A stretch of 64,000 nucleotides of DNA from Nocardia sp. CNY236 (GTDB lineage Bacteria > Actinomycetota > Actinomycetes > Mycobacteriales > Mycobacteriaceae), in assembly GCF_000482385.1 (NCBI RefSeq), contig NZ_AXVD01000020.1, forward strand, positions 62,001 through 126,000, read 5' to 3'. Positions 1 to 64,000 of this stretch are shown one piece after another; the stretch's first letter is position 1, and each line of letters opens with the position of its first letter. The translations under genes and the position numbers were made by a program. A model generated the notes under the pieces. The model made no database searches, was not told the origin of the DNA, and worked only from the letters and a program-made list of their open reading frames with translations.

Positions 1-19
1 GCGCGTTGTGCCGTCCCAT
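1..19 (-). CDS. 5' end of the next late phage gene (runs off window)
   Basis: An ATG at 19..17 overlaps the TGA of the endolysin gene in an ATGA junction and opens a reading frame (M-G-R-H-N-A) that leaves the window. Tight coupling to the endolysin is the usual place for a holin or second lysis protein, but only six residues are visible, so its function is unknown. Confidence 0.35.
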
Positions 20-852
20 CACTTCACCGGTCGGGGGCCGATGCCGGCGGCCTCGAGCAGCGCGGCGAGCGCCTCGACCTGTGTTCGGTCGCCGAGTTCG
101 TCCCATCGAGTCGGGTTGACTACATGTCCGCGGATCGCCTCGGACCCGGGGCCGAGCTGCTCGACGACCAGTTGTGCGGCGTGCTGGTCGATCCACGCCA
201 GCACGTTGCCGACGGTCTCGCTCGGCGTACCGTCAGGCCGGGTGAGCTGGGTGTCGAGCACGGCCTTGGCGATGTCCTGAGCGCTGGGCATTGTGTCCTC
301 CTTGTTGGTGCTGCCAGTGTTGATCTCGCGGGCGCGGGCGATCACCACGTCGTACGGGAAGTGGTGGCCTGGGTCCCAGTGGTCGGACTCGTGGAACGCG
401 GCAGAGATGTCGATGTGTCCAACGATTCCGCGTTGTCCGGCGGCGGCCTGCGGGGCACTGATCTTCACCAGCGGAATGCTGTATAGCCGTGACCATTCCG
501 CGTACCGCATTGCCGTGCGTTCGAGCAGCTTTCCCTCGCGCAGCCAGCGGGCTCGGTCCCATTCGGCGCGCCCCATCGCGCACACGTGCAGACCGCGACG
601 GTTGCCTTGGTTCATCGCTCCCCACGCCTGCCGGTTGTCCGGCACCATGCGTACTTCCTCGCCGTCGAAGTCGACCATGGTCTGATACGACCCTGCACGG
701 GTGCGCTCGAGATAGCCGATCACCGAGGTATTGCCGCCTTCGGACTCGGTGGTGTGCTGGACGATGACCTGGCCGGTGTTGTCGGCGGCGTTCCACAACC
801 GCGCGCCGATCTGCTCGCGGTAGGGCACGAGGTCAGTCCCGAGTGCTGTCAC
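19..852 (-). CDS. Phage endolysin, N-acetylmuramoyl-L-alanine amidase
   Basis: 277 aa, GTG start. The first 170 residues look like a zinc amidase (Amidase_2/PGRP fold) that cuts the MurNAc to L-Ala bond of peptidoglycan. An early His (H33) starts the domain, a central TMVDFDGEEVRMVPDNRQAW stretch matches the family strand, and GHID (H146) followed by HWDPG (H158-D160) supply the remaining likely zinc ligands. The last 90 residues (from MPSAQDIAKAVLDTQ) have no recognised fold and could bind the wall or assist oligomerisation. It is the last complete gene of the late operon, where actinophage lysis genes sit, and overlaps its upstream neighbour by 20 bp. No signal peptide is seen, so release would need a holin. 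Confidence 0.8.
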   Translation of the reverse strand: MTALGTDLVPYREQIGARLWNAADNTGQVIVQHTTESEGGNTSVIGYLERTRAGSYQTMVDFDGEEVRMVPDNRQAWGAMNQGNRRGLHVCAMGRAEWDRARWLREGKLLERTAMRYAEWSRLYSIPLVKISAPQAAAGQRGIVGHIDISAAFHESDHWDPGHHFPYDVVIARAREINTGSTNKEDTMPSAQDIAKAVLDTQLTRPDGTPSETVGNVLAWIDQHAAQLVVEQLGPGSEAIRGHVVNPTRWDELGDRTQVEALAALLEAAGIGPRPVK

Positions 853-1558
853 TGGTGGGGCCTTTCTGTGCGGTGAGTTGGTCGCGGCGCTTGAGGATGC
901 CGCTCCGCTTGCTGCCGTCGGCCTCGAGTGCGATGACGCGCTGCACCTCGGCCGTGCTCGCGGTGCGCAGGTGCGCGAGGACCTCGGTCACGGGGTGATC
1001 GGCCGGGTCGAATCGGGTAATGCGGGTGACGAATCCGCGGGCGTCAGCCGGGCGGGTGGCTTGTGCGACGGTTTCGCGCTGCTGGAGCTGGCGCGATAAC
1101 TCGGCTTGCATCACGCTCGCCAGGGCTTGTGCGTCGACCTCGGTCGACCAGTCGGGTGGCGGTGGCTGGTCCTTCCAATCGCCGGCCGCGAACAGTGGAT
1201 TGATCTCGCCTGCCTTCGGCGGCCAGTAGAACTCGCGTTGCTCGGCGACGCGGCGGGCGCCGCCGTTCCACAGCCGGACCGACCACGACTTCAGTCCTGA
1301 GATCGGCACCGCCATAGACGCGCCTCGCATCCCAGGCAGGCCCACCAGGAACGGCAAGAACGCCTCTTCGGGGCAATGGGCGTTGCATGTGTCGACCGTG
1401 GGAAATGTGCCGGTCTTGAGCCATGGCGAGTGGTCGAGTCCGCATATGGTGTGGCACCACTGGCACGGGCAGCGGCGGGTGCCACACACCGTGCAGGCGC
1501 GGCGCTGCGGTGGCGGCAGATCGGCGCCGGGCGCTTGTGGCGGCGTAGTCTCGGTCAC
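833..1558 (-). CDS. Late phage protein of unknown function with Cys-rich N-terminus
   Basis: 241 aa from a GTG that overlaps the upstream stop codon in a GTGA junction; this coupling decides the start over an in-frame ATG further upstream at 1651. Residues about 20-60 carry clustered CxxC pairs (CTVCG, CPCQWCHTICG), probably a structural zinc site. The middle contains W-rich stretches and the C-terminal half has a helical segment (QALASVMQAELSRQL). It sits between the minor tail genes and the endolysin, so a tail-tip or lysis-associated role is possible. I do not recognise the family. Confidence 0.6.
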   Translation of the reverse strand: MTETTPPQAPGADLPPPQRRACTVCGTRRCPCQWCHTICGLDHSPWLKTGTFPTVDTCNAHCPEEAFLPFLVGLPGMRGASMAVPISGLKSWSVRLWNGGARRVAEQREFYWPPKAGEINPLFAAGDWKDQPPPPDWSTEVDAQALASVMQAELSRQLQQRETVAQATRPADARGFVTRITRFDPADHPVTEVLAHLRTASTAEVQRVIALEADGSKRSGILKRRDQLTAQKGPTSDSTRD

Positions 1559-1794
1559 AGCACGGGCCGAATCGCGTGCAGCGGCGCGGCCATCACACGA
1601 CCGCGGTACCGGACCGGCACCTGGGTGGCCTCGTCGATATCGTCCTCGCACTCATCGAACTGGGCGCACTCGCCGACGAGGCACCGCGCGGCGGCAGACA
1701 CCGGCGCCGGTACCGCCGAGCGCAGCTCGATGAACGGCCGACATGAGCCGGGTGGCTGCTGCGGGATCTGGAAGTAGACGAGCTGTGCCGACAC
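1555..1794 (-). CDS. Small conserved late phage protein
   Basis: 79 aa, GTG start with a strong Shine-Dalgarno (AGGAGG) just upstream. It has four Cys including C-L-V-G-E-C and is acidic in the middle. It is translationally coupled (GTGA) to the following gene and follows the large minor tail gene by 30 bp. Function unknown. Confidence 0.55.
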   Translation of the reverse strand: MSAQLVYFQIPQQPPGSCRPFIELRSAVPAPVSAAARCLVGECAQFDECEDDIDEATQVPVRYRGRVMAAPLHAIRPVL

Positions 1795-1824
1795 GGCGGC
1801 CCTCCTGACTGGCGTGGTGATAGA

Positions 1825-3513
1825 TCAGCCGAAGACACCGAGATCGTGCAGCGCCGAGAACACACCCTCGAGCCGCTCGATCGCCCGCACCCCGGGGTCC
1901 TTGTCGTTGGTGTTGTCACCGATCACTGGTGTCCACGACAGCGGCTCGGTGTCGCTGTAGCGCAGCCGGATCGACTTGATGCGGTCGACTTGGATCAGGC
2001 CGGTACGGTCGCCGAGGATGCCCAATCCGACACGATCACCGACCCAGCAGTGCCCTTTGCCCTGGTCGCCGATCACCCACGGCGACCCGTCGGCGACGTT
2101 GACCTCGGCGGCGAATCTGGCTCTCGTCGCCCAGAATCCCGCGCGTAGGACAAGCAGAGACTCGATCGTAAAGGCCCTATCCGCGCCATCCTGGAAGTAC
2201 TCGAAGTAGCCGGCCCATCCATCAGACATGCTGCGCGCCAATGATTTTACGTTCATCCAGCTGAGCACAGTGTCGCTGTACAGCGGGGCCAACAGGGCAT
2301 CAGCCGCACCCCCAAGAGGGGGCACGAACAAGGCAGCGGCCAAGAGGTCAAATGAAAGCTGTACGGATGCCGAGATGGCCTCGTTCACGCCGTACATCGA
2401 GTGGCCACCAACGACGACCTGCACGCCCTTGGACGGCCACCGCTTGTTCTTGCTCGACTGGATTCCGGTCTCTTCACCATCGAGCCACACCACGTACGGC
2501 GTGGTCTTGGATGTGCCGAGCAGGCCGGGGATTTCGTAGGTCGGTTCGTTGATGTCGGCGACCTCGGTCACGACCGGGTCGATGAACGGGTCGACGAACG
2601 AGGCGACGGTGCGCACGAGCCCGTCCCACAGGGTGCCGCCGGTAGCGGTGCCCTGGTTGTAGTATCCGCTCTTGTCGACGATGTCGATCACTAGCGCGCC
2701 GGGGCGCAGGGACATGCCGGGTATCGGCTGCTCGTCGCCGAGGTCGGGCATGTACCGGCGCCATGTGAGCGACAACTCGGCGTCGTCGAGGATCGGCTGG
2801 GCGATGGCGTGCCAGTTCTTGAACCGACTCGACAGCAGGCACCACAGGATGCCGTCGGCGAGGTCGTCGGCGAAGCTGTGCGGCTTGACAATTACCGACC
2901 ACTCGGCAATGTCGGCCGGTATCCACGAACCGGGGTCCATCGGGTCGTCGGGGAGGTTCCACCAGTTCTGCTGTTCCCTCATCACTTGCAGGTGGAGGGC
3001 AGTAAGCAGACACCACCGGGCGCCGCCGGCCAGCATGAAAACCCGGGGAAATTGCAGGATGGAAGGCAGGAACGGGTTAGACCAGACCGTGTACCACTTG
3101 ACGGTCTCGTAGTCCGAAAGCCATTCCACTACCAGGACGTCCGAGCCGTCCTCTCGCTTCTCGGCCGCGCAGGATTCGAGGCGGCCAGACCATCTGGCGC
3201 CATTGCGGCACTCGACGACGATCACGACGACACGCTTCTCACCCCGCGCGATGCGACCGTTCTCGTCCCAGATCCATTGCGCGAGATAGTGATCCCACGG
3301 GATCTCGGTAATACCCGGGCCGGTGTCGTTGTCCTTCCACTCGAAATCACCCAGATAGGTGGCGTCGAGCCACCCTTGCGGGTTCATCTCGCCGTCGTAG
3401 ACCATTACGTCCGGCGGCTCGAGCCGCTGCGCGACCCGCTGTCGTTCGCGCTCCTCGGTGACCTGCCAGATGGCCTCGCACTCGGCGAGCAGGTCCGCGG
3501 TGATCACAGCCAT
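1825..3513 (-). CDS. Minor tail protein (ReqiPepy6 Gp37-like)
   Basis: 562 aa from ATG 3513, only 2 bp after the stop of the upstream tail gene; the frame is open further upstream but that extension runs antisense-like across the neighbour and is rejected. Its size, place after the distal tail protein, W- and D-rich composition and C-terminal segments such as GHCWVGDRVGLG match the large Gp37-like baseplate proteins of actinobacterial siphophages. A helical hydrophobic stretch (SFDLLAAALFVPPLGGAADA) lies in the third quarter. Expected to form part of the tail tip that contacts the host envelope. The family call rests on recall of the protein type and context. Confidence 0.65.
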   Translation of the reverse strand: MAVITADLLAECEAIWQVTEERERQRVAQRLEPPDVMVYDGEMNPQGWLDATYLGDFEWKDNDTGPGITEIPWDHYLAQWIWDENGRIARGEKRVVVIVVECRNGARWSGRLESCAAEKREDGSDVLVVEWLSDYETVKWYTVWSNPFLPSILQFPRVFMLAGGARWCLLTALHLQVMREQQNWWNLPDDPMDPGSWIPADIAEWSVIVKPHSFADDLADGILWCLLSSRFKNWHAIAQPILDDAELSLTWRRYMPDLGDEQPIPGMSLRPGALVIDIVDKSGYYNQGTATGGTLWDGLVRTVASFVDPFIDPVVTEVADINEPTYEIPGLLGTSKTTPYVVWLDGEETGIQSSKNKRWPSKGVQVVVGGHSMYGVNEAISASVQLSFDLLAAALFVPPLGGAADALLAPLYSDTVLSWMNVKSLARSMSDGWAGYFEYFQDGADRAFTIESLLVLRAGFWATRARFAAEVNVADGSPWVIGDQGKGHCWVGDRVGLGILGDRTGLIQVDRIKSIRLRYSDTEPLSWTPVIGDNTNDKDPGVRAIERLEGVFSALHDLGVFG

Positions 3514-3515
3514 GG

Positions 3516-4481
3516 CTAGAACCGCTCCAATCCCCACGGCCGCGACCACCGGCGCGGCTGGCGGAACAGGATGCCGAACGTGTCGGAGGTGACCTCGGAA
3601 GCTGCGACCGGTAGCGAGGTCCACGGCGTGTACGGCGGGATCACATACAGCAACCGGTTGCCGCCGAACAGACCGACCACATTGGTGCCGGTGAAGTCTT
3701 CCCACGGAATCCGCATCCGGTCGACGTGCGCGACGAGGCCGGACCCGTGCACCGGGGTTATCGGGATCGTGGTAATGGCGCGCTCGGAATCGTCGCGGCC
3801 GGATCGGAAGTCGACGCCGATCACGCGGGCGCCCTTCGGGCCGGTCCACGACGGGTCCGGGATCGTGGCGCGGCCCTCACCGGTGACCACGACCGTGTGC
3901 GCCATCGGCCGATCGGTGGGATTGCACACCCAAATCTCGCCCGACCCGGACGCCGTGCTCTCCAGCATCCATCCAGCCGGGTGATCAGCGTCGCCGACCC
4001 AATCGTCCTGGTACCACATGGGTTGCGGTGCAACGAGAGTCACTGGCAGGTCGGAGTGCCGGTAGTCCCATGGGTCGGTGTCCATCGCCATAATCGGCGA
4101 CTCGAGCAACAGCACGTCGATCCAGCGGGTACCGCTCAGCGGCGTCGTGATGGCGAGTCGGGCAGGTTTCGCGTCGGGGTCCCACGGGTCGACCTCGTAG
4201 TCGAACGCGCCGCGTAGCCGCGAGTCGATCATCGCCCAATCCTCGGGGTCGTCGCTGAATGCTCCGAGCCGAATGTCGATCTCGCGGTGCGGCCGGTCGA
4301 CCTTGACCGGCCGTCCACCCACCTCGAACGCGCCCTTCTTCATCGACACGCGCACCGGCGCGTCGTAGAGCCCCTGTGGGCTGGTTCCCAAGACGACGCC
4401 CTGGTCGCCCGCGTCCACACCCGACAAGCAGAAGTAGGACCCGTCACACCCATACAGCTCGACCGTCGCGTATACACCCAC
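3516..4481 (-). CDS. Distal tail / minor tail protein
   Basis: 321 aa. Immediately downstream of the tape measure (3 bp) and upstream of the large minor tail protein, the position of the distal tail (Dit-like) hub protein that joins the tail tube to the tip. The N-terminal half is beta-rich (GAFEVGGRPVKVDRPHREID), consistent with a Dit galectin-like arrangement, but I see no diagnostic motif. Assignment is mainly positional. Confidence 0.65.
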   Translation of the reverse strand: MGVYATVELYGCDGSYFCLSGVDAGDQGVVLGTSPQGLYDAPVRVSMKKGAFEVGGRPVKVDRPHREIDIRLGAFSDDPEDWAMIDSRLRGAFDYEVDPWDPDAKPARLAITTPLSGTRWIDVLLLESPIMAMDTDPWDYRHSDLPVTLVAPQPMWYQDDWVGDADHPAGWMLESTASGSGEIWVCNPTDRPMAHTVVVTGEGRATIPDPSWTGPKGARVIGVDFRSGRDDSERAITTIPITPVHGSGLVAHVDRMRIPWEDFTGTNVVGLFGGNRLLYVIPPYTPWTSLPVAASEVTSDTFGILFRQPRRWSRPWGLERF

Positions 4482-4484
4482 CCG

Positions 4485-7400
4485 CTACCCCTTCCCCACG
4501 GTCTGGCGTTTCTGCTCGCGGGCGATCCGGTCGAAAGCACCCGCCACGTCGGCGGTGAGAATCTGCCAGTTGTTGACCGTCTTCGCGATCCCGTCGGCGT
4601 GGCTGCCGATACCGGGGATGCTCGACCGCTGCCCGGTCACGAAGTCCGAGCCCGCGTTCGCGATCGAGGCGTTGAACTTGTCGAACGCTGCGGACACGGC
4701 GGCGGCCTGGTCGAACGTCTGGCCGGTGTCATCGGTCGGGGTGAACGACGAATCGCCGCTGCCGCTCGACGAGGATGAGCCACCGCCGAGGTTGCTCGGC
4801 CAGTTGCCAATCGAGATCTCGTTGTCGACCCAGACCGGAACCGCGTCACCTACCGGCCTGTTGCCGCTCAAGCTGCTACCGCCGCCGCTTCTGGACGACC
4901 CGCCGGTGCCACTGCCCGAGGTGCCACCGGTCCCGAGTCCGCCACTACTGCCGCCCCTTGTGCCGGGGCTGCCCTCATCGAGCGGGTCGCCGTCGAGCGG
5001 GTAGTGCCACCGCAACGGGAAGTCAGCCGCACCCTGCGCGCCCGGCCCGACCTCGACGCCGTCCGACCCGCTCGCCTCGGCGTTCAGGTCGCCGATGGTC
5101 ATCGCCATATGCGAGTTCGGGCCGCCACCGCCGCGCTCGACGCCGATCGACAGGTCGTTCGGGCCGCCCTGCCCCTCAAGGAATCCGAACTTGTTGAAGT
5201 CCGATTCGGTGTTGAAGTAGCGGGCGTTCGGGGTCTTGCCGTTGAGGATCGCCCACACACCGCCGACGAACCCCGAGCAGTCCCAGGACGGGTCACCAGT
5301 GCCACCGTATTGATAGGGCTTGCCAGCCTCGCCGCGCGCCCAATTCTGCGCCTCGACCAAGCCGCCGCTGGCGAGACCGGGCAGCATCGCGCGCAACAAG
5401 TCCAGCGGCGGCACCCATCCTGCATTGAGTGCGGCGACGAGTTCAGCGCCGCCCGTATCCATCGCGGACTTGCGCACCACGCCCTCACCGGCGGAGACCA
5501 ATGCTGTAGGCAGGCCACTAGATCCAATTGCCAGAATCGAGTCCGAGGTACCACTGCCGGGACCGATAATGCGGCCCGCATTGTCGACACCCGCGATTCC
5601 GCCACGGGATAAAAGCGGCAAGTCCGGAGTGTCGATTGTGAAAGAAATGTGCCTGTCTATGACAGGAATTGTGAAGTCAAACCCGAGAGAAAAGTTGTTC
5701 CACCGCTCTATCAGCCAGTTGATCGCACCTTTGAACGAATCCTTGATTCCGTCCCACAATCCGGATGCGGCGTCTGTGATTTTTGCGGGCAGTCCGGTGA
5801 CGAAATCGACTAGCGCGGTGAATTTCTCGACGATCCAGTCCTTGACTTCGCCGGCTTTGTCCGAGATCAAACCCATTCCGGCTTTGAAGTCCTCGAACAG
5901 TCCTTTGATGAAGTCCCATGCCGTCGAGATGCCGCCCTTGATTCCGTCCCACGCTGGTTTGACCGCGTTTTCCCACAGCCACATTGCAACTGCACCCGCT
6001 TTGTCGAAGGCATCGCCCCACCACCCGAAGAACGGCTTCAGAACGTTGTCCCACACGAACAGTGCGCCGGTCTTGATTGCCTCCCACGCCCCGGTCACGA
6101 TGTCTCGGAACGTTTCGCTGTGTCGCCACGCGAGCACGATTCCGGCCACAAGCGCGCCGATAGCGACCACGATCAGCCCGAGCGGGTTTGCCGCCAAAGC
6201 CGCGTTGAGCAACCACTGCACGCCGGCCCATGCGGCGGTCGCAGCGCGGATGACGCCGGTCGCTATCGTGTACGCCCCGACAGCGAGAGTGTTCGCTGCG
6301 AGTGCAGCGGTACCGGCTCCGCTCGCGGCAGCCATGATGCCTTGCGCGATGGCGTACCCACCGGCGGCGGCTTTCGCCGCGATGAGTGCGCCTGCGAGGG
6401 TCCCCAACGCGATGCCTAGTCCGAGTGCCGCGCGATTGTTGTTCTCGATCCACTCTGCACCGGATCCGAGCGCGCCCACTAGCTCGTCCTGAATGGACCG
6501 CGTTACGCGTTTGAGTGCAGTATCAGTGTTGTCGTTGAGCGTCTGCCCTGCCTGGTCGGCCGACCCGGCGAAACCGATCATCGACTCGCCAGCGTGTGAC
6601 ATCGCCTCGAGGAACGCCGACAACTCGACCTTATTGAGATCCTCCATTGGGGTGCCGATCAGGGCTAGAGCCGCAGCAGCCTGCTCGCCGGGGTCCTGAA
6701 TCGACTGCAAACCCGCAACCAGTTCCGCGAATGCGACCTTCGCAGTTTCACCACCTGCGAGCAAGCGATTCTGAATATTCGCCGCACCGAGACCGATATC
6801 CTCGAGTGCCTCGACAGCACCCTTGTCCCCCAAATCCGTTGCCCGGATCCCGGTTTCCTTCAAGGCGTCGCCGACTTTATCCATAGCGACCTTGCCTTGA
6901 TCGCTTGCATTGACTAGCAGCCCGAACGCCTCTTGACCATCGAATCCGATGCTACGAAAAAAGGTGCCGTACTCATTGATCAACTCTGGCAGCTCGTCAG
7001 CCATCGCTACCGAAACACGCTGCGACGCAGCGGTCATCAAGTCGAACGCCTCTGTCGAGTCCTTGGCCAGCCCGATTGTGACGAGCTGGGAGGTCGTTTG
7101 CACGACGTCAGCAACCTCGATACCAAGGATCTTGCTCAGGTTGAGCGCCCGCTCGGTGACCTTGTCGATACTGACCTCACCCTCGCTACCGAGGACATCG
7201 AATGCGGACTGCACGCCACGGACGGCCTGAGTCACATCGTCGAACGATTCTCCGAGCCCCTCCTTGTAGAGATCGCCCGCGATGCGGCCATATTCGGCCG
7301 CCAGCTCGGGCGACGCGCCGAGTTGGGCAGCCAGTAGGTCGACCGATTGTTCACGTGAGATGGCTTCGGACACCGTTCCCCAGGCAGTTCCGATGCCGGC

Positions 7401-7916
7401 GGTTGCCGCGCCGAGCGCCAGCATCTGTTTAGCGGCTGGGCCGAGCTTGTCCGACATCGCGTCCACCGCCCGCCTGAATCGCCCCTCCGATTCTGTGGCG
7501 TTGTCGGTGGCGTTGGTCAGTTCCGTATTCGCATCCGCGAGGTTTTGCGTTGCCCGCTGCGTGTTACGCCCAGCCCGCGCGACTCCGCGCTGTGCCTCCG
7601 CGAGTGCCTCCTCGGCGCGGGTGAGCTGTGCCGTAGACGCGGCACCAGAGCTCCGCAGCTGGTTGAGCCTGGCCTCGGCGACCCGCACCCGACCGGCCGC
7701 AGTCTGCTCCTTCTCCCGCGCTGTTTCGAGCGCGTCGGCCGCACGCTCGACCGCGGCGCGCGCCGCATCAACGCCTTGCGCGATACCGCGGCCGGTGGCT
7801 TGCCCCGCGGACCGACCGGCAGCCACGAGCGGCGCCGCGAGTTGCCGCTCGAGGTTGCCCTGAAATCCCCGCAACGTTGGGATGACCTGCAAGGCGGTGT
7901 AACCGGATATGTCCAT
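4485..7916 (-). CDS. Tape measure protein with C-terminal NlpC/P60-like peptidase domain
   Basis: 1143 aa from ATG 7916, preceded by GAGGGG at good spacing; a longer upstream reading in the same frame overlaps the tail chaperone and is rejected. Layout: helical coiled-coil N-terminus (about 25-150), TP901-type core (150-500), Ala/Gly-rich hydrophobic segments (about 520-650), then a cell-wall hydrolase module near 860-960 with YGGTGDPSWDCSGF (Cys about 880) and NSHMAM (His about 936), and a Gly/Ser-rich tail. It sets tail length and the peptidase module probably opens peptidoglycan during DNA entry. Gene length is normal for a tail of about 170 nm if the usual residue-to-length rule holds. 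Confidence 0.88.
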   Translation of the reverse strand: MDISGYTALQVIPTLRGFQGNLERQLAAPLVAAGRSAGQATGRGIAQGVDAARAAVERAADALETAREKEQTAAGRVRVAEARLNQLRSSGAASTAQLTRAEEALAEAQRGVARAGRNTQRATQNLADANTELTNATDNATESEGRFRRAVDAMSDKLGPAAKQMLALGAATAGIGTAWGTVSEAISREQSVDLLAAQLGASPELAAEYGRIAGDLYKEGLGESFDDVTQAVRGVQSAFDVLGSEGEVSIDKVTERALNLSKILGIEVADVVQTTSQLVTIGLAKDSTEAFDLMTAASQRVSVAMADELPELINEYGTFFRSIGFDGQEAFGLLVNASDQGKVAMDKVGDALKETGIRATDLGDKGAVEALEDIGLGAANIQNRLLAGGETAKVAFAELVAGLQSIQDPGEQAAAALALIGTPMEDLNKVELSAFLEAMSHAGESMIGFAGSADQAGQTLNDNTDTALKRVTRSIQDELVGALGSGAEWIENNNRAALGLGIALGTLAGALIAAKAAAGGYAIAQGIMAAASGAGTAALAANTLAVGAYTIATGVIRAATAAWAGVQWLLNAALAANPLGLIVVAIGALVAGIVLAWRHSETFRDIVTGAWEAIKTGALFVWDNVLKPFFGWWGDAFDKAGAVAMWLWENAVKPAWDGIKGGISTAWDFIKGLFEDFKAGMGLISDKAGEVKDWIVEKFTALVDFVTGLPAKITDAASGLWDGIKDSFKGAINWLIERWNNFSLGFDFTIPVIDRHISFTIDTPDLPLLSRGGIAGVDNAGRIIGPGSGTSDSILAIGSSGLPTALVSAGEGVVRKSAMDTGGAELVAALNAGWVPPLDLLRAMLPGLASGGLVEAQNWARGEAGKPYQYGGTGDPSWDCSGFVGGVWAILNGKTPNARYFNTESDFNKFGFLEGQGGPNDLSIGVERGGGGPNSHMAMTIGDLNAEASGSDGVEVGPGAQGAADFPLRWHYPLDGDPLDEGSPGTRGGSSGGLGTGGTSGSGTGGSSRSGGGSSLSGNRPVGDAVPVWVDNEISIGNWPSNLGGGSSSSSGSGDSSFTPTDDTGQTFDQAAAVSAAFDKFNASIANAGSDFVTGQRSSIPGIGSHADGIAKTVNNWQILTADVAGAFDRIAREQKRQTVGKG

Positions 7917-7920
7917 CAGA

Positions 7921-8690
7921 TCACTGCCCCTCTCGATGTTCCGCATCGTGCGTATACCGCTCGATCTGGCGGCGGCGTGCCGCGAATTGGCGTCGGACCG
8001 CGCGTTCAGCCCGAGCGCGCTGCGCGCTCTGCTGCTGGGTAGATGTTTTCGGCCGCGCGTAGTGCGGCTTGCCGGTGAGTGCCTGCCAGACATCGGCAAG
8101 CAGATAGTCGGTTACGCCCCAACGGGCACCCTGCCGGCCTACGAGGATGAGAGCCGCGTCATCGGGCAAATACTGAATCAGAACCCAGATTTCGCGCAGC
8201 GTGAGCCTACGCTGCCCGTCCGCATCGCGCCGCCACCGATCCGAGTACCGCACCCCCATCCGACGCAAATCGGATTCGACCGCGTCCGGATGCTCATGCA
8301 GTAAGACGAGCAGCTGAGTCAGTTTCCCGCAGTACCGAAACCGAGCAGCTCGGCGAGCAGGTTCGAGAACTCGACGAACTGCCGCTTTTTGGGAAACCGG
8401 TGGTTGAACCGAGCCCACTGCTGCGGACCCAGCAGATGCTCAATCGCATCGATGTGTGCGTTCCTCGCGAACGCCTGATGCACCACGGTCGGCCAGTCAT
8501 CGGGATCGGCCGGCACCTCGAACGTCATGCCACCGAACTCGCACAGGACGGTCTCGATACCCTCGGCCTCACGCTGCGCCGCGCTGGTCGCCTCGGCCCC
8601 GTCTTGAGGCGCGAGGTGGTCCTGCGGCTGTGTGACGCCCGCAGGGCGGGCAGGGACCGCCCGCTTGACGGGGGCCTTCTTCGTGGTCAT
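7921..8690 (-). CDS. Tail assembly chaperone G-T fusion made by -1 frameshift
   Basis: Translation starts at 8690, slips -1 on GGGAAAC (8328..8322) and continues as LTQLLVLLHEH to a TGA at 7921: 123 + 133 aa, total about 256. The second part is helical and basic (RRMGVRYSDRW, then an Arg/Gln-rich tail) and has no independent ribosome site that looks convincing, although an in-frame ATG exists at 8418. The pair matches the G/G-T arrangement of lambda-like siphophages. The tape measure starts 4 bp after this stop. Confidence 0.75.
8319..8690 (-). CDS. Tail assembly chaperone (G-like, zero-frame product)
   Basis: 123 aa from ATG 8690, with GAGAGGAA upstream. Basic, Ala/Pro-rich N-terminus followed by an acidic globular domain ending in AELLGFGTAGN. 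The position between major tail protein and tape measure is the lambda gpG site. Its last sense codons are part of a canonical slippery heptamer, so a fraction of ribosomes would extend it into the next frame. Acts with the tape measure to nucleate tail tube assembly. Confidence 0.8.
   Translation of the reverse strand: MTTKKAPVKRAVPARPAGVTQPQDHLAPQDGAEATSAAQREAEGIETVLCEFGGMTFEVPADPDDWPTVVHQAFARNAHIDAIEHLLGPQQWARFNHRFPKKRQFVEFSNLLAELLGFGTAGN
8322..8328 (-). promoter_or_regulatory. Programmed -1 ribosomal frameshift heptamer
   Basis: On the minus strand the sequence reads G GGA AAC immediately before the TGA stop of the tail chaperone, in the exact X XXY YYZ phase (codons GCG GGA AAC TGA). 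After a one-base backward slip both tRNAs can re-pair at GGG and AAA and the next codons read CTG ACT CAG, which is the open downstream frame. The stop codon right after the heptamer may act as the pause element. Confidence 0.8.
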
Positions 8691-8795
8691 GGCATGGTTT
8701 CCTCTCGTGCGAACGACTGAATTCCTCGTGACCTGGGCAGGTCGCACAGGAACTTGGCGCGATCAGTGCGGAATGCGTGTTTACGGCTTCGTCTG

Positions 8796-9617
8796 TCAGG
8801 GCGCATCGGCGACGGTGACCGTCGGATCGGTGCCGCCAGTAAGGCCGCTACCGTCACCGACCAGCAGCTCATTTGGTTGCCCGAGGTACTCGCCGCCCAA
8901 TGCCACCGTGTACGGGCCACCCGCGGTGCCCGACACGGTGACATTGCCGACGCCGAGGGTCGCCTCGAGCGCGGACTGCACAGCAGTCGCTTCGGCATCG
9001 AACGCGATAGCGGTTGTCGCGGTCCCTGCATACGACAACGTCCAGTCCCCACCTGTCGGCGCGCCAGTGATCGTGACCAGTTGCACCTCGTGCACCGGGG
9101 TGTACTGCCGGGTGTAGAGCAGACCCGAGCCGGTTGCGAAGATATCCGCGGTCACTTCATGACCGGTCGGATCGGACTCGTTACGGTCGAGGTTCGGTAT
9201 CCAGCAATCGGCCGGGCGCGCAGTGAACACTCGCTCTTTGAGTCCGGCGTCGCTGAGGAACTCGAACGCAAGCATGAATCCCTTGGGACGCGCTTGGACA
9301 ATCTGTGTCACAGTCGAGCCGGGCCGTGCGATGCGCTGCGTGGTTGCATTCGACTCGAGGCAGGTGAAGACCCTTCTCTCCTTGTAATTCTTGTATCCCT
9401 TGCGATACAGCCCGATACCCCAACCGAAATGCTCGGTGACGTCCCACTCCCGCGGGTTCGTGATACCGCTGTCGCCGTTGAGGATCCCGAGGTTGTCCCA
9501 CGTCTGATCAAAGGGGTCGGCAATCGATGCGGGCATAGTCGGGCTGAGTGTCTTGCCGACATAGATAGCCGCGTCAGCGTAGATCTGCACCGAATCGGGA
9601 TCGCGGGTCAATGCCAT
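8796..9617 (-). CDS. Major tail tube protein with C-terminal add-on domain
   Basis: 273 aa. The first 170 residues are the expected tail-tube subunit (starts MALTRDPDSVQIYADAAIYV, a typical actinophage opening). The last 90 residues form a separate beta-rich, Gly/Thr-rich domain (TGGDWTLSYAGTATTAIAFD, then VGNVTVSGTAGGPYTV) of the kind found as surface decorations on tail tubes. Context fits: tail terminator upstream, chaperones downstream. Confidence 0.82.
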   Translation of the reverse strand: MALTRDPDSVQIYADAAIYVGKTLSPTMPASIADPFDQTWDNLGILNGDSGITNPREWDVTEHFGWGIGLYRKGYKNYKERRVFTCLESNATTQRIARPGSTVTQIVQARPKGFMLAFEFLSDAGLKERVFTARPADCWIPNLDRNESDPTGHEVTADIFATGSGLLYTRQYTPVHEVQLVTITGAPTGGDWTLSYAGTATTAIAFDAEATAVQSALEATLGVGNVTVSGTAGGPYTVALGGEYLGQPNELLVGDGSGLTGGTDPTVTVADAP

Positions 9618-9685
9618 GAGCGTACTGCCTCTCGTGAGTGTGTAATTCCCGACCGGGCCAGGGGCGGGCGTCTACGGATTGCGAG

Positions 9686-10090
9686 TCAGCCCGCGACTGT
9701 GCGCGCGCTTGCCCGCACAGTGAACGAGCACATGTGTCCGCTGTTGTTGCTGTCCTTAGCCTCGAGCAAGCCAGTCGGTTGCGTGATTGTGGCGACGCCC
9801 GTGATCCGGTGCGACAGCAGCACACCGAGGCAAACACCGGCGATCTGCCGAGAGGGGTCGCGCCCTGCTGCCCATACCGTGATGCGCACAGTCGGGCTGG
9901 TCGACACCGGCCAAATCGCGCCGCCGCCGTCGTCGAACACGACGACCGCCGCCGCCGAGGTGCTCGGCGCCCACGTCGCCGGCAGCACCAAGCCGACAGT
10001 CGGAGCGGGTGTCACGAGCCCGGGTAACACTGCGGCGAGATAGGTCTTGATAGCTTTTGCCGGATCACCCGGTGTCCGCTGAGGTTTCAC
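9686..10090 (-). CDS. Tail terminator
   Basis: 134 aa, between the HK97-gp10-like connector and the major tail protein, where siphophages encode the tail terminator that caps the tube. The sequence begins with a helix (PGDPAKAIKTYLAAVLPGL) followed by alternating strands (AAAVVVFDDGGG, PTVRITVWA), the usual alpha-beta fold of this family. Overlaps the upstream gene by 4 bp. Assignment from position and predicted fold. Confidence 0.7.
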   Translation of the reverse strand: MKPQRTPGDPAKAIKTYLAAVLPGLVTPAPTVGLVLPATWAPSTSAAAVVVFDDGGGAIWPVSTSPTVRITVWAAGRDPSRQIAGVCLGVLLSHRITGVATITQPTGLLEAKDSNNSGHMCSFTVRASARTVAG

Positions 10091-10341
10091 GGTTTAGCGC
10101 GGACCTCGAGGCCGACCGACGCTGCGGCGCGAGTGAGGGCGCCGTCGCGGGCCTGGTCCTCGGCCGGGACGATCACAGCGGCAGCCTTCCGATCGGTGGT
10201 GTATTTGTCGACCTCGGCGTTGTCGCCAGCGGCGGCGGCGACCCGGATCGCGGCATCGTTGACTACATCAGCGAAGGCCTGTGATTTCAGGATCTTGCCG
10301 AGACCGCGATGATCGAGCCGGACTCCCCGGGCAGTTGCCAC
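10087..10341 (-). CDS. HK97 gp10-like neck protein
   Basis: 84 aa with a core of Ala-rich helices (DAAIRVAAAAGDNAEVDKY) and a C-terminal strand pair (AAAVIVPAEDQ ... AAASVGLEV), the pattern of short gp10-like head-tail joining proteins. Sits between head closure and tail terminator. Function by position. Confidence 0.62.
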   Translation of the reverse strand: MATARGVRLDHRGLGKILKSQAFADVVNDAAIRVAAAAGDNAEVDKYTTDRKAAAVIVPAEDQARDGALTRAAASVGLEVRAKP

Positions 10342-10343
10342 GA

Positions 10344-10649
10344 TCAGCCCTCCCCACTACTGCACAGCACGACCGTGCCCGTGCGGCTAGTATGCGGTGA
10401 CCGCCACTGCTCGACTTGCACGCGGCAGCGCCGCCCGCGCACGGTCACCTCGTCGTTGTTGGTGATGTCCAGTTCGGGCACGTGATAGATCGAGTAGTCG
10501 ACCCGGTCGCCATCGCGGCCACGGTCGAGATACTCGGCGGTCGTGCCCGGAGCGACGGCCCAGACGGCGAGCGCGGTGTCGTCCCAAGGGATCTGGTTGC
10601 CGTCGCTGTCGTAGCCTCCGCCGCGGTGGCGGGTGACCTGCTCGGTCAT
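10344..10649 (-). CDS. Head closure (stopper) protein
   Basis: 101 aa, beta-rich with the layout VTRHRGGGYDSDGNQIPW ... AVAPGT ... DYSIYHVPELDITNNDEVTV, typical of the small SH3-like head closure proteins that plug the connector. Overlaps the adaptor gene by 4 bp and is followed 2 bp later by the gp10-like gene. Confidence 0.68.
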   Translation of the reverse strand: MTEQVTRHRGGGYDSDGNQIPWDDTALAVWAVAPGTTAEYLDRGRDGDRVDYSIYHVPELDITNNDEVTVRGRRCRVQVEQWRSPHTSRTGTVVLCSSGEG

Positions 10650-11191
10650 GGCCGCGGACCGATCCGGTAGCGGTCGAGCACGCGCAGCTGTGCCCCGGTG
10701 AATGCGCCCGCGCCTTTATTGCCGCTGAACGTGAAAGGCCCGATCGTTTCCGGCATCTCACCGCCCGATCCGACCGGCGCAGACAGTGCCACCGATGTCG
10801 CGTCCAGCACGACGGACACGATCGCGGAGGGCACCTCGTCATAGCCGTGCGTGCACTCGACGACGATGGCGCGGTACCGATTCGTCCAGCACCGGCCAAT
10901 CGGCAGCCGCCGCAGCGTGCCATCAGCTGACCACTCGTACTCGGTGGCTGCCAGCGCGACCCCCTCCTCGGAGACCGCGGCGACAGCCGATAGCCGCAGC
11001 GTCGGCACCTGCACCACCGCCGCACCAGTACCGTCGAGAGTGATCGTCTCGTTTGCCGCGACCGCGATATGCCACCCGCAATAGTCCCGAATGTCAGCGA
11101 TCACGCCATCGAGCCGGGTCTGTTCGAGTCCGGTACCCGCAGCCAACGCCTGATACTCGGCCAGCGACAGCAGCGGGCCAGGCGCGGTCAT
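10646..11191 (-). CDS. Head-to-tail adaptor (gp6/gp15-like)
   Basis: 181 aa. Starts with a helical region (SLAEYQALAAGTGLEQTRLD, DIRDYCGWHI) and continues into strands that include a conserved-looking ECTHGYDEVP loop, seen in the head-tail adaptor family. The C-terminus (LRVLDRYRIGPRP) is also typical: a final helix and Arg-rich end. Directly follows the small gene behind the capsid. Confidence 0.72.
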   Translation of the reverse strand: MTAPGPLLSLAEYQALAAGTGLEQTRLDGVIADIRDYCGWHIAVAANETITLDGTGAAVVQVPTLRLSAVAAVSEEGVALAATEYEWSADGTLRRLPIGRCWTNRYRAIVVECTHGYDEVPSAIVSVVLDATSVALSAPVGSGGEMPETIGPFTFSGNKGAGAFTGAQLRVLDRYRIGPRP

Positions 11192-11419
11192 CTACGCGCC
11201 GCCCTTGTTCGCCGCACCGCGCGACTTGTTCGACGGAGTGCGTTGCTTGGTCTCGGCTCGAGCCTCGATAGCGCGGGCCTCGGCAGCGAGCCACTCACGC
11301 ACCGCTGTACGGTGCGCGACGGTGTCCTCGCCAGTGAGGGCGCGCTGCGCCGCGTCAGCTGCTGTGAGCTGCATCGTGGTCGGCCACCCGTTCACGGTGA
11401 CCTCGTAGACCTCGAGCAT
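11192..11419 (-). CDS. Small protein between capsid and head-tail adaptor
   Basis: 75 aa from ATG 11419 with GGGAGGA in good position. It begins MLEVYEVTVNGWPTTMQLTA, followed by an Ala/Glu helix and a Lys/Arg/Ser-rich tail ending NKSRGAANKGGA. Short basic-tailed proteins at this site are common in HK97-type actinophages; role unknown. It abuts the adaptor gene directly. Confidence 0.62.
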   Translation of the reverse strand: MLEVYEVTVNGWPTTMQLTAADAAQRALTGEDTVAHRTAVREWLAAEARAIEARAETKQRTPSNKSRGAANKGGA

Positions 11420-11481
11420 GTGATCCTCCCTCGGTGCGTGCGGCCGGGGCGACTCGGCCGCACGCGATTCGAGCAACGCCA

Positions 11482-12789
11482 TTACGCGAGAGCCACGGTC
11501 ACGAATGCGGACGGGCGGGTGACAGCGAACGCGAGCCGCTCCTCGGCGAGGATCGCGACCATGTTGCGGATGAAGAAGTCCGCATGCGAGTCGGTCATGG
11601 TGACAGTGGTCTGCTCCCGGTCCCAGATCACGGCCTTGTTGAAGTCGCCGAGCAGCGCGGTACCGGCGGGCTGGGTCTCGGACTCGACCACCGGCAGCCG
11701 CCACACACGCAAGGCGTCGATGGCGAACGGCCCGCCGTAGTAGTAGCGGCCATTCGCGTCCTTGGTCAGGTCGATACCCTCGGCGTCGGCCGGGTTCATG
11801 ACGATCGCGGTCGGGTTCACGCGCCCGACCGTGCGGGCCTTGGTCACGGCCTTGCGCAGCGAGGTGAACACATCGGTGACATATGCCTGCGTCTGCACAC
11901 CGGACCAGTTGAGGATGCCGGTGAAGTTCTCGCCAGTGCCGTCGCCGCCGAGGATCTGGCCCTCTTCGGCTTCGGCCACGTCACGGCGCAGCTCGTCGTT
12001 GATCAGATCCTCGAGGGCCTTCACATCGGCGAGCGCCCGCTTGGTGGCCGGCACCCATTCGGCGATGGTCTTCACGACTGCGGTCTTGCGTTCGAACGCC
12101 CACGCGCCCTCGGGCTTGTAGCCGCCGTTCGCGTTCAGTATCAGCGCACCGGCCGAGCCGGGGGCAGTCGGGGCAGCCGAACTGGTTGCCTCGGGCACAA
12201 CCGCGGCGGCGTTGGTGTGGCTGGTCTGCGCGACATACTCGACGGTGTCGGAGCTGGTGCGCCGCACCGAGACCAGATCGCGGATGGTCAGCTCCTTGCG
12301 GCCGAGCATCTCCACAATGCCGGTCTGCTCGGGCACCACGAACGCACCCGCGGAGGTGTCCGAGCCGCCGACGAACAAGCCTTTGATGCCGATCGGGTCG
12401 GACTGGATACGGGTCTTCTCCGGGATCGTGCGGTCACCGAACGGCTTGAGCATCGCCTTGTACTCGGGCGACTCGACTACCTGGAAACCGAGCGACTTCA
12501 TGCGCTCGCGCACCGGCCGCTGTCCCTGCGCGTCGAGATCCCCAACGGCGGGCTCGCCGATCTCGGCCGCGAGCGCCTTGGCTTCGTCGATGATCTCAAG
12601 GTCCCGCTTGGCGACCTTGATCTGCTCGAGCAGGTCGCGACCCTTCTTCATCTCGGCGTCGTAGTCAGCGCGGACCTGCTCCGACCAGGTCGACGGGTCG
12701 GCGTCAGCCTTCTCGGCGATCTCGCGGGCCGCCGAGGTCGCGGCGAGCGCGGACTGCTGCAGATCGGCGAGCTTGGTCTTGGTCATCAT
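11482..12789 (-). CDS. Major capsid protein, HK97 fold, with N-terminal scaffold domain
   Basis: 435 aa; two adjacent ATGs at 12789 and 12786, with AAAGGA about 11-14 nt upstream. Residues 1-100 are a charged coiled-coil (delta/scaffold domain: KMKKGRDLLEQIKVAKRDLE-like). The rest is the HK97 capsid fold: VPEQTG, RRTSSDTVEYVAQT, RALADVKALEDLINDELRRD, GDGTGENFTGIL and a C-terminal AEERLAFAVTRPSAFV. The protease encoded just upstream should remove the scaffold domain during maturation. Confidence 0.92.
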   Translation of the reverse strand: MMTKTKLADLQQSALAATSAAREIAEKADADPSTWSEQVRADYDAEMKKGRDLLEQIKVAKRDLEIIDEAKALAAEIGEPAVGDLDAQGQRPVRERMKSLGFQVVESPEYKAMLKPFGDRTIPEKTRIQSDPIGIKGLFVGGSDTSAGAFVVPEQTGIVEMLGRKELTIRDLVSVRRTSSDTVEYVAQTSHTNAAAVVPEATSSAAPTAPGSAGALILNANGGYKPEGAWAFERKTAVVKTIAEWVPATKRALADVKALEDLINDELRRDVAEAEEGQILGGDGTGENFTGILNWSGVQTQAYVTDVFTSLRKAVTKARTVGRVNPTAIVMNPADAEGIDLTKDANGRYYYGGPFAIDALRVWRLPVVESETQPAGTALLGDFNKAVIWDREQTTVTMTDSHADFFIRNMVAILAEERLAFAVTRPSAFVTVALA

Positions 12790-12819
12790 TGTTCAGGTAT
12801 TCCTTTCGGGGAGTTGGGT

Positions 12820-13617
12820 TTACGCGCTCAGCTTGATTTCGAGTGCGAACGCGTCCAGCACCGCCGAGGCGGAGACGGACGGATTCACCGGCGCTACCGC
12901 TGGCCCTTGCGCATCGGGACGAACGGATTTGCCGGGCTTACCGCTGGCCTTCTCCTCGTCTGTGTCGTCTGCATCGAGGACGGCGAGTACACGCGAGAGC
13001 GCGTCGTGCGCGGTGCGGATCTCGCCTTCGTTCTTGGCCGAGAGCACTCGGCCGGCCTTGAGGTCTGCGAGGGTGCGGTCGGCGAATGTCGGGACCTGCT
13101 TCACCTCGAGAATTTCGGTCTCCTGGTTCGCACCGATGGTTACGACCGAGACCTCGTAGAGCTTCAGCTCGTGCAGCGCGACATACCGCTCGGGTTCCAT
13201 CTCGAACCCATCGCCGTCAACTCGAGCTCGCTCCTCAATGCTCCTGCTCAGAACGTCATAGGCGAATGACATCTGATTGACTCGGCGACCCTTCAGCATT
13301 CGATAAACCTGTGCCGCCTTAGGGTTCTGCAAGTCGAGCTGCGCTCGGACCTTCAGTCCGCGGCCATCTTCTGACGCCTCGACGACATGGCCGATGTTGA
13401 AATCTGGGTCGCTCATGTTGTGCCCGAACAACAGCGGAATCGGTGCACCGCTCGCTGTCCACGCGTTGAGCGTGTTCGAGAACGCGCCGGGCATCACGAC
13501 TTCGTCGTAGGAGTCCTTGTTGCCGAACACGCTCGCGTACGCGGTGAACTCGCCTTCAGCGAGACCGTCATCGGGTCCGGCCTTGAGCTGCACGGCCGCA
13601 TCCTTGGTGCGCATCAC
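12820..13617 (-). CDS. Prohead protease, HK97 family (S78/U35)
   Basis: 265 aa. Catalytic His in LLFGHN (H66) and Ser in VNQMSFAY (S117) are present at the spacing of HK97-type prohead proteases, with YEVSVVTIGAN after them. The C-terminal third (after about 180) is charged and low complexity, often a self-cleaved scaffold-like extension. It overlaps the portal gene by 4 bp and precedes the capsid, the canonical order. Confidence 0.9.
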   Translation of the reverse strand: MMRTKDAAVQLKAGPDDGLAEGEFTAYASVFGNKDSYDEVVMPGAFSNTLNAWTASGAPIPLLFGHNMSDPDFNIGHVVEASEDGRGLKVRAQLDLQNPKAAQVYRMLKGRRVNQMSFAYDVLSRSIEERARVDGDGFEMEPERYVALHELKLYEVSVVTIGANQETEILEVKQVPTFADRTLADLKAGRVLSAKNEGEIRTAHDALSRVLAVLDADDTDEEKASGKPGKSVRPDAQGPAVAPVNPSVSASAVLDAFALEIKLSA

Positions 13618-14876
13618 TGCTCGCCTCCCTCGTCGACTGCGGGCTCGTCGGCGTCCTCGTCATCGGGTACCGTTTCGGCCGGCATCGGTTTCTGGTCGCC
13701 GTTGGCGGTGACGTTCAGCGGGCGAACCAGCTCATCACCGCCCTCGATTGGCGGACGGTTGTCCAGCGCGCGAGCCTCGTTGACAGTCATCCAGGGCGCC
13801 CCGACCGCAGTCTGCATCTGCGCGGCACGCTCCTCGAAAGAGCCGGTGAGCTTCTCGCGCAAGTTGAACTCGATGTACACCGGGTCGTTCGGCGCAGCGA
13901 GATCGGGCACTAGCTGCAGCTCGATGTCCTCGGCGAGCATGGTCAGCCACGGGCCCAGGGTGTCCTGATACAGCATCTTGTGCTGCTCTTGGATGTTGGA
14001 AAACGTTGCCTTGTCGAGCATTCCGACCATGGGCGGTGGGATGAAGTAGGCGGCGGCGACCTCTTCGCGTGAGAGCTTGCGCACCTCGAGGTACTGCAAG
14101 TCGGTGGCGGTCATAGCCGCACCCTCGAAGGTCATGCCGTCCTCGAGGATCGGTGTACCGCCCGCCTGCGGCCCGTCGCCGGTGTACTGCGATTGCCATT
14201 CCTTGCGGAACCGTTCGCGGGCGGGGTCGCTCCATTTGGCCCCAGCAGGGCGCTGAATGTACCCGGCGATGCGCGCGCCGTTGTTGAGTACCTGCTCACG
14301 CATTCGAGTGCCGGCGTACTCCTCGGCGAGGATCTGCCGTAACGACTCGATCGGTGAGGTACCGAGGTCACCATGCACGTCGTAGCCGCGGAAGTACAGC
14401 ATCTGATCGGCCGAGATCTCGCGTTTGCCGTTCGTGCCTGCGAGCTCGAACCGGTCCGGGGTGAGCCAGTTGTCACCCTTCGGGGTGACCATCGGCGGCG
14501 GGATGCGCACCAGGCCGAGCCCTTCGCCCGTCTGTGTCTTCAACAGGTACGCCCGGTCGAAGATCGCGAAATCCAGGACCAGCGCGTTCATGAACCGATA
14601 CCGCGTCGTCCACCCGTTCGGCTTGCGCAACAGCAGCGACAGCGGGTGATCGGTCAACCGCTCACGGTCGGTGTCGTCGTTGCGCCGGAAGACGTGAATA
14701 CCGAGCTGAGCGATGTTGCGTGCAAGGAACTGCGTACAGGTGCGCACTGCGGGCTGGCTGCGCCACAGCTCGGCATACTCGATAGCGTGCCGATCCGAGA
14801 GCCGCAATACCGGCTGCCGCGGCTGGTCCGGCCGCGCCAGCGACCGCACCGCGCCATCAGAGACGACGAACGTCAC
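13614..14876 (-). CDS. Portal protein
   Basis: 420 aa, GTG start overlapping the upstream stop (GTGA). The sequence has hallmark HK97-type portal segments: AELWRSQPAVRTCTQFLARN, LLRKPNGWTTRYRFMNALV, YFRGYDVHGDLGTSPIE, and PPPMVGMLDKATFSNIQEQ near the clip/crown region. The C-terminus is acidic and disordered (DDEDADEPAVDEGGEQ). Forms the dodecameric DNA channel at one capsid vertex and docks the terminase. Confidence 0.92.
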   Translation of the reverse strand: MTFVVSDGAVRSLARPDQPRQPVLRLSDRHAIEYAELWRSQPAVRTCTQFLARNIAQLGIHVFRRNDDTDRERLTDHPLSLLLRKPNGWTTRYRFMNALVLDFAIFDRAYLLKTQTGEGLGLVRIPPPMVTPKGDNWLTPDRFELAGTNGKREISADQMLYFRGYDVHGDLGTSPIESLRQILAEEYAGTRMREQVLNNGARIAGYIQRPAGAKWSDPARERFRKEWQSQYTGDGPQAGGTPILEDGMTFEGAAMTATDLQYLEVRKLSREEVAAAYFIPPPMVGMLDKATFSNIQEQHKMLYQDTLGPWLTMLAEDIELQLVPDLAAPNDPVYIEFNLREKLTGSFEERAAQMQTAVGAPWMTVNEARALDNRPPIEGGDELVRPLNVTANGDQKPMPAETVPDDEDADEPAVDEGGEQ

Positions 14877-15082
14877 GGTGTGACCGCCTGGATGTAATCG
14901 ACGTTCCCCTTGTCGACAACGATCTCGCCGTCAGCCGGAACGGCGGTGCCGTCCTCGCGCAGCACCGCGGCATCGCGCAGCACATACAGCGGGCCGCGAG
15001 CCGTGACGATCACACCCGTGACCGCCGTACCGCTGAGCAGGTTCACGACCACACGCCGATGCACCACGTACCTGTATCCCAT
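14873..15082 (-). CDS. Small conserved protein between terminase and portal
   Basis: 69 aa from ATG 15082 (AAGGCGG upstream). Beta-rich, SH3-like pattern: YVVHRRVVVNLLSGTAVTGV then GPLYVLRDAAVLREDG. A protein of this size and sequence style regularly lies between the large terminase and portal genes of actinophages; function unknown. Coupled to the portal by a GTGA overlap. Confidence 0.65.
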   Translation of the reverse strand: MGYRYVVHRRVVVNLLSGTAVTGVIVTARGPLYVLRDAAVLREDGTAVPADGEIVVDKGNVDYIQAVTP

Positions 15083-15102
15083 TGCCGCCTTTCGTGTATC
15101 GC

Positions 15103-16851
15103 TCAGACGACCATCAGGCCGTTGTCTTCGTAGGCGCTGCCCTGGTCGGGCTCGCTGTCGATTGCGCGAGCGAGAGCCATGATCAGCGCGGCAACACCGT
15201 CGATCTTGTCGGCCGCGTGGGCTTTGTCCGGCTTGACATTTCCCGCCGGATCGAGCGCGACCGCGAAGTTGTCGACCATCCACCGCATCGCCGGATTGCC
15301 GCCGTGCCGAACGATCGGAGTCTCCTCGGTGCCCTGCAGGACGAGCCGCTGCAGCTCCTTCGTCGGGCTCGACAGCGACGCGTACCCCTGCCCGATCGTC
15401 ACCATGGGCGCACCCTCGGCGACGAGGTTGTTCACCAGTTGCGATGAGTTCCACCGGTCATAGGCGATCTCGACCACGTCGAAAACCGCCGAATCCCTGA
15501 GGATCTGCGCTTCGATGTAGTCGTAATCGGCGACATTGCCCGGCGTCGCGGTGATGATGCCCCGCTGCACCCAGCCCGACGCCGCGCCCGCTGTGCGCTT
15601 GTCGAGCGCGACGAGGTTGTCCTCGGGTGTCCACAACCGCCACAGCGCGTCGTAACCGCCGTGCTCGTCGGGGAACAACCAGCACAGCGCGCATAGGTCG
15701 CTCGTGCTGGCAAGGTCGAGCCCGCCGTATGCCCGGCGTCCGTGCAGTGTCAGCTCGTCGACGATGCTCGCGTTTCGGTCCCATGCCTCAATGTCGAGAT
15801 ATCGCTGTGCCTGCTTGGTCCGTACGCCGAGGTGCAGACGCATGTAGCTGGCGTGGTCGGCGGGCGACTGCCGCGCCTTGACCGCGGCTTGCCGTAGAAA
15901 TGCCCGCGTCGGCGATATTCCGTAGCCGGGGTTCGCGGCGCGCTGCGCGTCCTCGCTGTACGGATCGAATCCCTCGGCGGTCTCATCAGCGGCCCAGATC
16001 ACGCCGTAAGTGGCCGGGTCTGTGAGCGCGCCGCGGGCGAGCTGCTCGACGAGCCTGCGCTTGCGGTCGTACGAGGTTTCCTTGCGGCTGGCGTCCGCGG
16101 TCGTGATGAACACGATCAGCGGTTGCGACCGTGAGCCGGTGCCGGTCTCGATCGCCTCGACAAGGTCGTTGGTCTTGTGCAGGTGCAGCTCATCGATGAT
16201 CCCGCCGTGCAAATCGGCGCCGTGCTGGGCGTCGCCGGCATTCGCAACCGGCTGAAAGTACGAACCGGTACGTGGGTGAACGATTTTCGCCTTGTACGTC
16301 TTGACGTGCTTACGTAGCGCGGGCGCCTTCTCGGCGAGCTGCTTGATCGGCGCGAACACAAACTGTGCCTGCTCGAGGCGAGTCGCCGCCGCGATCACCT
16401 GCGCGCCCTCTTCGCCGTCCGCCGTGGTCAGGTAGATGCCAATACCGCCCGCAATCGTCGACTTGCCGTTCTTTCTGGGCAACTCGACGTACGCCGTGCG
16501 GATGATGCGCACGTACAGGCTGAGGTCGGCATCGTAGTGGACCCATCCGAACACCGGCGCGAGCAAGTAGGCCACTTGCCACGGGTCCGGTACCAGCGGT
16601 TTCCCAGCGACTCGGCCTTTCGTGTGCCGCAGGTTGCGGAACACGGCCAGTACCTTGTCCACCCGTTCGGCATCGAATCGGGCGCCTGGCTCGTCACGCG
16701 GTTCGGGTGTCTTCCACCGGGGCGGGCAATCGGGCAACGGAATACCGCGGCTGAGCAGGTACCACGCGATCTCGGGCGAGAGCTTGAGCTGTGCGAGTTC
16801 CTCGGTATCGGGCAGCTCAACGTCAGGCGAAAGGGTTATCGTCCGGCTCAT
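15103..16851 (-). CDS. Terminase large subunit (ATPase and nuclease)
   Basis: About 582 aa from ATG 16851; an alternative GTG at 16875 would add eight residues. N-terminal packaging ATPase with a Walker A-like ELPRKNGKSTIAGG and a Walker B GGIIDELHLH; C-terminal RNase H-like nuclease starting at AYGGLDLASTSDL with its first metal-binding Asp. Order terS-terL-portal-protease-capsid is that of HK97-type phages. Moves genomic DNA into the prohead and cuts it at the packaging site. Confidence 0.93.
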   Translation of the reverse strand: MSRTITLSPDVELPDTEELAQLKLSPEIAWYLLSRGIPLPDCPPRWKTPEPRDEPGARFDAERVDKVLAVFRNLRHTKGRVAGKPLVPDPWQVAYLLAPVFGWVHYDADLSLYVRIIRTAYVELPRKNGKSTIAGGIGIYLTTADGEEGAQVIAAATRLEQAQFVFAPIKQLAEKAPALRKHVKTYKAKIVHPRTGSYFQPVANAGDAQHGADLHGGIIDELHLHKTNDLVEAIETGTGSRSQPLIVFITTADASRKETSYDRKRRLVEQLARGALTDPATYGVIWAADETAEGFDPYSEDAQRAANPGYGISPTRAFLRQAAVKARQSPADHASYMRLHLGVRTKQAQRYLDIEAWDRNASIVDELTLHGRRAYGGLDLASTSDLCALCWLFPDEHGGYDALWRLWTPEDNLVALDKRTAGAASGWVQRGIITATPGNVADYDYIEAQILRDSAVFDVVEIAYDRWNSSQLVNNLVAEGAPMVTIGQGYASLSSPTKELQRLVLQGTEETPIVRHGGNPAMRWMVDNFAVALDPAGNVKPDKAHAADKIDGVAALIMALARAIDSEPDQGSAYEDNGLMVV

Positions 16852-17281
16852 CGTCGCCACCACCACGCGAAACACGCGCCTCGGCCGATGGCGTGAGTCC
16901 GAACTCCTGCGCCATCGCGCGCAGTTGCGTCGTCGCGGTCTCGAGCACGGTCACCGCGGGATTGCGCTTCACACCATGCTCGGTTGGCACGGTGAATCCG
17001 TCGCGCTCGACCTCCCGTGCGGCCTTGACCCACCGTGCCCAGGTCTCGCAGTACACCGCCAGTGCGGCCCGGTCCTCCTCTTTGAGCAGGTCCAGGCGAG
17101 CCAGGCCGGGCACCACGCGCTTCCATTCGCGTTTCGCCTCGGCAGACAGCCACGTCGGAGGCTTCGGCGGGATGCGCCGGAACGCTGGGGGTTGGGTGAC
17201 CGGTCGGCCACCGCTGTCGCGGCCTTCGGATCGCCCTTTGAGCAGCCGAAGGTTAGCTGGCGCGGCAGATGGTCCAGGCAT
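16823..17281 (-). CDS. Terminase small subunit (P27 family)
   Basis: 152 aa, ATG with GGGAGG upstream. The sequence style of P27-type small terminases is clear: MPGPSAAPANLRLLKG start, PPKPPTWLSAEAKREWKRVV, then a helical core (LLKEEDRAALAVYCETWARW) and VKRNPAVTVLETATTQLRAMAQEFGLTPSA. Recognises the packaging site. Overlaps the large subunit by about 29 bp. Confidence 0.88.
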   Translation of the reverse strand: MPGPSAAPANLRLLKGRSEGRDSGGRPVTQPPAFRRIPPKPPTWLSAEAKREWKRVVPGLARLDLLKEEDRAALAVYCETWARWVKAAREVERDGFTVPTEHGVKRNPAVTVLETATTQLRAMAQEFGLTPSAEARVSRGGGDDEPDDNPFA

Positions 17282-17375
17282 TTCACCTCCCGCTTTTTTC
17301 TTGGGTAACTTGAGCGCGAAAAAGGAAGGCTACCGCAGCGTGGTCCACCCTCTGACCTGCGGAAATGCAGACCCC
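17282..17375. other. Spacer between HNH and terS, possible packaging-site region
   Basis: Ninety-four bases without a gene. On the minus strand it carries an A-rich tract (AAGAAAAAAGC) just before the terS ribosome site. In many HNH-type HK97-like phages the cos site lies close to the HNH and small terminase genes, so this is a reasonable place for it, but no overhang or cutting signature can be recognised by reading. Confidence 0.25.
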
Positions 17376-17711
17376 CTACCCCCGTGTGCGGCGGGCGGCG
17401 CGGGCCTCGGCCGCAGTCTTGGCCTGATGGCAGGAATGGCACAGTAACTGGAGGTTGTCCCAGTCGTATCGATCGCCACCAGCACCGACCGGGATGATGT
17501 GGTCGACCTCCGTGCCGAGAGCTACACAGCCAAGGGACTCGCAAAGGTCCCCATCGTTGAGCTTGGCCTCACGCAGCGTGCGCCACCGCCGCGTACTGCC
17601 ACTGCCGGTATAGCCGTTGCGCCCCGACCAAGCGGGCAGGCAGAGGCAGCGCTGCCCGCTTGGCACGGTGTTGCGACACCGGTTGCATACCCGGGGCGGC
17701 TTGGCAGGCAC
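17376..17711 (-). CDS. HNH endonuclease associated with terminase
   Basis: 111 aa. Two N-terminal CxxC-type pairs (CNRCRN, CLCLP) and the HNH core with EVDHIIPVGAGGDRYDWDNLQ followed by LLCHSCHQAK. Small HNH proteins next to terS act with the terminase in genome cutting and packaging in HK97-like phages. Begins 3 bp after a 34-codon membrane-protein gene and is the first larger gene of the late operon. Confidence 0.9.
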   Translation of the reverse strand: MPAKPPRVCNRCRNTVPSGQRCLCLPAWSGRNGYTGSGSTRRWRTLREAKLNDGDLCESLGCVALGTEVDHIIPVGAGGDRYDWDNLQLLCHSCHQAKTAAEARAARRTRG

Positions 17712-17714
17712 GAA

Positions 17715-17819
17715 TCAGCCGATCACCCCAGCAAGCAGGGCGAGGACGATGGTGCCGACGCCGGCGGCGACCTCGCCCCAGTCAACATCGGACGCGGCAG
17801 CGGACAAAGTGGACAGCAT
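17715..17819 (-). CDS. 34-aa single-pass membrane mini-protein
   Basis: ATG 17819 preceded by GGAGGAAG at ideal spacing (an in-frame ATG four codons upstream is possible). The product has a polar acidic start (LSTLSAAASDVDWGEV) then one hydrophobic segment (AAGVGTIVLALLAGVIG). It stops 3 bp before the HNH start, so it is part of the late operon. Size and topology would suit a pinholin- or regulator-like membrane peptide, but nothing specific identifies it. Confidence 0.6.
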   Translation of the reverse strand: MLSTLSAAASDVDWGEVAAGVGTIVLALLAGVIG

Positions 17820-17992
17820 GGCTTCCTCCATCGGGTGTGAACCATCCGGGATTTCCGAATGCTGAGGACGCAGCGCGCAGCGTGCCCGCGGTCCGAGAAG
17901 TCCGGGTTGCGGCGGCGGGAAGTGGCGCCTTGGGGGTGCTTCGGTGGGGTCAACACCGTTTGACGCGCTGCGGGGTCTGGGATACGACGAAA

Positions 17993-18007
17993 CCCACCTC
18001 GGGTGGG
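17993..18007 (-). terminator. Secondary hairpin behind the main terminator
   Basis: Perfect 6-bp stem CCCACC / GGTGGG with a 3-nt loop, followed on the minus strand by a short T-tract (TTTC). It lies 50 bp downstream of the strong terminator at 18058-18105 and may be its backup. Confidence 0.35.
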
Positions 18008-18057
18008 ATGAGCACGGGTACGCGCCGGCGGGGCACTGCGGCCCTGGTCAGGGCATG

Positions 18058-18105
18058 AAAAAACCGCGCCAACAGTTTCCGGGGTCGGGTCGTCGGTCGC
18101 GGTTT
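18058..18105 (-). terminator. Intrinsic terminator between upstream small genes and the late operon
   Basis: On the minus strand, arms AAACCGCG and CGCGGTTT enclose a GC-rich 29-nt loop and are followed by a run of six T. It would stop transcription coming from the 19.0-kb promoter or early operon before it enters the late genes, so late expression needs either a promoter inside 17.82-18.05 kb (none obvious) or antitermination. Confidence 0.7.
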
Positions 18106-18265
18106 GTAGTGCCACTGTACATCACAGCCGCTATCTGCTGTACATAGTGATCGAACCAGCGCGCCGCTTCCGCGAGTTGCGCCTTGTAGCGCTGCTCGAC
18201 TGATCACCGGTAGAGGGGGCGCTCGGGATCGGTGGGTTCGGCCTGGGTGCCCTCGTCAGTGGCGG

Positions 18266-18286
18266 GTTGTGGTGCCAAACCACAAC
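18266..18286. promoter_or_regulatory. Operator-like palindrome
   Basis: Perfect 8-bp inverted repeat GTTGTGGT / ACCACAAC around the 5-nt spacer GCCAA. It lies in a 200-bp non-coding stretch (18,106-18,326) downstream of the small HTH gene that ends at 18,327. No poly-T follows on either strand, so a protein-binding site is more likely than a terminator. Confidence 0.45.
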
Positions 18287-18326
18287 AGCCGGGATGATCT
18301 CGTAGCAAGACACCCCGGCGGCCGTG

Positions 18327-18566
18327 TTACCGACGCAGGTCTGTGCGTGCTCCGCGCCCAGGCCGCGTGGCGTTCCATTCGTCGATGGTCTCGGTCAGCC
18401 AGCCACGGATGGTGCCCACGGGTAGAGTGCCGTCGTCGTTGACCGGCCCGACGATCACGTCGGGGTCGGGCAGCTTGTACCGGCTGAGCGCTGGGGCGAC
18501 GACCCCGATACGTTCGGCGACTTGCGCCCGGTTGAGGTAGCGCGCCGGGCGCTGGTCATTCGTCAC
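18327..18566 (-). CDS. Small HTH DNA-binding protein (excisionase/MerR-like)
   Basis: 79 aa, GTG start. The core ARYLNRAQVAERIGVVAPAL followed by SRYKLPDPDVIVGPVNDDG and GTIRGWLTETIDEWN resembles winged-HTH excisionase/AlpA-like modules of actinobacterial mobile elements. Overlaps the upstream membrane-protein gene by 11 bp. A role as excision or late regulatory factor is plausible; with no integrase in view it cannot be paired. Confidence 0.6.
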   Translation of the reverse strand: MTNDQRPARYLNRAQVAERIGVVAPALSRYKLPDPDVIVGPVNDDGTLPVGTIRGWLTETIDEWNATRPGRGARTDLRR

Positions 18567-18735
18567 GGTCGAATCTCCTGAGGTTGTAGATCGTGAAAGC
18601 GCCCAAGAGGCAGGTGGCCACCACGTAGATGGTGAGCTCGGTTCCGGATCGGCCGTCGATCATCGCCAGCGCGGTCACGATGGCCATGCCGGCCAGGCAT
18701 GCGATGGCGAGCACGCGGACCAGGGTTGCGGGCAT
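18556..18735 (-). CDS. 59-aa two-pass membrane protein
   Basis: ATG 18735 with GAAAGGAA six bases upstream. Two hydrophobic segments (VRVLAIACLAGMAIVTALAM and LTIYVVATCLLGAFTIYNL) are separated by a short polar turn (IDGRSGTE) and followed by a charged tail (RRFDRDE). Such small two-pass proteins are holin-sized, but its place far from the endolysin argues for a membrane or superinfection role. Family not recognised. Confidence 0.62.
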   Translation of the reverse strand: MPATLVRVLAIACLAGMAIVTALAMIDGRSGTELTIYVVATCLLGAFTIYNLRRFDRDE

Positions 18736-18777
18736 TGCGGTTCCTTTCCGATGGTGAGAAGCTGGTCCGGGTGGGAA

Positions 18778-18802
18778 CCCGGGGCGGTGCTTTCGCCCCG
18801 GG
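18778..18802 (-). terminator. Strong GC hairpin after the 53-aa membrane gene
   Basis: Perfect 9-bp stem CCCGGGGCG / CGCCCCGGG with loop GTGCTTT, eight bases after the TAG of the upstream gene. No T-tract follows, as is common for actinobacterial hairpin terminators; it may attenuate rather than stop transcription because two genes lie downstream. Confidence 0.5.
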
Positions 18803-18810
18803 CTCTCACT

Positions 18811-18972
18811 CTACTTCCGCCGCCGCTTCTTCTTGTTCTTCCGATTTCTCGGTGGCTTCACCCGGTGCTTCCCCTTGTAGGGCGGCTCCTGGTTGTTAAC
18901 CCAGAACATGTAGAAGGTGAGCAGCAGAGTCGCAATTCCCATAATGACAATTGCGACGCGGTACCAATCCAC
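18811..18972 (-). CDS. 53-aa single-pass membrane protein with basic tail
   Basis: GTG 18972 chosen because AGGAGA precedes it at correct spacing; an upstream in-frame ATG (19050) would run through the promoter. One transmembrane segment (VAIVIMGIATLLLTFYMFWV) is followed by a cytoplasm-type tail extremely rich in Lys/Arg (KNKKKRRRK at the end). First gene behind the 19.0-kb promoter. Possibly a membrane-anchored nucleic-acid or lipid-binding peptide; function unknown. Confidence 0.6.
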   Translation of the reverse strand: MDWYRVAIVIMGIATLLLTFYMFWVNNQEPPYKGKHRVKPPRNRKNKKKRRRK

Positions 18973-18995
18973 ATCATCTCCTCTGTTTAATTGTT

Positions 18996-19094
18996 GTGAG
19001 GGACTCTCCCTCACATCTCTAACTATACATCTCTGCGGTTGTATGTACAACGGTTTGGGGCAGTAATTCTCATGAATTACTCTGTGCCACAGAG
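18996..19094. promoter_or_regulatory. Cluster of four perfect palindromes around a promoter
   Basis: Four inverted repeats within 99 bp: GTGAGGGA-ctc-TCCCTCAC (18996-19014), GTTGTA-tg-TACAAC (19038-19051, covering the -35 box), AGTAATTC-tcat-GAATTACT (19062-19081) and CTCTGTG-c-CACAGAG (19080-19094). The arms differ, so they are probably sites for different proteins or RNA hairpins in the leader, not copies of one operator. The DNA is AT-rich against its surroundings. Confidence 0.65.
19022..19050 (-). promoter_or_regulatory. Sigma-70-type promoter reading left
   Basis: Minus strand TTGTAC (19050..19045), a 17-bp spacer, then TATAGT (19027..19022): close to consensus with ideal spacing. A transcript would begin near 19,015 inside the GTGAGGGA palindrome and lead to the GTG at 18,972. 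Overlap of a palindrome with the -35 element suggests repression. Confidence 0.7.
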
Positions 19095-19109
19095 ATTTAC
19101 GAGACCCTC

Positions 19110-20192
19110 CTAATGGGATGAGCTCTTCCGCACTGGGTCTCGCCGGATGGGGGATCGCACACTTACCTCACTGCCCGGCGGCGAGCCGAAGCGACCGGCC
19201 GGTTTATCGTGCGCCAATTCGAGGGCATCACCCACGCGATACACCGGCACCGCACCGTCCTCGTGCCGGTCGGTGATGCGCACACCGGCCCGGGTGCGGA
19301 TGAGCCACGCGCGCCGCGCCAGACGGCCCTGGGCGGCCCACCGATAGCCGGTACGGCGCGCGATCGGCGAGCCGACTGCCGCGCAGGCGTGCAGCAGCTC
19401 GGGCATGGTGCACAACATCTCACGGGCAGCCACGGCTGCGCCGTCCTCGAGGCGGGTGACCTGGTGCTGCTGTTGGCAGGCCGGGCACCGCACCCACGTT
19501 GAGCCGGGTTCAGCCCACAGGTTCGTGTCACACACCTCGGTGGAGTCCAACTTGATCGGGCATCTGCCGAGGTACTTTCGGTCGGCGGGCCGGTCGATGA
19601 CGCGCCGCAGATACTCGGTGCCGCCGGTGATGTCGCGGTACACCTCGTCGGCGGCTTCGAGCTGGCGCAACTCGTGCGGGTGGCAGGCGAGCCACACCGC
19701 AAGGCGTTCGGCTTCCTGCGTGGGCGTGATGAGATGCGCAGCGGTACGGCGGGCGACCCGCGCGCCGTTGGGTGGACGATCCTCGCGCACGATCACCGTG
19801 ACCTCGGACGAGCCGCCTGCGTGTCGCGCATTGGCGGCCAGGACGGCGAGACTACGTGCGCCGATGGGGATCTCGACGCCGAGGTGATCAGCGAGCACGC
19901 GCGCCCACCCGTGCAGTGCGGTCGCGAGGGCGGTGTGCTCACGTTCTCCGAGCAGGCGCACGCCGCGCCCGCGATACTCAGTGCTGGTGTCCTTGATCGG
20001 CAACGTCGCCTCGGCCGGGCGCCTGCCGGCGCGGCCCTCGCCGAAACGCGCCTGTCCCGTTCGGGCGATCTCCAGATCAGCGACCAGTCCCGGTACGCCG
20101 AGCAACGCCTCGACGAGCGACCGGCCGCACACCTCACACAACGTGAGTCCGTCACTGACGGGTCGCTCGCAGGTACCGCACAGAGTACTCAT
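19110..20192 (-). CDS. Phage protein with zinc-ribbon motifs, function unknown
   Basis: 360 aa. Two N-terminal zinc knuckle pairs (CGTCERPVSDGLTLCEVCG) and a second central cluster (RCPIKLDSTEVCDTN ... RCPACQQQH). The C-terminal part (LHACAAVGSPIARRTGYRWAA) looks like a DNA-binding helical pair. Proteins of this layout occur in the early or middle region of nocardial and gordonial phages; no enzymatic motif is visible. It is the last gene of the early operon before the 19.0-kb regulatory region. Confidence 0.6.
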   Translation of the reverse strand: MSTLCGTCERPVSDGLTLCEVCGRSLVEALLGVPGLVADLEIARTGQARFGEGRAGRRPAEATLPIKDTSTEYRGRGVRLLGEREHTALATALHGWARVLADHLGVEIPIGARSLAVLAANARHAGGSSEVTVIVREDRPPNGARVARRTAAHLITPTQEAERLAVWLACHPHELRQLEAADEVYRDITGGTEYLRRVIDRPADRKYLGRCPIKLDSTEVCDTNLWAEPGSTWVRCPACQQQHQVTRLEDGAAVAAREMLCTMPELLHACAAVGSPIARRTGYRWAAQGRLARRAWLIRTRAGVRITDRHEDGAVPVYRVGDALELAHDKPAGRFGSPPGSEVSVRSPIRRDPVRKSSSH

Positions 20193-20213
20193 TGGTGCCC
20201 TCGAATCATCCGG

Positions 20214-20546
20214 CTAACCCCTCTGTGCTGCTGCATGTTTGCGACGTGCGCGAGTTTCGGCGTGATGCTCGCGGTCGTAATGCAGGTGGCAGCCCTGACA
20301 CATCGCACGCAGATTCGCCGGGTCGCAGTTCTCGGGCACGTGGTCAAGGTGAGCGGTTGTCAGGATCACCCGTGAACCGGTGCCATAGGCCCAGCCGCCG
20401 TGCACGTTCGGGCATCTGCCTTCATGTGTGCCTCGGCCGCATTCGCCGCTGCACTCGCACCGCCACCCGGCGCGGTCCTTGATGCCTGTCGAGATCGCTA
20501 TCCAGTTCACGGGGTAGCGGCGGCGGTTCTCGGGTCGGATCGGCAT
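20214..20546 (-). CDS. HNH endonuclease
   Basis: 110 aa from ATG 20546, which overlaps the RusA stop by one base (TGATG). Zinc pairs CECSGECGRG and CQGCH frame the core TTAHLDHVPENCDPANLRAMC, the HNH motif with N-to-D style variation typical of phage HNH proteins. The closing helix LHYDREHHAETRARRKHAA is characteristic. Separate from the packaging HNH at 17.4 kb; may be a homing or replication-linked nuclease. Confidence 0.85.
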   Translation of the reverse strand: MPIRPENRRRYPVNWIAISTGIKDRAGWRCECSGECGRGTHEGRCPNVHGGWAYGTGSRVILTTAHLDHVPENCDPANLRAMCQGCHLHYDREHHAETRARRKHAAAQRG

Positions 20547-20980
20547 CAGACCTCCATCGGTGTCACGGTGATCCACACGCCCGGCGTCTCGCCGATGGCG
20601 GCGAGCCTTTTGGAGGCGTGCAGGTCGGTCACCTGCGAGTCATCGGCGAACGCGATCCCGGTCAGCGCGTCCAGGATGGCGCGCGAGAGTTTGTCGACGT
20701 CCGGTTTCTTGACCGCGGGCGGGGTACGCGATTTCGGGGTGCTGAGCGGGCGGGGACGGACGAATGCGAGCTGCACTGCGACCGCACCGGTTCCGGGTGT
20801 CCATCCGTGCTCATGAGCAGCCAGGGCGACACGTTCACGCCATAGGCCGACCGATTTCGAGGACTCGACCATGCGGCCACCGCCGACGTGCTTCTTGCTG
20901 CCCTGTGAGGCGGCGTCGCCGGGCACGAATAACGGTGCGCGTGCTGCCTCGATCGGTTCTCCCGTGCGGTCGAGGGTCAT
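20546..20980 (-). CDS. RusA-family Holliday junction resolvase
   Basis: 144 aa. Diagnostic segments: LFVPGDAASQGSKKHVGG, the metal-binding KKPDVDKLSRAILDALTG and AFADDSQVTDLHASK with its paired Asp. RusA cuts four-way junctions produced during phage recombination and replication. Part of the overlapping early operon behind the replication genes. Confidence 0.9.
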   Translation of the reverse strand: MTLDRTGEPIEAARAPLFVPGDAASQGSKKHVGGGRMVESSKSVGLWRERVALAAHEHGWTPGTGAVAVQLAFVRPRPLSTPKSRTPPAVKKPDVDKLSRAILDALTGIAFADDSQVTDLHASKRLAAIGETPGVWITVTPMEV

Positions 20981-21276
20981 GCAGCACCGCCTTCGGTGAC
21001 GAGCATGAAGTCACGGCCGGTGAGCCTGTTCGCGTCCATCATGGTCGGCTTCATGACCTCGGTGCCCGCGTCGGTGGTGCGGGTAACCGAGCATGTGACC
21101 GAGCAGACGGGCGGCTTCTCGATGCCGCCGTACGCGGGCGGCTGGTAGACGCCGAGCACGGTGACGATCAGGTCGCGCACATTGCTGGTGCGGTTGTCGC
21201 GGTAGTGGTCGCCGACACGGACGGTCCGGCCGCGCACGCCGGTGAATTCGGTGACGGGTTCGGGCTCGACGATCAT
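20977..21276 (-). CDS. Early phage protein of unknown function
   Basis: 99 aa from ATG 21276 (ATGA overlap with upstream gene). The middle contains a strand-rich region (VRGRTVRVGDHYRDNRTSNV, LIVTVLGVYQPP) and two Cys in CSVTCSVTR. Located between the origin and rusA. No family recognised. Confidence 0.55.
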   Translation of the reverse strand: MIVEPEPVTEFTGVRGRTVRVGDHYRDNRTSNVRDLIVTVLGVYQPPAYGGIEKPPVCSVTCSVTRTTDAGTEVMKPTMMDANRLTGRDFMLVTEGGAA

Positions 21277-21506
21277 CGGTTGCGCTCCTTGCGGTCTGCT
21301 TCGCGGTATGCCTGCTGTGCGCGCAGGCTCGGGGTGGTCTGGTGGACTTCGGATCGCTCGCCCTGGGTCCAGGGTCGGCATACGGGGCAGGGGATCGGGC
21401 GGTACTCGTCGTCGTAGCCGAGCCAGCCGCTCCGGCATCGGGGGTTGTGCCAGGGGGCTGAATCGTCTTCGGGTTCGAGGGCTTCTCCGGTGCGATCGCG
21501 GGTCAT
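21273..21506 (-). CDS. Small early protein with CxxC pair
   Basis: 77 aa from ATG 21506. Contains HNPRCRSGWLGYDDEYRPIP followed by CPVCRP, a probable single zinc knuckle, and a charged C-terminal helix (LRAQQAYREADRKERNR). Immediately downstream of the iteron region in the direction of transcription. Function unknown. Confidence 0.5.
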   Translation of the reverse strand: MTRDRTGEALEPEDDSAPWHNPRCRSGWLGYDDEYRPIPCPVCRPWTQGERSEVHQTTPSLRAQQAYREADRKERNR

Positions 21507-21598
21507 GAATTCCACACCTCCGCTCGCGCGGTCGTGAGTTGCGTTGTGAAGTCGGCTACGCGGCGGGTTTGAATGGTTGTGGTTGGTATGGGTTGGTG

Positions 21599-21805
21599 GG
21601 GGGACACCCGTGTCCCCCAGACTCGTGTCAGATGTCCCCTAGACATTGCACAGATGTCCCCCAGACTCATTGGTGCTTCAGATATCCGAGGGACGCTCGT
21701 GTCCCTCCGACTCGGGGCCTGTGGATAACTCCGGGGGACACGGGTGTCCCGCGGACTGGACGCGGCGCGGCGCGCTCTGGGTGTCACTGGTGACCCCCAG
21801 ACTCG
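21599..21805. other. Iteron array with DnaA box: candidate phage replication origin
   Basis: Six copies of a TGTCCCCCAGACTCG-like repeat start at 21611, 21633, 21655, 21700, 21745 and 21791, all in the same orientation. Steps are 22, 22, 45, 45 and 46 bp, i.e. whole multiples of about two helical turns. Copies 1, 4 and 5 carry an extra left arm making a palindrome (best: GGGGGACAC-cc-GTGTCCCCC at 21599-21618). A perfect consensus DnaA box (TTATCCACA, minus strand) lies at 21720-21728 between copies 4 and 5. The last copy overlaps the end of the adjacent winged-helix gene. Confidence 0.75.
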
Positions 21806-22359
21806 TCGGTCTCCTCGACGCCGAGCATCGGCAAATCGAGCAGATCCGACGGGATCGTCAGCCGGTACGTATCGGCCAGCTTCGCGTGCCGATTCCCCTG
21901 CCGGGTGCGCTCGATCAAACCGAGATCCCGCAGCGACGACAGCGACCTCTTGACCGTCCGGTCCGTCACGCACATCACCAGCGCCAGACGCTCGACACCC
22001 GGCCGGATACGAGTCCCGTCCGGGTCGGCGTAGGTCGCCATCGTCAGCGCGAGGTGCTTTGTGCTCGAAGGAATTTGGACACGCCGAATGATGCGTTCCC
22101 ACTCGAACCGATCGACCGGAACTAGCTCGCGCGTCGCGCCCGAAATTGCCTCCACTACGCGCCTCCACACGGTCGAAAGGGTGGACGCCCACCAGCCCCG
22201 GACATCCGTGTCGAATACGCCCCCCGGAGCCATCACGGCGCACACCGAACAAGCTGGCATGCTGTAATCTGCTGCGCTCGTGCATAATTCGCGTGCTACG
22301 GCCAGGGAGTCACCCTGGTACGGGGTGACTCCCTGGCCGAGGTAGTAGGGCGTGATCAC
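21784..22359 (-). CDS. Winged-helix protein, candidate replication initiator
   Basis: 191 aa from GTG 22359, coupled to the clamp gene by GTGA. The N-terminus has CSVC; the core shows a helix-turn-helix typical of phage initiators and plasmid Rep-like proteins: TKHLALTMATYADPDGTRIR, GVERLALVMCVTDRTVKRSL, then SLRDLGLIERTRQGNRH as wing. Its 3' end overlaps the outermost iteron and five more repeats follow directly, which supports self-recognition of the origin. Alternatively a plain transcription regulator. Confidence 0.7.
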   Translation of the reverse strand: MITPYYLGQGVTPYQGDSLAVARELCTSAADYSMPACSVCAVMAPGGVFDTDVRGWWASTLSTVWRRVVEAISGATRELVPVDRFEWERIIRRVQIPSSTKHLALTMATYADPDGTRIRPGVERLALVMCVTDRTVKRSLSSLRDLGLIERTRQGNRHAKLADTYRLTIPSDLLDLPMLGVEETDESGGHQ

Positions 22360-23108
22360 GGCTCGCCGCTCACGGTGAACACGTTGTTCTCGATCTGGTT
22401 TGCCTCGTCGAGCAGGCCGGGCAGCCGGTACGACCAATCGCGCGAATACTCGCTGGCACGGGCGGCGCGGTGCCGGTCGAGCTCACGCGCCGTGCAGTAG
22501 CCGAGGAAGCTCTCACCGCAGCGAGCGAATAGCGCACCCGTGCCGTGGCCCTCGAATTTCAGTGCGGCACCGTAGGTCTTGGCCGCCTCACGGAACCGTC
22601 CGATGAACTCGCCGGTGACGGTGATTTCGTCGAGGTTGGTCGCCTGCGAGCGCTGCATCTGCTCGATCAGCTTGACCACGGCGAAAGACGCCGACTGCTC
22701 GGCCGACAGCCGCGGGAGTTGCAGGGCGCGGCCGTCGATCATGCCCGAACAGTCGGTGATGCGCAGCCGGTCGGGCAGCACCTCGAGCCGTAGCAGCTGC
22801 TCGGGTGTGATGCCGTCGCCCTGTGTGCCCTTGCCGCCTTTGAAGATCGCGAGCAGCTTGCCCACGTCGTCGGGCAGCAGCTCGACCGCGGCCAGGCCGT
22901 GGCCGCCGGGTGGCGGATCGCCCCACAGGGACACGATCGCAAGCGCGCCGGTGTATCGGTCGGTGGCGCTGACGGTGAGGTGCTGGCGTCCGAATTGCAG
23001 CCGTATCCGGTGGTGCGTCGGGTCCTCTTTGTCGGTGCTGGCGTGTACCCGGACCGAGCCGAGTGCCTGCCGGAAATCGCCGGTACCGACGATGACCGTC
23101 TCTCTCAC
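22356..23108 (-). CDS. DNA polymerase III beta-clamp-like protein
   Basis: 250 aa, GTG start. Clamp-type segments are visible: FGRQHLTVSATDRYTGALAI near the centre of the first domain resembles the conserved ATDRYRLA of DnaN, and the chain alternates strands and short helices as expected for two clamp domains. It is shorter than host DnaN (about 380 aa), as phage versions are. Would recruit host polymerase to phage DNA; adjacent to the initiator and origin. Confidence 0.7.
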   Translation of the reverse strand: MRETVIVGTGDFRQALGSVRVHASTDKEDPTHHRIRLQFGRQHLTVSATDRYTGALAIVSLWGDPPPGGHGLAAVELLPDDVGKLLAIFKGGKGTQGDGITPEQLLRLEVLPDRLRITDCSGMIDGRALQLPRLSAEQSASFAVVKLIEQMQRSQATNLDEITVTGEFIGRFREAAKTYGAALKFEGHGTGALFARCGESFLGYCTARELDRHRAARASEYSRDWSYRLPGLLDEANQIENNVFTVSGEP

Positions 23109-23335
23109 GGTCTGTCTCCTGTCGGTTCATCGAGGCCTGCACCGTGTGCGTCGTCCTGGTGGGCTTCCAGCCGCTCGAGGCGATCGCCGATGTCGAGCAG
23201 CGCGCACACCTGTGCCCGGCCGATCAGGCTGTTGATCGCGACCATGTCGGCCCACGTCGGGGTGCCTGCTGCGGCGGTGGCGGCCTCGGCCAAGGCGAGT
23301 GCGGCTTCAGCCTCTACTCGATGCTCGGCGCTCAC
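23105..23335 (-). CDS. Small helical early protein
   Basis: 76 aa from a GTG coupled to the upstream stop. Ala/Glu-rich helix (VEAEAALALAEAATAAAG), then AINSLIGRAQVCALLDIGDRLERLEAH. Lies in the overlapped chain between a coiled-coil mini-protein and the clamp. Function unknown. Confidence 0.5.
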   Translation of the reverse strand: MSAEHRVEAEAALALAEAATAAAGTPTWADMVAINSLIGRAQVCALLDIGDRLERLEAHQDDAHGAGLDEPTGDRP

Positions 23336-23481
23336 TGTTGGCGCTCCTCAAGTTGGGCCTCCAGCTCGGCGATTCGGCGACGTAGAATGTCAAGCTGGGC
23401 TTGGTGTCTCTCCGACGTGAGGTAGTCAACCTGCCGTTGTAATCGCCGGTTCTCGGCGACAAGGTCAGTTAGCTTGCTCAT
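23332..23481 (-). CDS. 49-aa coiled-coil mini-protein
   Basis: ATG 23481 to TGA 23332, overlapping the next start as GTGA. Nearly the whole product is one amphipathic helix with heptad Leu/Ile (LTDLVAENRRLQRQVDYL and LDILRRRIAELEAQLEERQ). Gene-end overlaps on its 3' side and the 2-bp gap to the gene upstream show it belongs to the operon. A dimerising adaptor or anti-repressor-like peptide is conceivable; nothing proves it. Confidence 0.62.
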   Translation of the reverse strand: MSKLTDLVAENRRLQRQVDYLTSERHQAQLDILRRRIAELEAQLEERQQ

Positions 23482-23483
23482 TG

Positions 23484-24512
23484 CTACTCACTGCCAGCGG
23501 GCTCGTCGATAGCGCCGGTGGGCGGGCCCGTGAGGCTGTCGGCCGACAGTCCGGTGATCCGGTCCGCGTTGGTCGCGGACCCGATCTCGGGAGGCGTGGC
23601 GGGTTCCGAGGTACCCTCGGCGCCGTCTGTCTTCTCCTCGTCCGGTTTCGCCTGGGTGGCAGCTCGTCGAGGTGCGCGCTTCTTCCTGCCGGTGCTGGTG
23701 ATGTCGGCGGCGGGCACGCCTGCGTCGGGCTCGACGGTTGTCGGGTCGAACTCGTCGGCGGCGCTGGTCTCGCCGCGTTTGATCGACGAATAGATGACGC
23801 CGAGCTGCCCGACATCGTGCCCGTTCCACGTGCTCGAGGACCGGCCGAGCTTGGCCTCGAGCTGCTGCGTGCTCACGCCGATTTCCTCGAACAAGCGCAG
23901 GGCGTCAGCGATCCGGCCCGCGAGTGGCTTGCCGCCGCCGTTCTCGAGGGTCGCGTCGCAGTTCGCCTGTGCCTCTTGCACGAACCACGCGGGCAGAACG
24001 GCGAGGATCATCTCGCGCAACCGGCGCGCGCCGTTGTTGGCGTTGTTCTCGTAGATGTCGCGGGTTTCGGTGAGCTGGCGCGGACCCTTCTTGGTGTCGC
24101 GGATGTGTGGCACGATGAACGTCGTCGACGCGCGGGCGTTGGTCTGCATATCCCATGCGTGCGCGAGCATCTCGGATTCGCCCTTGGTGTCGTCGCGACG
24201 CAACTCCTTGAGGCCGTAATCGACGTTGCCCCAGCAACGAGCGAGCTCGCGGGCGAGATGGATCGAGACGCCGGTAACGACGCCGTCGCCGCGGTTGTAG
24301 CGGAAGTAGGCGCGGCTCGCGACGCTCATCTGTGCGGTCGCGTCGCGCATTTCCTGGACGGCGGCGGCCCGATTGCGCGGGCGCTGTTGCGCGACGAGTA
24401 CAGCGGCCTGTACCTCGGCGACGGCGCGCGACTGCTCAACGATGGTTGCCTGCGAAGTGATCGACTGCCGGGCAACGGCTTCGGTGGGCTGGTAACGGTC
24501 GGGGTGGGTCAT
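23484..24512 (-). CDS. Probable recombination partner of the RecE-like exonuclease
   Basis: 342 aa. Core (about 1-230) includes YFRYNRGDGVVTGVSIHLAR and WGNVDYGLKELRRDD, then DTKKGPRQLTETRDIYENNA and RRLREMILAVLPAWFVQEA; the last 100 residues are low complexity. It overlaps by 4 bp the exonuclease gene, the usual place of a single-strand annealing protein (RecT/Erf/Sak type) in phage recombination pairs. It does not show a clear RecT or Erf signature, so the annealing role is inferred from context. Confidence 0.55.
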   Translation of the reverse strand: MTHPDRYQPTEAVARQSITSQATIVEQSRAVAEVQAAVLVAQQRPRNRAAAVQEMRDATAQMSVASRAYFRYNRGDGVVTGVSIHLARELARCWGNVDYGLKELRRDDTKGESEMLAHAWDMQTNARASTTFIVPHIRDTKKGPRQLTETRDIYENNANNGARRLREMILAVLPAWFVQEAQANCDATLENGGGKPLAGRIADALRLFEEIGVSTQQLEAKLGRSSSTWNGHDVGQLGVIYSSIKRGETSAADEFDPTTVEPDAGVPAADITSTGRKKRAPRRAATQAKPDEEKTDGAEGTSEPATPPEIGSATNADRITGLSADSLTGPPTGAIDEPAGSE

Positions 24513-25336
24513 ACGAGCAGCTCCTCAGCTCGGTAGCGAGTCCATGCAGAGATAGAGACGGTGGGGATTTCGTGGCTGTCGTCCGGCCACTCGTCGGCGG
24601 CCATGCAGTCGGCGAATATCTCGATGGCGCGGCGGTTGCACCGGCGACCGAGCGCCACGTCGGCGGCGTCGACGCGGGCGATGGTGATCCGGTAGGGCGG
24701 TGTCTTGCGTTGCGTGATGAATACGAAGTCGGCGACCTCGATGCCGAGTGCGAGCAGCCCGTCGACGTAGAACGGCTGTTGCATGAAGTAGCCGTACTCA
24801 CCAGCGGCTTTGGCGAACGCTCGATGGCCGGACGATTTCGATGTCTTGTAGTCGACGACGATCCACCGGCCATCGGGCAACCGGGTGAGCCAGTCGAGAC
24901 GCAGCCGTAAACGCGCTCCGGTCTGCTCATCGATCCACCACCCCGAGAGTTCGGGATCGCCCTCGGCGAGGTAGGCGCCCGCGAGGTCGTGCTCGAGCGC
25001 GACGCGCGCCATCTCGCGCGCCTGCTCGTCCTCGGCCTTGAGGATCGGCACCCGCCCGGCCGCGCGAATCTCCTCGCGGGCCTGCCGGGCGTCTTTCGAT
25101 CGCCAGTCGGGCGCGTCGATGACGATAAGTTCGGCGCCCTTGCCGAGCACGTATAGGTGTGCTGCGTGTCCGAAATCAAAGTCGCTCTTTTGGATTCGCG
25201 GTTGCTTGCGGAATTCCGACGGTGAATCGAACAGGATCGTGCGCGCACCCGACGACGACAGGCTGTTACGGTCGGCGTGGTATTCCTCGTCAGGCACGTC
25301 CGGGTACAGACCCGGCTCGATGAGCGCCAGCGTCAC
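24509..25336 (-). CDS. RecE-like / PD-(D/E)XK exonuclease
   Basis: 275 aa, GTG start. Begins PGLYPDVPDEEYHADRNSLS and SSGARTILFDSPSEFR, the typical opening of RecE/YqaJ-like phage exonucleases; FGHAAH supplies the first catalytic His, RLRLDWL the metal Asp and WIVVDYKTSKSS the D-x-K pair. Resects double-strand ends 5' to 3' to feed an annealing protein, producing recombination-dependent concatemers. Confidence 0.82.
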   Translation of the reverse strand: MTLALIEPGLYPDVPDEEYHADRNSLSSSGARTILFDSPSEFRKQPRIQKSDFDFGHAAHLYVLGKGAELIVIDAPDWRSKDARQAREEIRAAGRVPILKAEDEQAREMARVALEHDLAGAYLAEGDPELSGWWIDEQTGARLRLRLDWLTRLPDGRWIVVDYKTSKSSGHRAFAKAAGEYGYFMQQPFYVDGLLALGIEVADFVFITQRKTPPYRITIARVDAADVALGRRCNRRAIEIFADCMAADEWPDDSHEIPTVSISAWTRYRAEELLV

Positions 25337-25872
25337 GCCCTCACCCCCACCGGCTCGACGCTGAGGATGCGCGATGCGGTGTCGGCCGTGATCGCGGTCC
25401 GGACCCCGGTGCCGATGTCGCGGACGGTCGCCCGCGCGACGCCCGCACCGTTGGCAATGTCGAGGATCGTCATTCCGGCGACCTCGCGCAGGAACACGAT
25501 GTGTTTGCGGACGGCCTCATGGTCGCCGGCGTCGCCGCGAGCGATGCGGCGGCACCCGGCACACGTGCGGAGATTGATCTTGACATGCATCTCTCGCCCG
25601 CACGTATCACACAGGCCGCTGGTGACATCGAGGAAGGCGCGCAACGCGGCCCGCTCGTCGTCCATCGAGAATCCTGCGCGGATGCCATACTCCTCGCCGG
25701 TGCTCAGGGCCTCGGCACCACAGGCGCGGCGCACCGGGCAGTCGACACAGACCGCCCGGACCACCGCGGAGCTCTGCGACGGGAACGGGAACCACAACTC
25801 GGGGTCGTGATCGCGGCAAGCCGCGCGGTCGCGCCAGGTGGGGATCGCGGTATCAACTGGCCTGGTCTTCAC
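25333..25872 (-). CDS. WhiB-like protein fused to zinc ribbon and HTH
   Basis: 179 aa, GTG start. Residues 13-70 are a WhiB domain with all four iron-sulfur Cys (C19, C42, C45, C51; CVDCPVRRAC) but YGIRAGF in place of the usual G-V-W-G-G turn. A second pair CDTC (88-91) and CAGC (104-107) makes a zinc ribbon, and the C-terminus (MTILDIANGAGVARATVRDI) is a helix-turn-helix. WhiB proteins act with the primary sigma factor; phage forms can block host WhiB2 and cell division. The added ribbon and HTH could give it its own DNA target. Confidence 0.8.
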   Translation of the reverse strand: MKTRPVDTAIPTWRDRAACRDHDPELWFPFPSQSSAVVRAVCVDCPVRRACGAEALSTGEEYGIRAGFSMDDERAALRAFLDVTSGLCDTCGREMHVKINLRTCAGCRRIARGDAGDHEAVRKHIVFLREVAGMTILDIANGAGVARATVRDIGTGVRTAITADTASRILSVEPVGVRA

Positions 25873-26094
25873 TCAGGCCACCCCCGCCTGATAGTCGAGA
25901 TCCCGATCGCGGGCGCGGTCCCATTCGGCGTCCGGATCGTCGAGCAGCTCGGTACCGGGGTCCTCGTCGAGGTCGATACCGAAGCGGCGGGCACACCACG
26001 CTGCGAGCGCGCGCCCGATCACGGACGCGCCGAGGTACACGACCGCCTGGAGCAGGACGAGATAAACGACGACGGTGCAGAGTGTGATGATCAC
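25873..26094 (-). CDS. Small single-pass membrane protein
   Basis: 73 aa, GTG start overlapping the upstream stop. N-terminal transmembrane helix (IITLCTVVVYLVLLQAVVYL) followed by a strongly acidic cytosolic tail (DLDEDPGTELLDDPDAEWD). Directly upstream of the WhiB-like gene. Function unknown. Confidence 0.58.
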   Translation of the reverse strand: MIITLCTVVVYLVLLQAVVYLGASVIGRALAAWCARRFGIDLDEDPGTELLDDPDAEWDRARDRDLDYQAGVA

Positions 26095-26279
26095 GCGGCA
26101 TCACCGTGCTCGGTGGCCTCGGCATGGCTCACGATGTACGCGCGCCGGCGGCGCTCCTCAGCGACACCGATCACACGCTCGGCGTGGTGGGCGGACTGCC
26201 ACCCGAAGGCGCGCATGATCATGTCGGCGGTGGACTCCGACATGGGCGTGCCGTCAGCGAAGTAGCACGGAATGCTCAT
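26091..26279 (-). CDS. Small early phage protein
   Basis: 62 aa from ATG 26279 (ATGA overlap). Contains MSESTADMIMRAFGWQSAHH and a basic helix RVIGVAEERRRRAYIV. Resembles nothing I know; conserved-looking because it is locked into the overlap chain. Confidence 0.5.
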   Translation of the reverse strand: MSIPCYFADGTPMSESTADMIMRAFGWQSAHHAERVIGVAEERRRRAYIVSHAEATEHGDAA

Positions 26280-26437
26280 CGCGCACCGCCGATTTCGGCC
26301 CTGGCCTGGTCGATGTCGTATCCGATCTGGTCGCGGTCGTTGTCCATGCCCTTGGCGCAAGTGGCGAGGATGTAGCCGGGCCTCTTGGGGTCGGGCACGA
26401 AACAGCGCAGGGCGCAGTACTGGCAGTACGGCCCCAT
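26276..26437 (-). CDS. Small zinc-knuckle early protein
   Basis: 53 aa from ATG 26437, overlapping the previous stop by one base. CQYCALRCF and a later Cys (LATCAK) suggest one metal site. Charged C-terminus (DNDRDQIGYDIDQARAE). Function unknown. Confidence 0.5.
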   Translation of the reverse strand: MGPYCQYCALRCFVPDPKRPGYILATCAKGMDNDRDQIGYDIDQARAEIGGAR

Positions 26438-26697
26438 CACTGCACCGCCGCCGACGTATACCGGGTGGCGGTGCCGCACACTGTCGGATGCTCGGCCAGG
26501 GCGGGGTTCGGCGGGCAGATGTACGAGGTGAGTCCGGCCGCCGTCACGTAGTCGACGCCGAGATCGATGTGCTGATCACACACGCACACGTCGGCATCAA
26601 GCCTGCCGTGCAGACCCCTGGCTACGGCCGTGTAGCCCTCGACGCGACGCACAGCCCGCGCCGTACATGTACCGATGGTCTCGAATACGATGCTCAT
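26437..26697 (-). CDS. Small Cys-containing early protein
   Basis: 86 aa. Four spread Cys with CVCDQH in the middle; possible metal-binding fold. Coupled on both sides by 1-4 bp overlaps. No recognised family. Confidence 0.48.
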   Translation of the reverse strand: MSIVFETIGTCTARAVRRVEGYTAVARGLHGRLDADVCVCDQHIDLGVDYVTAAGLTSYICPPNPALAEHPTVCGTATRYTSAAVQ

Positions 26698-26873
26698 CGC
26701 GCACCCCCGCCGATCCGGTCGTGCGTGGCCTCAAGATCGTCGGCGAGCTGGTCGAGCTCGGTCGCGATATCGGTATCGCCCTGCCAGAGGGCGTGTCGGG
26801 AGATCTCACGCAGCCTGGTCACTGCGGCGGTGTGCACCTCGGACGCGACGGCGTCCGCGAGGGTACTGGTCAT
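26694..26873 (-). CDS. 59-aa helical early protein
   Basis: ATG 26873 and TGA 26694 both sit in ATGA overlaps with neighbours, which strongly supports translation. Sequence is one or two helices (AVASEVHTAAVTRLREISRH, TELDQLADDLEATHDR). Function unknown. Confidence 0.58.
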   Translation of the reverse strand: MTSTLADAVASEVHTAAVTRLREISRHALWQGDTDIATELDQLADDLEATHDRIGGGAR

Positions 26874-27187
26874 CGGTAGAATCCCTTCGTTACTTCGTGC
26901 GCGACGAGCTCCACCTCGGCGCGCTGGGTTGAAGTGACGGTTTGGATGGCGCCCGGCACGAGATCACTCGTGTCGGGCGTCGCGGTTTCTGAGGCTCGTC
27001 GCGGACCCGGTGCCAGCCGCACACTGAGGGTCACGGCGATGGCAGCGAGCAGGATGCTCGAGACCGCGGTGATACGCCGCAGCTGTCGGGCCGCGTTGGA
27101 CTCCGCCCCGACGAGGGCGAGCAGTACGGGCAGAACTGCGATGGCGACGAGTGACCACAGTGCGGCCACGGCGAGCACGGTGGTCAT
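26870..27187 (-). CDS. Two-pass membrane protein
   Basis: 105 aa from ATG 27187, chosen over an ATG four codons upstream because GGAGG precedes it. Two hydrophobic segments (VLAVAALWSLVAIAVLPVLL and ITAVSSILLAAIAVTLSV) and a Thr/Ser-rich soluble tail ending VAHEVTKGFYR. First gene of the main overlapped early chain. Confidence 0.6.
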   Translation of the reverse strand: MTTVLAVAALWSLVAIAVLPVLLALVGAESNAARQLRRITAVSSILLAAIAVTLSVRLAPGPRRASETATPDTSDLVPGAIQTVTSTQRAEVELVAHEVTKGFYR

Positions 27188-27224
27188 GGGGTCCTCCAAT
27201 CTTTAATGCTGGTGTGGTGTGGTG

Positions 27225-27276
27225 CGTGCACCGGAAAGCGAGGTGAGGGGTCCTCGGCGGTCCTCTCCGGCGCACG
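27225..27276. other. Long hairpin in the early leader
   Basis: Arms CGTGCACCGGA (27225-27235) and TCCGGCGCACG (27266-27276) pair over 11 bp with one mismatch; the loop carries further complementary GAGG / CCTC pieces. It lies in the 137-bp gap between the excisionase-like gene and the rest of the early operon, and may be an attenuator or antitermination site. No T-tract follows. Confidence 0.4.
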
Positions 27277-27324
27277 CGATCCCTCGCTGGTGTCGGCATT
27301 CCTGCAAGGGAAACTGGGAAGCTG

Positions 27325-27585
27325 TCAGGCGGACCGCTTGCCGAGGCGGCGGCGGCTGCCTGGGGTCAGGCTCATGGGGTTAGGCATGGTCAAGGCAGGG
27401 CTAGCGAGCAAACGGATGGACTCGAGGATGTCGCTCTCGGTCATGCGCCAGTTGCCGCGGGCGATCTTGCGAGCGGGCAATTTCTGGGCACGGACTTTCC
27501 GAAGCAGCCAGTCTTCACTCGGTGCGCCGATGCGTTCGGCGGCTACGGACAGCGGGTAGGTGCGGTCGTCGCTGGTCGCCGTCAT
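27325..27585 (-). CDS. HTH excisionase-like DNA-binding protein
   Basis: 86 aa, ATGA overlap with the Cro-like gene. YPLSVAAERIGAPSEDWLLR followed by KVRAQKLPARKIARGNWRMT and ESDILESIRLL is the winged-HTH pattern of Xis/MerR-like phage proteins (same style as the 18.3-kb protein). Second gene of the lytic operon, fitting an excisionase or early activator. Confidence 0.68.
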   Translation of the reverse strand: MTATSDDRTYPLSVAAERIGAPSEDWLLRKVRAQKLPARKIARGNWRMTESDILESIRLLASPALTMPNPMSLTPGSRRRLGKRSA

Positions 27586-27827
27586 GACGCGATCTCTTGC
27601 GGCCCCGTCCGGGCGACCAGAGCCTCGACACTGACTTTGAAGAGGCGGGAAAGGATGCCGATCTCGTCGGTCGTGAAGGGGTATTCGCCACGCAATCGGC
27701 GACCCATGGTCTGGGGAGAGATACCAGTGGTCTGCGCCAACTGCTGCTGGGTGATCCCCCTGCGCTCCATCTCGACCGTGATGTTGGCCGCGATATGCGC
27801 CCTGAAAGCCTCAAGGCTGTCTTCCAT
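27582..27827 (-). CDS. Cro-like XRE-family regulator
   Basis: 81 aa from ATG 27827; the upstream in-frame ATG would place coding sequence across two operators. Classical HTH: MERRGITQQQLAQTTGISPQ followed by TMGRRLRGEYPFTTDEI. Its start codon lies inside operator O1, and the gene diverges from the repressor gene, as in lambda-type switches. First gene of the lytic (leftward) operon. Confidence 0.82.
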   Translation of the reverse strand: MEDSLEAFRAHIAANITVEMERRGITQQQLAQTTGISPQTMGRRLRGEYPFTTDEIGILSRLFKVSVEALVARTGPQEIAS

Positions 27828-27981
27828 GTATGGAAGATTAGTCTCCACGTATGGGAGGCGCAACAATTGGAGTCAGATTCTCTACTCCACCTATGAAACA
27901 CTCAACACCAGAGCTGCGGAGACGCACCGGAAGTGGAGACAGAAGGATCTGTCAAGGGTGTCAGTTGTTCCATAGGTAGAG
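27821..27981. promoter_or_regulatory. Immunity operators: four copies of a 15-bp site
   Basis: Sites fit CTCCAC(G/C)TATGGAA(G/C): O1 27822-27836 (part of CTTCCATGTATGGAAG), O2 27843-27857, O3 27885-27899 and, inverted, O4 27967-27981. O1 and O2 sit at the cro start, O4 15 bp before the repressor start codon, O3 between. Nine of fifteen positions are identical in all four. This is the control region between divergent lytic and lysogenic genes. Confidence 0.78.
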
Positions 27982-27995
27982 ATACACTCCCTTTC

Positions 27996-28622
27996 ATGGG
28001 ATACACACGTCCACGGGGGCCATGGAACCGCGCCTTCGCCCACGAAGTAGTCCGGCGGCGCAACGACGCCGGACTTTCACAGCGAGAGGTGATCGAACGC
28101 TCCGGACTTGCGCGCTCGACATACACCAAGTTCGAGCTGGATCAGGCAGTGCTCACGATGGACCAGATGGCACTGATCGCTGACGTACTCGGTGTGCACG
28201 TCGAGGATCTGGCGCGCGGCGCCCGATTCCGAGTGGAAGCCGCCGAGCATCTAGATCTGCCGGAATCGGATCTGCGGGCAATGTCGTCGGAAACGTTGGA
28301 GCGTCTACTCGGGGAGCAGAACTCGTTTACTCAGTCAGTCGCTGCTGGGATACGTGGCGAGCTCGCACGCCGCGGCATGACGATAGAGGATCTAGCAGTA
28401 GCTGCACGACTGGAACTCGACCACCTGGCACCGCGGTTACGTGGCGAGCTACCGCTCGACCTCAACGATATGGCTGCGATCGCCCGCGCTTTCGATATTC
28501 ACCCCGACGACTTGATGCGCTTGGCCGCCATTGCGGCCCGCCCGCCCGCGCACCCCGAAGGGATGCCTGCACCAGTTGAAACTGCGCTGGTCTATCACAC
28601 CGACGGACCATCACTGCAGTAA
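27996..28622 (+). CDS. Prophage repressor with two XRE-type HTH domains
   Basis: 208 aa from ATG 27996 (the frame is open upstream but would cross O4). First HTH at about 20-75 (RRNDAGLSQREVIERSGLAR), second at about 115-175 (ARRGMTIEDLAVAARLELDH). It lacks the S24 peptidase domain of lambda CI, so induction cannot be by RecA-stimulated self-cleavage. The only rightward gene among the phage regulatory genes and next to the operator array, hence the immunity repressor. Confidence 0.82.
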   Translation: MGYTRPRGPWNRAFAHEVVRRRNDAGLSQREVIERSGLARSTYTKFELDQAVLTMDQMALIADVLGVHVEDLARGARFRVEAAEHLDLPESDLRAMSSETLERLLGEQNSFTQSVAAGIRGELARRGMTIEDLAVAARLELDHLAPRLRGELPLDLNDMAAIARAFDIHPDDLMRLAAIAARPPAHPEGMPAPVETALVYHTDGPSLQ

Positions 28623-28985
28623 GGACTGAGAGCACCCGACGGAACGGGTAACACTAGGCCACTCCCACGGGTGCGCGAGGCGCCACACCCAGCGCAGCTG
28701 TGTCGGATCATCGTCTGAGTTCGGCGATGCCCACAGCTCCTGCAAGATCCGTGCAGCTTCGCCGAACAGGATCGCCTCGTCTCGCTCACTCGCGTCCATG
28801 CACGGGATCACTCGCACCTGCTCGGGTCCAATATCGAGTTTTCCGACGTGCGTCATCAGTCGCCCTGTCGAGTGCTTCTCGACATGTACTGGCCCCAGTG
28901 CTCCCCGACTCACATAGATCCCTATCGCGGCCAAATCCCCATCGGGCGCCCACAGCAGGTGGGTGCTCCGCAATACCCTCATCAA
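28611..28985 (-). CDS. Hypothetical protein tail-to-tail with the repressor
   Basis: 124 aa, two possible ATGs at the start. Its 3' end overlaps the repressor 3' end by 12 bp on the opposite strand. Mixed alpha-beta composition (GDLAAIGIYVSRGALGPVHV, RDEAILFGEAARILQELWAS). Orphan position between two regulator genes suggests a lysogenically expressed gene; family unknown. Confidence 0.5.
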   Translation of the reverse strand: MMRVLRSTHLLWAPDGDLAAIGIYVSRGALGPVHVEKHSTGRLMTHVGKLDIGPEQVRVIPCMDASERDEAILFGEAARILQELWASPNSDDDPTQLRWVWRLAHPWEWPSVTRSVGCSQSLLQ

Positions 28986-29228
28986 GTCCCCTCTTGTTGC
29001 GTCCCGCTATGCAACCTGCCCGATGCCGACTTCACCATCAAGTGACTTCCGTCATGCCAACGCAATAATGCTTCGGCATCAACGCTGGTCAACTACATGA
29101 TCAACATCCAAACACCGCATTTGCCCAGATTGCAAGCGCAGAGCGCCTTTTCAGCTACTCACACTGTGAGTAGCTGATCCACAACTACTCTCGGAGTGAG
29201 TAGCTGAGTGACCAAGGGAAGTTGCCCT
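28986..29228. promoter_or_regulatory. Intergenic control region with palindromes before the MmyB-like gene
   Basis: A 23-bp perfect palindrome (arm AGCTACTCACA, centre C) lies at 29153-29175. A second interrupted repeat CTACTC / GAGTAG follows at 29185-29203, and the 12-mer GTGAGTAGCTGA occurs twice, at 29166 and 29196, 30 bp apart. This looks like paired operators for a dimeric regulator, most simply the HTH protein encoded immediately downstream. The remaining bases up to 28,986 show no gene. Confidence 0.65.
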
Positions 29229-29939
29229 ATGATTTCTAGACTCCAAACTCCGACCCTGGGTATGTATGTCAAACGCCTCCGAAGTCGTCGGGGATGGACA
29301 CAACGGCGCATGGCGCAGATCGCGTGCGTCGGCCTCAGCACGGTACAGCGCATCGAACAGGGCGCTGACGCCGACTACCAGGAAAACATCGTGGAGAATC
29401 TGGCAAATATACTGTGCGACAACGACCACGAGCGCGCGTACATGTCAGCACTCGCAGGCAATCCGACAGCAGCACTCGCCGACGTGGCCGCCGTAGGCGA
29501 CATCGCTTCCCTACTGGAATACGTGTCTCCAGTCCCCGCCGCATATCTAGTTAACTGGAAGATCGCCGCTGCCAACGAACAATATCGCGAGCTTATGCCC
29601 GGCTTAAGCGTCGCGGACAGTCTGCCGCACTGGATGTTCCTCGACGGTCGTTCCAAGCTGGTGATGCCGGACTGGCAAAAGCTGGCCGCGGATACCGTGG
29701 GCAGCCTTCGCTACTCTCTCGTCACCGCCGACGGCCACGGCGCAGCCGCCGACATTGTCGGCGATTTGATACCACGGCCCGAATTCCGCCGCATCTGGGA
29801 GTCGTGGATTGTCCACGCGCAAAGACCCGCGAGCGCGACGCGGCGCATCTGGTCACCGTCGATGGAGCAGATGGTCACGCTGCGCGAGGCGCTGATCCCC
29901 ACAGCATCAGGGCTACTGGTCGTCGACTTCCCAACGTGA
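29229..29939 (+). CDS. XRE regulator with MmyB-like ligand-binding domain
   Basis: 236 aa from ATG 29229, preceded by AAGGGAAG; a GTG seven codons upstream is possible. N-terminal HTH (RLRSRRGWTQRRMAQIACVG, then LSTVQRIEQGA) and a C-terminal PAS-like MmyB domain (VPAAYLVNWKIAAANEQYRE ... LPHWMFLDGRSK). MmyB-type regulators of actinobacteria sense small or fatty ligands and often control neighbouring oxidoreductases or hydrolases. It lies inside the prophage end and converges on the hydrolase gene. Confidence 0.75.
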   Translation: MISRLQTPTLGMYVKRLRSRRGWTQRRMAQIACVGLSTVQRIEQGADADYQENIVENLANILCDNDHERAYMSALAGNPTAALADVAAVGDIASLLEYVSPVPAAYLVNWKIAAANEQYRELMPGLSVADSLPHWMFLDGRSKLVMPDWQKLAADTVGSLRYSLVTADGHGAAADIVGDLIPRPEFRRIWESWIVHAQRPASATRRIWSPSMEQMVTLREALIPTASGLLVVDFPT

Positions 29940-29942
29940 GAG

Positions 29943-30752
29943 TTAGGACGGCAGACTGTCGAGCCACGTCAGGATCAGCGGATCGGTCAACTCAGGGTGC
30001 GTCCAGGTCACTGCGTGGGCGGCACCGATCTCGTCAATTGTTTCCACCTGAGTCGGGCCGCCAAGCTGCTGAGCTAGCGCAGCGGTCCGAGCGGGAGTGA
30101 AAACTTGGTCACCACTGCCGTGCATCAGCAGCGCGGGAGCAGTGATGTCCTTGATCATGTGCTCGATGCCCTCGCGATCGATCAAGGCCCGCCCGGCCAG
30201 TCTCAACCGCCGCCGATCCCCTGCGTTCCACTTGTCCAGCCACACCCGCCGGTGGCCCTCCCGATCGCCCCCGATCAACTGGGCCGCGATAGGTGCCGCA
30301 ACAGCCTCCATCGGCGTGTCGCCGAGGATCCAGGTGTCCATGAGGATCTGCTCGTACGCTACCCGCTCATCTACCTCATAAGCATCGGCTCTCGAGCCGA
30401 TCAGGATCAGGCCGCGTACACGGCTGGGATACAACAGAGCCATCCGCAATGCTATCCAGCCACCTTGGAAGAGACCACCCGCAACGATCTTGTCCAGCTT
30501 GAGGTGGTCGACAACGGCCCAAACGTCCCAAGCCAACCGCCAGTAGTCGAAGGGGGTGTCCGGGTCCTCGGTGAGGCCGTGGCCGCGGGCATCGATGGAG
30601 ATTACGCGATAGTCGGGTGCAAGAGACGCTTCCTGTGGCGCCCACATATCGGTGTCCAGAAAAATTCCGTGCATCAGCACTACCGCATACCCGCCGCCGC
30701 CGGTGTCGCGGTAGTGAATTCGGGCTCCGTCGTCGGTGGTCACGTACGGCAT
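29943..30752 (-). CDS. Alpha/beta hydrolase homologue lacking the nucleophile Ser
   Basis: 269 aa from ATG 30752 with GGGAGGGG upstream. Fold markers are intact: oxyanion HG (H28-G29), DARGHG (54-59), acid loop GSGDQVF and the terminal AAHAVTW His. The nucleophile elbow, normally G-x-S-x-G, reads G-L-F-Q-G: residue 95 is Phe (codon TTC at 30470..30468), one base from Ser TCC. Either a catalytically dead cargo protein or a sequencing or mutational change. It is the last gene before the tRNA fragment that marks the prophage end. Confidence 0.75.
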   Translation of the reverse strand: MPYVTTDDGARIHYRDTGGGGYAVVLMHGIFLDTDMWAPQEASLAPDYRVISIDARGHGLTEDPDTPFDYWRLAWDVWAVVDHLKLDKIVAGGLFQGGWIALRMALLYPSRVRGLILIGSRADAYEVDERVAYEQILMDTWILGDTPMEAVAAPIAAQLIGGDREGHRRVWLDKWNAGDRRRLRLAGRALIDREGIEHMIKDITAPALLMHGSGDQVFTPARTAALAQQLGGPTQVETIDEIGAAHAVTWTHPELTDPLILTWLDSLPS

Positions 30753-30949
30753 GGCGGCCCCTCCCTGATCAGATTGACGTCGCCCGACCATAACAGCAAC
30801 GTGTTCTAGGTGGGAGCGGAGAAACCTCCCATTCGGTCGTTGACCGCGTTGACGCCGTCAACGGGGGCCACTAAAGTCCCAGGTCGTACGAAGCGCGGCC
30901 ATCCACTCCCGAGCGTTCTGGCGCTGTTCACGGCGTTTCAGCAGCGAGT

Positions 30950-30979
30950 TGCATGGGGTTCAAGTCCCCTCTCGCGCAC
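30950..30979 (+). repeat. tRNA-Leu 3'-end fragment, presumed prophage attachment site (right end)
   Basis: GGGG-TTCAAGT-CCCC is a T-arm, followed by TCTCGCGCAC, which matches the 3' acceptor strand of actinobacterial tRNA-Leu (whose 5' strand is GCGCGAG). No 5' acceptor, D-arm or anticodon arm is found upstream, so it is not a functional tRNA gene. Such displaced 3' ends mark the far junction of an element integrated into a tRNA gene; the intact tRNA should lie left of this window. Confidence 0.7.
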
Positions 30980-31866
30980 AATGACCGTGGGGGCTGTGCC
31001 CGTTTTCGTGCTTCGGCGCCTGCCCGCCGATCAGAGACGGCCGATAACTGTGATGCCGGACGGACCAGCCCCTCGATCGCTCGCCCCCGACCCGGATCGC
31101 CCTCGGCGCCCCGACGCGGCAGCCACTGCACAGTGGTCGGACCGACCGAGCTGCCGTAGGTGATCGTGCCGTCGAATCCGCGAGCCAACTGCCCGCCCTC
31201 GACCAGCCGAGGCCACGCCGCGTCGGCGTCGCAGCGGGTCACCCGAACGGACGCGGCCCACCCCGTCCTACGCATCACACCACCAACGTGCGCCCCACAC
31301 CCTCTTACTGTGTCGCCCCACCGTGACATCCCGACGTATTCGTCGCCGATTCGGCATCGCTATGGGGCAAGACAGACGGTCGAAATGAGCGCCCAATGAT
31401 GTTCTGTCACAGCAAAATAAAGCCGCAGGGCACATGCGCCACGGTCCTTTCACATGAGAAAGGCTGCCTGGTAAGCCGATTCCCTGGTCCAACGCCCCCC
31501 GAAACCGACGCAGCATAGTTCGACATGCCGATCGCCTACACCGAACGCAACAGGGTCACACTCCTGAGTAACTCCAAAGTATCTCCCACGCGGTGAGAAC
31601 CGCGAAGCCTATCGTGATGGCGACTTCCGTTGTTCACGATACGCACTCGGCTGTGTCATCACCTCAATTGAACCAGACAATACTCATCATTGACGCAAAA
31701 ACGACTGCCGGTTAACGTTGCTGCGTGGAGCCTCGACTAGCGCTCCTCTCCAATCACGTTGGGAAGAAACAATGCTCGTTATTGCCCTGACTGCTCTCGG
31801 CTTGGGTATCCGAAGGATCCTGCGCAGGAAAGGTGACAAGCCCAAAATCGACTTTTGCTCCACCAA

Positions 31867-31971
31867 GAGATTCCTGAGGTCGAAGCAGTCCCCCTAAGAG
31901 ATGGCTAAGAGATCTCTGAGGGTCGAGGCAATCTCGCCAGGAGATTTCCGAGGTCGAGGTAGTCTCGTTCT
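31867..31971. repeat. Three imperfect 31-nt direct repeats
   Basis: Units at 31867-31896, 31909-31939 and 31941-31971 share GAGATyyCTGAGGTCGAGG-like cores followed by AGTC or AATC and then CC/CTCG. Copies 2 and 3 are nearly adjacent; copy 1 is 12 bp away. Purpose unknown; too few and too divergent for a CRISPR. Confidence 0.55.
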
Positions 31972-32201
31972 CCAACGAACTGCATTATTGACCAACCGAT
32001 TTCGATTTCGGACCACCGCTGATGAGCGTGGCCATTGCCGATCCATTTTTCTCGACTCGTGCCGATCCTGAGCCGGATAGCACAGACAGGAATACTTGTG
32101 CGTTGTTCTATCGGTCGCGCCGAGTTGCTCTGAACAGCAGGCGATCCAGTGAATCGTGCGCCTTTCATCTTTGGTGTGTGAATTTTGCATTCTTGTAGTA
32201 C

Positions 32202-32585
32202 GTGGATTCCCTCGATGTTTCGTTGTTCGCAGACCGGGTGGGGAATACACCGGACTCCTGGGCATATCCGCAGGGATGCAGTAGCCCAGGGTCCCACCGC
32301 GACCGTGTCAGCGCTACCTGGTGTCAGTGGGACGAACTGCCACCGACCGCTCGCCAGAGCATCACCGCCCTGTCGGAACAATGGGTAGCCGACAAACTTC
32401 TCCCCGAAATGGGATTCAGCCATTTGGCTTACCGCGACCCACTCACCCTGGGCCGCATCGGAGGAGCCCTCGCGGGCGCGTACCTACCCGGATTCTCGTT
32501 GCACCGCCTCTTCTACCTTCTCAGCACCACCCAGAGAGGAACAAAACCGAAGCAGATGCGCACATCTGCGCCGCAACAGAGATGA
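32202..32585 (+). pseudogene. Doubtful ORF or gene remnant
   Basis: 127 codons; the stretch from about residue 45 (ARQSITALSEQWVADKLLPE, then YRDPLTLGRIGGALAGAYLP) has plausible protein composition, while the first third and last third do not. No ribosome site is evident. It may be the remains of a gene disrupted at the integration junction. No family recognised. Confidence 0.3.
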
Positions 32586-32649
32586 TGAAGTTCGAGCGCC
32601 TGTGCTCAGTTTCGCGCCCAACGCTGTTCGCGGTCCCGATCACGCGCTC

Positions 32650-35600
32650 CTATCTGATCGCGAAGTTCATCGGTCCTGGACTCCACAGTCCGGAGCGCTC
32701 GACGTCTGTGATGTCCAACCGCGCCGCATCGGCCGTCGGGTAGTACGGCACCAGTTTCTGGATCCGACCCCAGTCGCGCCTCCAGTCGTCACGCAGATAG
32801 GAAGGCATGACCTCGGCTCGGGTCAGCAGATCGGTGTAGCCGAGCGGCCCACCCGAAGTGTGGCTCTGCCAGTTGCTGGTCATAATCGTGGCAGCGAACC
32901 CGGGAGTGATGCGGTATTCGGGCACCTCGGCCACCCCGGCGCGATGCCGCATCGGCTGTTGGCACGGGAACTGCAGGCCGACAAGCCAATCGAGAAGCAC
33001 CGGTGTGGAGTTGCCGACCAGCGAACCGAGGGTCTGCAGCCGTGGCACACGTGGTGGAGTCACCGCCACCCATTGCCGAGTATCGGCGCTGTCGACCGAA
33101 GCGACGATACGGACGGCATCAGCCTGGATCGGCAATCGGTTCAACGGTACTCGCAGATTTCTCCAGGAAGGTTGGAGCACGTTGACGTCGTCGGGTGTTA
33201 TCCGTCCCAGGGATCGCACGGCGTCCTCTCCCACGACACCGAATTCGATCTGGACGCTTTGGCCCGGCACCGGCATGTCGTCGAGGTCGGTCGAGGCAAT
33301 GCGGCCGGCGGCTGCGATGGCGATGATCTCGCCGCGAGTGTGGGTCTGTGGATCGGGCAATCGGTACCACCCGGAGACCAAGCCCTTCTGGGTGCCGGGA
33401 TTGCCGTAGCTGCCGAGCACCGGTGTGGTTGCCGGATCAAGATCGAAGGGAAGCGGGATGGCACTGCCGTTGATACCCGTTCGGGCCGTGTCGTCGAGAC
33501 CCGAACGACTATCGGTCTCCGTCTTGGTGGTCGTGCCGCTGCTGCCCAGCGATTGTCCGACCGAGGCGGCCGCCGCGTTCGACGCATCGGGGATCAGGTC
33601 GACCAGATTCAACCCATCGGCGGTGAATCCGTCATTGGTTCCAGCGCCGAGCGCCGTGGCGGGATCGCCAGAAAGTGGCTCGAGGACACCGGCATTCGGG
33701 TCCGTCTCCACGAGCACGTCGTTCGCCAGTGCGCAGGGTTGCCCACCGAGCGCGGCCAGGTTCGACTTCGCTATCGAGTAGGCCGGGTATTGGCTGATCG
33801 CAGCCTTCACGAACGAGACCACTTCGAACAGCACCACCAGGGCGATGGCCACGGTGAGCATCGGCAGCCGTCTGCGGGCCGGTCGTCGTTCGCGGCGGAA
33901 CGGTTCACGGATGTGTTGCCACCCTGCCACAGCAACGGTGAGTAGCGAGAATGCGAGAAAAACTGTGCCGATGGAGATTCCGTGAATCGAAACCGGTTTG
34001 TCCCACCAGGGGATCTTGTAGCTGGCTACGTACCACCAACTGTTGGAGCTGGCGAACGACATGGCCAGTACCGCGAGTACAGCGGCGGCGAACAGCGCGC
34101 GGTTGCGTGACGATCGAATCACCCGAGGGCCGACCACGACCGCGGCGACCACGGCCACCGCACCGGCGAGTCCGGCGAAAACACCGAGGTGATGGGTGAA
34201 TTTCGTGGGAGAGAAGGTCATCAGCACAATTGCGGCGATCGTCGTGCCCACGATCCGCCGGGTCGGCCCCACAGCCAGGCCCGGGATTCGGCCACCGCGG
34301 CGCATCAACGCCAGCACCGCGACACCAATGGCCAGCAACAGCGTCAACATGGCGAATCGTCGTGCCAACGAACCGTCCGGCATCGGCTGGAACAGATTCT
34401 GATATACCAGGTATTCGTCGTACCATGGCATATTCGGGCCGACGACCTTGTGCGCCCGATACATCGTGGCGACGGCGGAAATCGGCTGACCCACGAATAC
34501 GATCGTCAGCACGACCAGACCCGATGCCAGGGCAGGCGCGGCCAGAGCCGGGTAGCCGTAGCTGCGGGCCCGGTCGACGATGATCTGCACCAGTGGGCGT
34601 GCACCGGCCAACAGCGCCGCGAAACAGATCAATCCGGCAGGATTGGTGACGATTGCCAGAGCAGCCGGGATCAGCGCCACCGCGGCCGGTGCCAACCGCT
34701 TGGTTGCCAGCGCACGTTCCATCGACACCCAGGTCAGCAATACCCCCAGCGCCACAGCGGGCTCGGGGCGCAGACCGTTGTTGTAGGGCAACCAGAAGGC
34801 CAAGAACAGCAGGCCGCCCGCCCAGATCGCTGCCCGCTCGGTTCGAGCCGCAATACCCAGCCGCGGTACCACCTCACGGCTGATCAGCAGCCAGCACACC
34901 ACAGCGATGATCAATTCCGGCAGTCGGACCACGATACTCGCGGTCGAAATCTGTGCCAGCATGCCGAACAGGTAGTCGTACGGGATGCCGATCGGCGTCT
35001 CGGGCACGCCGAAATACGCGAAGTAGTTGGCCAGATAGCCTGCGTGCCCGGCGGTTCGAGCCATTCCGAGGATATAGCCGTCATCGGCGGTGCCCGCGCC
35101 GATGAAGTACCACAACACCAGAGTCCCGATGATCACGCTGTCCACCAGCCGGGGCTTCCACCAGCGGCTGGGAAGCACCCGGTTGCGGCGACCGTCGAGG
35201 CAATCGAGCCGATGCAACGCCCACAACGCCAGTACCGTGGCGATCAGGGCTGCGAAGATCGCGACCAACTTCCAGACCGTGGGTGAGGTCGTGAACCGTG
35301 AATCGACCTCCACGTCGACGCGCACGCCCGCCGCAGCCGGATCGAGTAGATCCGTGAAGAGCCCGACCAACTGCGGCCGGACATCTCCCTGAACCGTCAC
35401 AGTCTCGCCGATTCCGACGTTTACGCTGGTGCGGGTGCTATCGGACACGATCGCCACCCGACAGCCCAGCGGCAAACCAGCCACCGGTGTATCGAGCAGG
35501 GTCCGATCACGCAGCACCACCTGCAGTCGATCGACGCCTTGTTCCGACCGGACCACCACATTCAGCCCGTATTGCGAGGCCTTCCCGGACTGCGGCGGCA

Positions 35601-35904
35601 CGGTCGACACCACGGTGCCACCGGACCGACCGAGGTCTGTCGTTGCGGCACACGGGACATCGACTGTCAGTTTCGTCGGCGAATACGACACCAGTGGCGC
35701 TGTGACGTTGCTCGCCTGCTCGGCCTGCGGCCACGAGAACGACGCTTGCTCTTGATGCACCGGAAGAAATGGCACCGCCACAGCCAACAGAGCGCCGATC
35801 ACACCTGCAGCGAAGGCAATTCGGCGCCACCACCGACCAGAGTCTGTTGCCACCTGCGTTCGAACCGCGTTCGGTAGGCGTTCCCTGCTCTGAGTTACGG
35901 TCAC
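32650..35904 (-). CDS. Cell-wall arabinosyltransferase, EmbA/B/C family
   Basis: 1084 aa from GTG 35904 (GGGAAGG upstream); the frame stays open to 36,021 but that would cross the promoter palindrome. N-terminal helix (RRIAFAAGVIGALLAVAVPF), periplasmic beta domain, then about twelve more membrane helices. GT-C catalytic motif TADDGYILGMAR with D274-D275 in the first large loop; C-terminal carbohydrate-binding region ending in GPMNFAIR. Adds arabinofuranose from decaprenyl-phosphoryl-arabinose to arabinogalactan or lipoarabinomannan. Family is the ethambutol target. Stands alone here, without the usual embCAB partners in view. Confidence 0.9.
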   Translation of the reverse strand: MTVTQSRERLPNAVRTQVATDSGRWWRRIAFAAGVIGALLAVAVPFLPVHQEQASFSWPQAEQASNVTAPLVSYSPTKLTVDVPCAATTDLGRSGGTVVSTVPPQSGKASQYGLNVVVRSEQGVDRLQVVLRDRTLLDTPVAGLPLGCRVAIVSDSTRTSVNVGIGETVTVQGDVRPQLVGLFTDLLDPAAAGVRVDVEVDSRFTTSPTVWKLVAIFAALIATVLALWALHRLDCLDGRRNRVLPSRWWKPRLVDSVIIGTLVLWYFIGAGTADDGYILGMARTAGHAGYLANYFAYFGVPETPIGIPYDYLFGMLAQISTASIVVRLPELIIAVVCWLLISREVVPRLGIAARTERAAIWAGGLLFLAFWLPYNNGLRPEPAVALGVLLTWVSMERALATKRLAPAAVALIPAALAIVTNPAGLICFAALLAGARPLVQIIVDRARSYGYPALAAPALASGLVVLTIVFVGQPISAVATMYRAHKVVGPNMPWYDEYLVYQNLFQPMPDGSLARRFAMLTLLLAIGVAVLALMRRGGRIPGLAVGPTRRIVGTTIAAIVLMTFSPTKFTHHLGVFAGLAGAVAVVAAVVVGPRVIRSSRNRALFAAAVLAVLAMSFASSNSWWYVASYKIPWWDKPVSIHGISIGTVFLAFSLLTVAVAGWQHIREPFRRERRPARRRLPMLTVAIALVVLFEVVSFVKAAISQYPAYSIAKSNLAALGGQPCALANDVLVETDPNAGVLEPLSGDPATALGAGTNDGFTADGLNLVDLIPDASNAAAASVGQSLGSSGTTTKTETDSRSGLDDTARTGINGSAIPLPFDLDPATTPVLGSYGNPGTQKGLVSGWYRLPDPQTHTRGEIIAIAAAGRIASTDLDDMPVPGQSVQIEFGVVGEDAVRSLGRITPDDVNVLQPSWRNLRVPLNRLPIQADAVRIVASVDSADTRQWVAVTPPRVPRLQTLGSLVGNSTPVLLDWLVGLQFPCQQPMRHRAGVAEVPEYRITPGFAATIMTSNWQSHTSGGPLGYTDLLTRAEVMPSYLRDDWRRDWGRIQKLVPYYPTADAARLDITDVERSGLWSPGPMNFAIR

Positions 35905-35953
35905 GGCCGAGCCTTCCCGATGGCTGGTTGGCAGTTCTGCGTACCCGCTCGTC

Positions 35954-35970
35954 GTATCGCTGAGCGATAC
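35954..35970. promoter_or_regulatory. Palindromic operator between emb and tetR
   Basis: Perfect palindrome GTATCGCT-g-AGCGATAC in the 120-bp gap between divergent genes, 50 bp upstream of the emb GTG and 55 bp from the tetR GTG. Symmetric 17-bp sites of this type are typical TetR operators and would control both directions. Confidence 0.6.
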
Positions 35971-36024
35971 CGTGTCCCCGTCACGGATCAAAGATCTAGT
36001 TGAAACACTTGTTACAGTCAAACC

Positions 36025-36594
36025 GTGACAAGCCGGACCGACTCGCAGAAGCGTGCTGCACTGCTCAGGCAGGCATCCGAGGTCCTTTCTGGGACGGGCG
36101 TTGTCGACACGTCGCTGCGATCACTGGCCGCACAGGTCGGCACCAGTGCGCGAATGCTGATCTACTATTTCGGGTCCCAGGAGCAACTGATCCTCGACAT
36201 CCTTGCCCACGAGCAGCGCCAATTCGTTCCGGACCCCGAAATCTCCACCTCGCTGGCAGACCTGCGTGCCTACATACTGGCCGACTGGGAATCGATCACC
36301 CGAGGAGAGCGGCGCGTCGGTGTGCGCATCCTGGAACAGGTCTTCGGCGCAGCCTGCGCACAAGACAGCCCGTACGCTGCATACACCGCGCAAACCCTTT
36401 CGCAGTTGATTCACAATTTCGAAGCGCGTCTGCTGGCTGTCGGCATGCCGCCCGACATCGCCGCGACGCGTTCGGTCGTCGGTCTCACCGCACTGCAAGG
36501 ATTCGTCATGCGCTACTTCACTGCCGAGGATCCTGCAGCCATCGATCGCGAGTTCTTGCGATTGGTCGACGATGTCCTGCTCGCACCCTTCTGA
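36025..36594 (+). CDS. TetR-family regulator
   Basis: 189 aa, GTG start. N-terminal HTH: TSLRSLAAQVGTSARMLIYY followed by FGSQEQLILDILAHE. The ligand domain is helical with no cofactor motif. Divergent from the arabinosyltransferase gene with a shared palindrome, so it probably regulates emb and itself. A link from envelope biosynthesis to a small-molecule signal would be interesting but is unproven. Confidence 0.82.
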   Translation: MTSRTDSQKRAALLRQASEVLSGTGVVDTSLRSLAAQVGTSARMLIYYFGSQEQLILDILAHEQRQFVPDPEISTSLADLRAYILADWESITRGERRVGVRILEQVFGAACAQDSPYAAYTAQTLSQLIHNFEARLLAVGMPPDIAATRSVVGLTALQGFVMRYFTAEDPAAIDREFLRLVDDVLLAPF

Positions 36595-36668
36595 CAGGGA
36601 TACCGCAACCACCTAGCTTCCAAGCACGAAAACCTCGGTCCGGCAGCCAAAACGAGGGTCACGACCAC

Positions 36669-36717
36669 TTGCAAAATGGAGCAGCGCTCCGTATATACTT
36701 TGTCGGAACATAGCTCC
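36669..36717 (+). promoter_or_regulatory. Promoter with two related operators before the aldo/keto reductase
   Basis: TATACT (36694-36699) follows TTGCAA (36669-36674) at a long 19-bp spacing, the pattern of MerR-type or repressed promoters. GGAGC-agc-GCTCC (36678-36690) fills the spacer and GGAAC-ata-GCTCC (36705-36717) lies 27 bp on, matching at ten of thirteen positions. A regulator is not encoded nearby apart from the TetR upstream. Confidence 0.5.
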
Positions 36718-36790
36718 GCTTGGTCAGGAAGTCAGACCAGTCGGACCGACACCGATCCGACTCGCCGCACTCGTCAAGGAGAAACAGCTC

Positions 36791-37810
36791 ATGCAGTACC
36801 GCACCTTCGGCCGTACTGGCGTGCAGGTCAGCACCCTCGCGCTCGGCGCGATGAACTTCGGCAGCTTGGGACACACCACCCAAGACGAGGCCACCGCCCT
36901 GGTGGATTCCGCGTTGGACGGGGGGATCAACCTGATAGACACCGCCGACTGGTACGGCCATGGGGAATCGGAGCATATGGTCGGCAAGGCGATCGCCACA
37001 CGCCGCGACGACATCGTGCTGGCCACGAAGGCGAGCATGCCGATGGGCGACGAACGCAATCACCGGGGCGGTTCCCGGCGCTGGTTGGTCACCGCTTTGG
37101 ACAACAGCCTGCGCCGGCTGGGCGTCGACCATGTCGATGTCTACCAGATCCACCGATGGGATCCGCGCACCAGCGACGAAGAGACGCTGTCGGCGTTGAC
37201 CGACCTGCAGCGCGCGGGAAAGATCCGCTACTTCGGGTCCTCGACCTTCCCGGCGTACCGGATCGTGCAAGCCCAGTGGGCGGCCCGGAAGTACCACCTG
37301 AGCCGCTACGTCACCGAGCAGCCCAACTACTCGATCCTGCAGCGTGCCGTCGAGGCGCACGTGCTCCCCGTGGCCGAGGAGTACGGACTCGGTGTGCTCG
37401 CGTGGAGCCCGCTGGCCTCGGGCTGGCTGTCGGGCGCAATCCGGGAGGGCCGTGCGATCACGACCAACCGTTCGACCTTCATGCCCGACCGCTTCGACAC
37501 CACGATTGCCTCCAATCGGGCCAAGATGGCAGCGGTCGAACGATTGGCCGCGCTCGCCGATGAGTCGGGCATGACCTTGATCCAGCTCGCGCTCGGTTTC
37601 GTCACCGCGCACCGCGCCGTGACCAGCGCGATCATCGGTCCCCGCACCATGGATCACCTGCGCCCGCAGCTCGCTGCCGCGGACACCGTGCTATCTGCCG
37701 ACGTGCTCGACGCCATCGATGCGATCGTCGCTCCCGGTGTCGACCTCGCTCCGCACGAGAAGCACGACACACCACCCGCCCTGCTCGACGCGTCCCAGCG
37801 GCGCCGCTGA
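36791..37810 (+). CDS. Aldo/keto reductase
   Basis: 339 aa, GGAGAAA upstream. Catalytic tetrad visible: D50, Y55 (DTADWYGHGE), K80 (LATKAS) and H121 (VYQIHRWD). NADPH-binding segment AIIGPRTMDHLRPQLAAA near the C-terminus. Reduces carbonyls or acts on sugar-like substrates; exact substrate unknown. Likely co-transcribed with the LLM oxidoreductase 31 bp downstream. Confidence 0.9.
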   Translation: MQYRTFGRTGVQVSTLALGAMNFGSLGHTTQDEATALVDSALDGGINLIDTADWYGHGESEHMVGKAIATRRDDIVLATKASMPMGDERNHRGGSRRWLVTALDNSLRRLGVDHVDVYQIHRWDPRTSDEETLSALTDLQRAGKIRYFGSSTFPAYRIVQAQWAARKYHLSRYVTEQPNYSILQRAVEAHVLPVAEEYGLGVLAWSPLASGWLSGAIREGRAITTNRSTFMPDRFDTTIASNRAKMAAVERLAALADESGMTLIQLALGFVTAHRAVTSAIIGPRTMDHLRPQLAAADTVLSADVLDAIDAIVAPGVDLAPHEKHDTPPALLDASQRRR

Positions 37811-37841
37811 CAGCTCGACCGCCGAAAGGACGAGCCGACTC

Positions 37842-38729
37842 GTGACGCACACACCTCGGCCGAGCTTCGGGATCATGACCGCACCAATGCAGGTCGACTA
37901 CCACGACATCCTGCGGGTCTGGCGCGAAGCGGACGGCATACCGGAGATCGAACACGCGTGGCTCTTCGACCACCTCATGCCGATCGCCGGCGACCCGGAC
38001 GGGCCGACCCACGAGGGCTGGACACTACTCTCGGCCCTCGCCGCGCACACTCGACGGGTGCGCCTGGGCCTGCTCGTGACCAGCAATCGCTTCCGCCCGC
38101 CCGCCGTGCTGGCCAAGATCGCTGCGAACGTGGACATCATCTCCGGCGGCCGGCTGGACTTCGGCATCGGCGTGGGATCACGCCCCGGGCACCCGCTGGC
38201 CAAGCGCGAATACGAAGCACACGGCCTGCCGTTCCACGACCCGGCCCACGCCATGGGTAGCTTCGCCGAAGCGTGCACACTGATCAGGCGTTTGTGGACC
38301 GAGACCGAACCGTTCGACTTCCATGGCGCCTACACCCAGCTCACCGGTGCCTTCGGTAACCCCAAACCCGTCCAACGCCCCCATCCGCCGATCATGATCG
38401 GCGGAGGTTCGGCTCCGACGCTGCGTGTCGCCGCCGAGCATGCCGATCTATGGAACATCCCTGGAGGCGACATCGACGACGCCGTGCGTCGTAGCGCATT
38501 GCTCGACCGCTACTGCACGGACATCGGTCGCGATCCCGCCTCCATCGTGCGCTCGATTCACCTGCCGGTCTCCTACACCGAACCCAGCACCACCCGGGAT
38601 GCGATCGCCACGGCGATCGCCGCCGGCTTCGGCCATATCGTCCTCGGACTGCCGGCGCCGTACCCCGCCGGCATCGCACGATGGGTCACCGACACGCTCA
38701 TCGAAGGACCACGCTGGTCGTCGGGCTAG
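37842..38729 (+). CDS. LLM-class F420-dependent oxidoreductase
   Basis: 295 aa from GTG 37842 (GAAAGGA upstream). Luciferase-like barrel signatures: AWLFDHLMPI, RVRLGLLVTSNRFRPPAVLA, DIISGGRLDFGIGVGSRPGH and HPPIMIGGGSAPTLRVAAEH. Such enzymes in Nocardia use F420 or FMN. Follows the aldo/keto reductase as a small redox operon. Confidence 0.87.
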   Translation: MTHTPRPSFGIMTAPMQVDYHDILRVWREADGIPEIEHAWLFDHLMPIAGDPDGPTHEGWTLLSALAAHTRRVRLGLLVTSNRFRPPAVLAKIAANVDIISGGRLDFGIGVGSRPGHPLAKREYEAHGLPFHDPAHAMGSFAEACTLIRRLWTETEPFDFHGAYTQLTGAFGNPKPVQRPHPPIMIGGGSAPTLRVAAEHADLWNIPGGDIDDAVRRSALLDRYCTDIGRDPASIVRSIHLPVSYTEPSTTRDAIATAIAAGFGHIVLGLPAPYPAGIARWVTDTLIEGPRWSSG

Positions 38730-38730
38730 A

Positions 38731-41038
<2,308 letters not shown>

Positions 41039-41080
41039 CCGTCCAGCTCCCTGCGGCGGGCGCACTGCCCGCCATTAGGA

Positions 41081-42067
41081 TTACTTCACCGCGACTACGA
41101 TCTTGCCGCGGGCATGCCCTCGCTCCAGATAGCCTATGGCCGCGGGCAGTTCGTCGAACAGGTAACTACGATCGATCACTGGGTTCACTGCGCCCGCTTC
41201 GATAGCCTCCCGCAGCACCACCAGATCCTCCGCATTCGGCGCGACGGTGAAGCTCGTGAGGCGTTGGCTCACGAACGAAGACATCAGTCTTGCGGTCAGC
41301 AGACGGCCCATCGGTCCGATCCAGCGGTTGTCCGAGTCACCGCCGGCCAGCACCAGTGTGCCGTCAGGAGCAAGTATCCGCAGGTAATCCGATGCGGAAT
41401 GCGTTCCCGACACCTGGAACACCGCATCGTAGCGGTGCTCGCCGCGAGTGAAATCCACTCGGGTGTAGTCGATGACGTGGTCCGCGCCGAGGGATCGAAC
41501 CAGCTCGACATTGCCCGTGCCACATACCCCGGTCACCTCGGCGCCCCACTGTTTGGCGAGCTGCACCGCGAATGTGCCGACGCCGCCCGCCGCACCGACG
41601 ATCAGTACGCTCGTGCCCACATCGACCCCGGCATGATCGCGCAGTCCCTGCAGAGCTGTGCTCGCCGCCAGGGGCACGGTCGCGGCCTGCTCGAACGAAA
41701 GATTTGCGGGCTTGTGCGCCAACCGATCCGCCGGAATGGAGACATACTCGGCGAAGGCGCCGAAACCGCGGAGGAATGGACTACCGAAAACCTCGTCTCC
41801 GGGCCGAAACCCGGTGACATCGGCACCCACCGATTCCACCTGCCCGGCCACGTCACAACCGGGCACCGTGTAGTTCGGTCGCCGCAGCCCTACCTGCAAG
41901 CGGGCAATGTGGGGAACGCCTCTGATCACGTGCCAGTCGGCAGGGTTCACCGAGGTCGCGTGCACCCGGACCACCACCGAGTCGGCCTCCGGCGTGGGTA
42001 GGTCGATGTCACGAAGCTGCAAAACCTCTGCCGGTGCGCCGTATTCGGCCTGAACGATCGCTTTCAT
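41081..42067 (-). CDS. Zinc-independent MDR reductase (quinone oxidoreductase-like)
   Basis: 328 aa from ATG 42067. GroES-like domain (VPGCDVAGQVESVGADVTGF), then NAD(P) site VLIVGAAGGVGTFAVQLAKQ. The Cys and Glu zinc ligands of alcohol dehydrogenases are missing, so it belongs to the zinc-less reductase branch. Convergent with proS. Substrate unknown. Confidence 0.88.
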   Translation of the reverse strand: MKAIVQAEYGAPAEVLQLRDIDLPTPEADSVVVRVHATSVNPADWHVIRGVPHIARLQVGLRRPNYTVPGCDVAGQVESVGADVTGFRPGDEVFGSPFLRGFGAFAEYVSIPADRLAHKPANLSFEQAATVPLAASTALQGLRDHAGVDVGTSVLIVGAAGGVGTFAVQLAKQWGAEVTGVCGTGNVELVRSLGADHVIDYTRVDFTRGEHRYDAVFQVSGTHSASDYLRILAPDGTLVLAGGDSDNRWIGPMGRLLTARLMSSFVSQRLTSFTVAPNAEDLVVLREAIEAGAVNPVIDRSYLFDELPAAIGYLERGHARGKIVVAVK

Positions 42068-42335
42068 GGGCTGCTCACCTTTCGGATGCGTCATCGCCCG
42101 TCCTGTTCGGGGGCGGTTGCTCGGCACAATCCATCGTTGCTGCGCCGACCGTCCGTATCGCCCGCCGCGCGAGCATTCGCTGTCCCCCGCGGGTCGGGCT
42201 GCGACGCGGCGTCGATCCCCCAGACGGCGGAGGAGGTATCCGCACGGGGTGTGATGACTGCCCGGCCCGGTTGACCTACCTTTGCCTGATGCGCATCGAT
42301 TCGTCTCGCGGCACGAACGCTCCGGTCTCGGGGCG

Positions 42336-43562
42336 ATGACCGGCCGCACCACACTCCCGTTCTCCGGGTCGCTGGGCGCGGAGCGATTCCGTGGTCCGTT
42401 CGCCCGCTGGCCCCGCATCTGCGACGCGATCCTGGCGTTGGTGACATTCATGCTGGTCGTGCAGGTCGAGGACCGGCCGGGCGACGCGATTGCGCTGCGA
42501 CCGATCGGTTCGGTACCGATCGACGTACTAGTGGTGTCCGCTGTCGCCGCGACAGCGCTGTTCTGGCGGCGCAGTTCATCCGGGCGCGTCATGGTGGTGG
42601 CCCTTGTGGCCTGGGCGATCGTGGCCTCGAGCGCCGATCATGCGACCCTCGGAGCCATAGCGATGGTTGCGCTCTACAGCACTGGACGGTACGCGCAAGA
42701 CCTGCGATGGAGCTACGTCGCCGTCGCAGGAGTACTCCTCGTGGTCGTCCTCGATGGCCTGCTCGCGCGGACCGCGGTCGCACAGATCGCCGCGGGGGTC
42801 GTCGTCATGGAATCGGCGTGGTACGTCGGCCGACGCCTACGGCTGCGCGCCGAACGCGCTGGACGACTGCGCCGCGAACATGCGGCCGAGGAGCAGCGAA
42901 TTCGCACCGAGGAGCGTACCCGGATCGCGCGTGAACTCCACGATGTGGTCGCCCATCGAGTGAGCATGATGACGGTGCAGGCAGGCGCTGCCAAAGTCGT
43001 GGCCGCCCATGACCCCGAAGCCGCCCACCAGGCGATGGCGGCAGTCGAGGACGCGGGCCGCCAAGCACTGGACGAACTGCGCCACCTGCTGGGAGTGTTG
43101 CGGCCGGACCTCGACCGGGACAGTGTCGAGCACGACGGCCTCGGTCCCCAACCCGGTCTGGCGGACCTGCCCGACTTGGTGCAGGAGGTGCGTCGGGCCG
43201 GCCTCGAGGTTTCGGTGACGATCGACGAGGTCGTGGCTCCGCTCGCCGCACGCGTCGAACTGTCGGCCTATCGCATCGTGCAGGAGGCATTGACCAATGT
43301 GCTCAAACACAGCGGCCCGCGAACCCGCACCGAGGTGCACGTGCGCTCCACCGCATGTGGTCGGGGCATCTGCATCGAGGTAGTCGACGACGGCTCCGAG
43401 ACCCGCACCGATCCGGTCACCGACACACGTGTGCCCGGCCATGGGATCATCGGGATGCGCGAACGGGCCCTACTGTTGGGTGGCAGCCTGGATGCGGGGC
43501 CGCGGCCGGGCTGCGGTTTCCGGGTGCGCGCCGAACTACCCACAGGAGGGCCACCGCAGTGA
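42336..43562 (+). CDS. Sensor histidine kinase (NarL/DesK type)
   Basis: 408 aa from ATG 42336. Four to five N-terminal membrane helices (to about residue 165), a coiled linker, then HisKA_3 with the phospho-acceptor H202 (RIARELHDVVAHRVSMM) and a HATPase_c domain (LTNVLKHSG; GHGIIGMRERALLLGGSLDAG). The extracytoplasmic parts are short, so it senses the membrane or a membrane partner. Coupled by a GTGA overlap to a mini-ORF that in turn overlaps the response regulator. Confidence 0.88.
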   Translation: MTGRTTLPFSGSLGAERFRGPFARWPRICDAILALVTFMLVVQVEDRPGDAIALRPIGSVPIDVLVVSAVAATALFWRRSSSGRVMVVALVAWAIVASSADHATLGAIAMVALYSTGRYAQDLRWSYVAVAGVLLVVVLDGLLARTAVAQIAAGVVVMESAWYVGRRLRLRAERAGRLRREHAAEEQRIRTEERTRIARELHDVVAHRVSMMTVQAGAAKVVAAHDPEAAHQAMAAVEDAGRQALDELRHLLGVLRPDLDRDSVEHDGLGPQPGLADLPDLVQEVRRAGLEVSVTIDEVVAPLAARVELSAYRIVQEALTNVLKHSGPRTRTEVHVRSTACGRGICIEVVDDGSETRTDPVTDTRVPGHGIIGMRERALLLGGSLDAGPRPGCGFRVRAELPTGGPPQ

Positions 43563-43633
43563 GCTGTGCACATCGTCTCGCGGCACGTCGTCTCGCGGCG
43601 CATCGACTCGCGGCGAGGGGCTTTCCAGCGTGA
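43559..43633 (+). CDS. 24-codon bridging mini-ORF between kinase and regulator
   Basis: GTG 43559 overlaps the kinase stop (GTGA) and its own TGA 43631-43633 overlaps the regulator GTG (GTGA again). The peptide is VSCAHRLAARRLAAHRLAAR followed by GFPA: three copies of a five-residue R/H-R-L-A-A unit from a 15-bp tandem repeat. It has no separate ribosome site and may serve to pass ribosomes from kinase to regulator, or make a short basic helix. Confidence 0.5.
   Translation: MSCAHRLAARRLAAHRLAARGFPA
43570..43614 (+). repeat. Three tandem 15-bp repeats
   Basis: Units ACATCGTCTCGCGGC, ACGTCGTCTCGCGGC and GCATCGACTCGCGGC, end to end. A related stretch (GCATCGATTCGTCTCGCGGC, with a small insertion) occurs just upstream of the kinase gene near 42,292-42,311. 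Being 15 nt long they preserve reading frame in all copies. Confidence 0.75.
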
Positions 43634-44307
43634 GCATCCGCGTCGTCGTGGTCGACGATCATGCACTGGTCCGCACTGGTTTCACCATGGTGCTGGGGGT
43701 GCATCCCGACATCGAGGTGGTGGCCGAAGCAGACACCGGCCGCGCAGCGATCGACGCAGCACAGCGGCATCGTCCGGATGTGATTCTGATGGACATCCGG
43801 ATGCCCGAAATGGATGGCCTCGAGGCCACCGCCACCATCATGGCGGAGGCGGATTGGGATGTCCGGGTGCTCATCCTGACCACCTTCGATCCGGACGAGT
43901 ACGTCTATCGGGCTCTGCGCGCCGGCGCCAGCGCATTCGTGCTCAAGGACATGCCCGCCGACCAGTTGGCCGCGGCCGTCCGCACCGTGGCCGATGGCGG
44001 AGCGCTGTTCGCGCCCTCGATCACTCGGCGCTTGATCGGCCGATTCGCCCAACGTCTGAGTATCGACACCACCGTCGCACGTCGCCTCCAACGGCTCAGC
44101 GACCGGGAACGCGACGTCGTGGTCGCCGTTGCGCGCGGAGCCAGCAACGCCGAGATCGCCGCGAACCTGTTCATCGGCGCCGCCACGGTCAAGTCCCACG
44201 TATCGAGCATCCTCACCAAGCTCGGCCTGCGCGACCGCGCTCAGATCGTGGTCTTCGCCTACGAAAGTGGCCTGGTCGAAGCGGGAAACCACAGCATTGG
44301 CCGTTGA
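43630..44307 (+). CDS. Response regulator, NarL/FixJ family
   Basis: 225 aa, GTG start. Receiver domain with D9-D10 and phospho-site D55 (PDVILMDIRMPEMDG), Lys in FVLKDMPADQL; C-terminal LuxR-type HTH (LSDRERDVVVAVARGASNAE followed by IAANLFIGAATVKSHV). Partner of the upstream kinase; targets are not evident from the neighbours. Confidence 0.9.
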   Translation: MSIRVVVVDDHALVRTGFTMVLGVHPDIEVVAEADTGRAAIDAAQRHRPDVILMDIRMPEMDGLEATATIMAEADWDVRVLILTTFDPDEYVYRALRAGASAFVLKDMPADQLAAAVRTVADGGALFAPSITRRLIGRFAQRLSIDTTVARRLQRLSDRERDVVVAVARGASNAEIAANLFIGAATVKSHVSSILTKLGLRDRAQIVVFAYESGLVEAGNHSIGR

Positions 44308-44364
44308 CCGGACATACGCGGCCCTGGGATCGGCGGTGGCCGCCGCCGATCCCGATCGGGTCTT

Positions 44365-45252
44365 TCAGCCGCGCACTTCTGCGACGAATTCCGCTATCGC
44401 GGCGCCGATCTCGTCGGGACTGTCTTCTTGGATGAAATGTGATCCGGGCACGGTGATTTCGCGCTGATTGGGCCAGGTGCGGCAGAAATCGCGTGGCGCT
44501 CCGGTGAGGACGGAACCCGGCTCTGCGTTGATGAACAACTTCGGGATATCGCTTGTGCTCAGCCAGCTTCCGTAGCTGTCGACCACGTCGACAACCTCTT
44601 TCGGCTCGCCCGCTATCGGTAGCTGGCGCGGCCACGTCAAGGTGGGTCGACGGTCCTCACCCGGCGACGCGAATGGCCGCCGGTACTCGGCCATCTCGGC
44701 ATCGCTCATCGGTCGAAGCACCGACGCGGGAAGGACGTTCTCGACGAAGATGTTCTTCTCCAACACCAACTGGTCACCGACAGGTGATCGGAAGGCCTGG
44801 AACACGCCGCGCGCTTCCTCCGGCCACTGATCCCAGGTTATCGGCATGACGAGGCTTTCCATGTAGACGATGCCCCGGATCCGATCGCGGTGCTGGTTTG
44901 CCCAATCGAACCCCAGAGCCGACCCCCAGTCGTGGAGCACCAGCACGACGTTGTCGCCGAGATCGAGCGAATCCCACAGATCGAACAGATGATCCCGGTG
45001 CTCGGCGAAGGTGTACCGGTCGGGACCGGACTCCAGAAGCTTGCTGGAATCTCCCATACCGATGAGGTCGCAGGCCACCAGCCGCCCCAGATCACGACAG
45101 TGAGGCATGACATTGCGCCACAGATATGACGATGTGGGATTGCCATGTTGGAAAACAATGGCGTCGCCCTCCCCCTCATCGATATAGGCCATGCGCTGTC
45201 CGCGGATGTCCGAGAACTTTTTCTCCGCGAAAGGCGCTGTGCTGTGGGTCAT
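44365..45252 (-). CDS. Haloalkane dehalogenase, LinB-like (HLD-II)
   Basis: 295 aa from ATG 45252 (AGGAGA upstream). Active-site residues fall at exactly the LinB numbers: N38 ([11 protein letters not shown]), nucleophile D108 and halide-binding W109 ([11 protein letters not shown]), acid E132 (YMESL) and base H272 (GSHFIQE). Hydrolyses the carbon-halogen bond of haloalkanes to alcohol and halide. Third gene of a TetR / enoyl-CoA hydratase / dehalogenase operon, 17 bp after the hydratase. The natural substrate is unknown. Confidence 0.92.
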
Positions 45253-45269
45253 TCGAGGATCTCCTATGA

Positions 45270-46061
45270 TCACTGTCCGTTGAAGGCAGGTTTGCGATGG
45301 TGCACGAAAGCTCGAACTCCTTCACGGCCGTCAGGGCTTCCGCTGGCATGCACGAGTTGCCGTGTCTCGCGCTCCATTTGCGATTCCAGACTGTCGGTCG
45401 AGGACATCATCAGCAGCCTCTTCACCCCACCGTGCGCCTGGGCCGACCCACGCGCGAGCCGATCGGCCACGGCAGCGACGGTGTCACGAAGCTGCTCCGG
45501 CCCCACCACCTGGTTCAGCAATCCCCAATCCAGCGCTTCGTGCGCCGAGAGCTCACGGTTGGTGAGAAAGAGCTCGGCCGCTCGACGGTGTCCGATCAAC
45601 CGTGGCAGGAAATACGTCGAGCTGCCATCAGGGGTGAATCCGATCCGGGTGTAGGCACTGGAAAAGCGTGCGGTGTCGGCGGCGATCGCGAGGTCGCAAC
45701 AGGCGGTCAAACTCAAACCGGCACCTGCAGCAACACCGTTGACCATAGCGATCACCGGTGCGTCCATCCATGCGAAGCGTGAGATCGCCGCATGCAGATC
45801 GGTGGTTATCTGCGTGATGAGCAGTTCGATGTGCTCTGGGTCTTCGGCGAAGGCGTGCACATCACCTCCGGCGCAGAACGCTCTCTCGCCGGACCCGGTC
45901 AACACCACCGACCGGATCGAGTCGTCCACGAGGCACCGGTTGGCAATGGCGAGAAGCTCTTTCGCCATGGTCGTATTCAGCGCATTGAGACTTTCCGGGC
46001 GGTCCAGCGTGATCCACGCTACGTTGTCCCGCAATTCGAAACGGCAGTTCTGATAATTCAT
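45270..46061 (-). CDS. Enoyl-CoA hydratase/isomerase
   Basis: 263 aa. Crotonase fold: [12 protein letters not shown] and an oxyanion loop [20 protein letters not shown]. The catalytic Glu pair of true hydratases is not obvious (the site reads [15 protein letters not shown], with Asp-Gly-Ser), so isomerase or other crotonase chemistry is possible. Overlaps the TetR gene by 4 bp and precedes the dehalogenase. Confidence 0.87.
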
Positions 46062-46714
46062 GCCTTGTCTCCCTCTCCGCCCTCGTTCGGTTCATCGACT
46101 GCGGCGCCCATTCTCGCCGCGGCATTGCGGCACACCCGAAGAATCCGCGACGAGAAGGACTCCGATTCCACTGCTCGAGACAGTACGAGTCCGCCGATAC
46201 ACAAGGCCAGGGTCGCAATGGCTTCGTCGTAGAGTTCGTGTTCCTGGGTCGCGTCCACGGGGCGTCCACCCATCGCGTTGAGCGATTTGCGCAACTCCTG
46301 CTCGTAGACCGCACGGAAGTCGGCAGGCATGCGCGCGGCGTCGGAGCCGACCGCCGAGAAAGCGCACGAATCGGCACGATCGTCGCGGTGGGGTCGGTTG
46401 AGGTAGCCACGGGCGAGGCGGGCCGCGCGGGCACCCCAGGACGCATCCGCCTTGGTACCGATCCAGCGCGGTCGGCTTCCGGCCAGCGCGTGTCGGAAGG
46501 CCGCGATGGCCAGTTCGTCTTTGCTGGCGAAGTGTGCGTAGAAGGCCCCGTGCGTCAGTCCCGCGTCTCGCATCACTGTGCCGATAGCACCGCCATCGGG
46601 GCCATCCACCCGCAGTCGAGCGGCGCCGGCGTCGAGGATACGGGTCAGCGATTCCCGCTTTCGCCGCGCTCGCAGTCCCTCGTCCGGAGGCGCGCCTGAC
46701 ATGTCGACCGTCAT
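46058..46714 (-). CDS. TetR-family regulator of the dehalogenase operon
   Basis: 218 aa from ATG 46714 (a GTG three codons upstream and an ATG four codons downstream are alternatives). HTH at GAIGTVMRDAGLTHGAFYAH followed by FASKDELAIAAF. Family member with a C-terminal helical ligand pocket (TetR_C of the AcrR sort). First gene of its own operon; two operator-like sites flank its start, implying autoregulation. Confidence 0.85.
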   Translation of the reverse strand: MTVDMSGAPPDEGLRARRKRESLTRILDAGAARLRVDGPDGGAIGTVMRDAGLTHGAFYAHFASKDELAIAAFRHALAGSRPRWIGTKADASWGARAARLARGYLNRPHRDDRADSCAFSAVGSDAARMPADFRAVYEQELRKSLNAMGGRPVDATQEHELYDEAIATLALCIGGLVLSRAVESESFSSRILRVCRNAAARMGAAVDEPNEGGEGDKA

Positions 46715-46745
46715 ACGGAGCACAATTTCGTATGACGGCCGTCAT
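46701..46745. promoter_or_regulatory. Two operators for the dehalogenase-operon TetR
   Basis: Perfect 14-bp palindrome ATGACGGCCGTCAT at 46732-46745, and a second copy ATGTCGACCGTCAT at 46701-46714 (eleven of fourteen matches) that covers the start codon. Centres are 31 bp apart, close to three helical turns. Confidence 0.68.
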
Positions 46746-46785
46746 GTCAATTACCTCCACTGTCGATCCACAACGACATGAGCCT

Positions 46786-47706
46786 TCAGTCGATGTCGAT
46801 TCCGCGCGTGGTCGGCAGGTCATCGAGGTCGAGTACCCGGTGCAGATGATGCACACCCGCGGGTAGACGCGGAGCGACCGTGGCGGCGGTGGCCGCAACG
46901 ATGGACGTGGCACGGGATTGGACGCGCCCGCGTGCCCGCCGAATCGTGCCATCGTGGCCGTAGGCGAGAACGAGCCAATCGTCGGCCCCCGCCAGGTGTG
47001 GCCGCCAGGTCACCGACGATGCGCCAGGCAGCCAGGTCGCGATGGCCAAAGCGGTGGTCGCCGCCGCGGAGTCGAGACCGAAATACGTGCGGACCGGCGT
47101 CTCGAGGTCGCGGCGCAGGGAGTGCTGATCGGAGAAGTCCACTCGATACAGTCGACGGCGCCGGTGCCCGGGAAGATCGAAAGTCTTCGGCTCGGTGTAG
47201 TTGCGGATCGCCCGTGCACCATCGGGAAAATGCCCACCCAGCAAGCGATATGCCCAGGCTGTTCCGGCCGCGCCGTGGCGCTCTCCCGCACCGAGCAGCA
47301 CCACCAGGTCGATCGGTCCGGGTGAGACCCGATACACGGCGGCGGCGAGCAGATTCGTCAGCCCGGGTGCAAGCCCGACATCGACGAGCACCGGGGCTGC
47401 CGACTCCAGCCGACGCAGCTCGGCGATGTATGCCGTTGTGGCCGTGATATCTATGAATGCGGCGCCGCACCTGCCTGCGATTTCGGCCAGGCGAGGGTCT
47501 TCCACACCCGACGCGTTGACCACGACATCCACATCCGCCAGCGCGGCGATGTAGGACTCGAGGCCGGGCTCGGTCACGTCCACCATTCGGTCGGTGCGGG
47601 CCGAATCGCGTCCGGCAGCAATCGCATTGGCGCCCATGGCATGCAACTCGACCATCAGGTGTGCGCCGACAGCGCCATAGCCACCCAAGACCAGCACAGT
47701 CGTCAT
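46786..47706 (-). CDS. Saccharopine dehydrogenase-like NAD(P)-binding protein
   Basis: 306 aa from ATG 47706. N-terminal Rossmann motif VLVLGGYGAVGAHLMVEL, then DVVVNASGVEDPRLAE and VDVGLAPGLTNLLAAAVYRV as in saccharopine dehydrogenase-like reductases. A longer open frame upstream is an artefact of the MFS gene on the same strand. Starts 5 bp after the exporter gene, so they form one operon. Confidence 0.85.
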   Translation of the reverse strand: MTTVLVLGGYGAVGAHLMVELHAMGANAIAAGRDSARTDRMVDVTEPGLESYIAALADVDVVVNASGVEDPRLAEIAGRCGAAFIDITATTAYIAELRRLESAAPVLVDVGLAPGLTNLLAAAVYRVSPGPIDLVVLLGAGERHGAAGTAWAYRLLGGHFPDGARAIRNYTEPKTFDLPGHRRRRLYRVDFSDQHSLRRDLETPVRTYFGLDSAAATTALAIATWLPGASSVTWRPHLAGADDWLVLAYGHDGTIRRARGRVQSRATSIVAATAATVAPRLPAGVHHLHRVLDLDDLPTTRGIDID

Positions 47707-47711
47707 GTCGT

Positions 47712-49157
47712 TCACCGTCCTCTCCGGGCTTCGGCCATATCGCTCCGTGTTGCTGTGGACGCTCCTGCGGGGCCGGATCCGGCCGATGTCGACCGGGAGC
47801 GCAACAGAGCGATGGTCAGCACCGCACCCAGCAGTGCCAGTACAGCCGCGCCGGCGAATGCCGTGTTCAAACCGATTCGGTAGGCATCCGGGCTTCCGGA
47901 GCGGTTCGTAACCACATCGGCCACTAGCAGTAGCAGCGTCACGCCGATGCCGGACCCGACTCGCTGCGTGGTGTTGACGATCCCCGCTGCAATCCCAGCG
48001 TCCGCCTTGTCGACCGAGGTCACCGCGGGAACAGTGACGCCGACAAAGGCCGCGGGCAGTCCGATACCGAGCAGTACCGCACCGGGCAGCACGTCGATCA
48101 GGTAGTTGCCGTGATCCGGCAGCCGGGCGAACCACGCCATTGCCAGAGCTTGCAATCCCAGCCCTGCCGCCAGCACCGGCCACGCGCCCAGTCGACTCAA
48201 TGCGTAGGGAATCAGGCCACGAGAAACGACGATGTTCACCGCCGCCACGGGCAGAACGGCCAGGCCCGACCGAGTCGGGCTGTAGTCCTGCGTGGTCTGC
48301 AGATAGAGCGCCAGCAACGCGAAGGTGGGCACGTGCGCCGCGCCGACCAGGGCGTTCACCGCGGCGGAGCCGCTCACCTGCCGAATAGCGAACAACCGCA
48401 ACGGCATCAGCGGCGTGGAAGTCCGTGATTCGATGAGCAGGAAGCCCACCAACAGCGCGAGCCCGCCACCGAGCAGCCCGCCTGCGACGGCACGATTCGA
48501 CTCGTCGCCGAGCGCACCGATCGCGTACCCGATGATCAGCAGCGCCGCCGTACCGGTGACAGCGCCCGGTACGTCGAGCCGAGCGCCGTCCGCGCTCGAC
48601 CGCGGCGGATCTGCTGGCAACACTCGGATGAACATCACTGCCAGCAACCCCACCGGCAGATTGATCAGAAAGATCGACGGCCAGCCGAATAGATCGGTGA
48701 GTGGCCCACCGACTGCCGTTCCGATGGCTGCACCCGCGGCGCCCATTGCGCTCCAGACGCCGAAAGCTCGGTTCTTCGCGGCAGGTTCGGTGAATGTCAC
48801 GGTCAGCAGCGCGAGTTGGGCCGGAATGACCACGGCCGCACCGATCCCTTGCAGGGCGCGCGCACCCATCAGAACCAGTGGCGTCGCGGCGAAGCCGGCC
48901 AGTGCGGACGCGGCGGTGAACAGGATCACCCCGCCGGCGAACACTCGGCGCGGCCCCAACAGATCGGCGGCACGCCCACCGAGCAGCATGAATCCGCCGA
49001 AGGCCAGCAGGTAGGCGTTGGTCACCCATCCCAGTTCGGATTCCCCCAGCCCCAAATCGGCGCCGATGCTGGGCAGGGCCACGTTCAGCACTGTCGTATC
49101 CAGGAAGACCACCAGTTCGACGACGGTGATCACCAGCAAGGTCAGTCGCTGTTTCAT
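47712..49157 (-). CDS. MFS drug exporter, DHA2 family (14 TM)
   Basis: 481 aa from ATG 49157 (GAGAGGAA upstream). Motif A GGRAADLLGPRRVFAGGV, motif C region AIGTAVGGPLTDLFGWPSIF and LDTTVLNVALPSIGADLG at the start are classic DHA2/EmrB marks; fourteen hydrophobic segments. Probable proton-driven efflux of amphiphilic drugs. Divergent from a TetR gene. Confidence 0.9.
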   Translation of the reverse strand: MKQRLTLLVITVVELVVFLDTTVLNVALPSIGADLGLGESELGWVTNAYLLAFGGFMLLGGRAADLLGPRRVFAGGVILFTAASALAGFAATPLVLMGARALQGIGAAVVIPAQLALLTVTFTEPAAKNRAFGVWSAMGAAGAAIGTAVGGPLTDLFGWPSIFLINLPVGLLAVMFIRVLPADPPRSSADGARLDVPGAVTGTAALLIIGYAIGALGDESNRAVAGGLLGGGLALLVGFLLIESRTSTPLMPLRLFAIRQVSGSAAVNALVGAAHVPTFALLALYLQTTQDYSPTRSGLAVLPVAAVNIVVSRGLIPYALSRLGAWPVLAAGLGLQALAMAWFARLPDHGNYLIDVLPGAVLLGIGLPAAFVGVTVPAVTSVDKADAGIAAGIVNTTQRVGSGIGVTLLLLVADVVTNRSGSPDAYRIGLNTAFAGAAVLALLGAVLTIALLRSRSTSAGSGPAGASTATRSDMAEARRGR

Positions 49158-49194
49158 GTGCAGTTCCTCTCGGCGGTCATCGATTCTCCTACTC

Positions 49195-49242
49195 ACTAGA
49201 GCGTCACTACAGCGAAGAATTTCACTAAAGCAACGCTCTAGT
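49195..49242. promoter_or_regulatory. Operator in the MFS/TetR divergent promoter
   Basis: ACTAGAGCGT (49195-49204) and ACGCTCTAGT (49233-49242) form perfect 10-bp arms 28 bp apart. The right part is itself a near-palindrome, ACTAAAGC-aac-GCTCTAGT (49224-49242). This layout is typical of a TetR repressor site shared by efflux gene and regulator. Confidence 0.6.
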
Positions 49243-49259
49243 CAAGTAGGATCTTCGGC

Positions 49260-49883
49260 ATGACCGGAAAGGGCACAGGCATCAGGGCAGCCAAGACGAC
49301 AGCGAACCGAGCGAAGATGTTGACGGCTGCGCGGGAGCTGTTCACCACCCGTGGCTACGCCGCTACCACGATGAAAGCCATTGCAGAACAGGCGGGAATG
49401 GCCGTACAGACGCTCTACTTCACCTTCGCCACCAAACGTGCGATCTTGTCCGAACTCCTGGACGTCGAGATCGCCGGTGACACGGAGCCGGTCGCCACCA
49501 TGGACCGCCACTGGTTCGCCGCCGCCGTGGCGGCACCACCGGCCGAGCAGATTCGCCAGCAAGTCGATGCGGCCGCCACCATATTCGCCCGGGTCAGCCC
49601 GCTGCTGGAAGTCATCCGCTCGGCCGCGGCCATCGACCCCGAACTGGCCGAGATCTGGCAGACCAACATCGCCCAACGCCACCTCGTGCAGGTGCGCCTC
49701 GCCGAGGCGCTGGCCACGAAGACCGCTTTGCGGCCTGGACTCGACGCCACCCAGGCGGCGGATATCGCTCTGGCAATACTGGCCCCCGAGACCTATCACC
49801 TATTGGTACGGGAACGCGGTTGGCCTCCGGAGCGCTGGGCGAGCTGGGCAGCCGACGTGCTCACCCAACAACTACTCCCCTGA
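49260..49883 (+). CDS. TetR-family regulator of the MFS operon
   Basis: 207 aa. HTH in TTMKAIAEQAGMAVQTLYFT followed by FATKRAILSELLD. Divergently placed 103 bp from the exporter, with the shared operator between, so it most likely represses the exporter operon until a drug binds. Confidence 0.86.
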   Translation: MTGKGTGIRAAKTTANRAKMLTAARELFTTRGYAATTMKAIAEQAGMAVQTLYFTFATKRAILSELLDVEIAGDTEPVATMDRHWFAAAVAAPPAEQIRQQVDAAATIFARVSPLLEVIRSAAAIDPELAEIWQTNIAQRHLVQVRLAEALATKTALRPGLDATQAADIALAILAPETYHLLVRERGWPPERWASWAADVLTQQLLP

Positions 49884-50024
49884 CCGGCGATAGGCACGTT
49901 TCGTACCACCGCCGGCAGTTGGTGCTCGCCGTGCGCGAGGGCATACGGCTTCGGCTGCCAGACGGTTGTTTTCGACCCCACAGTGCTGGCACCGACGTCC
50001 AGCAATCGCACGGCGTAGGAGAGT

Positions 50025-50650
50025 TCACATCCCCACAAGCAGACCTGCCACGACCACCGCGATACCGAGGACCTCGACCAGCCCCGGCCGGCCGGTACCG
50101 AGCAGCACCGACGATGCCAATGCACCGATCGGAATGAAGCCGGAGAACAACCCGGCCTTCTCCGGGCCCAGTTGCGGCAGCGAGGAATACCAGCAGAAGA
50201 ACGCGAACGCGGTCACCACCGTCGCCATGTACAACAGAGCCACGGACTCGCCGGCGGTAGGCACCCGCAGACTCGCGCTGCCCTGGACAAGGAGTCCGGC
50301 CACCAGGAGCAATGGGACCGAGGCCACCGCCGAGTAGGCCGACACTCGGACCGCGCCCAAGCGAGGCAGAAGCGGAATCGCCAGCAGCGAGAACGCGGCC
50401 TCGCACAGCAACGCTCCCACCGCCAGCGCCACCCCCAGCAGGGACGTGTGGCCGAGCCCGGCCGACACAGCTGCACCGGCGGTGACCACGACTGCGGCCA
50501 CCACGAGTCGCGTCCGCGGCGACTGTCGTTGCATCAGCGGTGTGCTCAACGCGAGCACGATGGGTACGGCCGCCCGTGCCGGGTCGCTTCGATCAGGAAC
50601 AGGTTGAATGCGGCGAGCCCGGTCGAGGTCAACGCGGCGATCAGTGTCAT
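50025..50650 (-). pseudogene. EamA/DMT-family transporter, truncated and frameshifted
   Basis: A start at ATG 50650 gives a typical first helix (LIAALTSTGLAAFNLFLIEA) but the frame runs into a stop soon after residue 33. The transporter continues in another frame (AAVPIVLALSTPLMQ) from about 50,575 to 50,025 with six further hydrophobic segments and a proper end. The predicted protein of about 205 aa is also shorter than a ten-helix DMT carrier, so part of the N-terminal half is lost. Non-functional unless the shift is a sequencing error. Confidence 0.65.
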
Positions 50651-50751
50651 TTCCGCCGTCACTGGATTCCCCTCGGTTTTCGGCACAGCATCAGATCGAC
50701 GAACACGGGCGACCCCGGATGGTCACCCGGAGAACATCGCCCGCCGCGCCA

Positions 50752-51222
50752 CTAGAAGTAGTCCTCGAGCATCTCGGTAGACCACGGAGCTTGTCGAACC
50801 TCTCCGCGCGGACCGAACTCCGCAAACCAGGGTTTGATGTCCAACACGGGCGTGCCGTCGACCGCATCGAGCTCGGCGACGTGCAGGTCCAAGCCCTCCA
50901 CTCGGAGCAGCCGGGTGCGGGATACCCCGAGCCAGTTGATCCGTCGCATGTTCCGATGTCCAAAGATGCCCACCTTCGGCCATGCGGGGTTGTCGCGGGC
51001 ACTACGCGCGCCGAAGTGCACGTCGTTCGGGTCGGTCAGGTGGAACCGAAACACGATCTCGAGGTGGCTGAACGCATCCAATTCCCGCACGGACTCTTCG
51101 GTGAACCGGCGATCATCTATCCGGATGATCGCCCGAGTCCCTCCCCAATGGTCGTCTGTGGGCTCGCAACGACCACCCACCACATGTGCGACTGGAACTA
51201 CCTCGAATACTTCTTCTGTCAT
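50752..51222 (-). CDS. TrmO-like tRNA methyltransferase (UPF0066)
   Basis: 156 aa. FSHLEIVFRFHLTDPNDVHF and RSARDNPAWPKVGIFGHR are the signature of the TsaA/TrmO family, which adds the N6-methyl of t6A37 in tRNA-Thr; the C-terminal LDIKPW motif is present. It lacks the C-terminal extension of E. coli TrmO. Directly behind the XRE-TPR regulator (11 bp). Confidence 0.82.
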   Translation of the reverse strand: MTEEVFEVVPVAHVVGGRCEPTDDHWGGTRAIIRIDDRRFTEESVRELDAFSHLEIVFRFHLTDPNDVHFGARSARDNPAWPKVGIFGHRNMRRINWLGVSRTRLLRVEGLDLHVAELDAVDGTPVLDIKPWFAEFGPRGEVRQAPWSTEMLEDYF

Positions 51223-51233
51223 GCGACCTCGCT

Positions 51234-52502
51234 CTACTTCCTGTTGGCGGACAGATAGTCTGCGGCCCGTTCACGGATCTCACCCACGCCTGCGATGTGC
51301 CGATAGGGCGCCACAGTCGTGTATATATCGTGAGCAACTCTTCTCGTGCGCCCCGATTGAATACCTTCCATGGTGTCTAGCGCCGTGGTCCATGTAGTGC
51401 AAGCCTGTTCGAGTTCACCGCCGCGGGCTTGCACAGCGCCGAGATAGCCGAGGGTTACCGCGTGAGTCCGCGTGAAAGCCGTGGCTTTGCGTTTATCGAC
51501 GCTGAACTGAAATTGGTCAGCCGCCCTGATGAGGTCGCCCGCATCCCGCAACGCGCAGGCCGTTTCGTGGGCAAGACTCGCTTCCGAGAAGAAGAACACC
51601 CGAGCAGGTTCGTGATCGGAGTCGGCGGCAGCAGCGAGTTCCTGTTCGGCCGCAAGAAGTGCTTTCGCCGACTCTGCAGTCCGACCGGCTGCGCTCAATG
51701 CCTTGGCGTGCACAACTTTCAGCAGCGCTCGCTCACGAGGGCAAGCGACCTTGTAGCGATCTCCGTCGATCGAGGCTTCGGCGATTCGTAGGCCTTGTTC
51801 GGGGTGCCCGAGATCGACAGCTTGATGTGCCATAGCTCGTAGTACGTGACCAGCCAGCGGAGCGTCACCTGCCTCAGCGGCAAGCTGGGTCGAGGTGGCG
51901 AAGTACCGTTGGGCAGCGGCGTGCTCGTCGTTGTCGAATGCCATCCAACCGACTAGGTATGCCAGTTCAGCTGCCGCTGAGAACATGTCTCGTCGTACAG
52001 CTTCGCAAGAAAATGAGCCCTTGAGACAGCTGGTTACCTCGTTGGTCAGGTACTGGACAACAGCACTCCGCCCATGTCCACCGCCACGTCGCTGATCAAT
52101 GTGCGAAAACACGACCATCACGTCTCGCACGGCAGCTACGTCGGCCTTCCCTACATGACGAACACCGGATGCCTTGTACGGCACGAGAGACGCCCGCTCG
52201 AGCCAGCTTGGACGCAAGACAGATGCGGCAAATGCTGTGGAGTATCCGACATGTAGGAAAGAGCGCCGTTCCACATCAGCCTTCCCAAGGTTGAGCAACG
52301 CGGCTATGGCGTCTTGGATAAGCCCAAAACGCTTTTCATAGCACGCTACGACATCCGACGTCGGTGTTCGCTGTCCGGTCTCATAGTAAGCAAGCACGGA
52401 CTTGCTGTAGTGGATCTGAGTAGCCAGAGCGGCCAAGGATACTCCAGCGGCCTCACGGGCGGCTCGAAGCTGCGCACCGACAATCGTTGCGTGACTGTCC
52501 AT
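51234..52502 (-). CDS. XRE-family regulator with TPR-like C-terminal domain
   Basis: 422 aa. N-terminal HTH: AAGVSLAALATQIHYSKSVL followed by AYYETGQRTP. From about 200 the chain is helix-rich with repeating A-x-x-x-A motifs, as in the actinobacterial XRE-TPR regulators (peptide or small-molecule responsive). It heads an apparent two-gene unit with the TrmO-like gene. Confidence 0.82.
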   Translation of the reverse strand: MDSHATIVGAQLRAAREAAGVSLAALATQIHYSKSVLAYYETGQRTPTSDVVACYEKRFGLIQDAIAALLNLGKADVERRSFLHVGYSTAFAASVLRPSWLERASLVPYKASGVRHVGKADVAAVRDVMVVFSHIDQRRGGGHGRSAVVQYLTNEVTSCLKGSFSCEAVRRDMFSAAAELAYLVGWMAFDNDEHAAAQRYFATSTQLAAEAGDAPLAGHVLRAMAHQAVDLGHPEQGLRIAEASIDGDRYKVACPRERALLKVVHAKALSAAGRTAESAKALLAAEQELAAAADSDHEPARVFFFSEASLAHETACALRDAGDLIRAADQFQFSVDKRKATAFTRTHAVTLGYLGAVQARGGELEQACTTWTTALDTMEGIQSGRTRRVAHDIYTTVAPYRHIAGVGEIRERAADYLSANRK

Positions 52503-52725
52503 ACCGCTGAATCTAGCCGGCCACAGAACTGAATCCGACCCGTTGTGGACGCATTGTGGATGCCGATTCGTATTCTCGGCGCAGCTCCCATGGTCAGCTA
52601 GAAGTGCGCCTAGCAGAAATTGGAATCGCAGGCCGTCATCGCGTTTCCGCTCTCACTCTCCGGTACTGGTCGGGATTCCCGGGGACCGGGCGTGCCTGAG
52701 TCGTTCTATACGAGTTGAGGTCTGG

Positions 52726-53205
52726 ATGCACCACATAGCGTATGGGGACACGCCATTGTCCCGGAGCCACTACTACAGGCTGGTATGCGATCTACCTACG
52801 ATCGTGGAACCGCTACAGATCGGGCGGATCATTGTCCGCACTGGGAGAGTGTGGGCGGTGGCCATGCCCGAACCGCTCGGACAGCGCGTCGAGGCATGGA
52901 TGTCGGACCAGGGCTACGAGGCGGGGCCGATTTTGACCCACCCACGGTCGCGCAGGTGGACCTTCGTCGTGAGACCGGATCTGCCTGACGAGGTGGCGTT
53001 GTTCGCCGAAATGTTCCGGCTGAACGTGTCGATAGTTCGTGACGGTGGGACGATCGCATTGCCCGGACCCGCGGACTCCGCGGCTGGCTTCCGGGCGTGG
53101 ATATCGCCGCCGGTCAATGCGTTTCGCCCATCCGGCCGGATCGTCATCGACGCTACCCGGGCCTGCAGGGCCAACGGCGCATTCTCGACGGACGGGTGCA
53201 CCTGA
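52726..53205 (+). CDS. Conserved actinobacterial protein of unknown function (coupled pair, first)
   Basis: 159 aa from ATG 52726; the frame is open back to 52,543 with no better start. Segments PEPLGQRVEAWMSDQGYEAG, THPRSRRWTFVVRPDLPDE and RDGGTIALPGPADSAAGF give a compact alpha-beta protein. The style recalls small Nocardia proteins possibly related to primase-polymerase accessory folds, but I cannot confirm this. Overlaps the next gene by one base (TGATG), so the two are co-translated. Confidence 0.55.
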   Translation: MHHIAYGDTPLSRSHYYRLVCDLPTIVEPLQIGRIIVRTGRVWAVAMPEPLGQRVEAWMSDQGYEAGPILTHPRSRRWTFVVRPDLPDEVALFAEMFRLNVSIVRDGGTIALPGPADSAAGFRAWISPPVNAFRPSGRIVIDATRACRANGAFSTDGCT

Positions 53206-53528
53206 TGGGCAAGCCGACTGCGCTGGGCTATCTGCGCCGCGACATCTCCGGCGAGACGCAGCGCTGGCACGAGGCACAGATCCGTATCTGTGCAAAACAA
53301 CTCGGCTACGAACTGACCAAAACAATCGTCTTCCACGCCCGTACTCGTTCCCCGATCACCGGGCTGATCACCGCGGTACAAGCGGCCGGGGCAGAAGCGG
53401 TGATCGCCCCTACTCCGTGGCACTTCGGCGCACAGATCCCCGGAGATCTGGTGCAGGTGACCGACGTGATAACTGCGAGCCCGCGACACACCTACTCCCG
53501 CAGGCTGCCGAACCCCTTCTCATGGTGA
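53205..53528 (+). CDS. Resolvase-like N-terminal domain protein (coupled pair, second)
   Basis: 107 aa from ATG 53205. ALGYLRRDISGETQRWHEAQ, then RICAKQLGYELTKTIVFHAR and AVQAAGAEAVIAPTPWHFGA resemble the catalytic domain of serine resolvases in layout, yet the usual start motif Y-x-R-V-S with its catalytic Ser is not kept (Y-L-R-R-D-I-S). No DNA-binding tail follows. Probably a domain with a non-recombinase role. Confidence 0.5.
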   Translation: MGKPTALGYLRRDISGETQRWHEAQIRICAKQLGYELTKTIVFHARTRSPITGLITAVQAAGAEAVIAPTPWHFGAQIPGDLVQVTDVITASPRHTYSRRLPNPFSW

Positions 53529-53760
53529 CTCCCCAGCAACCACCGCCCGACCATCACGCAACCGACAAGCCCGGATTCCGGGGGCAGCACCGACTCCACG
53601 GACCGATCAGGGCCACGCCGTGTCGACGACCACGGCCATGTCGCGCCGCCGAATCCTGCGGACCGAAACGAATTCGAGACCTACTACCCACCACTGAACC
53701 TGTAACAACAGCTCTCCTGGATCGGATTTTCCAGGCATTGGGAACTCGAAGGAGGAGCGG

Positions 53761-54447
53761 ATGAAAACGATTATGAGGACCGTGATCACGGTGATCGCGT
53801 TGAGTGTCGCCGTCGCGGGTTGTCAGGACTCGGGTACGTCGGCCACTCGACCGAGCGAACCCGACCAGTCGACAGTCGAGGTCACGCCATCATCGCCGGC
53901 ACCGGTAGGAGATACCGGGCAAACCTTGCCGGCGAACCCGGTCTCCCCGGGGGAGATCACGCCCACACCAGCAGATGGGCCCGGGCAGATCCCGCCGACG
54001 AAAACTCCCGTCACCAGTGGAAACGGTGAATGCCTCGATACCAACTCGGGTGAGGTGAACGCTGCGATGAATTCGCTCGCGCCCGCACCGGGCGGCACGA
54101 GGTACGTCGTCCACAGCAGTCTCAGTGCACCTCTCGGGTCCTGCCCACAACTGCTGTGGCTGTTGGCCGCGACACCAGGAGGGACGGCGAGTTCGCCCTG
54201 GCATGTGCTGTTCTTCAATCACGACGGCTATCTCGGCACCGCTACGGCAAACGCGACCGCGTATACCGAGGTGGTTGGATCGTCCGATCGCAGTGTCCAA
54301 GTGCGGTATCGGTGGCTCGAGAACAGTGACCCTAACTGTTGCCCCTCCGGTGGCCCGGCGGTCATTACCTTCTCACTCGGCGGGGACGGCTACACCGTCA
54401 CTCCCAACCCGGCGATCCCGGACCAGGTGAGCAACCCCGGCAGCTAG
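53761..54447 (+). CDS. Secreted lipoprotein, LppP/LprE-like
   Basis: 228 aa, AAGGAGGAG right before the ATG. Signal peptide with lipobox VAVAGC (Cys 21), a Pro/Thr-rich linker to about residue 85, then a folded domain with Cys at NGECLD, GSCPQLLW and NCCPSGGP and WHVLFFNHDGYLGT, features of the LppP/LprE group of mycolic-acid bacteria. Anchored outside the cytoplasmic membrane; function unknown. Confidence 0.83.
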   Translation: MKTIMRTVITVIALSVAVAGCQDSGTSATRPSEPDQSTVEVTPSSPAPVGDTGQTLPANPVSPGEITPTPADGPGQIPPTKTPVTSGNGECLDTNSGEVNAAMNSLAPAPGGTRYVVHSSLSAPLGSCPQLLWLLAATPGGTASSPWHVLFFNHDGYLGTATANATAYTEVVGSSDRSVQVRYRWLENSDPNCCPSGGPAVITFSLGGDGYTVTPNPAIPDQVSNPGS

Positions 54448-54905
54448 AAGCGGACATCGGCCCGGCCGACCGGCGCGCCCGATACGAGCGGCGCGAGCAG
54501 GCCGGGCCGATGACGTTCATTGCGGCAGCGACTATCCGCGAGCACCGCCCCTGGGCGGCTAAGGATTGGGACGGTCCAGTTGGTCTGCAACGCCCGAACA
54601 CCAAGCACCGACGGGGTCGCGCTCCTGGTCACCAGAACCGACACCGCCACCGTGCTCAACGCCCCAGCCCCACACTCGGCCACGAAATCCGGCCGGAGTA
54701 CACCACGATCAACCGAAGCCGTGACGCGGCACGCCTCTTTCGGCCGGACAGCAAGCGACCGGCCGTTCCAGCCTCGTGTCGCGCTCCCGATCGGAGAATC
54801 CGATCCAGCGCGAAGCCGATCGCAGCGCATCCGGCCATGCCCGTGCCAGAGCCCTGCGGCGACACCGGCCGCCGGCACCCATGCTTGGCCTGGCCGGTGC
54901 GCTGC
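54448..54905. other. Intergenic stretch without recognisable gene
   Basis: 458 bp between the lipoprotein gene and the convergent nitroreductase gene. Open frames exist on both strands because of high GC, but none shows domain-like composition or a ribosome site. A fragment of a membrane protein could be hidden but is not convincing. Confidence 0.5.
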
Positions 54906-55421
54906 TCATCTTCCGGGCGCGAGCGGGGTGAAACCGTCGACGCGGAAGGCGGGGTGGTCGACGGCGATGGCCTCGAATCGGTCCACCGACGCGTAGGTGT
55001 CGATCGGGAAATGGGGTCGCGCGCCCGGCGCGACATCGAGGTAGCGCTTGAGAATCGGCGCCGCGGCGGCGGGGTCCACCTCGGTGAGCCGCACCTTCCA
55101 TTGCCCACCGTGGCGGATCAGCGCGTGACCGTGCGCGGCGCGCAGATTGCGTACCCAGTTCGCGTTCGCGCCCAGCATCGACACCGCGTACCAGTCCCCG
55201 TCGATGTCGGCGAGCACGATCGGGAACCGGATCGGCCGCCCGCTCGAACGGCCGACGACCTCGAGCTCGACATCTCGCGAGCGCGCGAGCCGACCTCCGG
55301 CACTGTACTGGCCAGCCCAGTACCGGTTGAGCAGCCTCGCCACCCGATCGGGCTTGCCCCCGCGATAGATCCACCGCTTGATCCGATACAGCTCGCGCAA
55401 CCGCGAATGTCTCTGCGCCAC
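54906..55421 (-). CDS. Deazaflavin-dependent nitroreductase family protein
   Basis: 171 aa from GTG 55421. The DDN/Rv3547-type split beta-barrel: VELEVVGRSSGRPIRFPIVL, DWYAVSMLGANANWVRNLRA and RHGGQWKVRLTEVDP are recognisable. Such proteins bind F420 and reduce quinones or activate nitroimidazoles. An extended upstream frame has no start signal and was not used. Confidence 0.85.
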   Translation of the reverse strand: MAQRHSRLRELYRIKRWIYRGGKPDRVARLLNRYWAGQYSAGGRLARSRDVELEVVGRSSGRPIRFPIVLADIDGDWYAVSMLGANANWVRNLRAAHGHALIRHGGQWKVRLTEVDPAAAAPILKRYLDVAPGARPHFPIDTYASVDRFEAIAVDHPAFRVDGFTPLAPGR

Positions 55422-55519
55422 CGGCTCATCCTCACACGCGACCACTGCCCGGGGCGGGCGCGGGGCGCGGCCCGAGACCAGGTGGCTTCGGGCCGCGCGA
55501 CCGGAATTCGCCGGGTCCC

Positions 55520-56413
55520 TCAGTCCTGCGTGGACCGGGTCACGAAGGCGCGTCGGCTGTGCACCAGGAACTCGCGCACCGCAGGACTGTGTGCGCTCTT
55601 CCACGCCAGCGCGAGCACGGCAGGCGACACGATGTCATCGATGACGCGCGCAGCGAGCCGGTCGTCGTAGTCCGCAGCCATCGAAGCGCCCAGCACGGCC
55701 GCAGCCAATCCACGGCTGGCAAGGTCGGCAAGGGCATCCGAAGAACTGGCCTGTAACCCGATTCCGGGCCAGATGCCCTGTGTGGCACACGCTCGGTCGA
55801 ACACTGTCCGCAGCCCAGTTCCCGGCGGCATGCACGCGATCGGATGATCACACAGGTCGCGCAGGGTGACCTGCTGCTGTTTCGCCAGCGGGTGCCCGGG
55901 GGGGACGACCACGACGAGTCGGTCACTGGTGATCGTCAGCGTATCCAGGCCGTCCAGGGCGGTGGTTGCCGTGCCGATGAGCGCGATGTCGATGCCGCCG
56001 GCACGTACTGCATCGACCAGCCGGTCGGAGTTGTCCTCCAAGAGCGCGACCCCCACACCGGGGTGCGCCCGATGAAACCGGGCGAGCGCGTCGAACAGCG
56101 GGGTGATCGTGCAGCCGATGACCATCCCGACCGTGAGCTGCCCGCGGATCAGCCCGGTCACGTCGCCTACTGCCTGGCCGAGCTCGCCGGCCGCGGCCAA
56201 CGCGGCGCGGGCATGATCGAGTGCCGCCTTTCCCGCGGTGGTCAGCGTGGCGGTGCGAGCCGACCGGTCGAACAGCTGTGCGCCGAGTTCCCGCTCGAGC
56301 TGGCGGATCTGAGCGCTGACGCCGGACTGGCTGATGTGCACTCGCTCGGCCGCCCGAGTGAAGTTCCGCTCTTCGGCTACGGCGACGAAGTACTCCAGCT
56401 GCCGCAATTCCAT
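55520..56413 (-). CDS. LysR-family regulator
   Basis: 297 aa. HTH: MELRQLEYFVAVAEERNFTR followed by AAERVHISQSGVSAQIRQLE, then a two-lobed effector domain. Divergent from the SnoaL-like gene 97 bp away; the spacer is AT-rich with ATAAGTATTGATTCTAG-like T-N11-A spacing, fitting a LysR site. It probably controls its neighbour. Confidence 0.9.
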   Translation of the reverse strand: MELRQLEYFVAVAEERNFTRAAERVHISQSGVSAQIRQLERELGAQLFDRSARTATLTTAGKAALDHARAALAAAGELGQAVGDVTGLIRGQLTVGMVIGCTITPLFDALARFHRAHPGVGVALLEDNSDRLVDAVRAGGIDIALIGTATTALDGLDTLTITSDRLVVVVPPGHPLAKQQQVTLRDLCDHPIACMPPGTGLRTVFDRACATQGIWPGIGLQASSSDALADLASRGLAAAVLGASMAADYDDRLAARVIDDIVSPAVLALAWKSAHSPAVREFLVHSRRAFVTRSTQD

Positions 56414-56509
56414 AAGTATTGATTCTAGTACATATAAGTTTCATCTGTTGGACTTCTCGCTCGAGCCCGGACATGCTGGACAGCAGCACACCGGAAGCCA
56501 GGAGGATCC

Positions 56510-56893
56510 ATGACGAACAATCCCGAATACGCGGCCTACGCGAAAGCAATGCGCCCCGAAGACATCACCCGCTTGTTCGTCGCACGGTCCAATGCCGGCG
56601 ACGCCGCCGGAGTCGCCGCACTGTATGAAGAACACGCGGTTATGGGCTACCCGCCCGGCGAAGTGACCACGGGACGGGAAGCGATCCGTGTGCTGTGGGA
56701 AAAAGTGCTGGCCAACAGCCCTCGATTCGAGCCCGAAGACCCGTTGCCTACGCTCGTCAGCGACGACATCGCACTCACCTCGACTCCGCCGAAAGACGGC
56801 TCCGGCGCCCGAGCGCAGGTCGTTCGACGCCAGCCCGACGGCAGCTGGCTTCGACTGATCGACCAACCCGAATTCCTTCCGCCCAAGCCGTAG
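56510..56893 (+). CDS. SnoaL/NTF2-like protein
   Basis: 127 aa with CAGGAGG just upstream. The pattern ITRLFVARSNAGDAAGVAAL followed by YEEHAVMGYPPGE and TGREAIRVLWEKVLA is the SnoaL-like NTF2 fold. Catalytic residues vary in this family, so a small enzyme (isomerase-like) or carrier role cannot be decided. Target candidate of the divergent LysR. Confidence 0.8.
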   Translation: MTNNPEYAAYAKAMRPEDITRLFVARSNAGDAAGVAALYEEHAVMGYPPGEVTTGREAIRVLWEKVLANSPRFEPEDPLPTLVSDDIALTSTPPKDGSGARAQVVRRQPDGSWLRLIDQPEFLPPKP

Positions 56894-56950
56894 CTCACGC
56901 CACCTACGTCTCCGCCGCGCGGGCGAACAGGCCGAACCCCGGCGGGGACG

Positions 56951-58207
56951 TCACCCACGAACAGCCGGGAGGATCGCCAAGGCGACCTGAAGGTCCAGCG
57001 TGTTGTGATTCAGATCGCGATGCAACATCTGCTCGGCTTGGCGTACCCGGTAGTTCACCGTGTTCCCATGGATGTGCAGCCGCGTCGCCGCGCGGCTGCG
57101 ACTTCCGTTCTCGTCGAGGAATACCGCCAACGTCTCGGATACCCGCATCATCGTCTCGGAGCTCTCGGCCAAGGGTCCCAAGACACGGTGGACAAAGAAC
57201 GACGCCTGTTCCATATCCGCCGTCGCCATGGCTGCGATGGCGACGTCTTGATAGCACGTGACAGGCGCTTCTCGGACGAGAGCAGCGAACCTGCGGGCAT
57301 GTTCGGCCTCCAATTGGGTGCGTCGGAAGCCGTCGAGTCCGGCCCCCGGGCTGCCCATCGAAATCCTGACGTTGCCGTTGCTGCGCCACTCGGCCAACCG
57401 TTGGAGGTGCTTCTCGGTGAACGTTCCAGGTCGGGTCAGCCAGGCGCGGGCTGCGAGCGACCCCAACGGGATGGTCAGGGTGCTGATGGCGTCCGTCCGA
57501 GCGGCGAGTTCTCTGATCGTCTGGTTCAACTGTGCTTGTGAATCGGGCTCGGCCGGCCCGGCAGTGAACCAGGCGTACACCCCGATGTGCTGGCGCTCGA
57601 GGTCGTAGCGCAGCTTGCGTGAGGCATGGACGGTATCGCGTTCACGCCCGGACAGAATCGCACCGATGGTCTCTGCCCGCTCCGCGATCGCGCTCGCCAG
57701 CCACTGCTCCAGTTCCTTCTCGTAGACATCGGTCAGCTGGTCGGTGGCCTCGTCGACGAACGCGAACAACCACGCGGACGCTGCTGTGGCAGCCGTGGCG
57801 AGTTCGTCATGACCACTGGAACTTTCCGTAATTCGAGCGAAGAGCCACCGCCACACGATTTCGTGACCGAGCTGGTAGCACCGCAGCAATGGTGCGAGCC
57901 CCACGCCGCGCTGTACGCTCGACCGGGCCACGACAACCGTCGCCGACGGCAGTTGCATGGTCCGCGGATCGATACCGCGTTCGACCAACTCACCGAAGTC
58001 TCTGATATTGGCAGCGGTACTGACGCCCAGTTCCTGCACCGTCTGCACATCGGCAAACAATTCCGGAACCGAAGACCGGTAGGACTCGACTGCCCGGCCG
58101 GCGACCTCGTCTGCCATTCCGGCCAACTCCGCACCGAGTTGGCGCAGCAGGCCCTGCCAGACATGGTGGGCGTCGGTGCCGGCGATCGGAGTCCAGGCCA
58201 GCTCCAT
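56951..58207 (-). CDS. PucR-family transcriptional regulator
   Basis: 418 aa. The C-terminal HTH_30 domain is clear: LAVFLDENGSRSRAATRLHI followed by HGNTVNYRVRQAEQMLHRDL. The N-terminal half is helical, the middle is the GGDEF-like PucR region. Regulators of this sort control purine, amino-acid or lipid catabolism. It lies next to two acyl-CoA dehydrogenase-like genes on the same strand. Confidence 0.88.
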   Translation of the reverse strand: MELAWTPIAGTDAHHVWQGLLRQLGAELAGMADEVAGRAVESYRSSVPELFADVQTVQELGVSTAANIRDFGELVERGIDPRTMQLPSATVVVARSSVQRGVGLAPLLRCYQLGHEIVWRWLFARITESSSGHDELATAATAASAWLFAFVDEATDQLTDVYEKELEQWLASAIAERAETIGAILSGRERDTVHASRKLRYDLERQHIGVYAWFTAGPAEPDSQAQLNQTIRELAARTDAISTLTIPLGSLAARAWLTRPGTFTEKHLQRLAEWRSNGNVRISMGSPGAGLDGFRRTQLEAEHARRFAALVREAPVTCYQDVAIAAMATADMEQASFFVHRVLGPLAESSETMMRVSETLAVFLDENGSRSRAATRLHIHGNTVNYRVRQAEQMLHRDLNHNTLDLQVALAILPAVRG

Positions 58208-58424
58208 ACCCGCAATCTAGTCGGCCGGGACACGGTCGGACCCCGATCAGACGCCTTTGCCGACGTTCTGATATCTGCGATCTACACCACGCATCGAAAC
58301 TGCCAACCAATCAGTGTTCTCGTGATCTGGTTCGTAACGTTCGTGACCTCACTCGTACCAATCCGGGCATTTTCGATGCCGCCGGTAACCGAGTATTCAT
58401 CGTCCTCGACGCGCCGTCGCGTTC

Positions 58425-59438
58425 CTACCCGCACCATTGCGAGTAGCGAACCATGACCCGATTCCGGATATCCGCCGCCCACCACTTGACCTTGGCAGCG
58501 TCGACATCCGACAGTTCTGCCTGAGTATGCGCCACGACGCAGTGATCGAGGAAACCAATGACGACGTCGACACTGGTCACCAACTCTGCGAGCTCGGGCT
58601 CGACCGAGTCGCGCTCGACACCCTCGATCATGTCCTGAAGCATCCGCGTGGCGTTGCCCACATCGGCTGCAGCGGCAGCCAGCCGTTCTCGCGGCAAAAC
58701 CTCCATCATGGCTGCGTAGCCGCGATTCACCGCGCCGAGCCGATGGGCATCGCTTACGCGGACCTCGTCGAAGAACAGTTCGGCGCTGTCGAGCTGCTCG
58801 GCAGTAGCAGCACGCGCGTCCTCGCCCGCATTACTGCCTACGCCTTCACGGCGGAAACCCCGCATTCCACTGTCGATCACGAACAACGTGGTACTCGTGT
58901 CCGCCGGACCGTGCCCGGTATCGACCGCGACGACAGCGAGGTCGGCATCGGCGCCGTTGGGAACGACTGGATGAGATCCTCGAATGATCCAGTCGTCGCC
59001 GTCACGCGCCGCCGCGGGTCGAACAGCGGCCGGATCGGAGCCGGCCGACGACTCGGAGGTGGCGACGGCACAGATCTGTTCACCAGTGGCGAGACCCGGA
59101 AGCCACCGCTTCTGCTGGTCGGTGTCACCGAACCGCACGATGTAGAACGCTCCCGAATCGGAATGCGCGCTCAGACTGCCGGCCAGACCGCGACCGAGCG
59201 CTGCAACCTCTTCGGCGACAATGATATTGAATCTGATATCGGCAACACGGGCGCCGCCCAGTTCCTCCGGGATGGTCAGCCCGAGCAAGCCCAGTGCGCC
59301 TGCCTCCTTCCAAACCTCGCGCGGCATCGCACTGTCCGCGAGGATCTGCTCTCGTCTCGGTGCGAGCACTCCTTGAACGAAGCCACGCACTGTTTCTCGG
59401 AAATCGTTGTGGTCGCTGTCATAGCCGGGGCGCTGCAT
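58425..59438 (-). CDS. Acyl-CoA dehydrogenase, C-terminus lost by frameshift (possible pseudogene)
   Basis: 337 aa from ATG 59438. ACAD fold from MQRPGYDSDHNDFRETVRGF through AEEVAALGRGLAGSLSAHSD and TSESSAGSDPAA to a truncated end VMVRYSQWCG. The missing tail seems to continue in another frame downstream (58,485-58,282), where GGGYPESGHGSLL and IGTSEVTNVTNQITRTLIG resemble the usual C-terminal GGYGY and GGTSEI-type motifs. A frameshift near 58,470 would explain this. Tandem paralogue of the gene at 59.8 kb. Confidence 0.7.
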   Translation of the reverse strand: MQRPGYDSDHNDFRETVRGFVQGVLAPRREQILADSAMPREVWKEAGALGLLGLTIPEELGGARVADIRFNIIVAEEVAALGRGLAGSLSAHSDSGAFYIVRFGDTDQQKRWLPGLATGEQICAVATSESSAGSDPAAVRPAAARDGDDWIIRGSHPVVPNGADADLAVVAVDTGHGPADTSTTLFVIDSGMRGFRREGVGSNAGEDARAATAEQLDSAELFFDEVRVSDAHRLGAVNRGYAAMMEVLPRERLAAAAADVGNATRMLQDMIEGVERDSVEPELAELVTSVDVVIGFLDHCVVAHTQAELSDVDAAKVKWWAADIRNRVMVRYSQWCG

Positions 59439-59783
59439 GTCTACCTGTCTGGTCGTTTTCGCTTGTGGGACTTGGAAACGAATTCGCCGACGAATTCTGT
59501 CGCAGCAGGTGCCCACGAGGGGCCGGTTGGGGGCGCCGTAGCAAGTGATATGACGTACGAAGCGCTCCAACGACCCGATCGTAAACGTCTCGTTTTGCGC
59601 GGGGCTCGTCGTTCGACGTCAATTTTTCCGCAACTGCTTGTCGCCCCGTGACAACCCGGCGAACTACCCACAACTCTCGTGTAGGCAGCATTCGCCCACT
59701 GGGTGATTTCGTCGACCGTGCCAGCCAACTCCGCTCAGGCTACGGAAGAGGCCCAGGCGCTCGACATTACAGGCCGATCGGCA

Positions 59784-60917
59784 CTACAGACCGCTGGCGC
59801 GGCCGATCAATTCTTTCCTGATGTCATTGGTCCCGAGCCAGGCATTCACGGCGCCGGCGCCGCGGCGGCGCTCCCCGGCACAGCAGGTGGGCGTCCGGCC
59901 GCGCCGGCCCGACGGCAGGCAGCGATCCATAACCTGGCTTCGGATATCGTTCGACAACCGCCGGACTTTGGCGGCATCTGCATCCGACAATTCCCCGCGG
60001 GCATAGGCCGTCATGCAGTAGTCGAGAAATGCAGTGACCATGTTCAAACTGGTCGCCATGTCGCTCAGCATGGGCTTGCCGACCGGTGACCATCCGAACG
60101 ACCGTCCGGTCGTGAAGCGCTGGCCGACATGCTCGGTCGTGTCGTGCAGTATCCGGGCGGCATGGCCGATGTCGGCCACAGCCGCAGCCAGCCGTTGCCT
60201 GGGCGAGGAATCCGTCATGGCCGCAAACCCCTTGCTCACCGGTCCGAGACGGTTCGTATCGGGTAGCCGAACCTGGTCGAAGAACACATCGGCAGTACCG
60301 AATTCGTGCGGCGCAGCTTTGCTTCGCCGGCTGAAACCACGCATTCCGCTGTCGACCACGAACAAGGTGATACCCTCCGATCCGACGGCGGGTCCGACAC
60401 TGGCCGCGACTACGAACAGGTCGGCGTGCACTCCATTGACGACACACGAATCCACACCGTCGAGAACCCAGTCCTCGCCGTCACGCACAGCGGAGATTCG
60501 CCGCGCCGACGTGCGCGAGCCATGCGTTGGCTGGGCGGCGACCATGCTCCAGATCTTCTCCCCAGCGGCGATATCCGGCAGCCATCGCCTCTTCTGTCCC
60601 TCCGTGCCGAGTTGGGCGATATGGAACGCGCACACATCGGAGTGCACGCTCAGGAAGGAGGCCACGCTATGGCTGTGCTGGGATACTTCCTCTGCGACAA
60701 TCGCATTGAACCGAAAGTCGCTCATTCCGGCGCCGCCGTACTCCACAGGGACCTGCACCCCGAGCAGACCGTGCGCGCCGGCCTCCTTCCAGACCGCACG
60801 CGGCACCGAGGTGTCGGCGAGGATCTGCTCGTATGTGGGCGCGAGCACATTCCGGACGAATTCGCGCACAGATTCTCGGAAGGTGCCGTGATCGTTGATC
60901 GTGATGGGGCGCTGCAT
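59784..60917 (-). CDS. Acyl-CoA dehydrogenase family protein with abnormal C-terminus
   Basis: 377 aa, ATG 60917. Very similar in layout to the neighbour (MQRPITINDHGTFRESVREF, then AEEVSQHSHSVASFLSVHSD). The region after DRCL reads PSGRRGRTPTCCAGERRRGA in place of the conserved GGYGY stretch, then resumes at LGTNDIRKELIGRASG. The length between flanks is preserved, so this is either two compensating frameshifts or strong divergence. FAD binding may survive, catalysis is doubtful. Confidence 0.75.
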   Translation of the reverse strand: MQRPITINDHGTFRESVREFVRNVLAPTYEQILADTSVPRAVWKEAGAHGLLGVQVPVEYGGAGMSDFRFNAIVAEEVSQHSHSVASFLSVHSDVCAFHIAQLGTEGQKRRWLPDIAAGEKIWSMVAAQPTHGSRTSARRISAVRDGEDWVLDGVDSCVVNGVHADLFVVAASVGPAVGSEGITLFVVDSGMRGFSRRSKAAPHEFGTADVFFDQVRLPDTNRLGPVSKGFAAMTDSSPRQRLAAAVADIGHAARILHDTTEHVGQRFTTGRSFGWSPVGKPMLSDMATSLNMVTAFLDYCMTAYARGELSDADAAKVRRLSNDIRSQVMDRCLPSGRRGRTPTCCAGERRRGAGAVNAWLGTNDIRKELIGRASGL

Positions 60918-61152
60918 GCTGTCCTACCTGGTCGTTGTCGCTGGCGGAGAGGAAAACCTTCGCCACTGACGCCCGGTTGACACCGGTGTGACCGCCGCAC
61001 AGTATGACCGTGACATTCGGAGGCCAGACCCGAGGATAGAAGTCACGCCGACAGGTGGCTCGTTGCAGAACGGCAACATTTCCCCGACTTCTTGTCGCCG
61101 GGTAACAAAGCCGGCAGCGTCAGCCACTGCTTTCCGGGCTCGACTCGGCTCC

Positions 61153-61458
61153 TTACGACAGCTCATCCGCTGTCGCAGCGAAGGTGACCTCATGCCGGTC
61201 GAACGACATCACCCCTGGGTGATTGGCGGCGATGGCGTGCACTATCTGTTGCGCGACGGTGTGTGCGGCCTCCCGGGACGCCAGACCGTCGGCCAGCACT
61301 CTCGACGTCCTGGTGTGGGCGAAGACACTCGCGCTGATTTGAAACGTCTCGCCGGTACCCTCCTGCACCCTGGTGATCGCGAGCGCGATGACTTGGTCGG
61401 CGCGGATCCATTCCTCGTCGCCTCGATCGATGATGCGAATCCACAATGCGCTGGACAT
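61153..61458 (-). CDS. Conserved small hypothetical protein
   Basis: 101 aa from ATG 61458. Beta start (ALWIRIIDRGDEEWIRADQV, IALAITRVQEGTGETFQIS), then an Ala-rich helix (SREAAHTVAQQIVHAIA). Possibly a small actinobacterial protein with a PH- or SH3-like shape. Function unknown. Confidence 0.6.
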   Translation of the reverse strand: MSSALWIRIIDRGDEEWIRADQVIALAITRVQEGTGETFQISASVFAHTRTSRVLADGLASREAAHTVAQQIVHAIAANHPGVMSFDRHEVTFAATADELS

Positions 61459-61598
61459 CTGCACGCTTCCCTTCGAACCGGATCGATGTGGCCGAAGTGT
61501 CGCACACGCTCGGCCCGGTGCGGGGTATCCCGAGATATCGGCTGGCATGTCTTCGCGACCCGCCGGCGCGGGTGGTCAGCGACGGTCGCGCACGACGG

Positions 61599-62393
61599 CT
61601 AGCGGCCCAGCCGCGCCTGGAAAGCGATGCGGTCGCCCCGATACAGCGCGCGCACCCGCTCTATCGGGGCATCGTGATCATCGACGCTGCGGCGATTCAA
61701 CAACAGCAACGGCAACGCAGTGGTGCACTCCAGCAGCGCCGCTTCGCGCGGCGAGGCCAGTACCGTCTCGATGCGCTCCGTAGCTGCGGCGAACTCCACG
61801 CCGGATGCCCGCACCGCGGTATACAACGACGTGGTCGGATCGTAGTGTTCGCGCAGCCCGGCGAAGCGCGGCAGTGGAAGGTAGGTGCTCTCCAAACCGA
61901 TGCGCTCACCGTCCGCGAGCAGCACCCGCTCGAGATGCATGACCACGGTGCCGACGGGGAGACCGAGATCACGGCCGGTATCGGCGTCAGCCGGGACGTC
62001 CTCCCAGGTGACCACGATGCGGCCGGGGACTCTGCCCAGGCTGAGCGCGCCTTCGGTGTAGGAGCGCAGCGACAACGGCTGCACCATCTTCGGCCGGGAC
62101 ACCACCGTGCCGCGTCCCTGCCGGCGAACCCGCCCTTCCACCATCAGGTCGCGCAGTGCCTGTCGGACGGTTTCGCGTGACACGGCGAAGCGGACGGCCA
62201 ATTCACGCTCGGAGGGCACCGCGTCGCCCTCGTCGAGTTCATCGAGCATTGCCTCCAGCTTCGTCCGTACCAGATACGGCTTGCTCAGACGCTCTGGGAG
62301 TCGACGTTCTGGGAGTCCTGGTTCCACACGGCCACAATATGTTTCGGCACTACCGGTCTCCGAAGCCACTCCAGTCCGCGGCGCTTGCTCCAT
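61599..62393 (-). CDS. GntR/HutC-family regulator with UTRA domain
   Basis: 264 aa from ATG 62393. Winged HTH: DAVPSERELAVRFAVSRETV followed by RQALRDLMVEGRVRRQGRG; UTRA ligand domain after residue 110 (YLPLPRFAGLREHYDPTTSL). Divergent from the aminophosphonate genes, with one operator on each side of the 96-bp gap. PhnF-type regulators of this family respond to phosphonates or phosphate status. Confidence 0.87.
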   Translation of the reverse strand: MEQAPRTGVASETGSAETYCGRVEPGLPERRLPERLSKPYLVRTKLEAMLDELDEGDAVPSERELAVRFAVSRETVRQALRDLMVEGRVRRQGRGTVVSRPKMVQPLSLRSYTEGALSLGRVPGRIVVTWEDVPADADTGRDLGLPVGTVVMHLERVLLADGERIGLESTYLPLPRFAGLREHYDPTTSLYTAVRASGVEFAAATERIETVLASPREAALLECTTALPLLLLNRRSVDDHDAPIERVRALYRGDRIAFQARLGR

Positions 62394-62411
62394 GTCGTCA
62401 GCCTACCCGCG

Positions 62412-62475
62412 ATTGGTCTATACCAATTGTTTACCTGACGTTTTCACAGGAAACACCAATAGGTCTAGACCATTG
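62412..62475. promoter_or_regulatory. Two GntR operators in the divergent promoter
   Basis: ATTGGT-ctat-ACCAAT at 62412-62427, and the perfect 10-bp palindrome GGTCTAGACC at 62462-62471 with CAATA and ATTG flanks (to 62475). Both fit a TGGTCTAGACCA-type consensus used by PhnF-like GntR proteins. One site faces each gene. Confidence 0.72.
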
Positions 62476-62489
62476 ATCACTATCGAGCC

Positions 62490-63617
62490 ATGCGATTGGT
62501 CATCATTGGAGGCGGAATCCTCGGCACAGCACACGCTGTGGCCGCGGTCGACCGAGGACACGACGTCGTTCAGTTGGAGCGCGAGCCCGAAGCGCGCGGG
62601 GCGACGGTGCGCAACTTCGGCCTGGTCTGGGTGTCCGGGCGGTCGGAAGCCGAGCTGGACCACGCCCTGCGCGCCCGAGCGCTGTGGGAGAAGATCGCCG
62701 CCGAGGTGCCCCGTATCGGATTCCGACCCGCTGGTTCACTGACCATGGTGCGCACACCGCAGGAGCTGGCCGTGGCCGAAGCCGCCGCAGCCGGCTCCAG
62801 CGCCGAAGCGCGCGGCTTCACGCTGCTCGAACCAGAACGCGTCCGTGCGCTCAACCCCGCGCTTCGCGGCACATTCCTTGCCGGACTGCACTGTTCACAA
62901 GACGCTGCCGTCGAGTCCCGGCAAGCCCTCCCCGCGCTGCGCGACCATCTCACCGCAACCGGACGCTATGCCTTCCACCCTGCCACCGAGGCCCGTTCGG
63001 TCACCGACACCGAATCGGGCGCGACGGTGCGCGACGACCACGGCCGCACATTCCATGCCGATGTGGTCCTGGTCTGTCCCGGCGATGCACACAACGGCCT
63101 GACCAGAGAGTTGGTCGGCGCCATCCCCGTACGGCGAGTCCGGCTGCAGATGATGCAGACCGCCGCGCTCGGTGAGCCGCTCACCACCGCTGTCGCCGAC
63201 GGTGACAGCTTTCGCTACTACCCCGGATACGCCGGCTCCGCCCTGGACACGCTGAACCGCGACCAAGCGCAGACTCCGACCGCGGCCGAACACAAGATGC
63301 AGCTGCTGTGTGTACAGCGCCTGCACGGCGGGCTCACCATCGGCGACACCCACGAGTACGCCGAACCCTTCGCGTTCGACGTCGACGAAGCCCCCTACCA
63401 ACACCTCGAGTCGGTCGCCGAGGAACTACTCGGCCGCAAGCTACCACCCATCGTGCGGCGGTGGGCGGGCACCTACAGCCAGAGCCTCGATCCGGACACC
63501 ATCGCCACCCGCGCACAGGCCGACCGTCATGTCTGGGTGATCACCGGGCCCGGCGGCCGCGGCATGACACTCAGCACCGTCATCGGCGAGGACACCGCCG
63601 ATCTGCTCGACCTCTGA
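62490..63617 (+). CDS. FAD-dependent amine oxidoreductase of phosphonate clusters (TIGR03364 type)
   Basis: 375 aa. FAD-binding start VIIGGGILGTAHAVAAVDRG, ATVRNFGLVWVSGRSEAELD, and near the end HVWVITGPGGRGMTLSTVIG. This is the glycine oxidase/sarcosine oxidase-like group found next to phosphonatase-like HAD genes and proposed to deaminate 1-hydroxy-2-aminoethylphosphonate-type substrates. Eleven bases before the HAD gene. Confidence 0.82.
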   Translation: MRLVIIGGGILGTAHAVAAVDRGHDVVQLEREPEARGATVRNFGLVWVSGRSEAELDHALRARALWEKIAAEVPRIGFRPAGSLTMVRTPQELAVAEAAAAGSSAEARGFTLLEPERVRALNPALRGTFLAGLHCSQDAAVESRQALPALRDHLTATGRYAFHPATEARSVTDTESGATVRDDHGRTFHADVVLVCPGDAHNGLTRELVGAIPVRRVRLQMMQTAALGEPLTTAVADGDSFRYYPGYAGSALDTLNRDQAQTPTAAEHKMQLLCVQRLHGGLTIGDTHEYAEPFAFDVDEAPYQHLESVAEELLGRKLPPIVRRWAGTYSQSLDPDTIATRAQADRHVWVITGPGGRGMTLSTVIGEDTADLLDL

Positions 63618-63627
63618 GGGGAACGTC

Positions 63628-64000
63628 GTGTCGAAGACAATGATCGACCTCGCCGTCCTCGATATGGCCGGCACCACGGTCGCCGACGACGGCCTCGTCC
63701 TGCAGGCGTTCGACATCGCGGCCACCGAGGCCGGTATCGACGCCGAAGGCCCGCAACGCGACCACGCCCGCAAATACGTCCTCGACACCATGGGGCAATC
63801 GAAGATCACGGTGTTCCGGGCGCTACTCGGCGACGAGCACCGCGCGCAACTGGCGAACCAGACCTTCGAGCAGGCCTACGACCGCCTCATCGACGAGGTC
63901 GGCATAGCTCCGATTCCCGGTGCTGCCGAGGCGGTTTCGGCGCTGCGCGAGGCAAATGTCCGGGTCGCGCTGACCACCGGATTCAGTCGCGCCACTCAGG
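63628..64000 (+). CDS. Phosphonatase-like HAD hydrolase (partial, cut by window end)
   Basis: GTG 63628 with GAGGGG upstream; 124 codons in view. HAD motif I is LAVLDMAGTTVADDG (D-x-A-G-T-T, as in phosphonatases), then the cap region TMGQSKITVFRALLG and motif II LTTGFSRAT near the window end. PhnX-like relatives cleave the carbon-phosphorus bond after deamination; whether the usual Schiff-base Lys is present cannot be seen fully. Likely operon with the FAD enzyme. Confidence 0.82.
   Translation, partial: MSKTMIDLAVLDMAGTTVADDGLVLQAFDIAATEAGIDAEGPQRDHARKYVLDTMGQSKITVFRALLGDEHRAQLANQTFEQAYDRLIDEVGIAPIPGAAEAVSALREANVRVALTTGFSRATQ

Follow-up and report, generated by a model that had tools for sequence, protein, structure and literature searches.

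In RepA_N plasmids the origin lies inside the initiator gene. The origin of phage lambda sits in the middle of the O gene, with iterons that are each an inverted repeat and an AT-rich flank (as part of PMC7466680 describes it), and iteron plasmids such as RK2 and P1 have winged-helix initiators, repeated sites, DnaA boxes and DNA opening beside the repeats (from part of PMC4980987). The RepA-like proteins of extrachromosomal mycobacterial prophages, according to part of PMC7157519, are 320-350 aa long, carry a helix-turn-helix (HTH) domain and are tied to parABS, and the same part of that study reports finding no repeated motifs in the regions it examined. The main text of the paper on Arthrobacter phage BlueFeather is free of the words replication, repeat, iteron and helix-turn-helix (PMC7954295). 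Few defined origins of actinobacterial temperate phages were found in the open-access literature, and no description of the phage origins reported below was found in open-access PMC literature.

The locus we describe here, an array of repeats at the end of a small gene, is very probably a phage replication origin, which a winged-helix protein would read with the host DnaA as its partner. It lies in a 64 kb window (the whole stretch of Nocardia DNA that was analysed), in a region that belongs to a temperate Nocardia phage: 4.5-17.3 kb holds the genes for terminase, portal, capsid and tape measure, and 27.9-29.9 kb holds genes that resemble repressors or regulators. Scans of 10 proteins with Pfam and of 30 with PHROGs recognised no phage helicase, primase or loader and no partition ATPase. 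In the phage early genes, the product of 25333-25872 has an N-terminus like that of WhiB (E 4e-17) and, after it, a weak match to HTH_3 that falls short of the cut-off (E 0.0085).

The putative initiator gene lies at 21784-22359 on the minus strand and as listed encodes 191 aa, with a conserved core at residues 80-191 and Arg134 in the recognition helix; an IMG/VR contig of 38,216 bases carries the gene at 99-100% identity. The product had been called a winged-helix protein from the sequence, and Pfam (HTH_36, E 4e-6), matches to PHROG 'replication initiation protein' families and an AlphaFold2 model of the 112-residue core, which forms one winged helix at a mean pLDDT of 87.9, all agree with this. 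At E up to 0.1 its Pfam matches were HTH_36, HTH_Crp_2 and one weak third family, and its closest PDB sequence matches were regulators. The gene and its stop codon stand as predicted, but the length of 191 aa is doubtful at its start, as similarity to the relatives from the genus-genome search begins at residue 38 at the earliest, and the true start is probably further in. A perfect 17-bp inverted repeat (22299-22339; DNA hairpin of -23.7 kcal/mol, z -8.5) sits in this doubtful 5' part of the open-reading frame, just past the adjoining gene; as a candidate part of the replicator it was rejected, being not conserved (17 bp here vs. 11 at most in the other 24 closest loci).

That adjoining gene (22356-23108, minus strand) is where the original prediction placed a sliding clamp beside the initiator. 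The gene does adjoin, and its product is possibly beta-clamp-like; its identity as a clamp is weak, with a PHROG clamp family matched at E 0.001 over 51 residues, a PDB beta clamp at E 0.46 and a poor structure model (pLDDT 48). Its best match is PHROG 12598 (E 1.6e-43), labelled RusA-like, a label that may be wrong because the Pfam RusA match belongs to another gene, at 20546-20980.

The array itself (21599-21806) consists of four palindromes and two lone half-sites of the form (G/A)TGTCCCCCAGAC. A mismatch scan with the 15-mer TGTCCCCCAGACTCG recovered the six same-direction repeats that had been predicted, all on the plus strand, at 21611, 21633, 21655, 21700, 21745 and 21791 (span 21611-21791), with 0, 4, 1, 2, 3 and 1 mismatches, respectively, and start steps of 22, 22, 45, 45 and 46 bp. 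Four of the six copies each form the right-hand arm of a palindrome (starts 21599, 21688, 21733 and 21779; GGGGGACACCCGTGTCCCCC is an example), and the palindromes, like the array as a whole, are strandless: one adjoins a G-poor tract (21599-21622), two follow at 21688-21711 and 21733-21756, and a degenerate fourth (21779-21802) lies over the stop codon of the winged-helix gene and codes its last residues, the gene ending within the last repeat as predicted. The lone half-sites are at 21632-21644 and 21654-21666, both on the plus strand, and on the gene strand the order reads palindrome, 46, palindrome, 45, palindrome, 45, half, 22, half, 22, palindrome. The further proposal that all copies face one side of the helix holds for the 22 bp steps (2.1 turns) but not for the array as a whole, because 45 and 46 bp correspond to 4.29 and 4.38 turns at 10.5 bp per turn and are 103-137 degrees off, which rules out phasing throughout. 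With up to four mismatches the 15-mer occurs at 26 places in the 64 kb window (a raw count, without a shuffled control), 7 in the array (one inverted) and 19 scattered with 3-4 mismatches, whilst the tighter core TGTCCCCNAGACT has just two exact copies in the entire 5.3 Mb genome, both of them in the array. No second cluster of sites was found in the 64 kb window.

Relatives were sought using the protein itself and an 18-row profile. Within the genus, 18 of 150 genomes had the gene, and among genomes sampled more widely it was present in 20 of 401 from the family and 12 of 397 from the order, with further relatives at 7 and 44 IMG/VR loci, 4 genome_contigs loci and in 34 phage records. The domain was matched at 115 loci, of which the 71 that were distinct, among them the window's own, were kept. 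A repeat search made de novo, blind to the window's repeat and run in 300-base windows from the domain end with a threshold score of 4, detected an array scoring at least 4 at 63 of the 71 distinct loci (window included), vs. 7 of 489 control windows from the same loci; the repeats are therefore not absent from the relatives that bear the gene, a possibility raised with the original prediction. Across loci the array keeps its position and the sequence of the repeat varies. Eight loci fell below the threshold: two have weak arrays (L046 at 3.6, L102 at 3.1), one has its array further off (L095), another has it past its second domain copy (L057), and at L053, L055, L059 and L096 no array was found in the de novo search. 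In L057/L029 (G116:C1:5237759-5238481) two winged-helix domains stand in tandem in one protein, with the array past the second, and Nocardia sp. CY41 has two copies of gene plus array on one contig (L008 and L009), with the same half-sites, ca. 57 kb apart.

Amongst the 25 closest loci, which score at least 150 with the profile, 22 have three half-sites in a run, 21-22 bp apart. Many distant, longer relatives carry the array in-frame within the gene, directly past the winged-helix part (e.g. L015, L076 and L085), with other spacings (57, 57, 47, 32 and 22 in L076). Downstream of the candidate origin, an 80-aa open-reading frame with paired cysteines (21273-21515, minus strand) was seen by eye and is perhaps a split-off zinc-ribbon tail of such longer relatives; it looks like their tails by eye, with a best E of 0.33 (three-row profile), which is not significant.

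A search of phage genomes for the repeat beside this gene family had been proposed with the original prediction. As a DNA sequence the repeat did not turn up, the window's own copy giving only chance-level matches in comparison with the phage records, because the letters of the repeat change from phage to phage; arrays as such do recur beside the family. Clear arrays (scores 5.1-8.7) were found in the corresponding gene of the Mycobacterium phages phiGD34-2, phiGD21-1 and IdentityCrisis, and of prophi62-1, WillG and MT835699. In four Arthrobacter phages the scores were 4.1 (BlueFeather), 3.9 (Leona), 3.6 (Galaxy) and 3.6 (Whytu), with locus medians of 2.1-2.6, and these arrays are weak or uncertain; BlueFeather and Whytu have a higher-scoring window elsewhere (4.9 and 3.7). 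The relative in Galaxy is annotated as a 'replication initiation protein'.

The consensus DnaA box predicted within the array is present as an exact TTATCCACA at 21720-21728 on the minus strand, among the repeats, and is the sole exact copy in the window. Searching the 300 bases past the domain end, or 30 before it, we found an exact box at 23 of the 25 closest loci vs. 0 of 179 control windows (24 of 25 vs. 2 of 179 with one mismatch at most). In the second group of 23 loci the exact box was found at 7 vs. 0 of 151 controls (14 vs. 2 of 151 with at most one mismatch), and in the most distant group of 23 the counts were 2 exact and 4 with at most one mismatch, with controls at 0 of 157. A further DnaA box (one mismatch at most) is present at +269 to +281 in 7 of the 25 closest loci.

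Past the last palindrome lies a tract, CCCCCCACCAACCCATACCAACCACAACCATTC (21571-21603, minus strand), which has hardly any G on the gene strand, is conserved past the array and is a candidate unwinding element; beyond it is a conserved box, ACGCAACTCACGACCGCGCG (21525-21544, minus strand). With one G allowed, 17 of the 25 closest loci have a tract of 38-58 bases and the other 8 one of 12-25, although of these 8 L006 and L074 had been measured at the wrong place and both gave 40 bases on remeasurement; control runs (125 windows, G or C) had a median of 14, a 95th percentile of 19 and a maximum of 25. Exact scans of the 2.9 million viral contigs of IMG/VR found a 20-mer of the tract in 7 contigs and the box in 5, all with the gene family and an array, and one locus found by these scans (L125) had been missed by the protein searches. 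Among the 25 closest loci, 17 have a 24-base form of the box with up to five mismatches, seven have it with 6-9 and one lacks it (counts without a control). Because in the window's group the box is found in each of the three reading frames, counted from the gene, and because L067, L069 and L071 hold an in-frame stop, it is conserved as DNA, and a frameshift that would fuse the gene to a box-encoded peptide is ruled out for this group. On the plus strand, 21571-21603 contains G runs of two or three with short loops and may be able to form a two-layer G-quadruplex. GC skew shows no clear switch across 18-26 kb.

Changes in the repeat letters are tracked by one position of the protein. Outward from the palindrome centre the half-site reads TG-N-N-..., where both N vary between loci. 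The alignment covered 60 of the 71 loci, 11 being dropped for a low score or for having no array near the domain, and core labels were at first given to 50 of them. As these labels had been set by eye with the residue in view, the analysis was repeated with an automatic register, which exposed three misread Ser loci (L081, L086 and L087, relabelled) and a fourth that was readable (L078, added), giving a corrected set of 51, with 9 loci that had no clear anchor left out. With the first labels, the Arg134 column was the best of 102 for both variable bases (z 12.3 against 7.9 for the next column at base 3, and 13.0 against 5.2 at base 4). The same column came first of 96 in the automatic register at 44 loci (base 3 z 5.9, next 3.4; base 4 z 10.1, next 4.8), and first again in the corrected set (base 3 z 13.3, next 8.4; base 4 z 15.6, next 6.0). 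In the corrected set base 4 is C at all 25 loci with Arg or Lys and is not C at 24 of 26 with Pro, Ala or Ser, the two exceptions (L015 and L048) both being Ser; under the uncorrected automatic labels, some of them plainly out of register, it is C at 20 of 21 Arg/Lys loci and not C at 19 of 21 Pro/Ala/Ser loci, with two loci having other residues. An Arg or Lys next to a C:G pair fits the usual contact with guanine. The rule for base 3 is looser, because three Lys loci have A there.

Ten held-out loci were examined, of which eight were readable by eye from their consensus, and all eight agree with the base-4 rule; the two that could not be read are L140 and L141. The eight include L139, whose array is weak (2.9), and L136, whose residue, Asn, is outside the earlier classes. 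The partial Mantel r was 0.445 with the labels before correction, a value reached by 0 of 2000 permutations. On well supported branches there are 2-3 independent pairs, none opposite and a few without difference, a count made with base-3 classes and labels before correction that is too small for significance. Because all columns share one tree, the ranking of this column is hard to explain by descent alone.

The array, its DnaA box, the conserved layout and the covariation of protein and site come directly from computation, and comparison across relatives strongly supports the original prediction of an unrecognised phage origin with a winged-helix initiator. We have good confidence in the fuller proposal that 21525-21806 is the origin of a temperate Nocardia phage, complete with initiator, DnaA, opening and helicase loading, and that it may serve as the origin for lytic growth. 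We infer that the winged-helix protein would bind the four palindromes as dimers, with the lone half-sites bound more weakly, by single subunits or as part of a larger complex, that Arg134 would read the variable base pair at the fourth position, and that host DnaA would bind the box between the palindromes. Protein and DnaA together would open the DNA in the array or next to it, the G-poor tract being one possible place, and loading of the host helicase there would go via DnaA and the host's own loader, a route suggested because the phage-encoded alternatives (helicase, primase or loader) went unrecognised among the proteins scanned. Opening at the tract itself is proposed with caution, since the least stable 40-mer in the ca. 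1.1 kb around the domain end overlaps the tract at just 15 of 48 loci; at the other 33 it starts at +22 to +213 in 26, mostly in the array, and in the window's own locus it lies in the array and not in the tract.

The best rival is that the array is an operator, with the winged-helix protein acting as a transcription regulator (repressor or activator) of downstream genes and of itself. Winged helices are common in regulators, the nearest PDB sequences to this one are of that kind, and an operator array would covary with its regulator just as an origin would with its initiator. We nevertheless regard an operator as improbable: it would not account for exact DnaA boxes within the array at nearly all of the closest loci, for the recurrence of the whole layout with tract and box, for the PHROG matches to initiation proteins or for arrays inside the coding frame of the longer relatives, and the window holds no second cluster of sites. 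Partition centromeres have their repeats, direct or inverted, in arrays next to the gene of a DNA-binding protein, and this array adjoins such a gene, whose product could then be the binding partner; we consider this very unlikely, given that DnaA boxes are not expected in a centromere and that the scanned proteins include no recognised partition ATPase. Least credible of all is that the palindromes are RNA hairpins, terminators or attenuators past the gene, since, although three of them fold as DNA into hairpins of -6.8 to -9.1 kcal/mol (z -2.0 to -2.5), lone half-sites without a second arm change their letters along with the other sites across relatives, a protein residue covaries with those letters, and arrays also occur inside coding frames.

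Read as a phage origin, the locus may exemplify something broader, though we put this forward with a little less than even confidence: a modular and widespread class of replicators in actinobacterial phages, made of palindromes, half-sites, a host DnaA box, tract, conserved box and a short winged-helix initiator, in which the specificity of the origin would be set by one residue of the recognition helix, a basic residue going with C at base 4, and specificities would diversify among otherwise alike prophages, which is to be expected if replicons that share a host must avoid one another, with tract and box forming a new module for opening and helicase loading. For several dozen phage origins the analysis yields a layout by which to recognise them, a family of genes and a specificity rule that turns on one residue and can be tested; small replicons compatible with one another could be drawn from them for use in laboratory actinobacteria. 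A further suggestion is that these phages leave helicase loading to the host DnaA and do not bring a loader.

The original prediction likened the set to an iteron plasmid replicon, a comparison that gives way to lambda O/ori, which is closer in having palindromic sites beside or inside the initiator gene. Like such plasmids, the window has a winged-helix protein, repeats and a DnaA box, but its iterons are palindromic and not purely direct, the Pfam matches at E up to 0.1 include no plasmid Rep family, and where iteron plasmid initiators have two winged helices the modelled 112-residue core (residues 80-191) shows one. The Foldseek list for the winged-helix model includes 5kbj, 4pt7 and 4pql (rows 5, 7 and 9, E about 0.01), which we take to be structures of RepA_N plasmid initiators; the winged-helix DNA-binding domain is shared with these, the likeness of fold is generic, weak and found among other generic winged helices. 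The Pfam matches at E up to 0.1 include HTH_36 but not RepA_N. With the mycobacterial prophage RepA proteins, as the part of that study cited above presents them, the locus shares a phage-coded HTH protein in an actinobacterial temperate phage, and differs in the presence of a repeat array and in a protein of 191 aa as listed. Set beside the part of the lambda account cited above, it has a phage initiator (its binding predicted), several imperfect inverted-repeat iterons and an adjoining candidate opening tract, and in the longer relatives, as in lambda, the initiator gene itself contains the iterons. It departs from lambda in that the window's array is at and past the 3' end of a short gene, overlapping only the last codons, mixes lone half-sites with palindromes and has an exact DnaA box built in, with a flank that is G-poor and not clearly AT-rich, and PHROG scans of 30 proteins recognised no helicase loader like P. 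The window combines lambda-like sites beside the gene with plasmid-like DnaA boxes.
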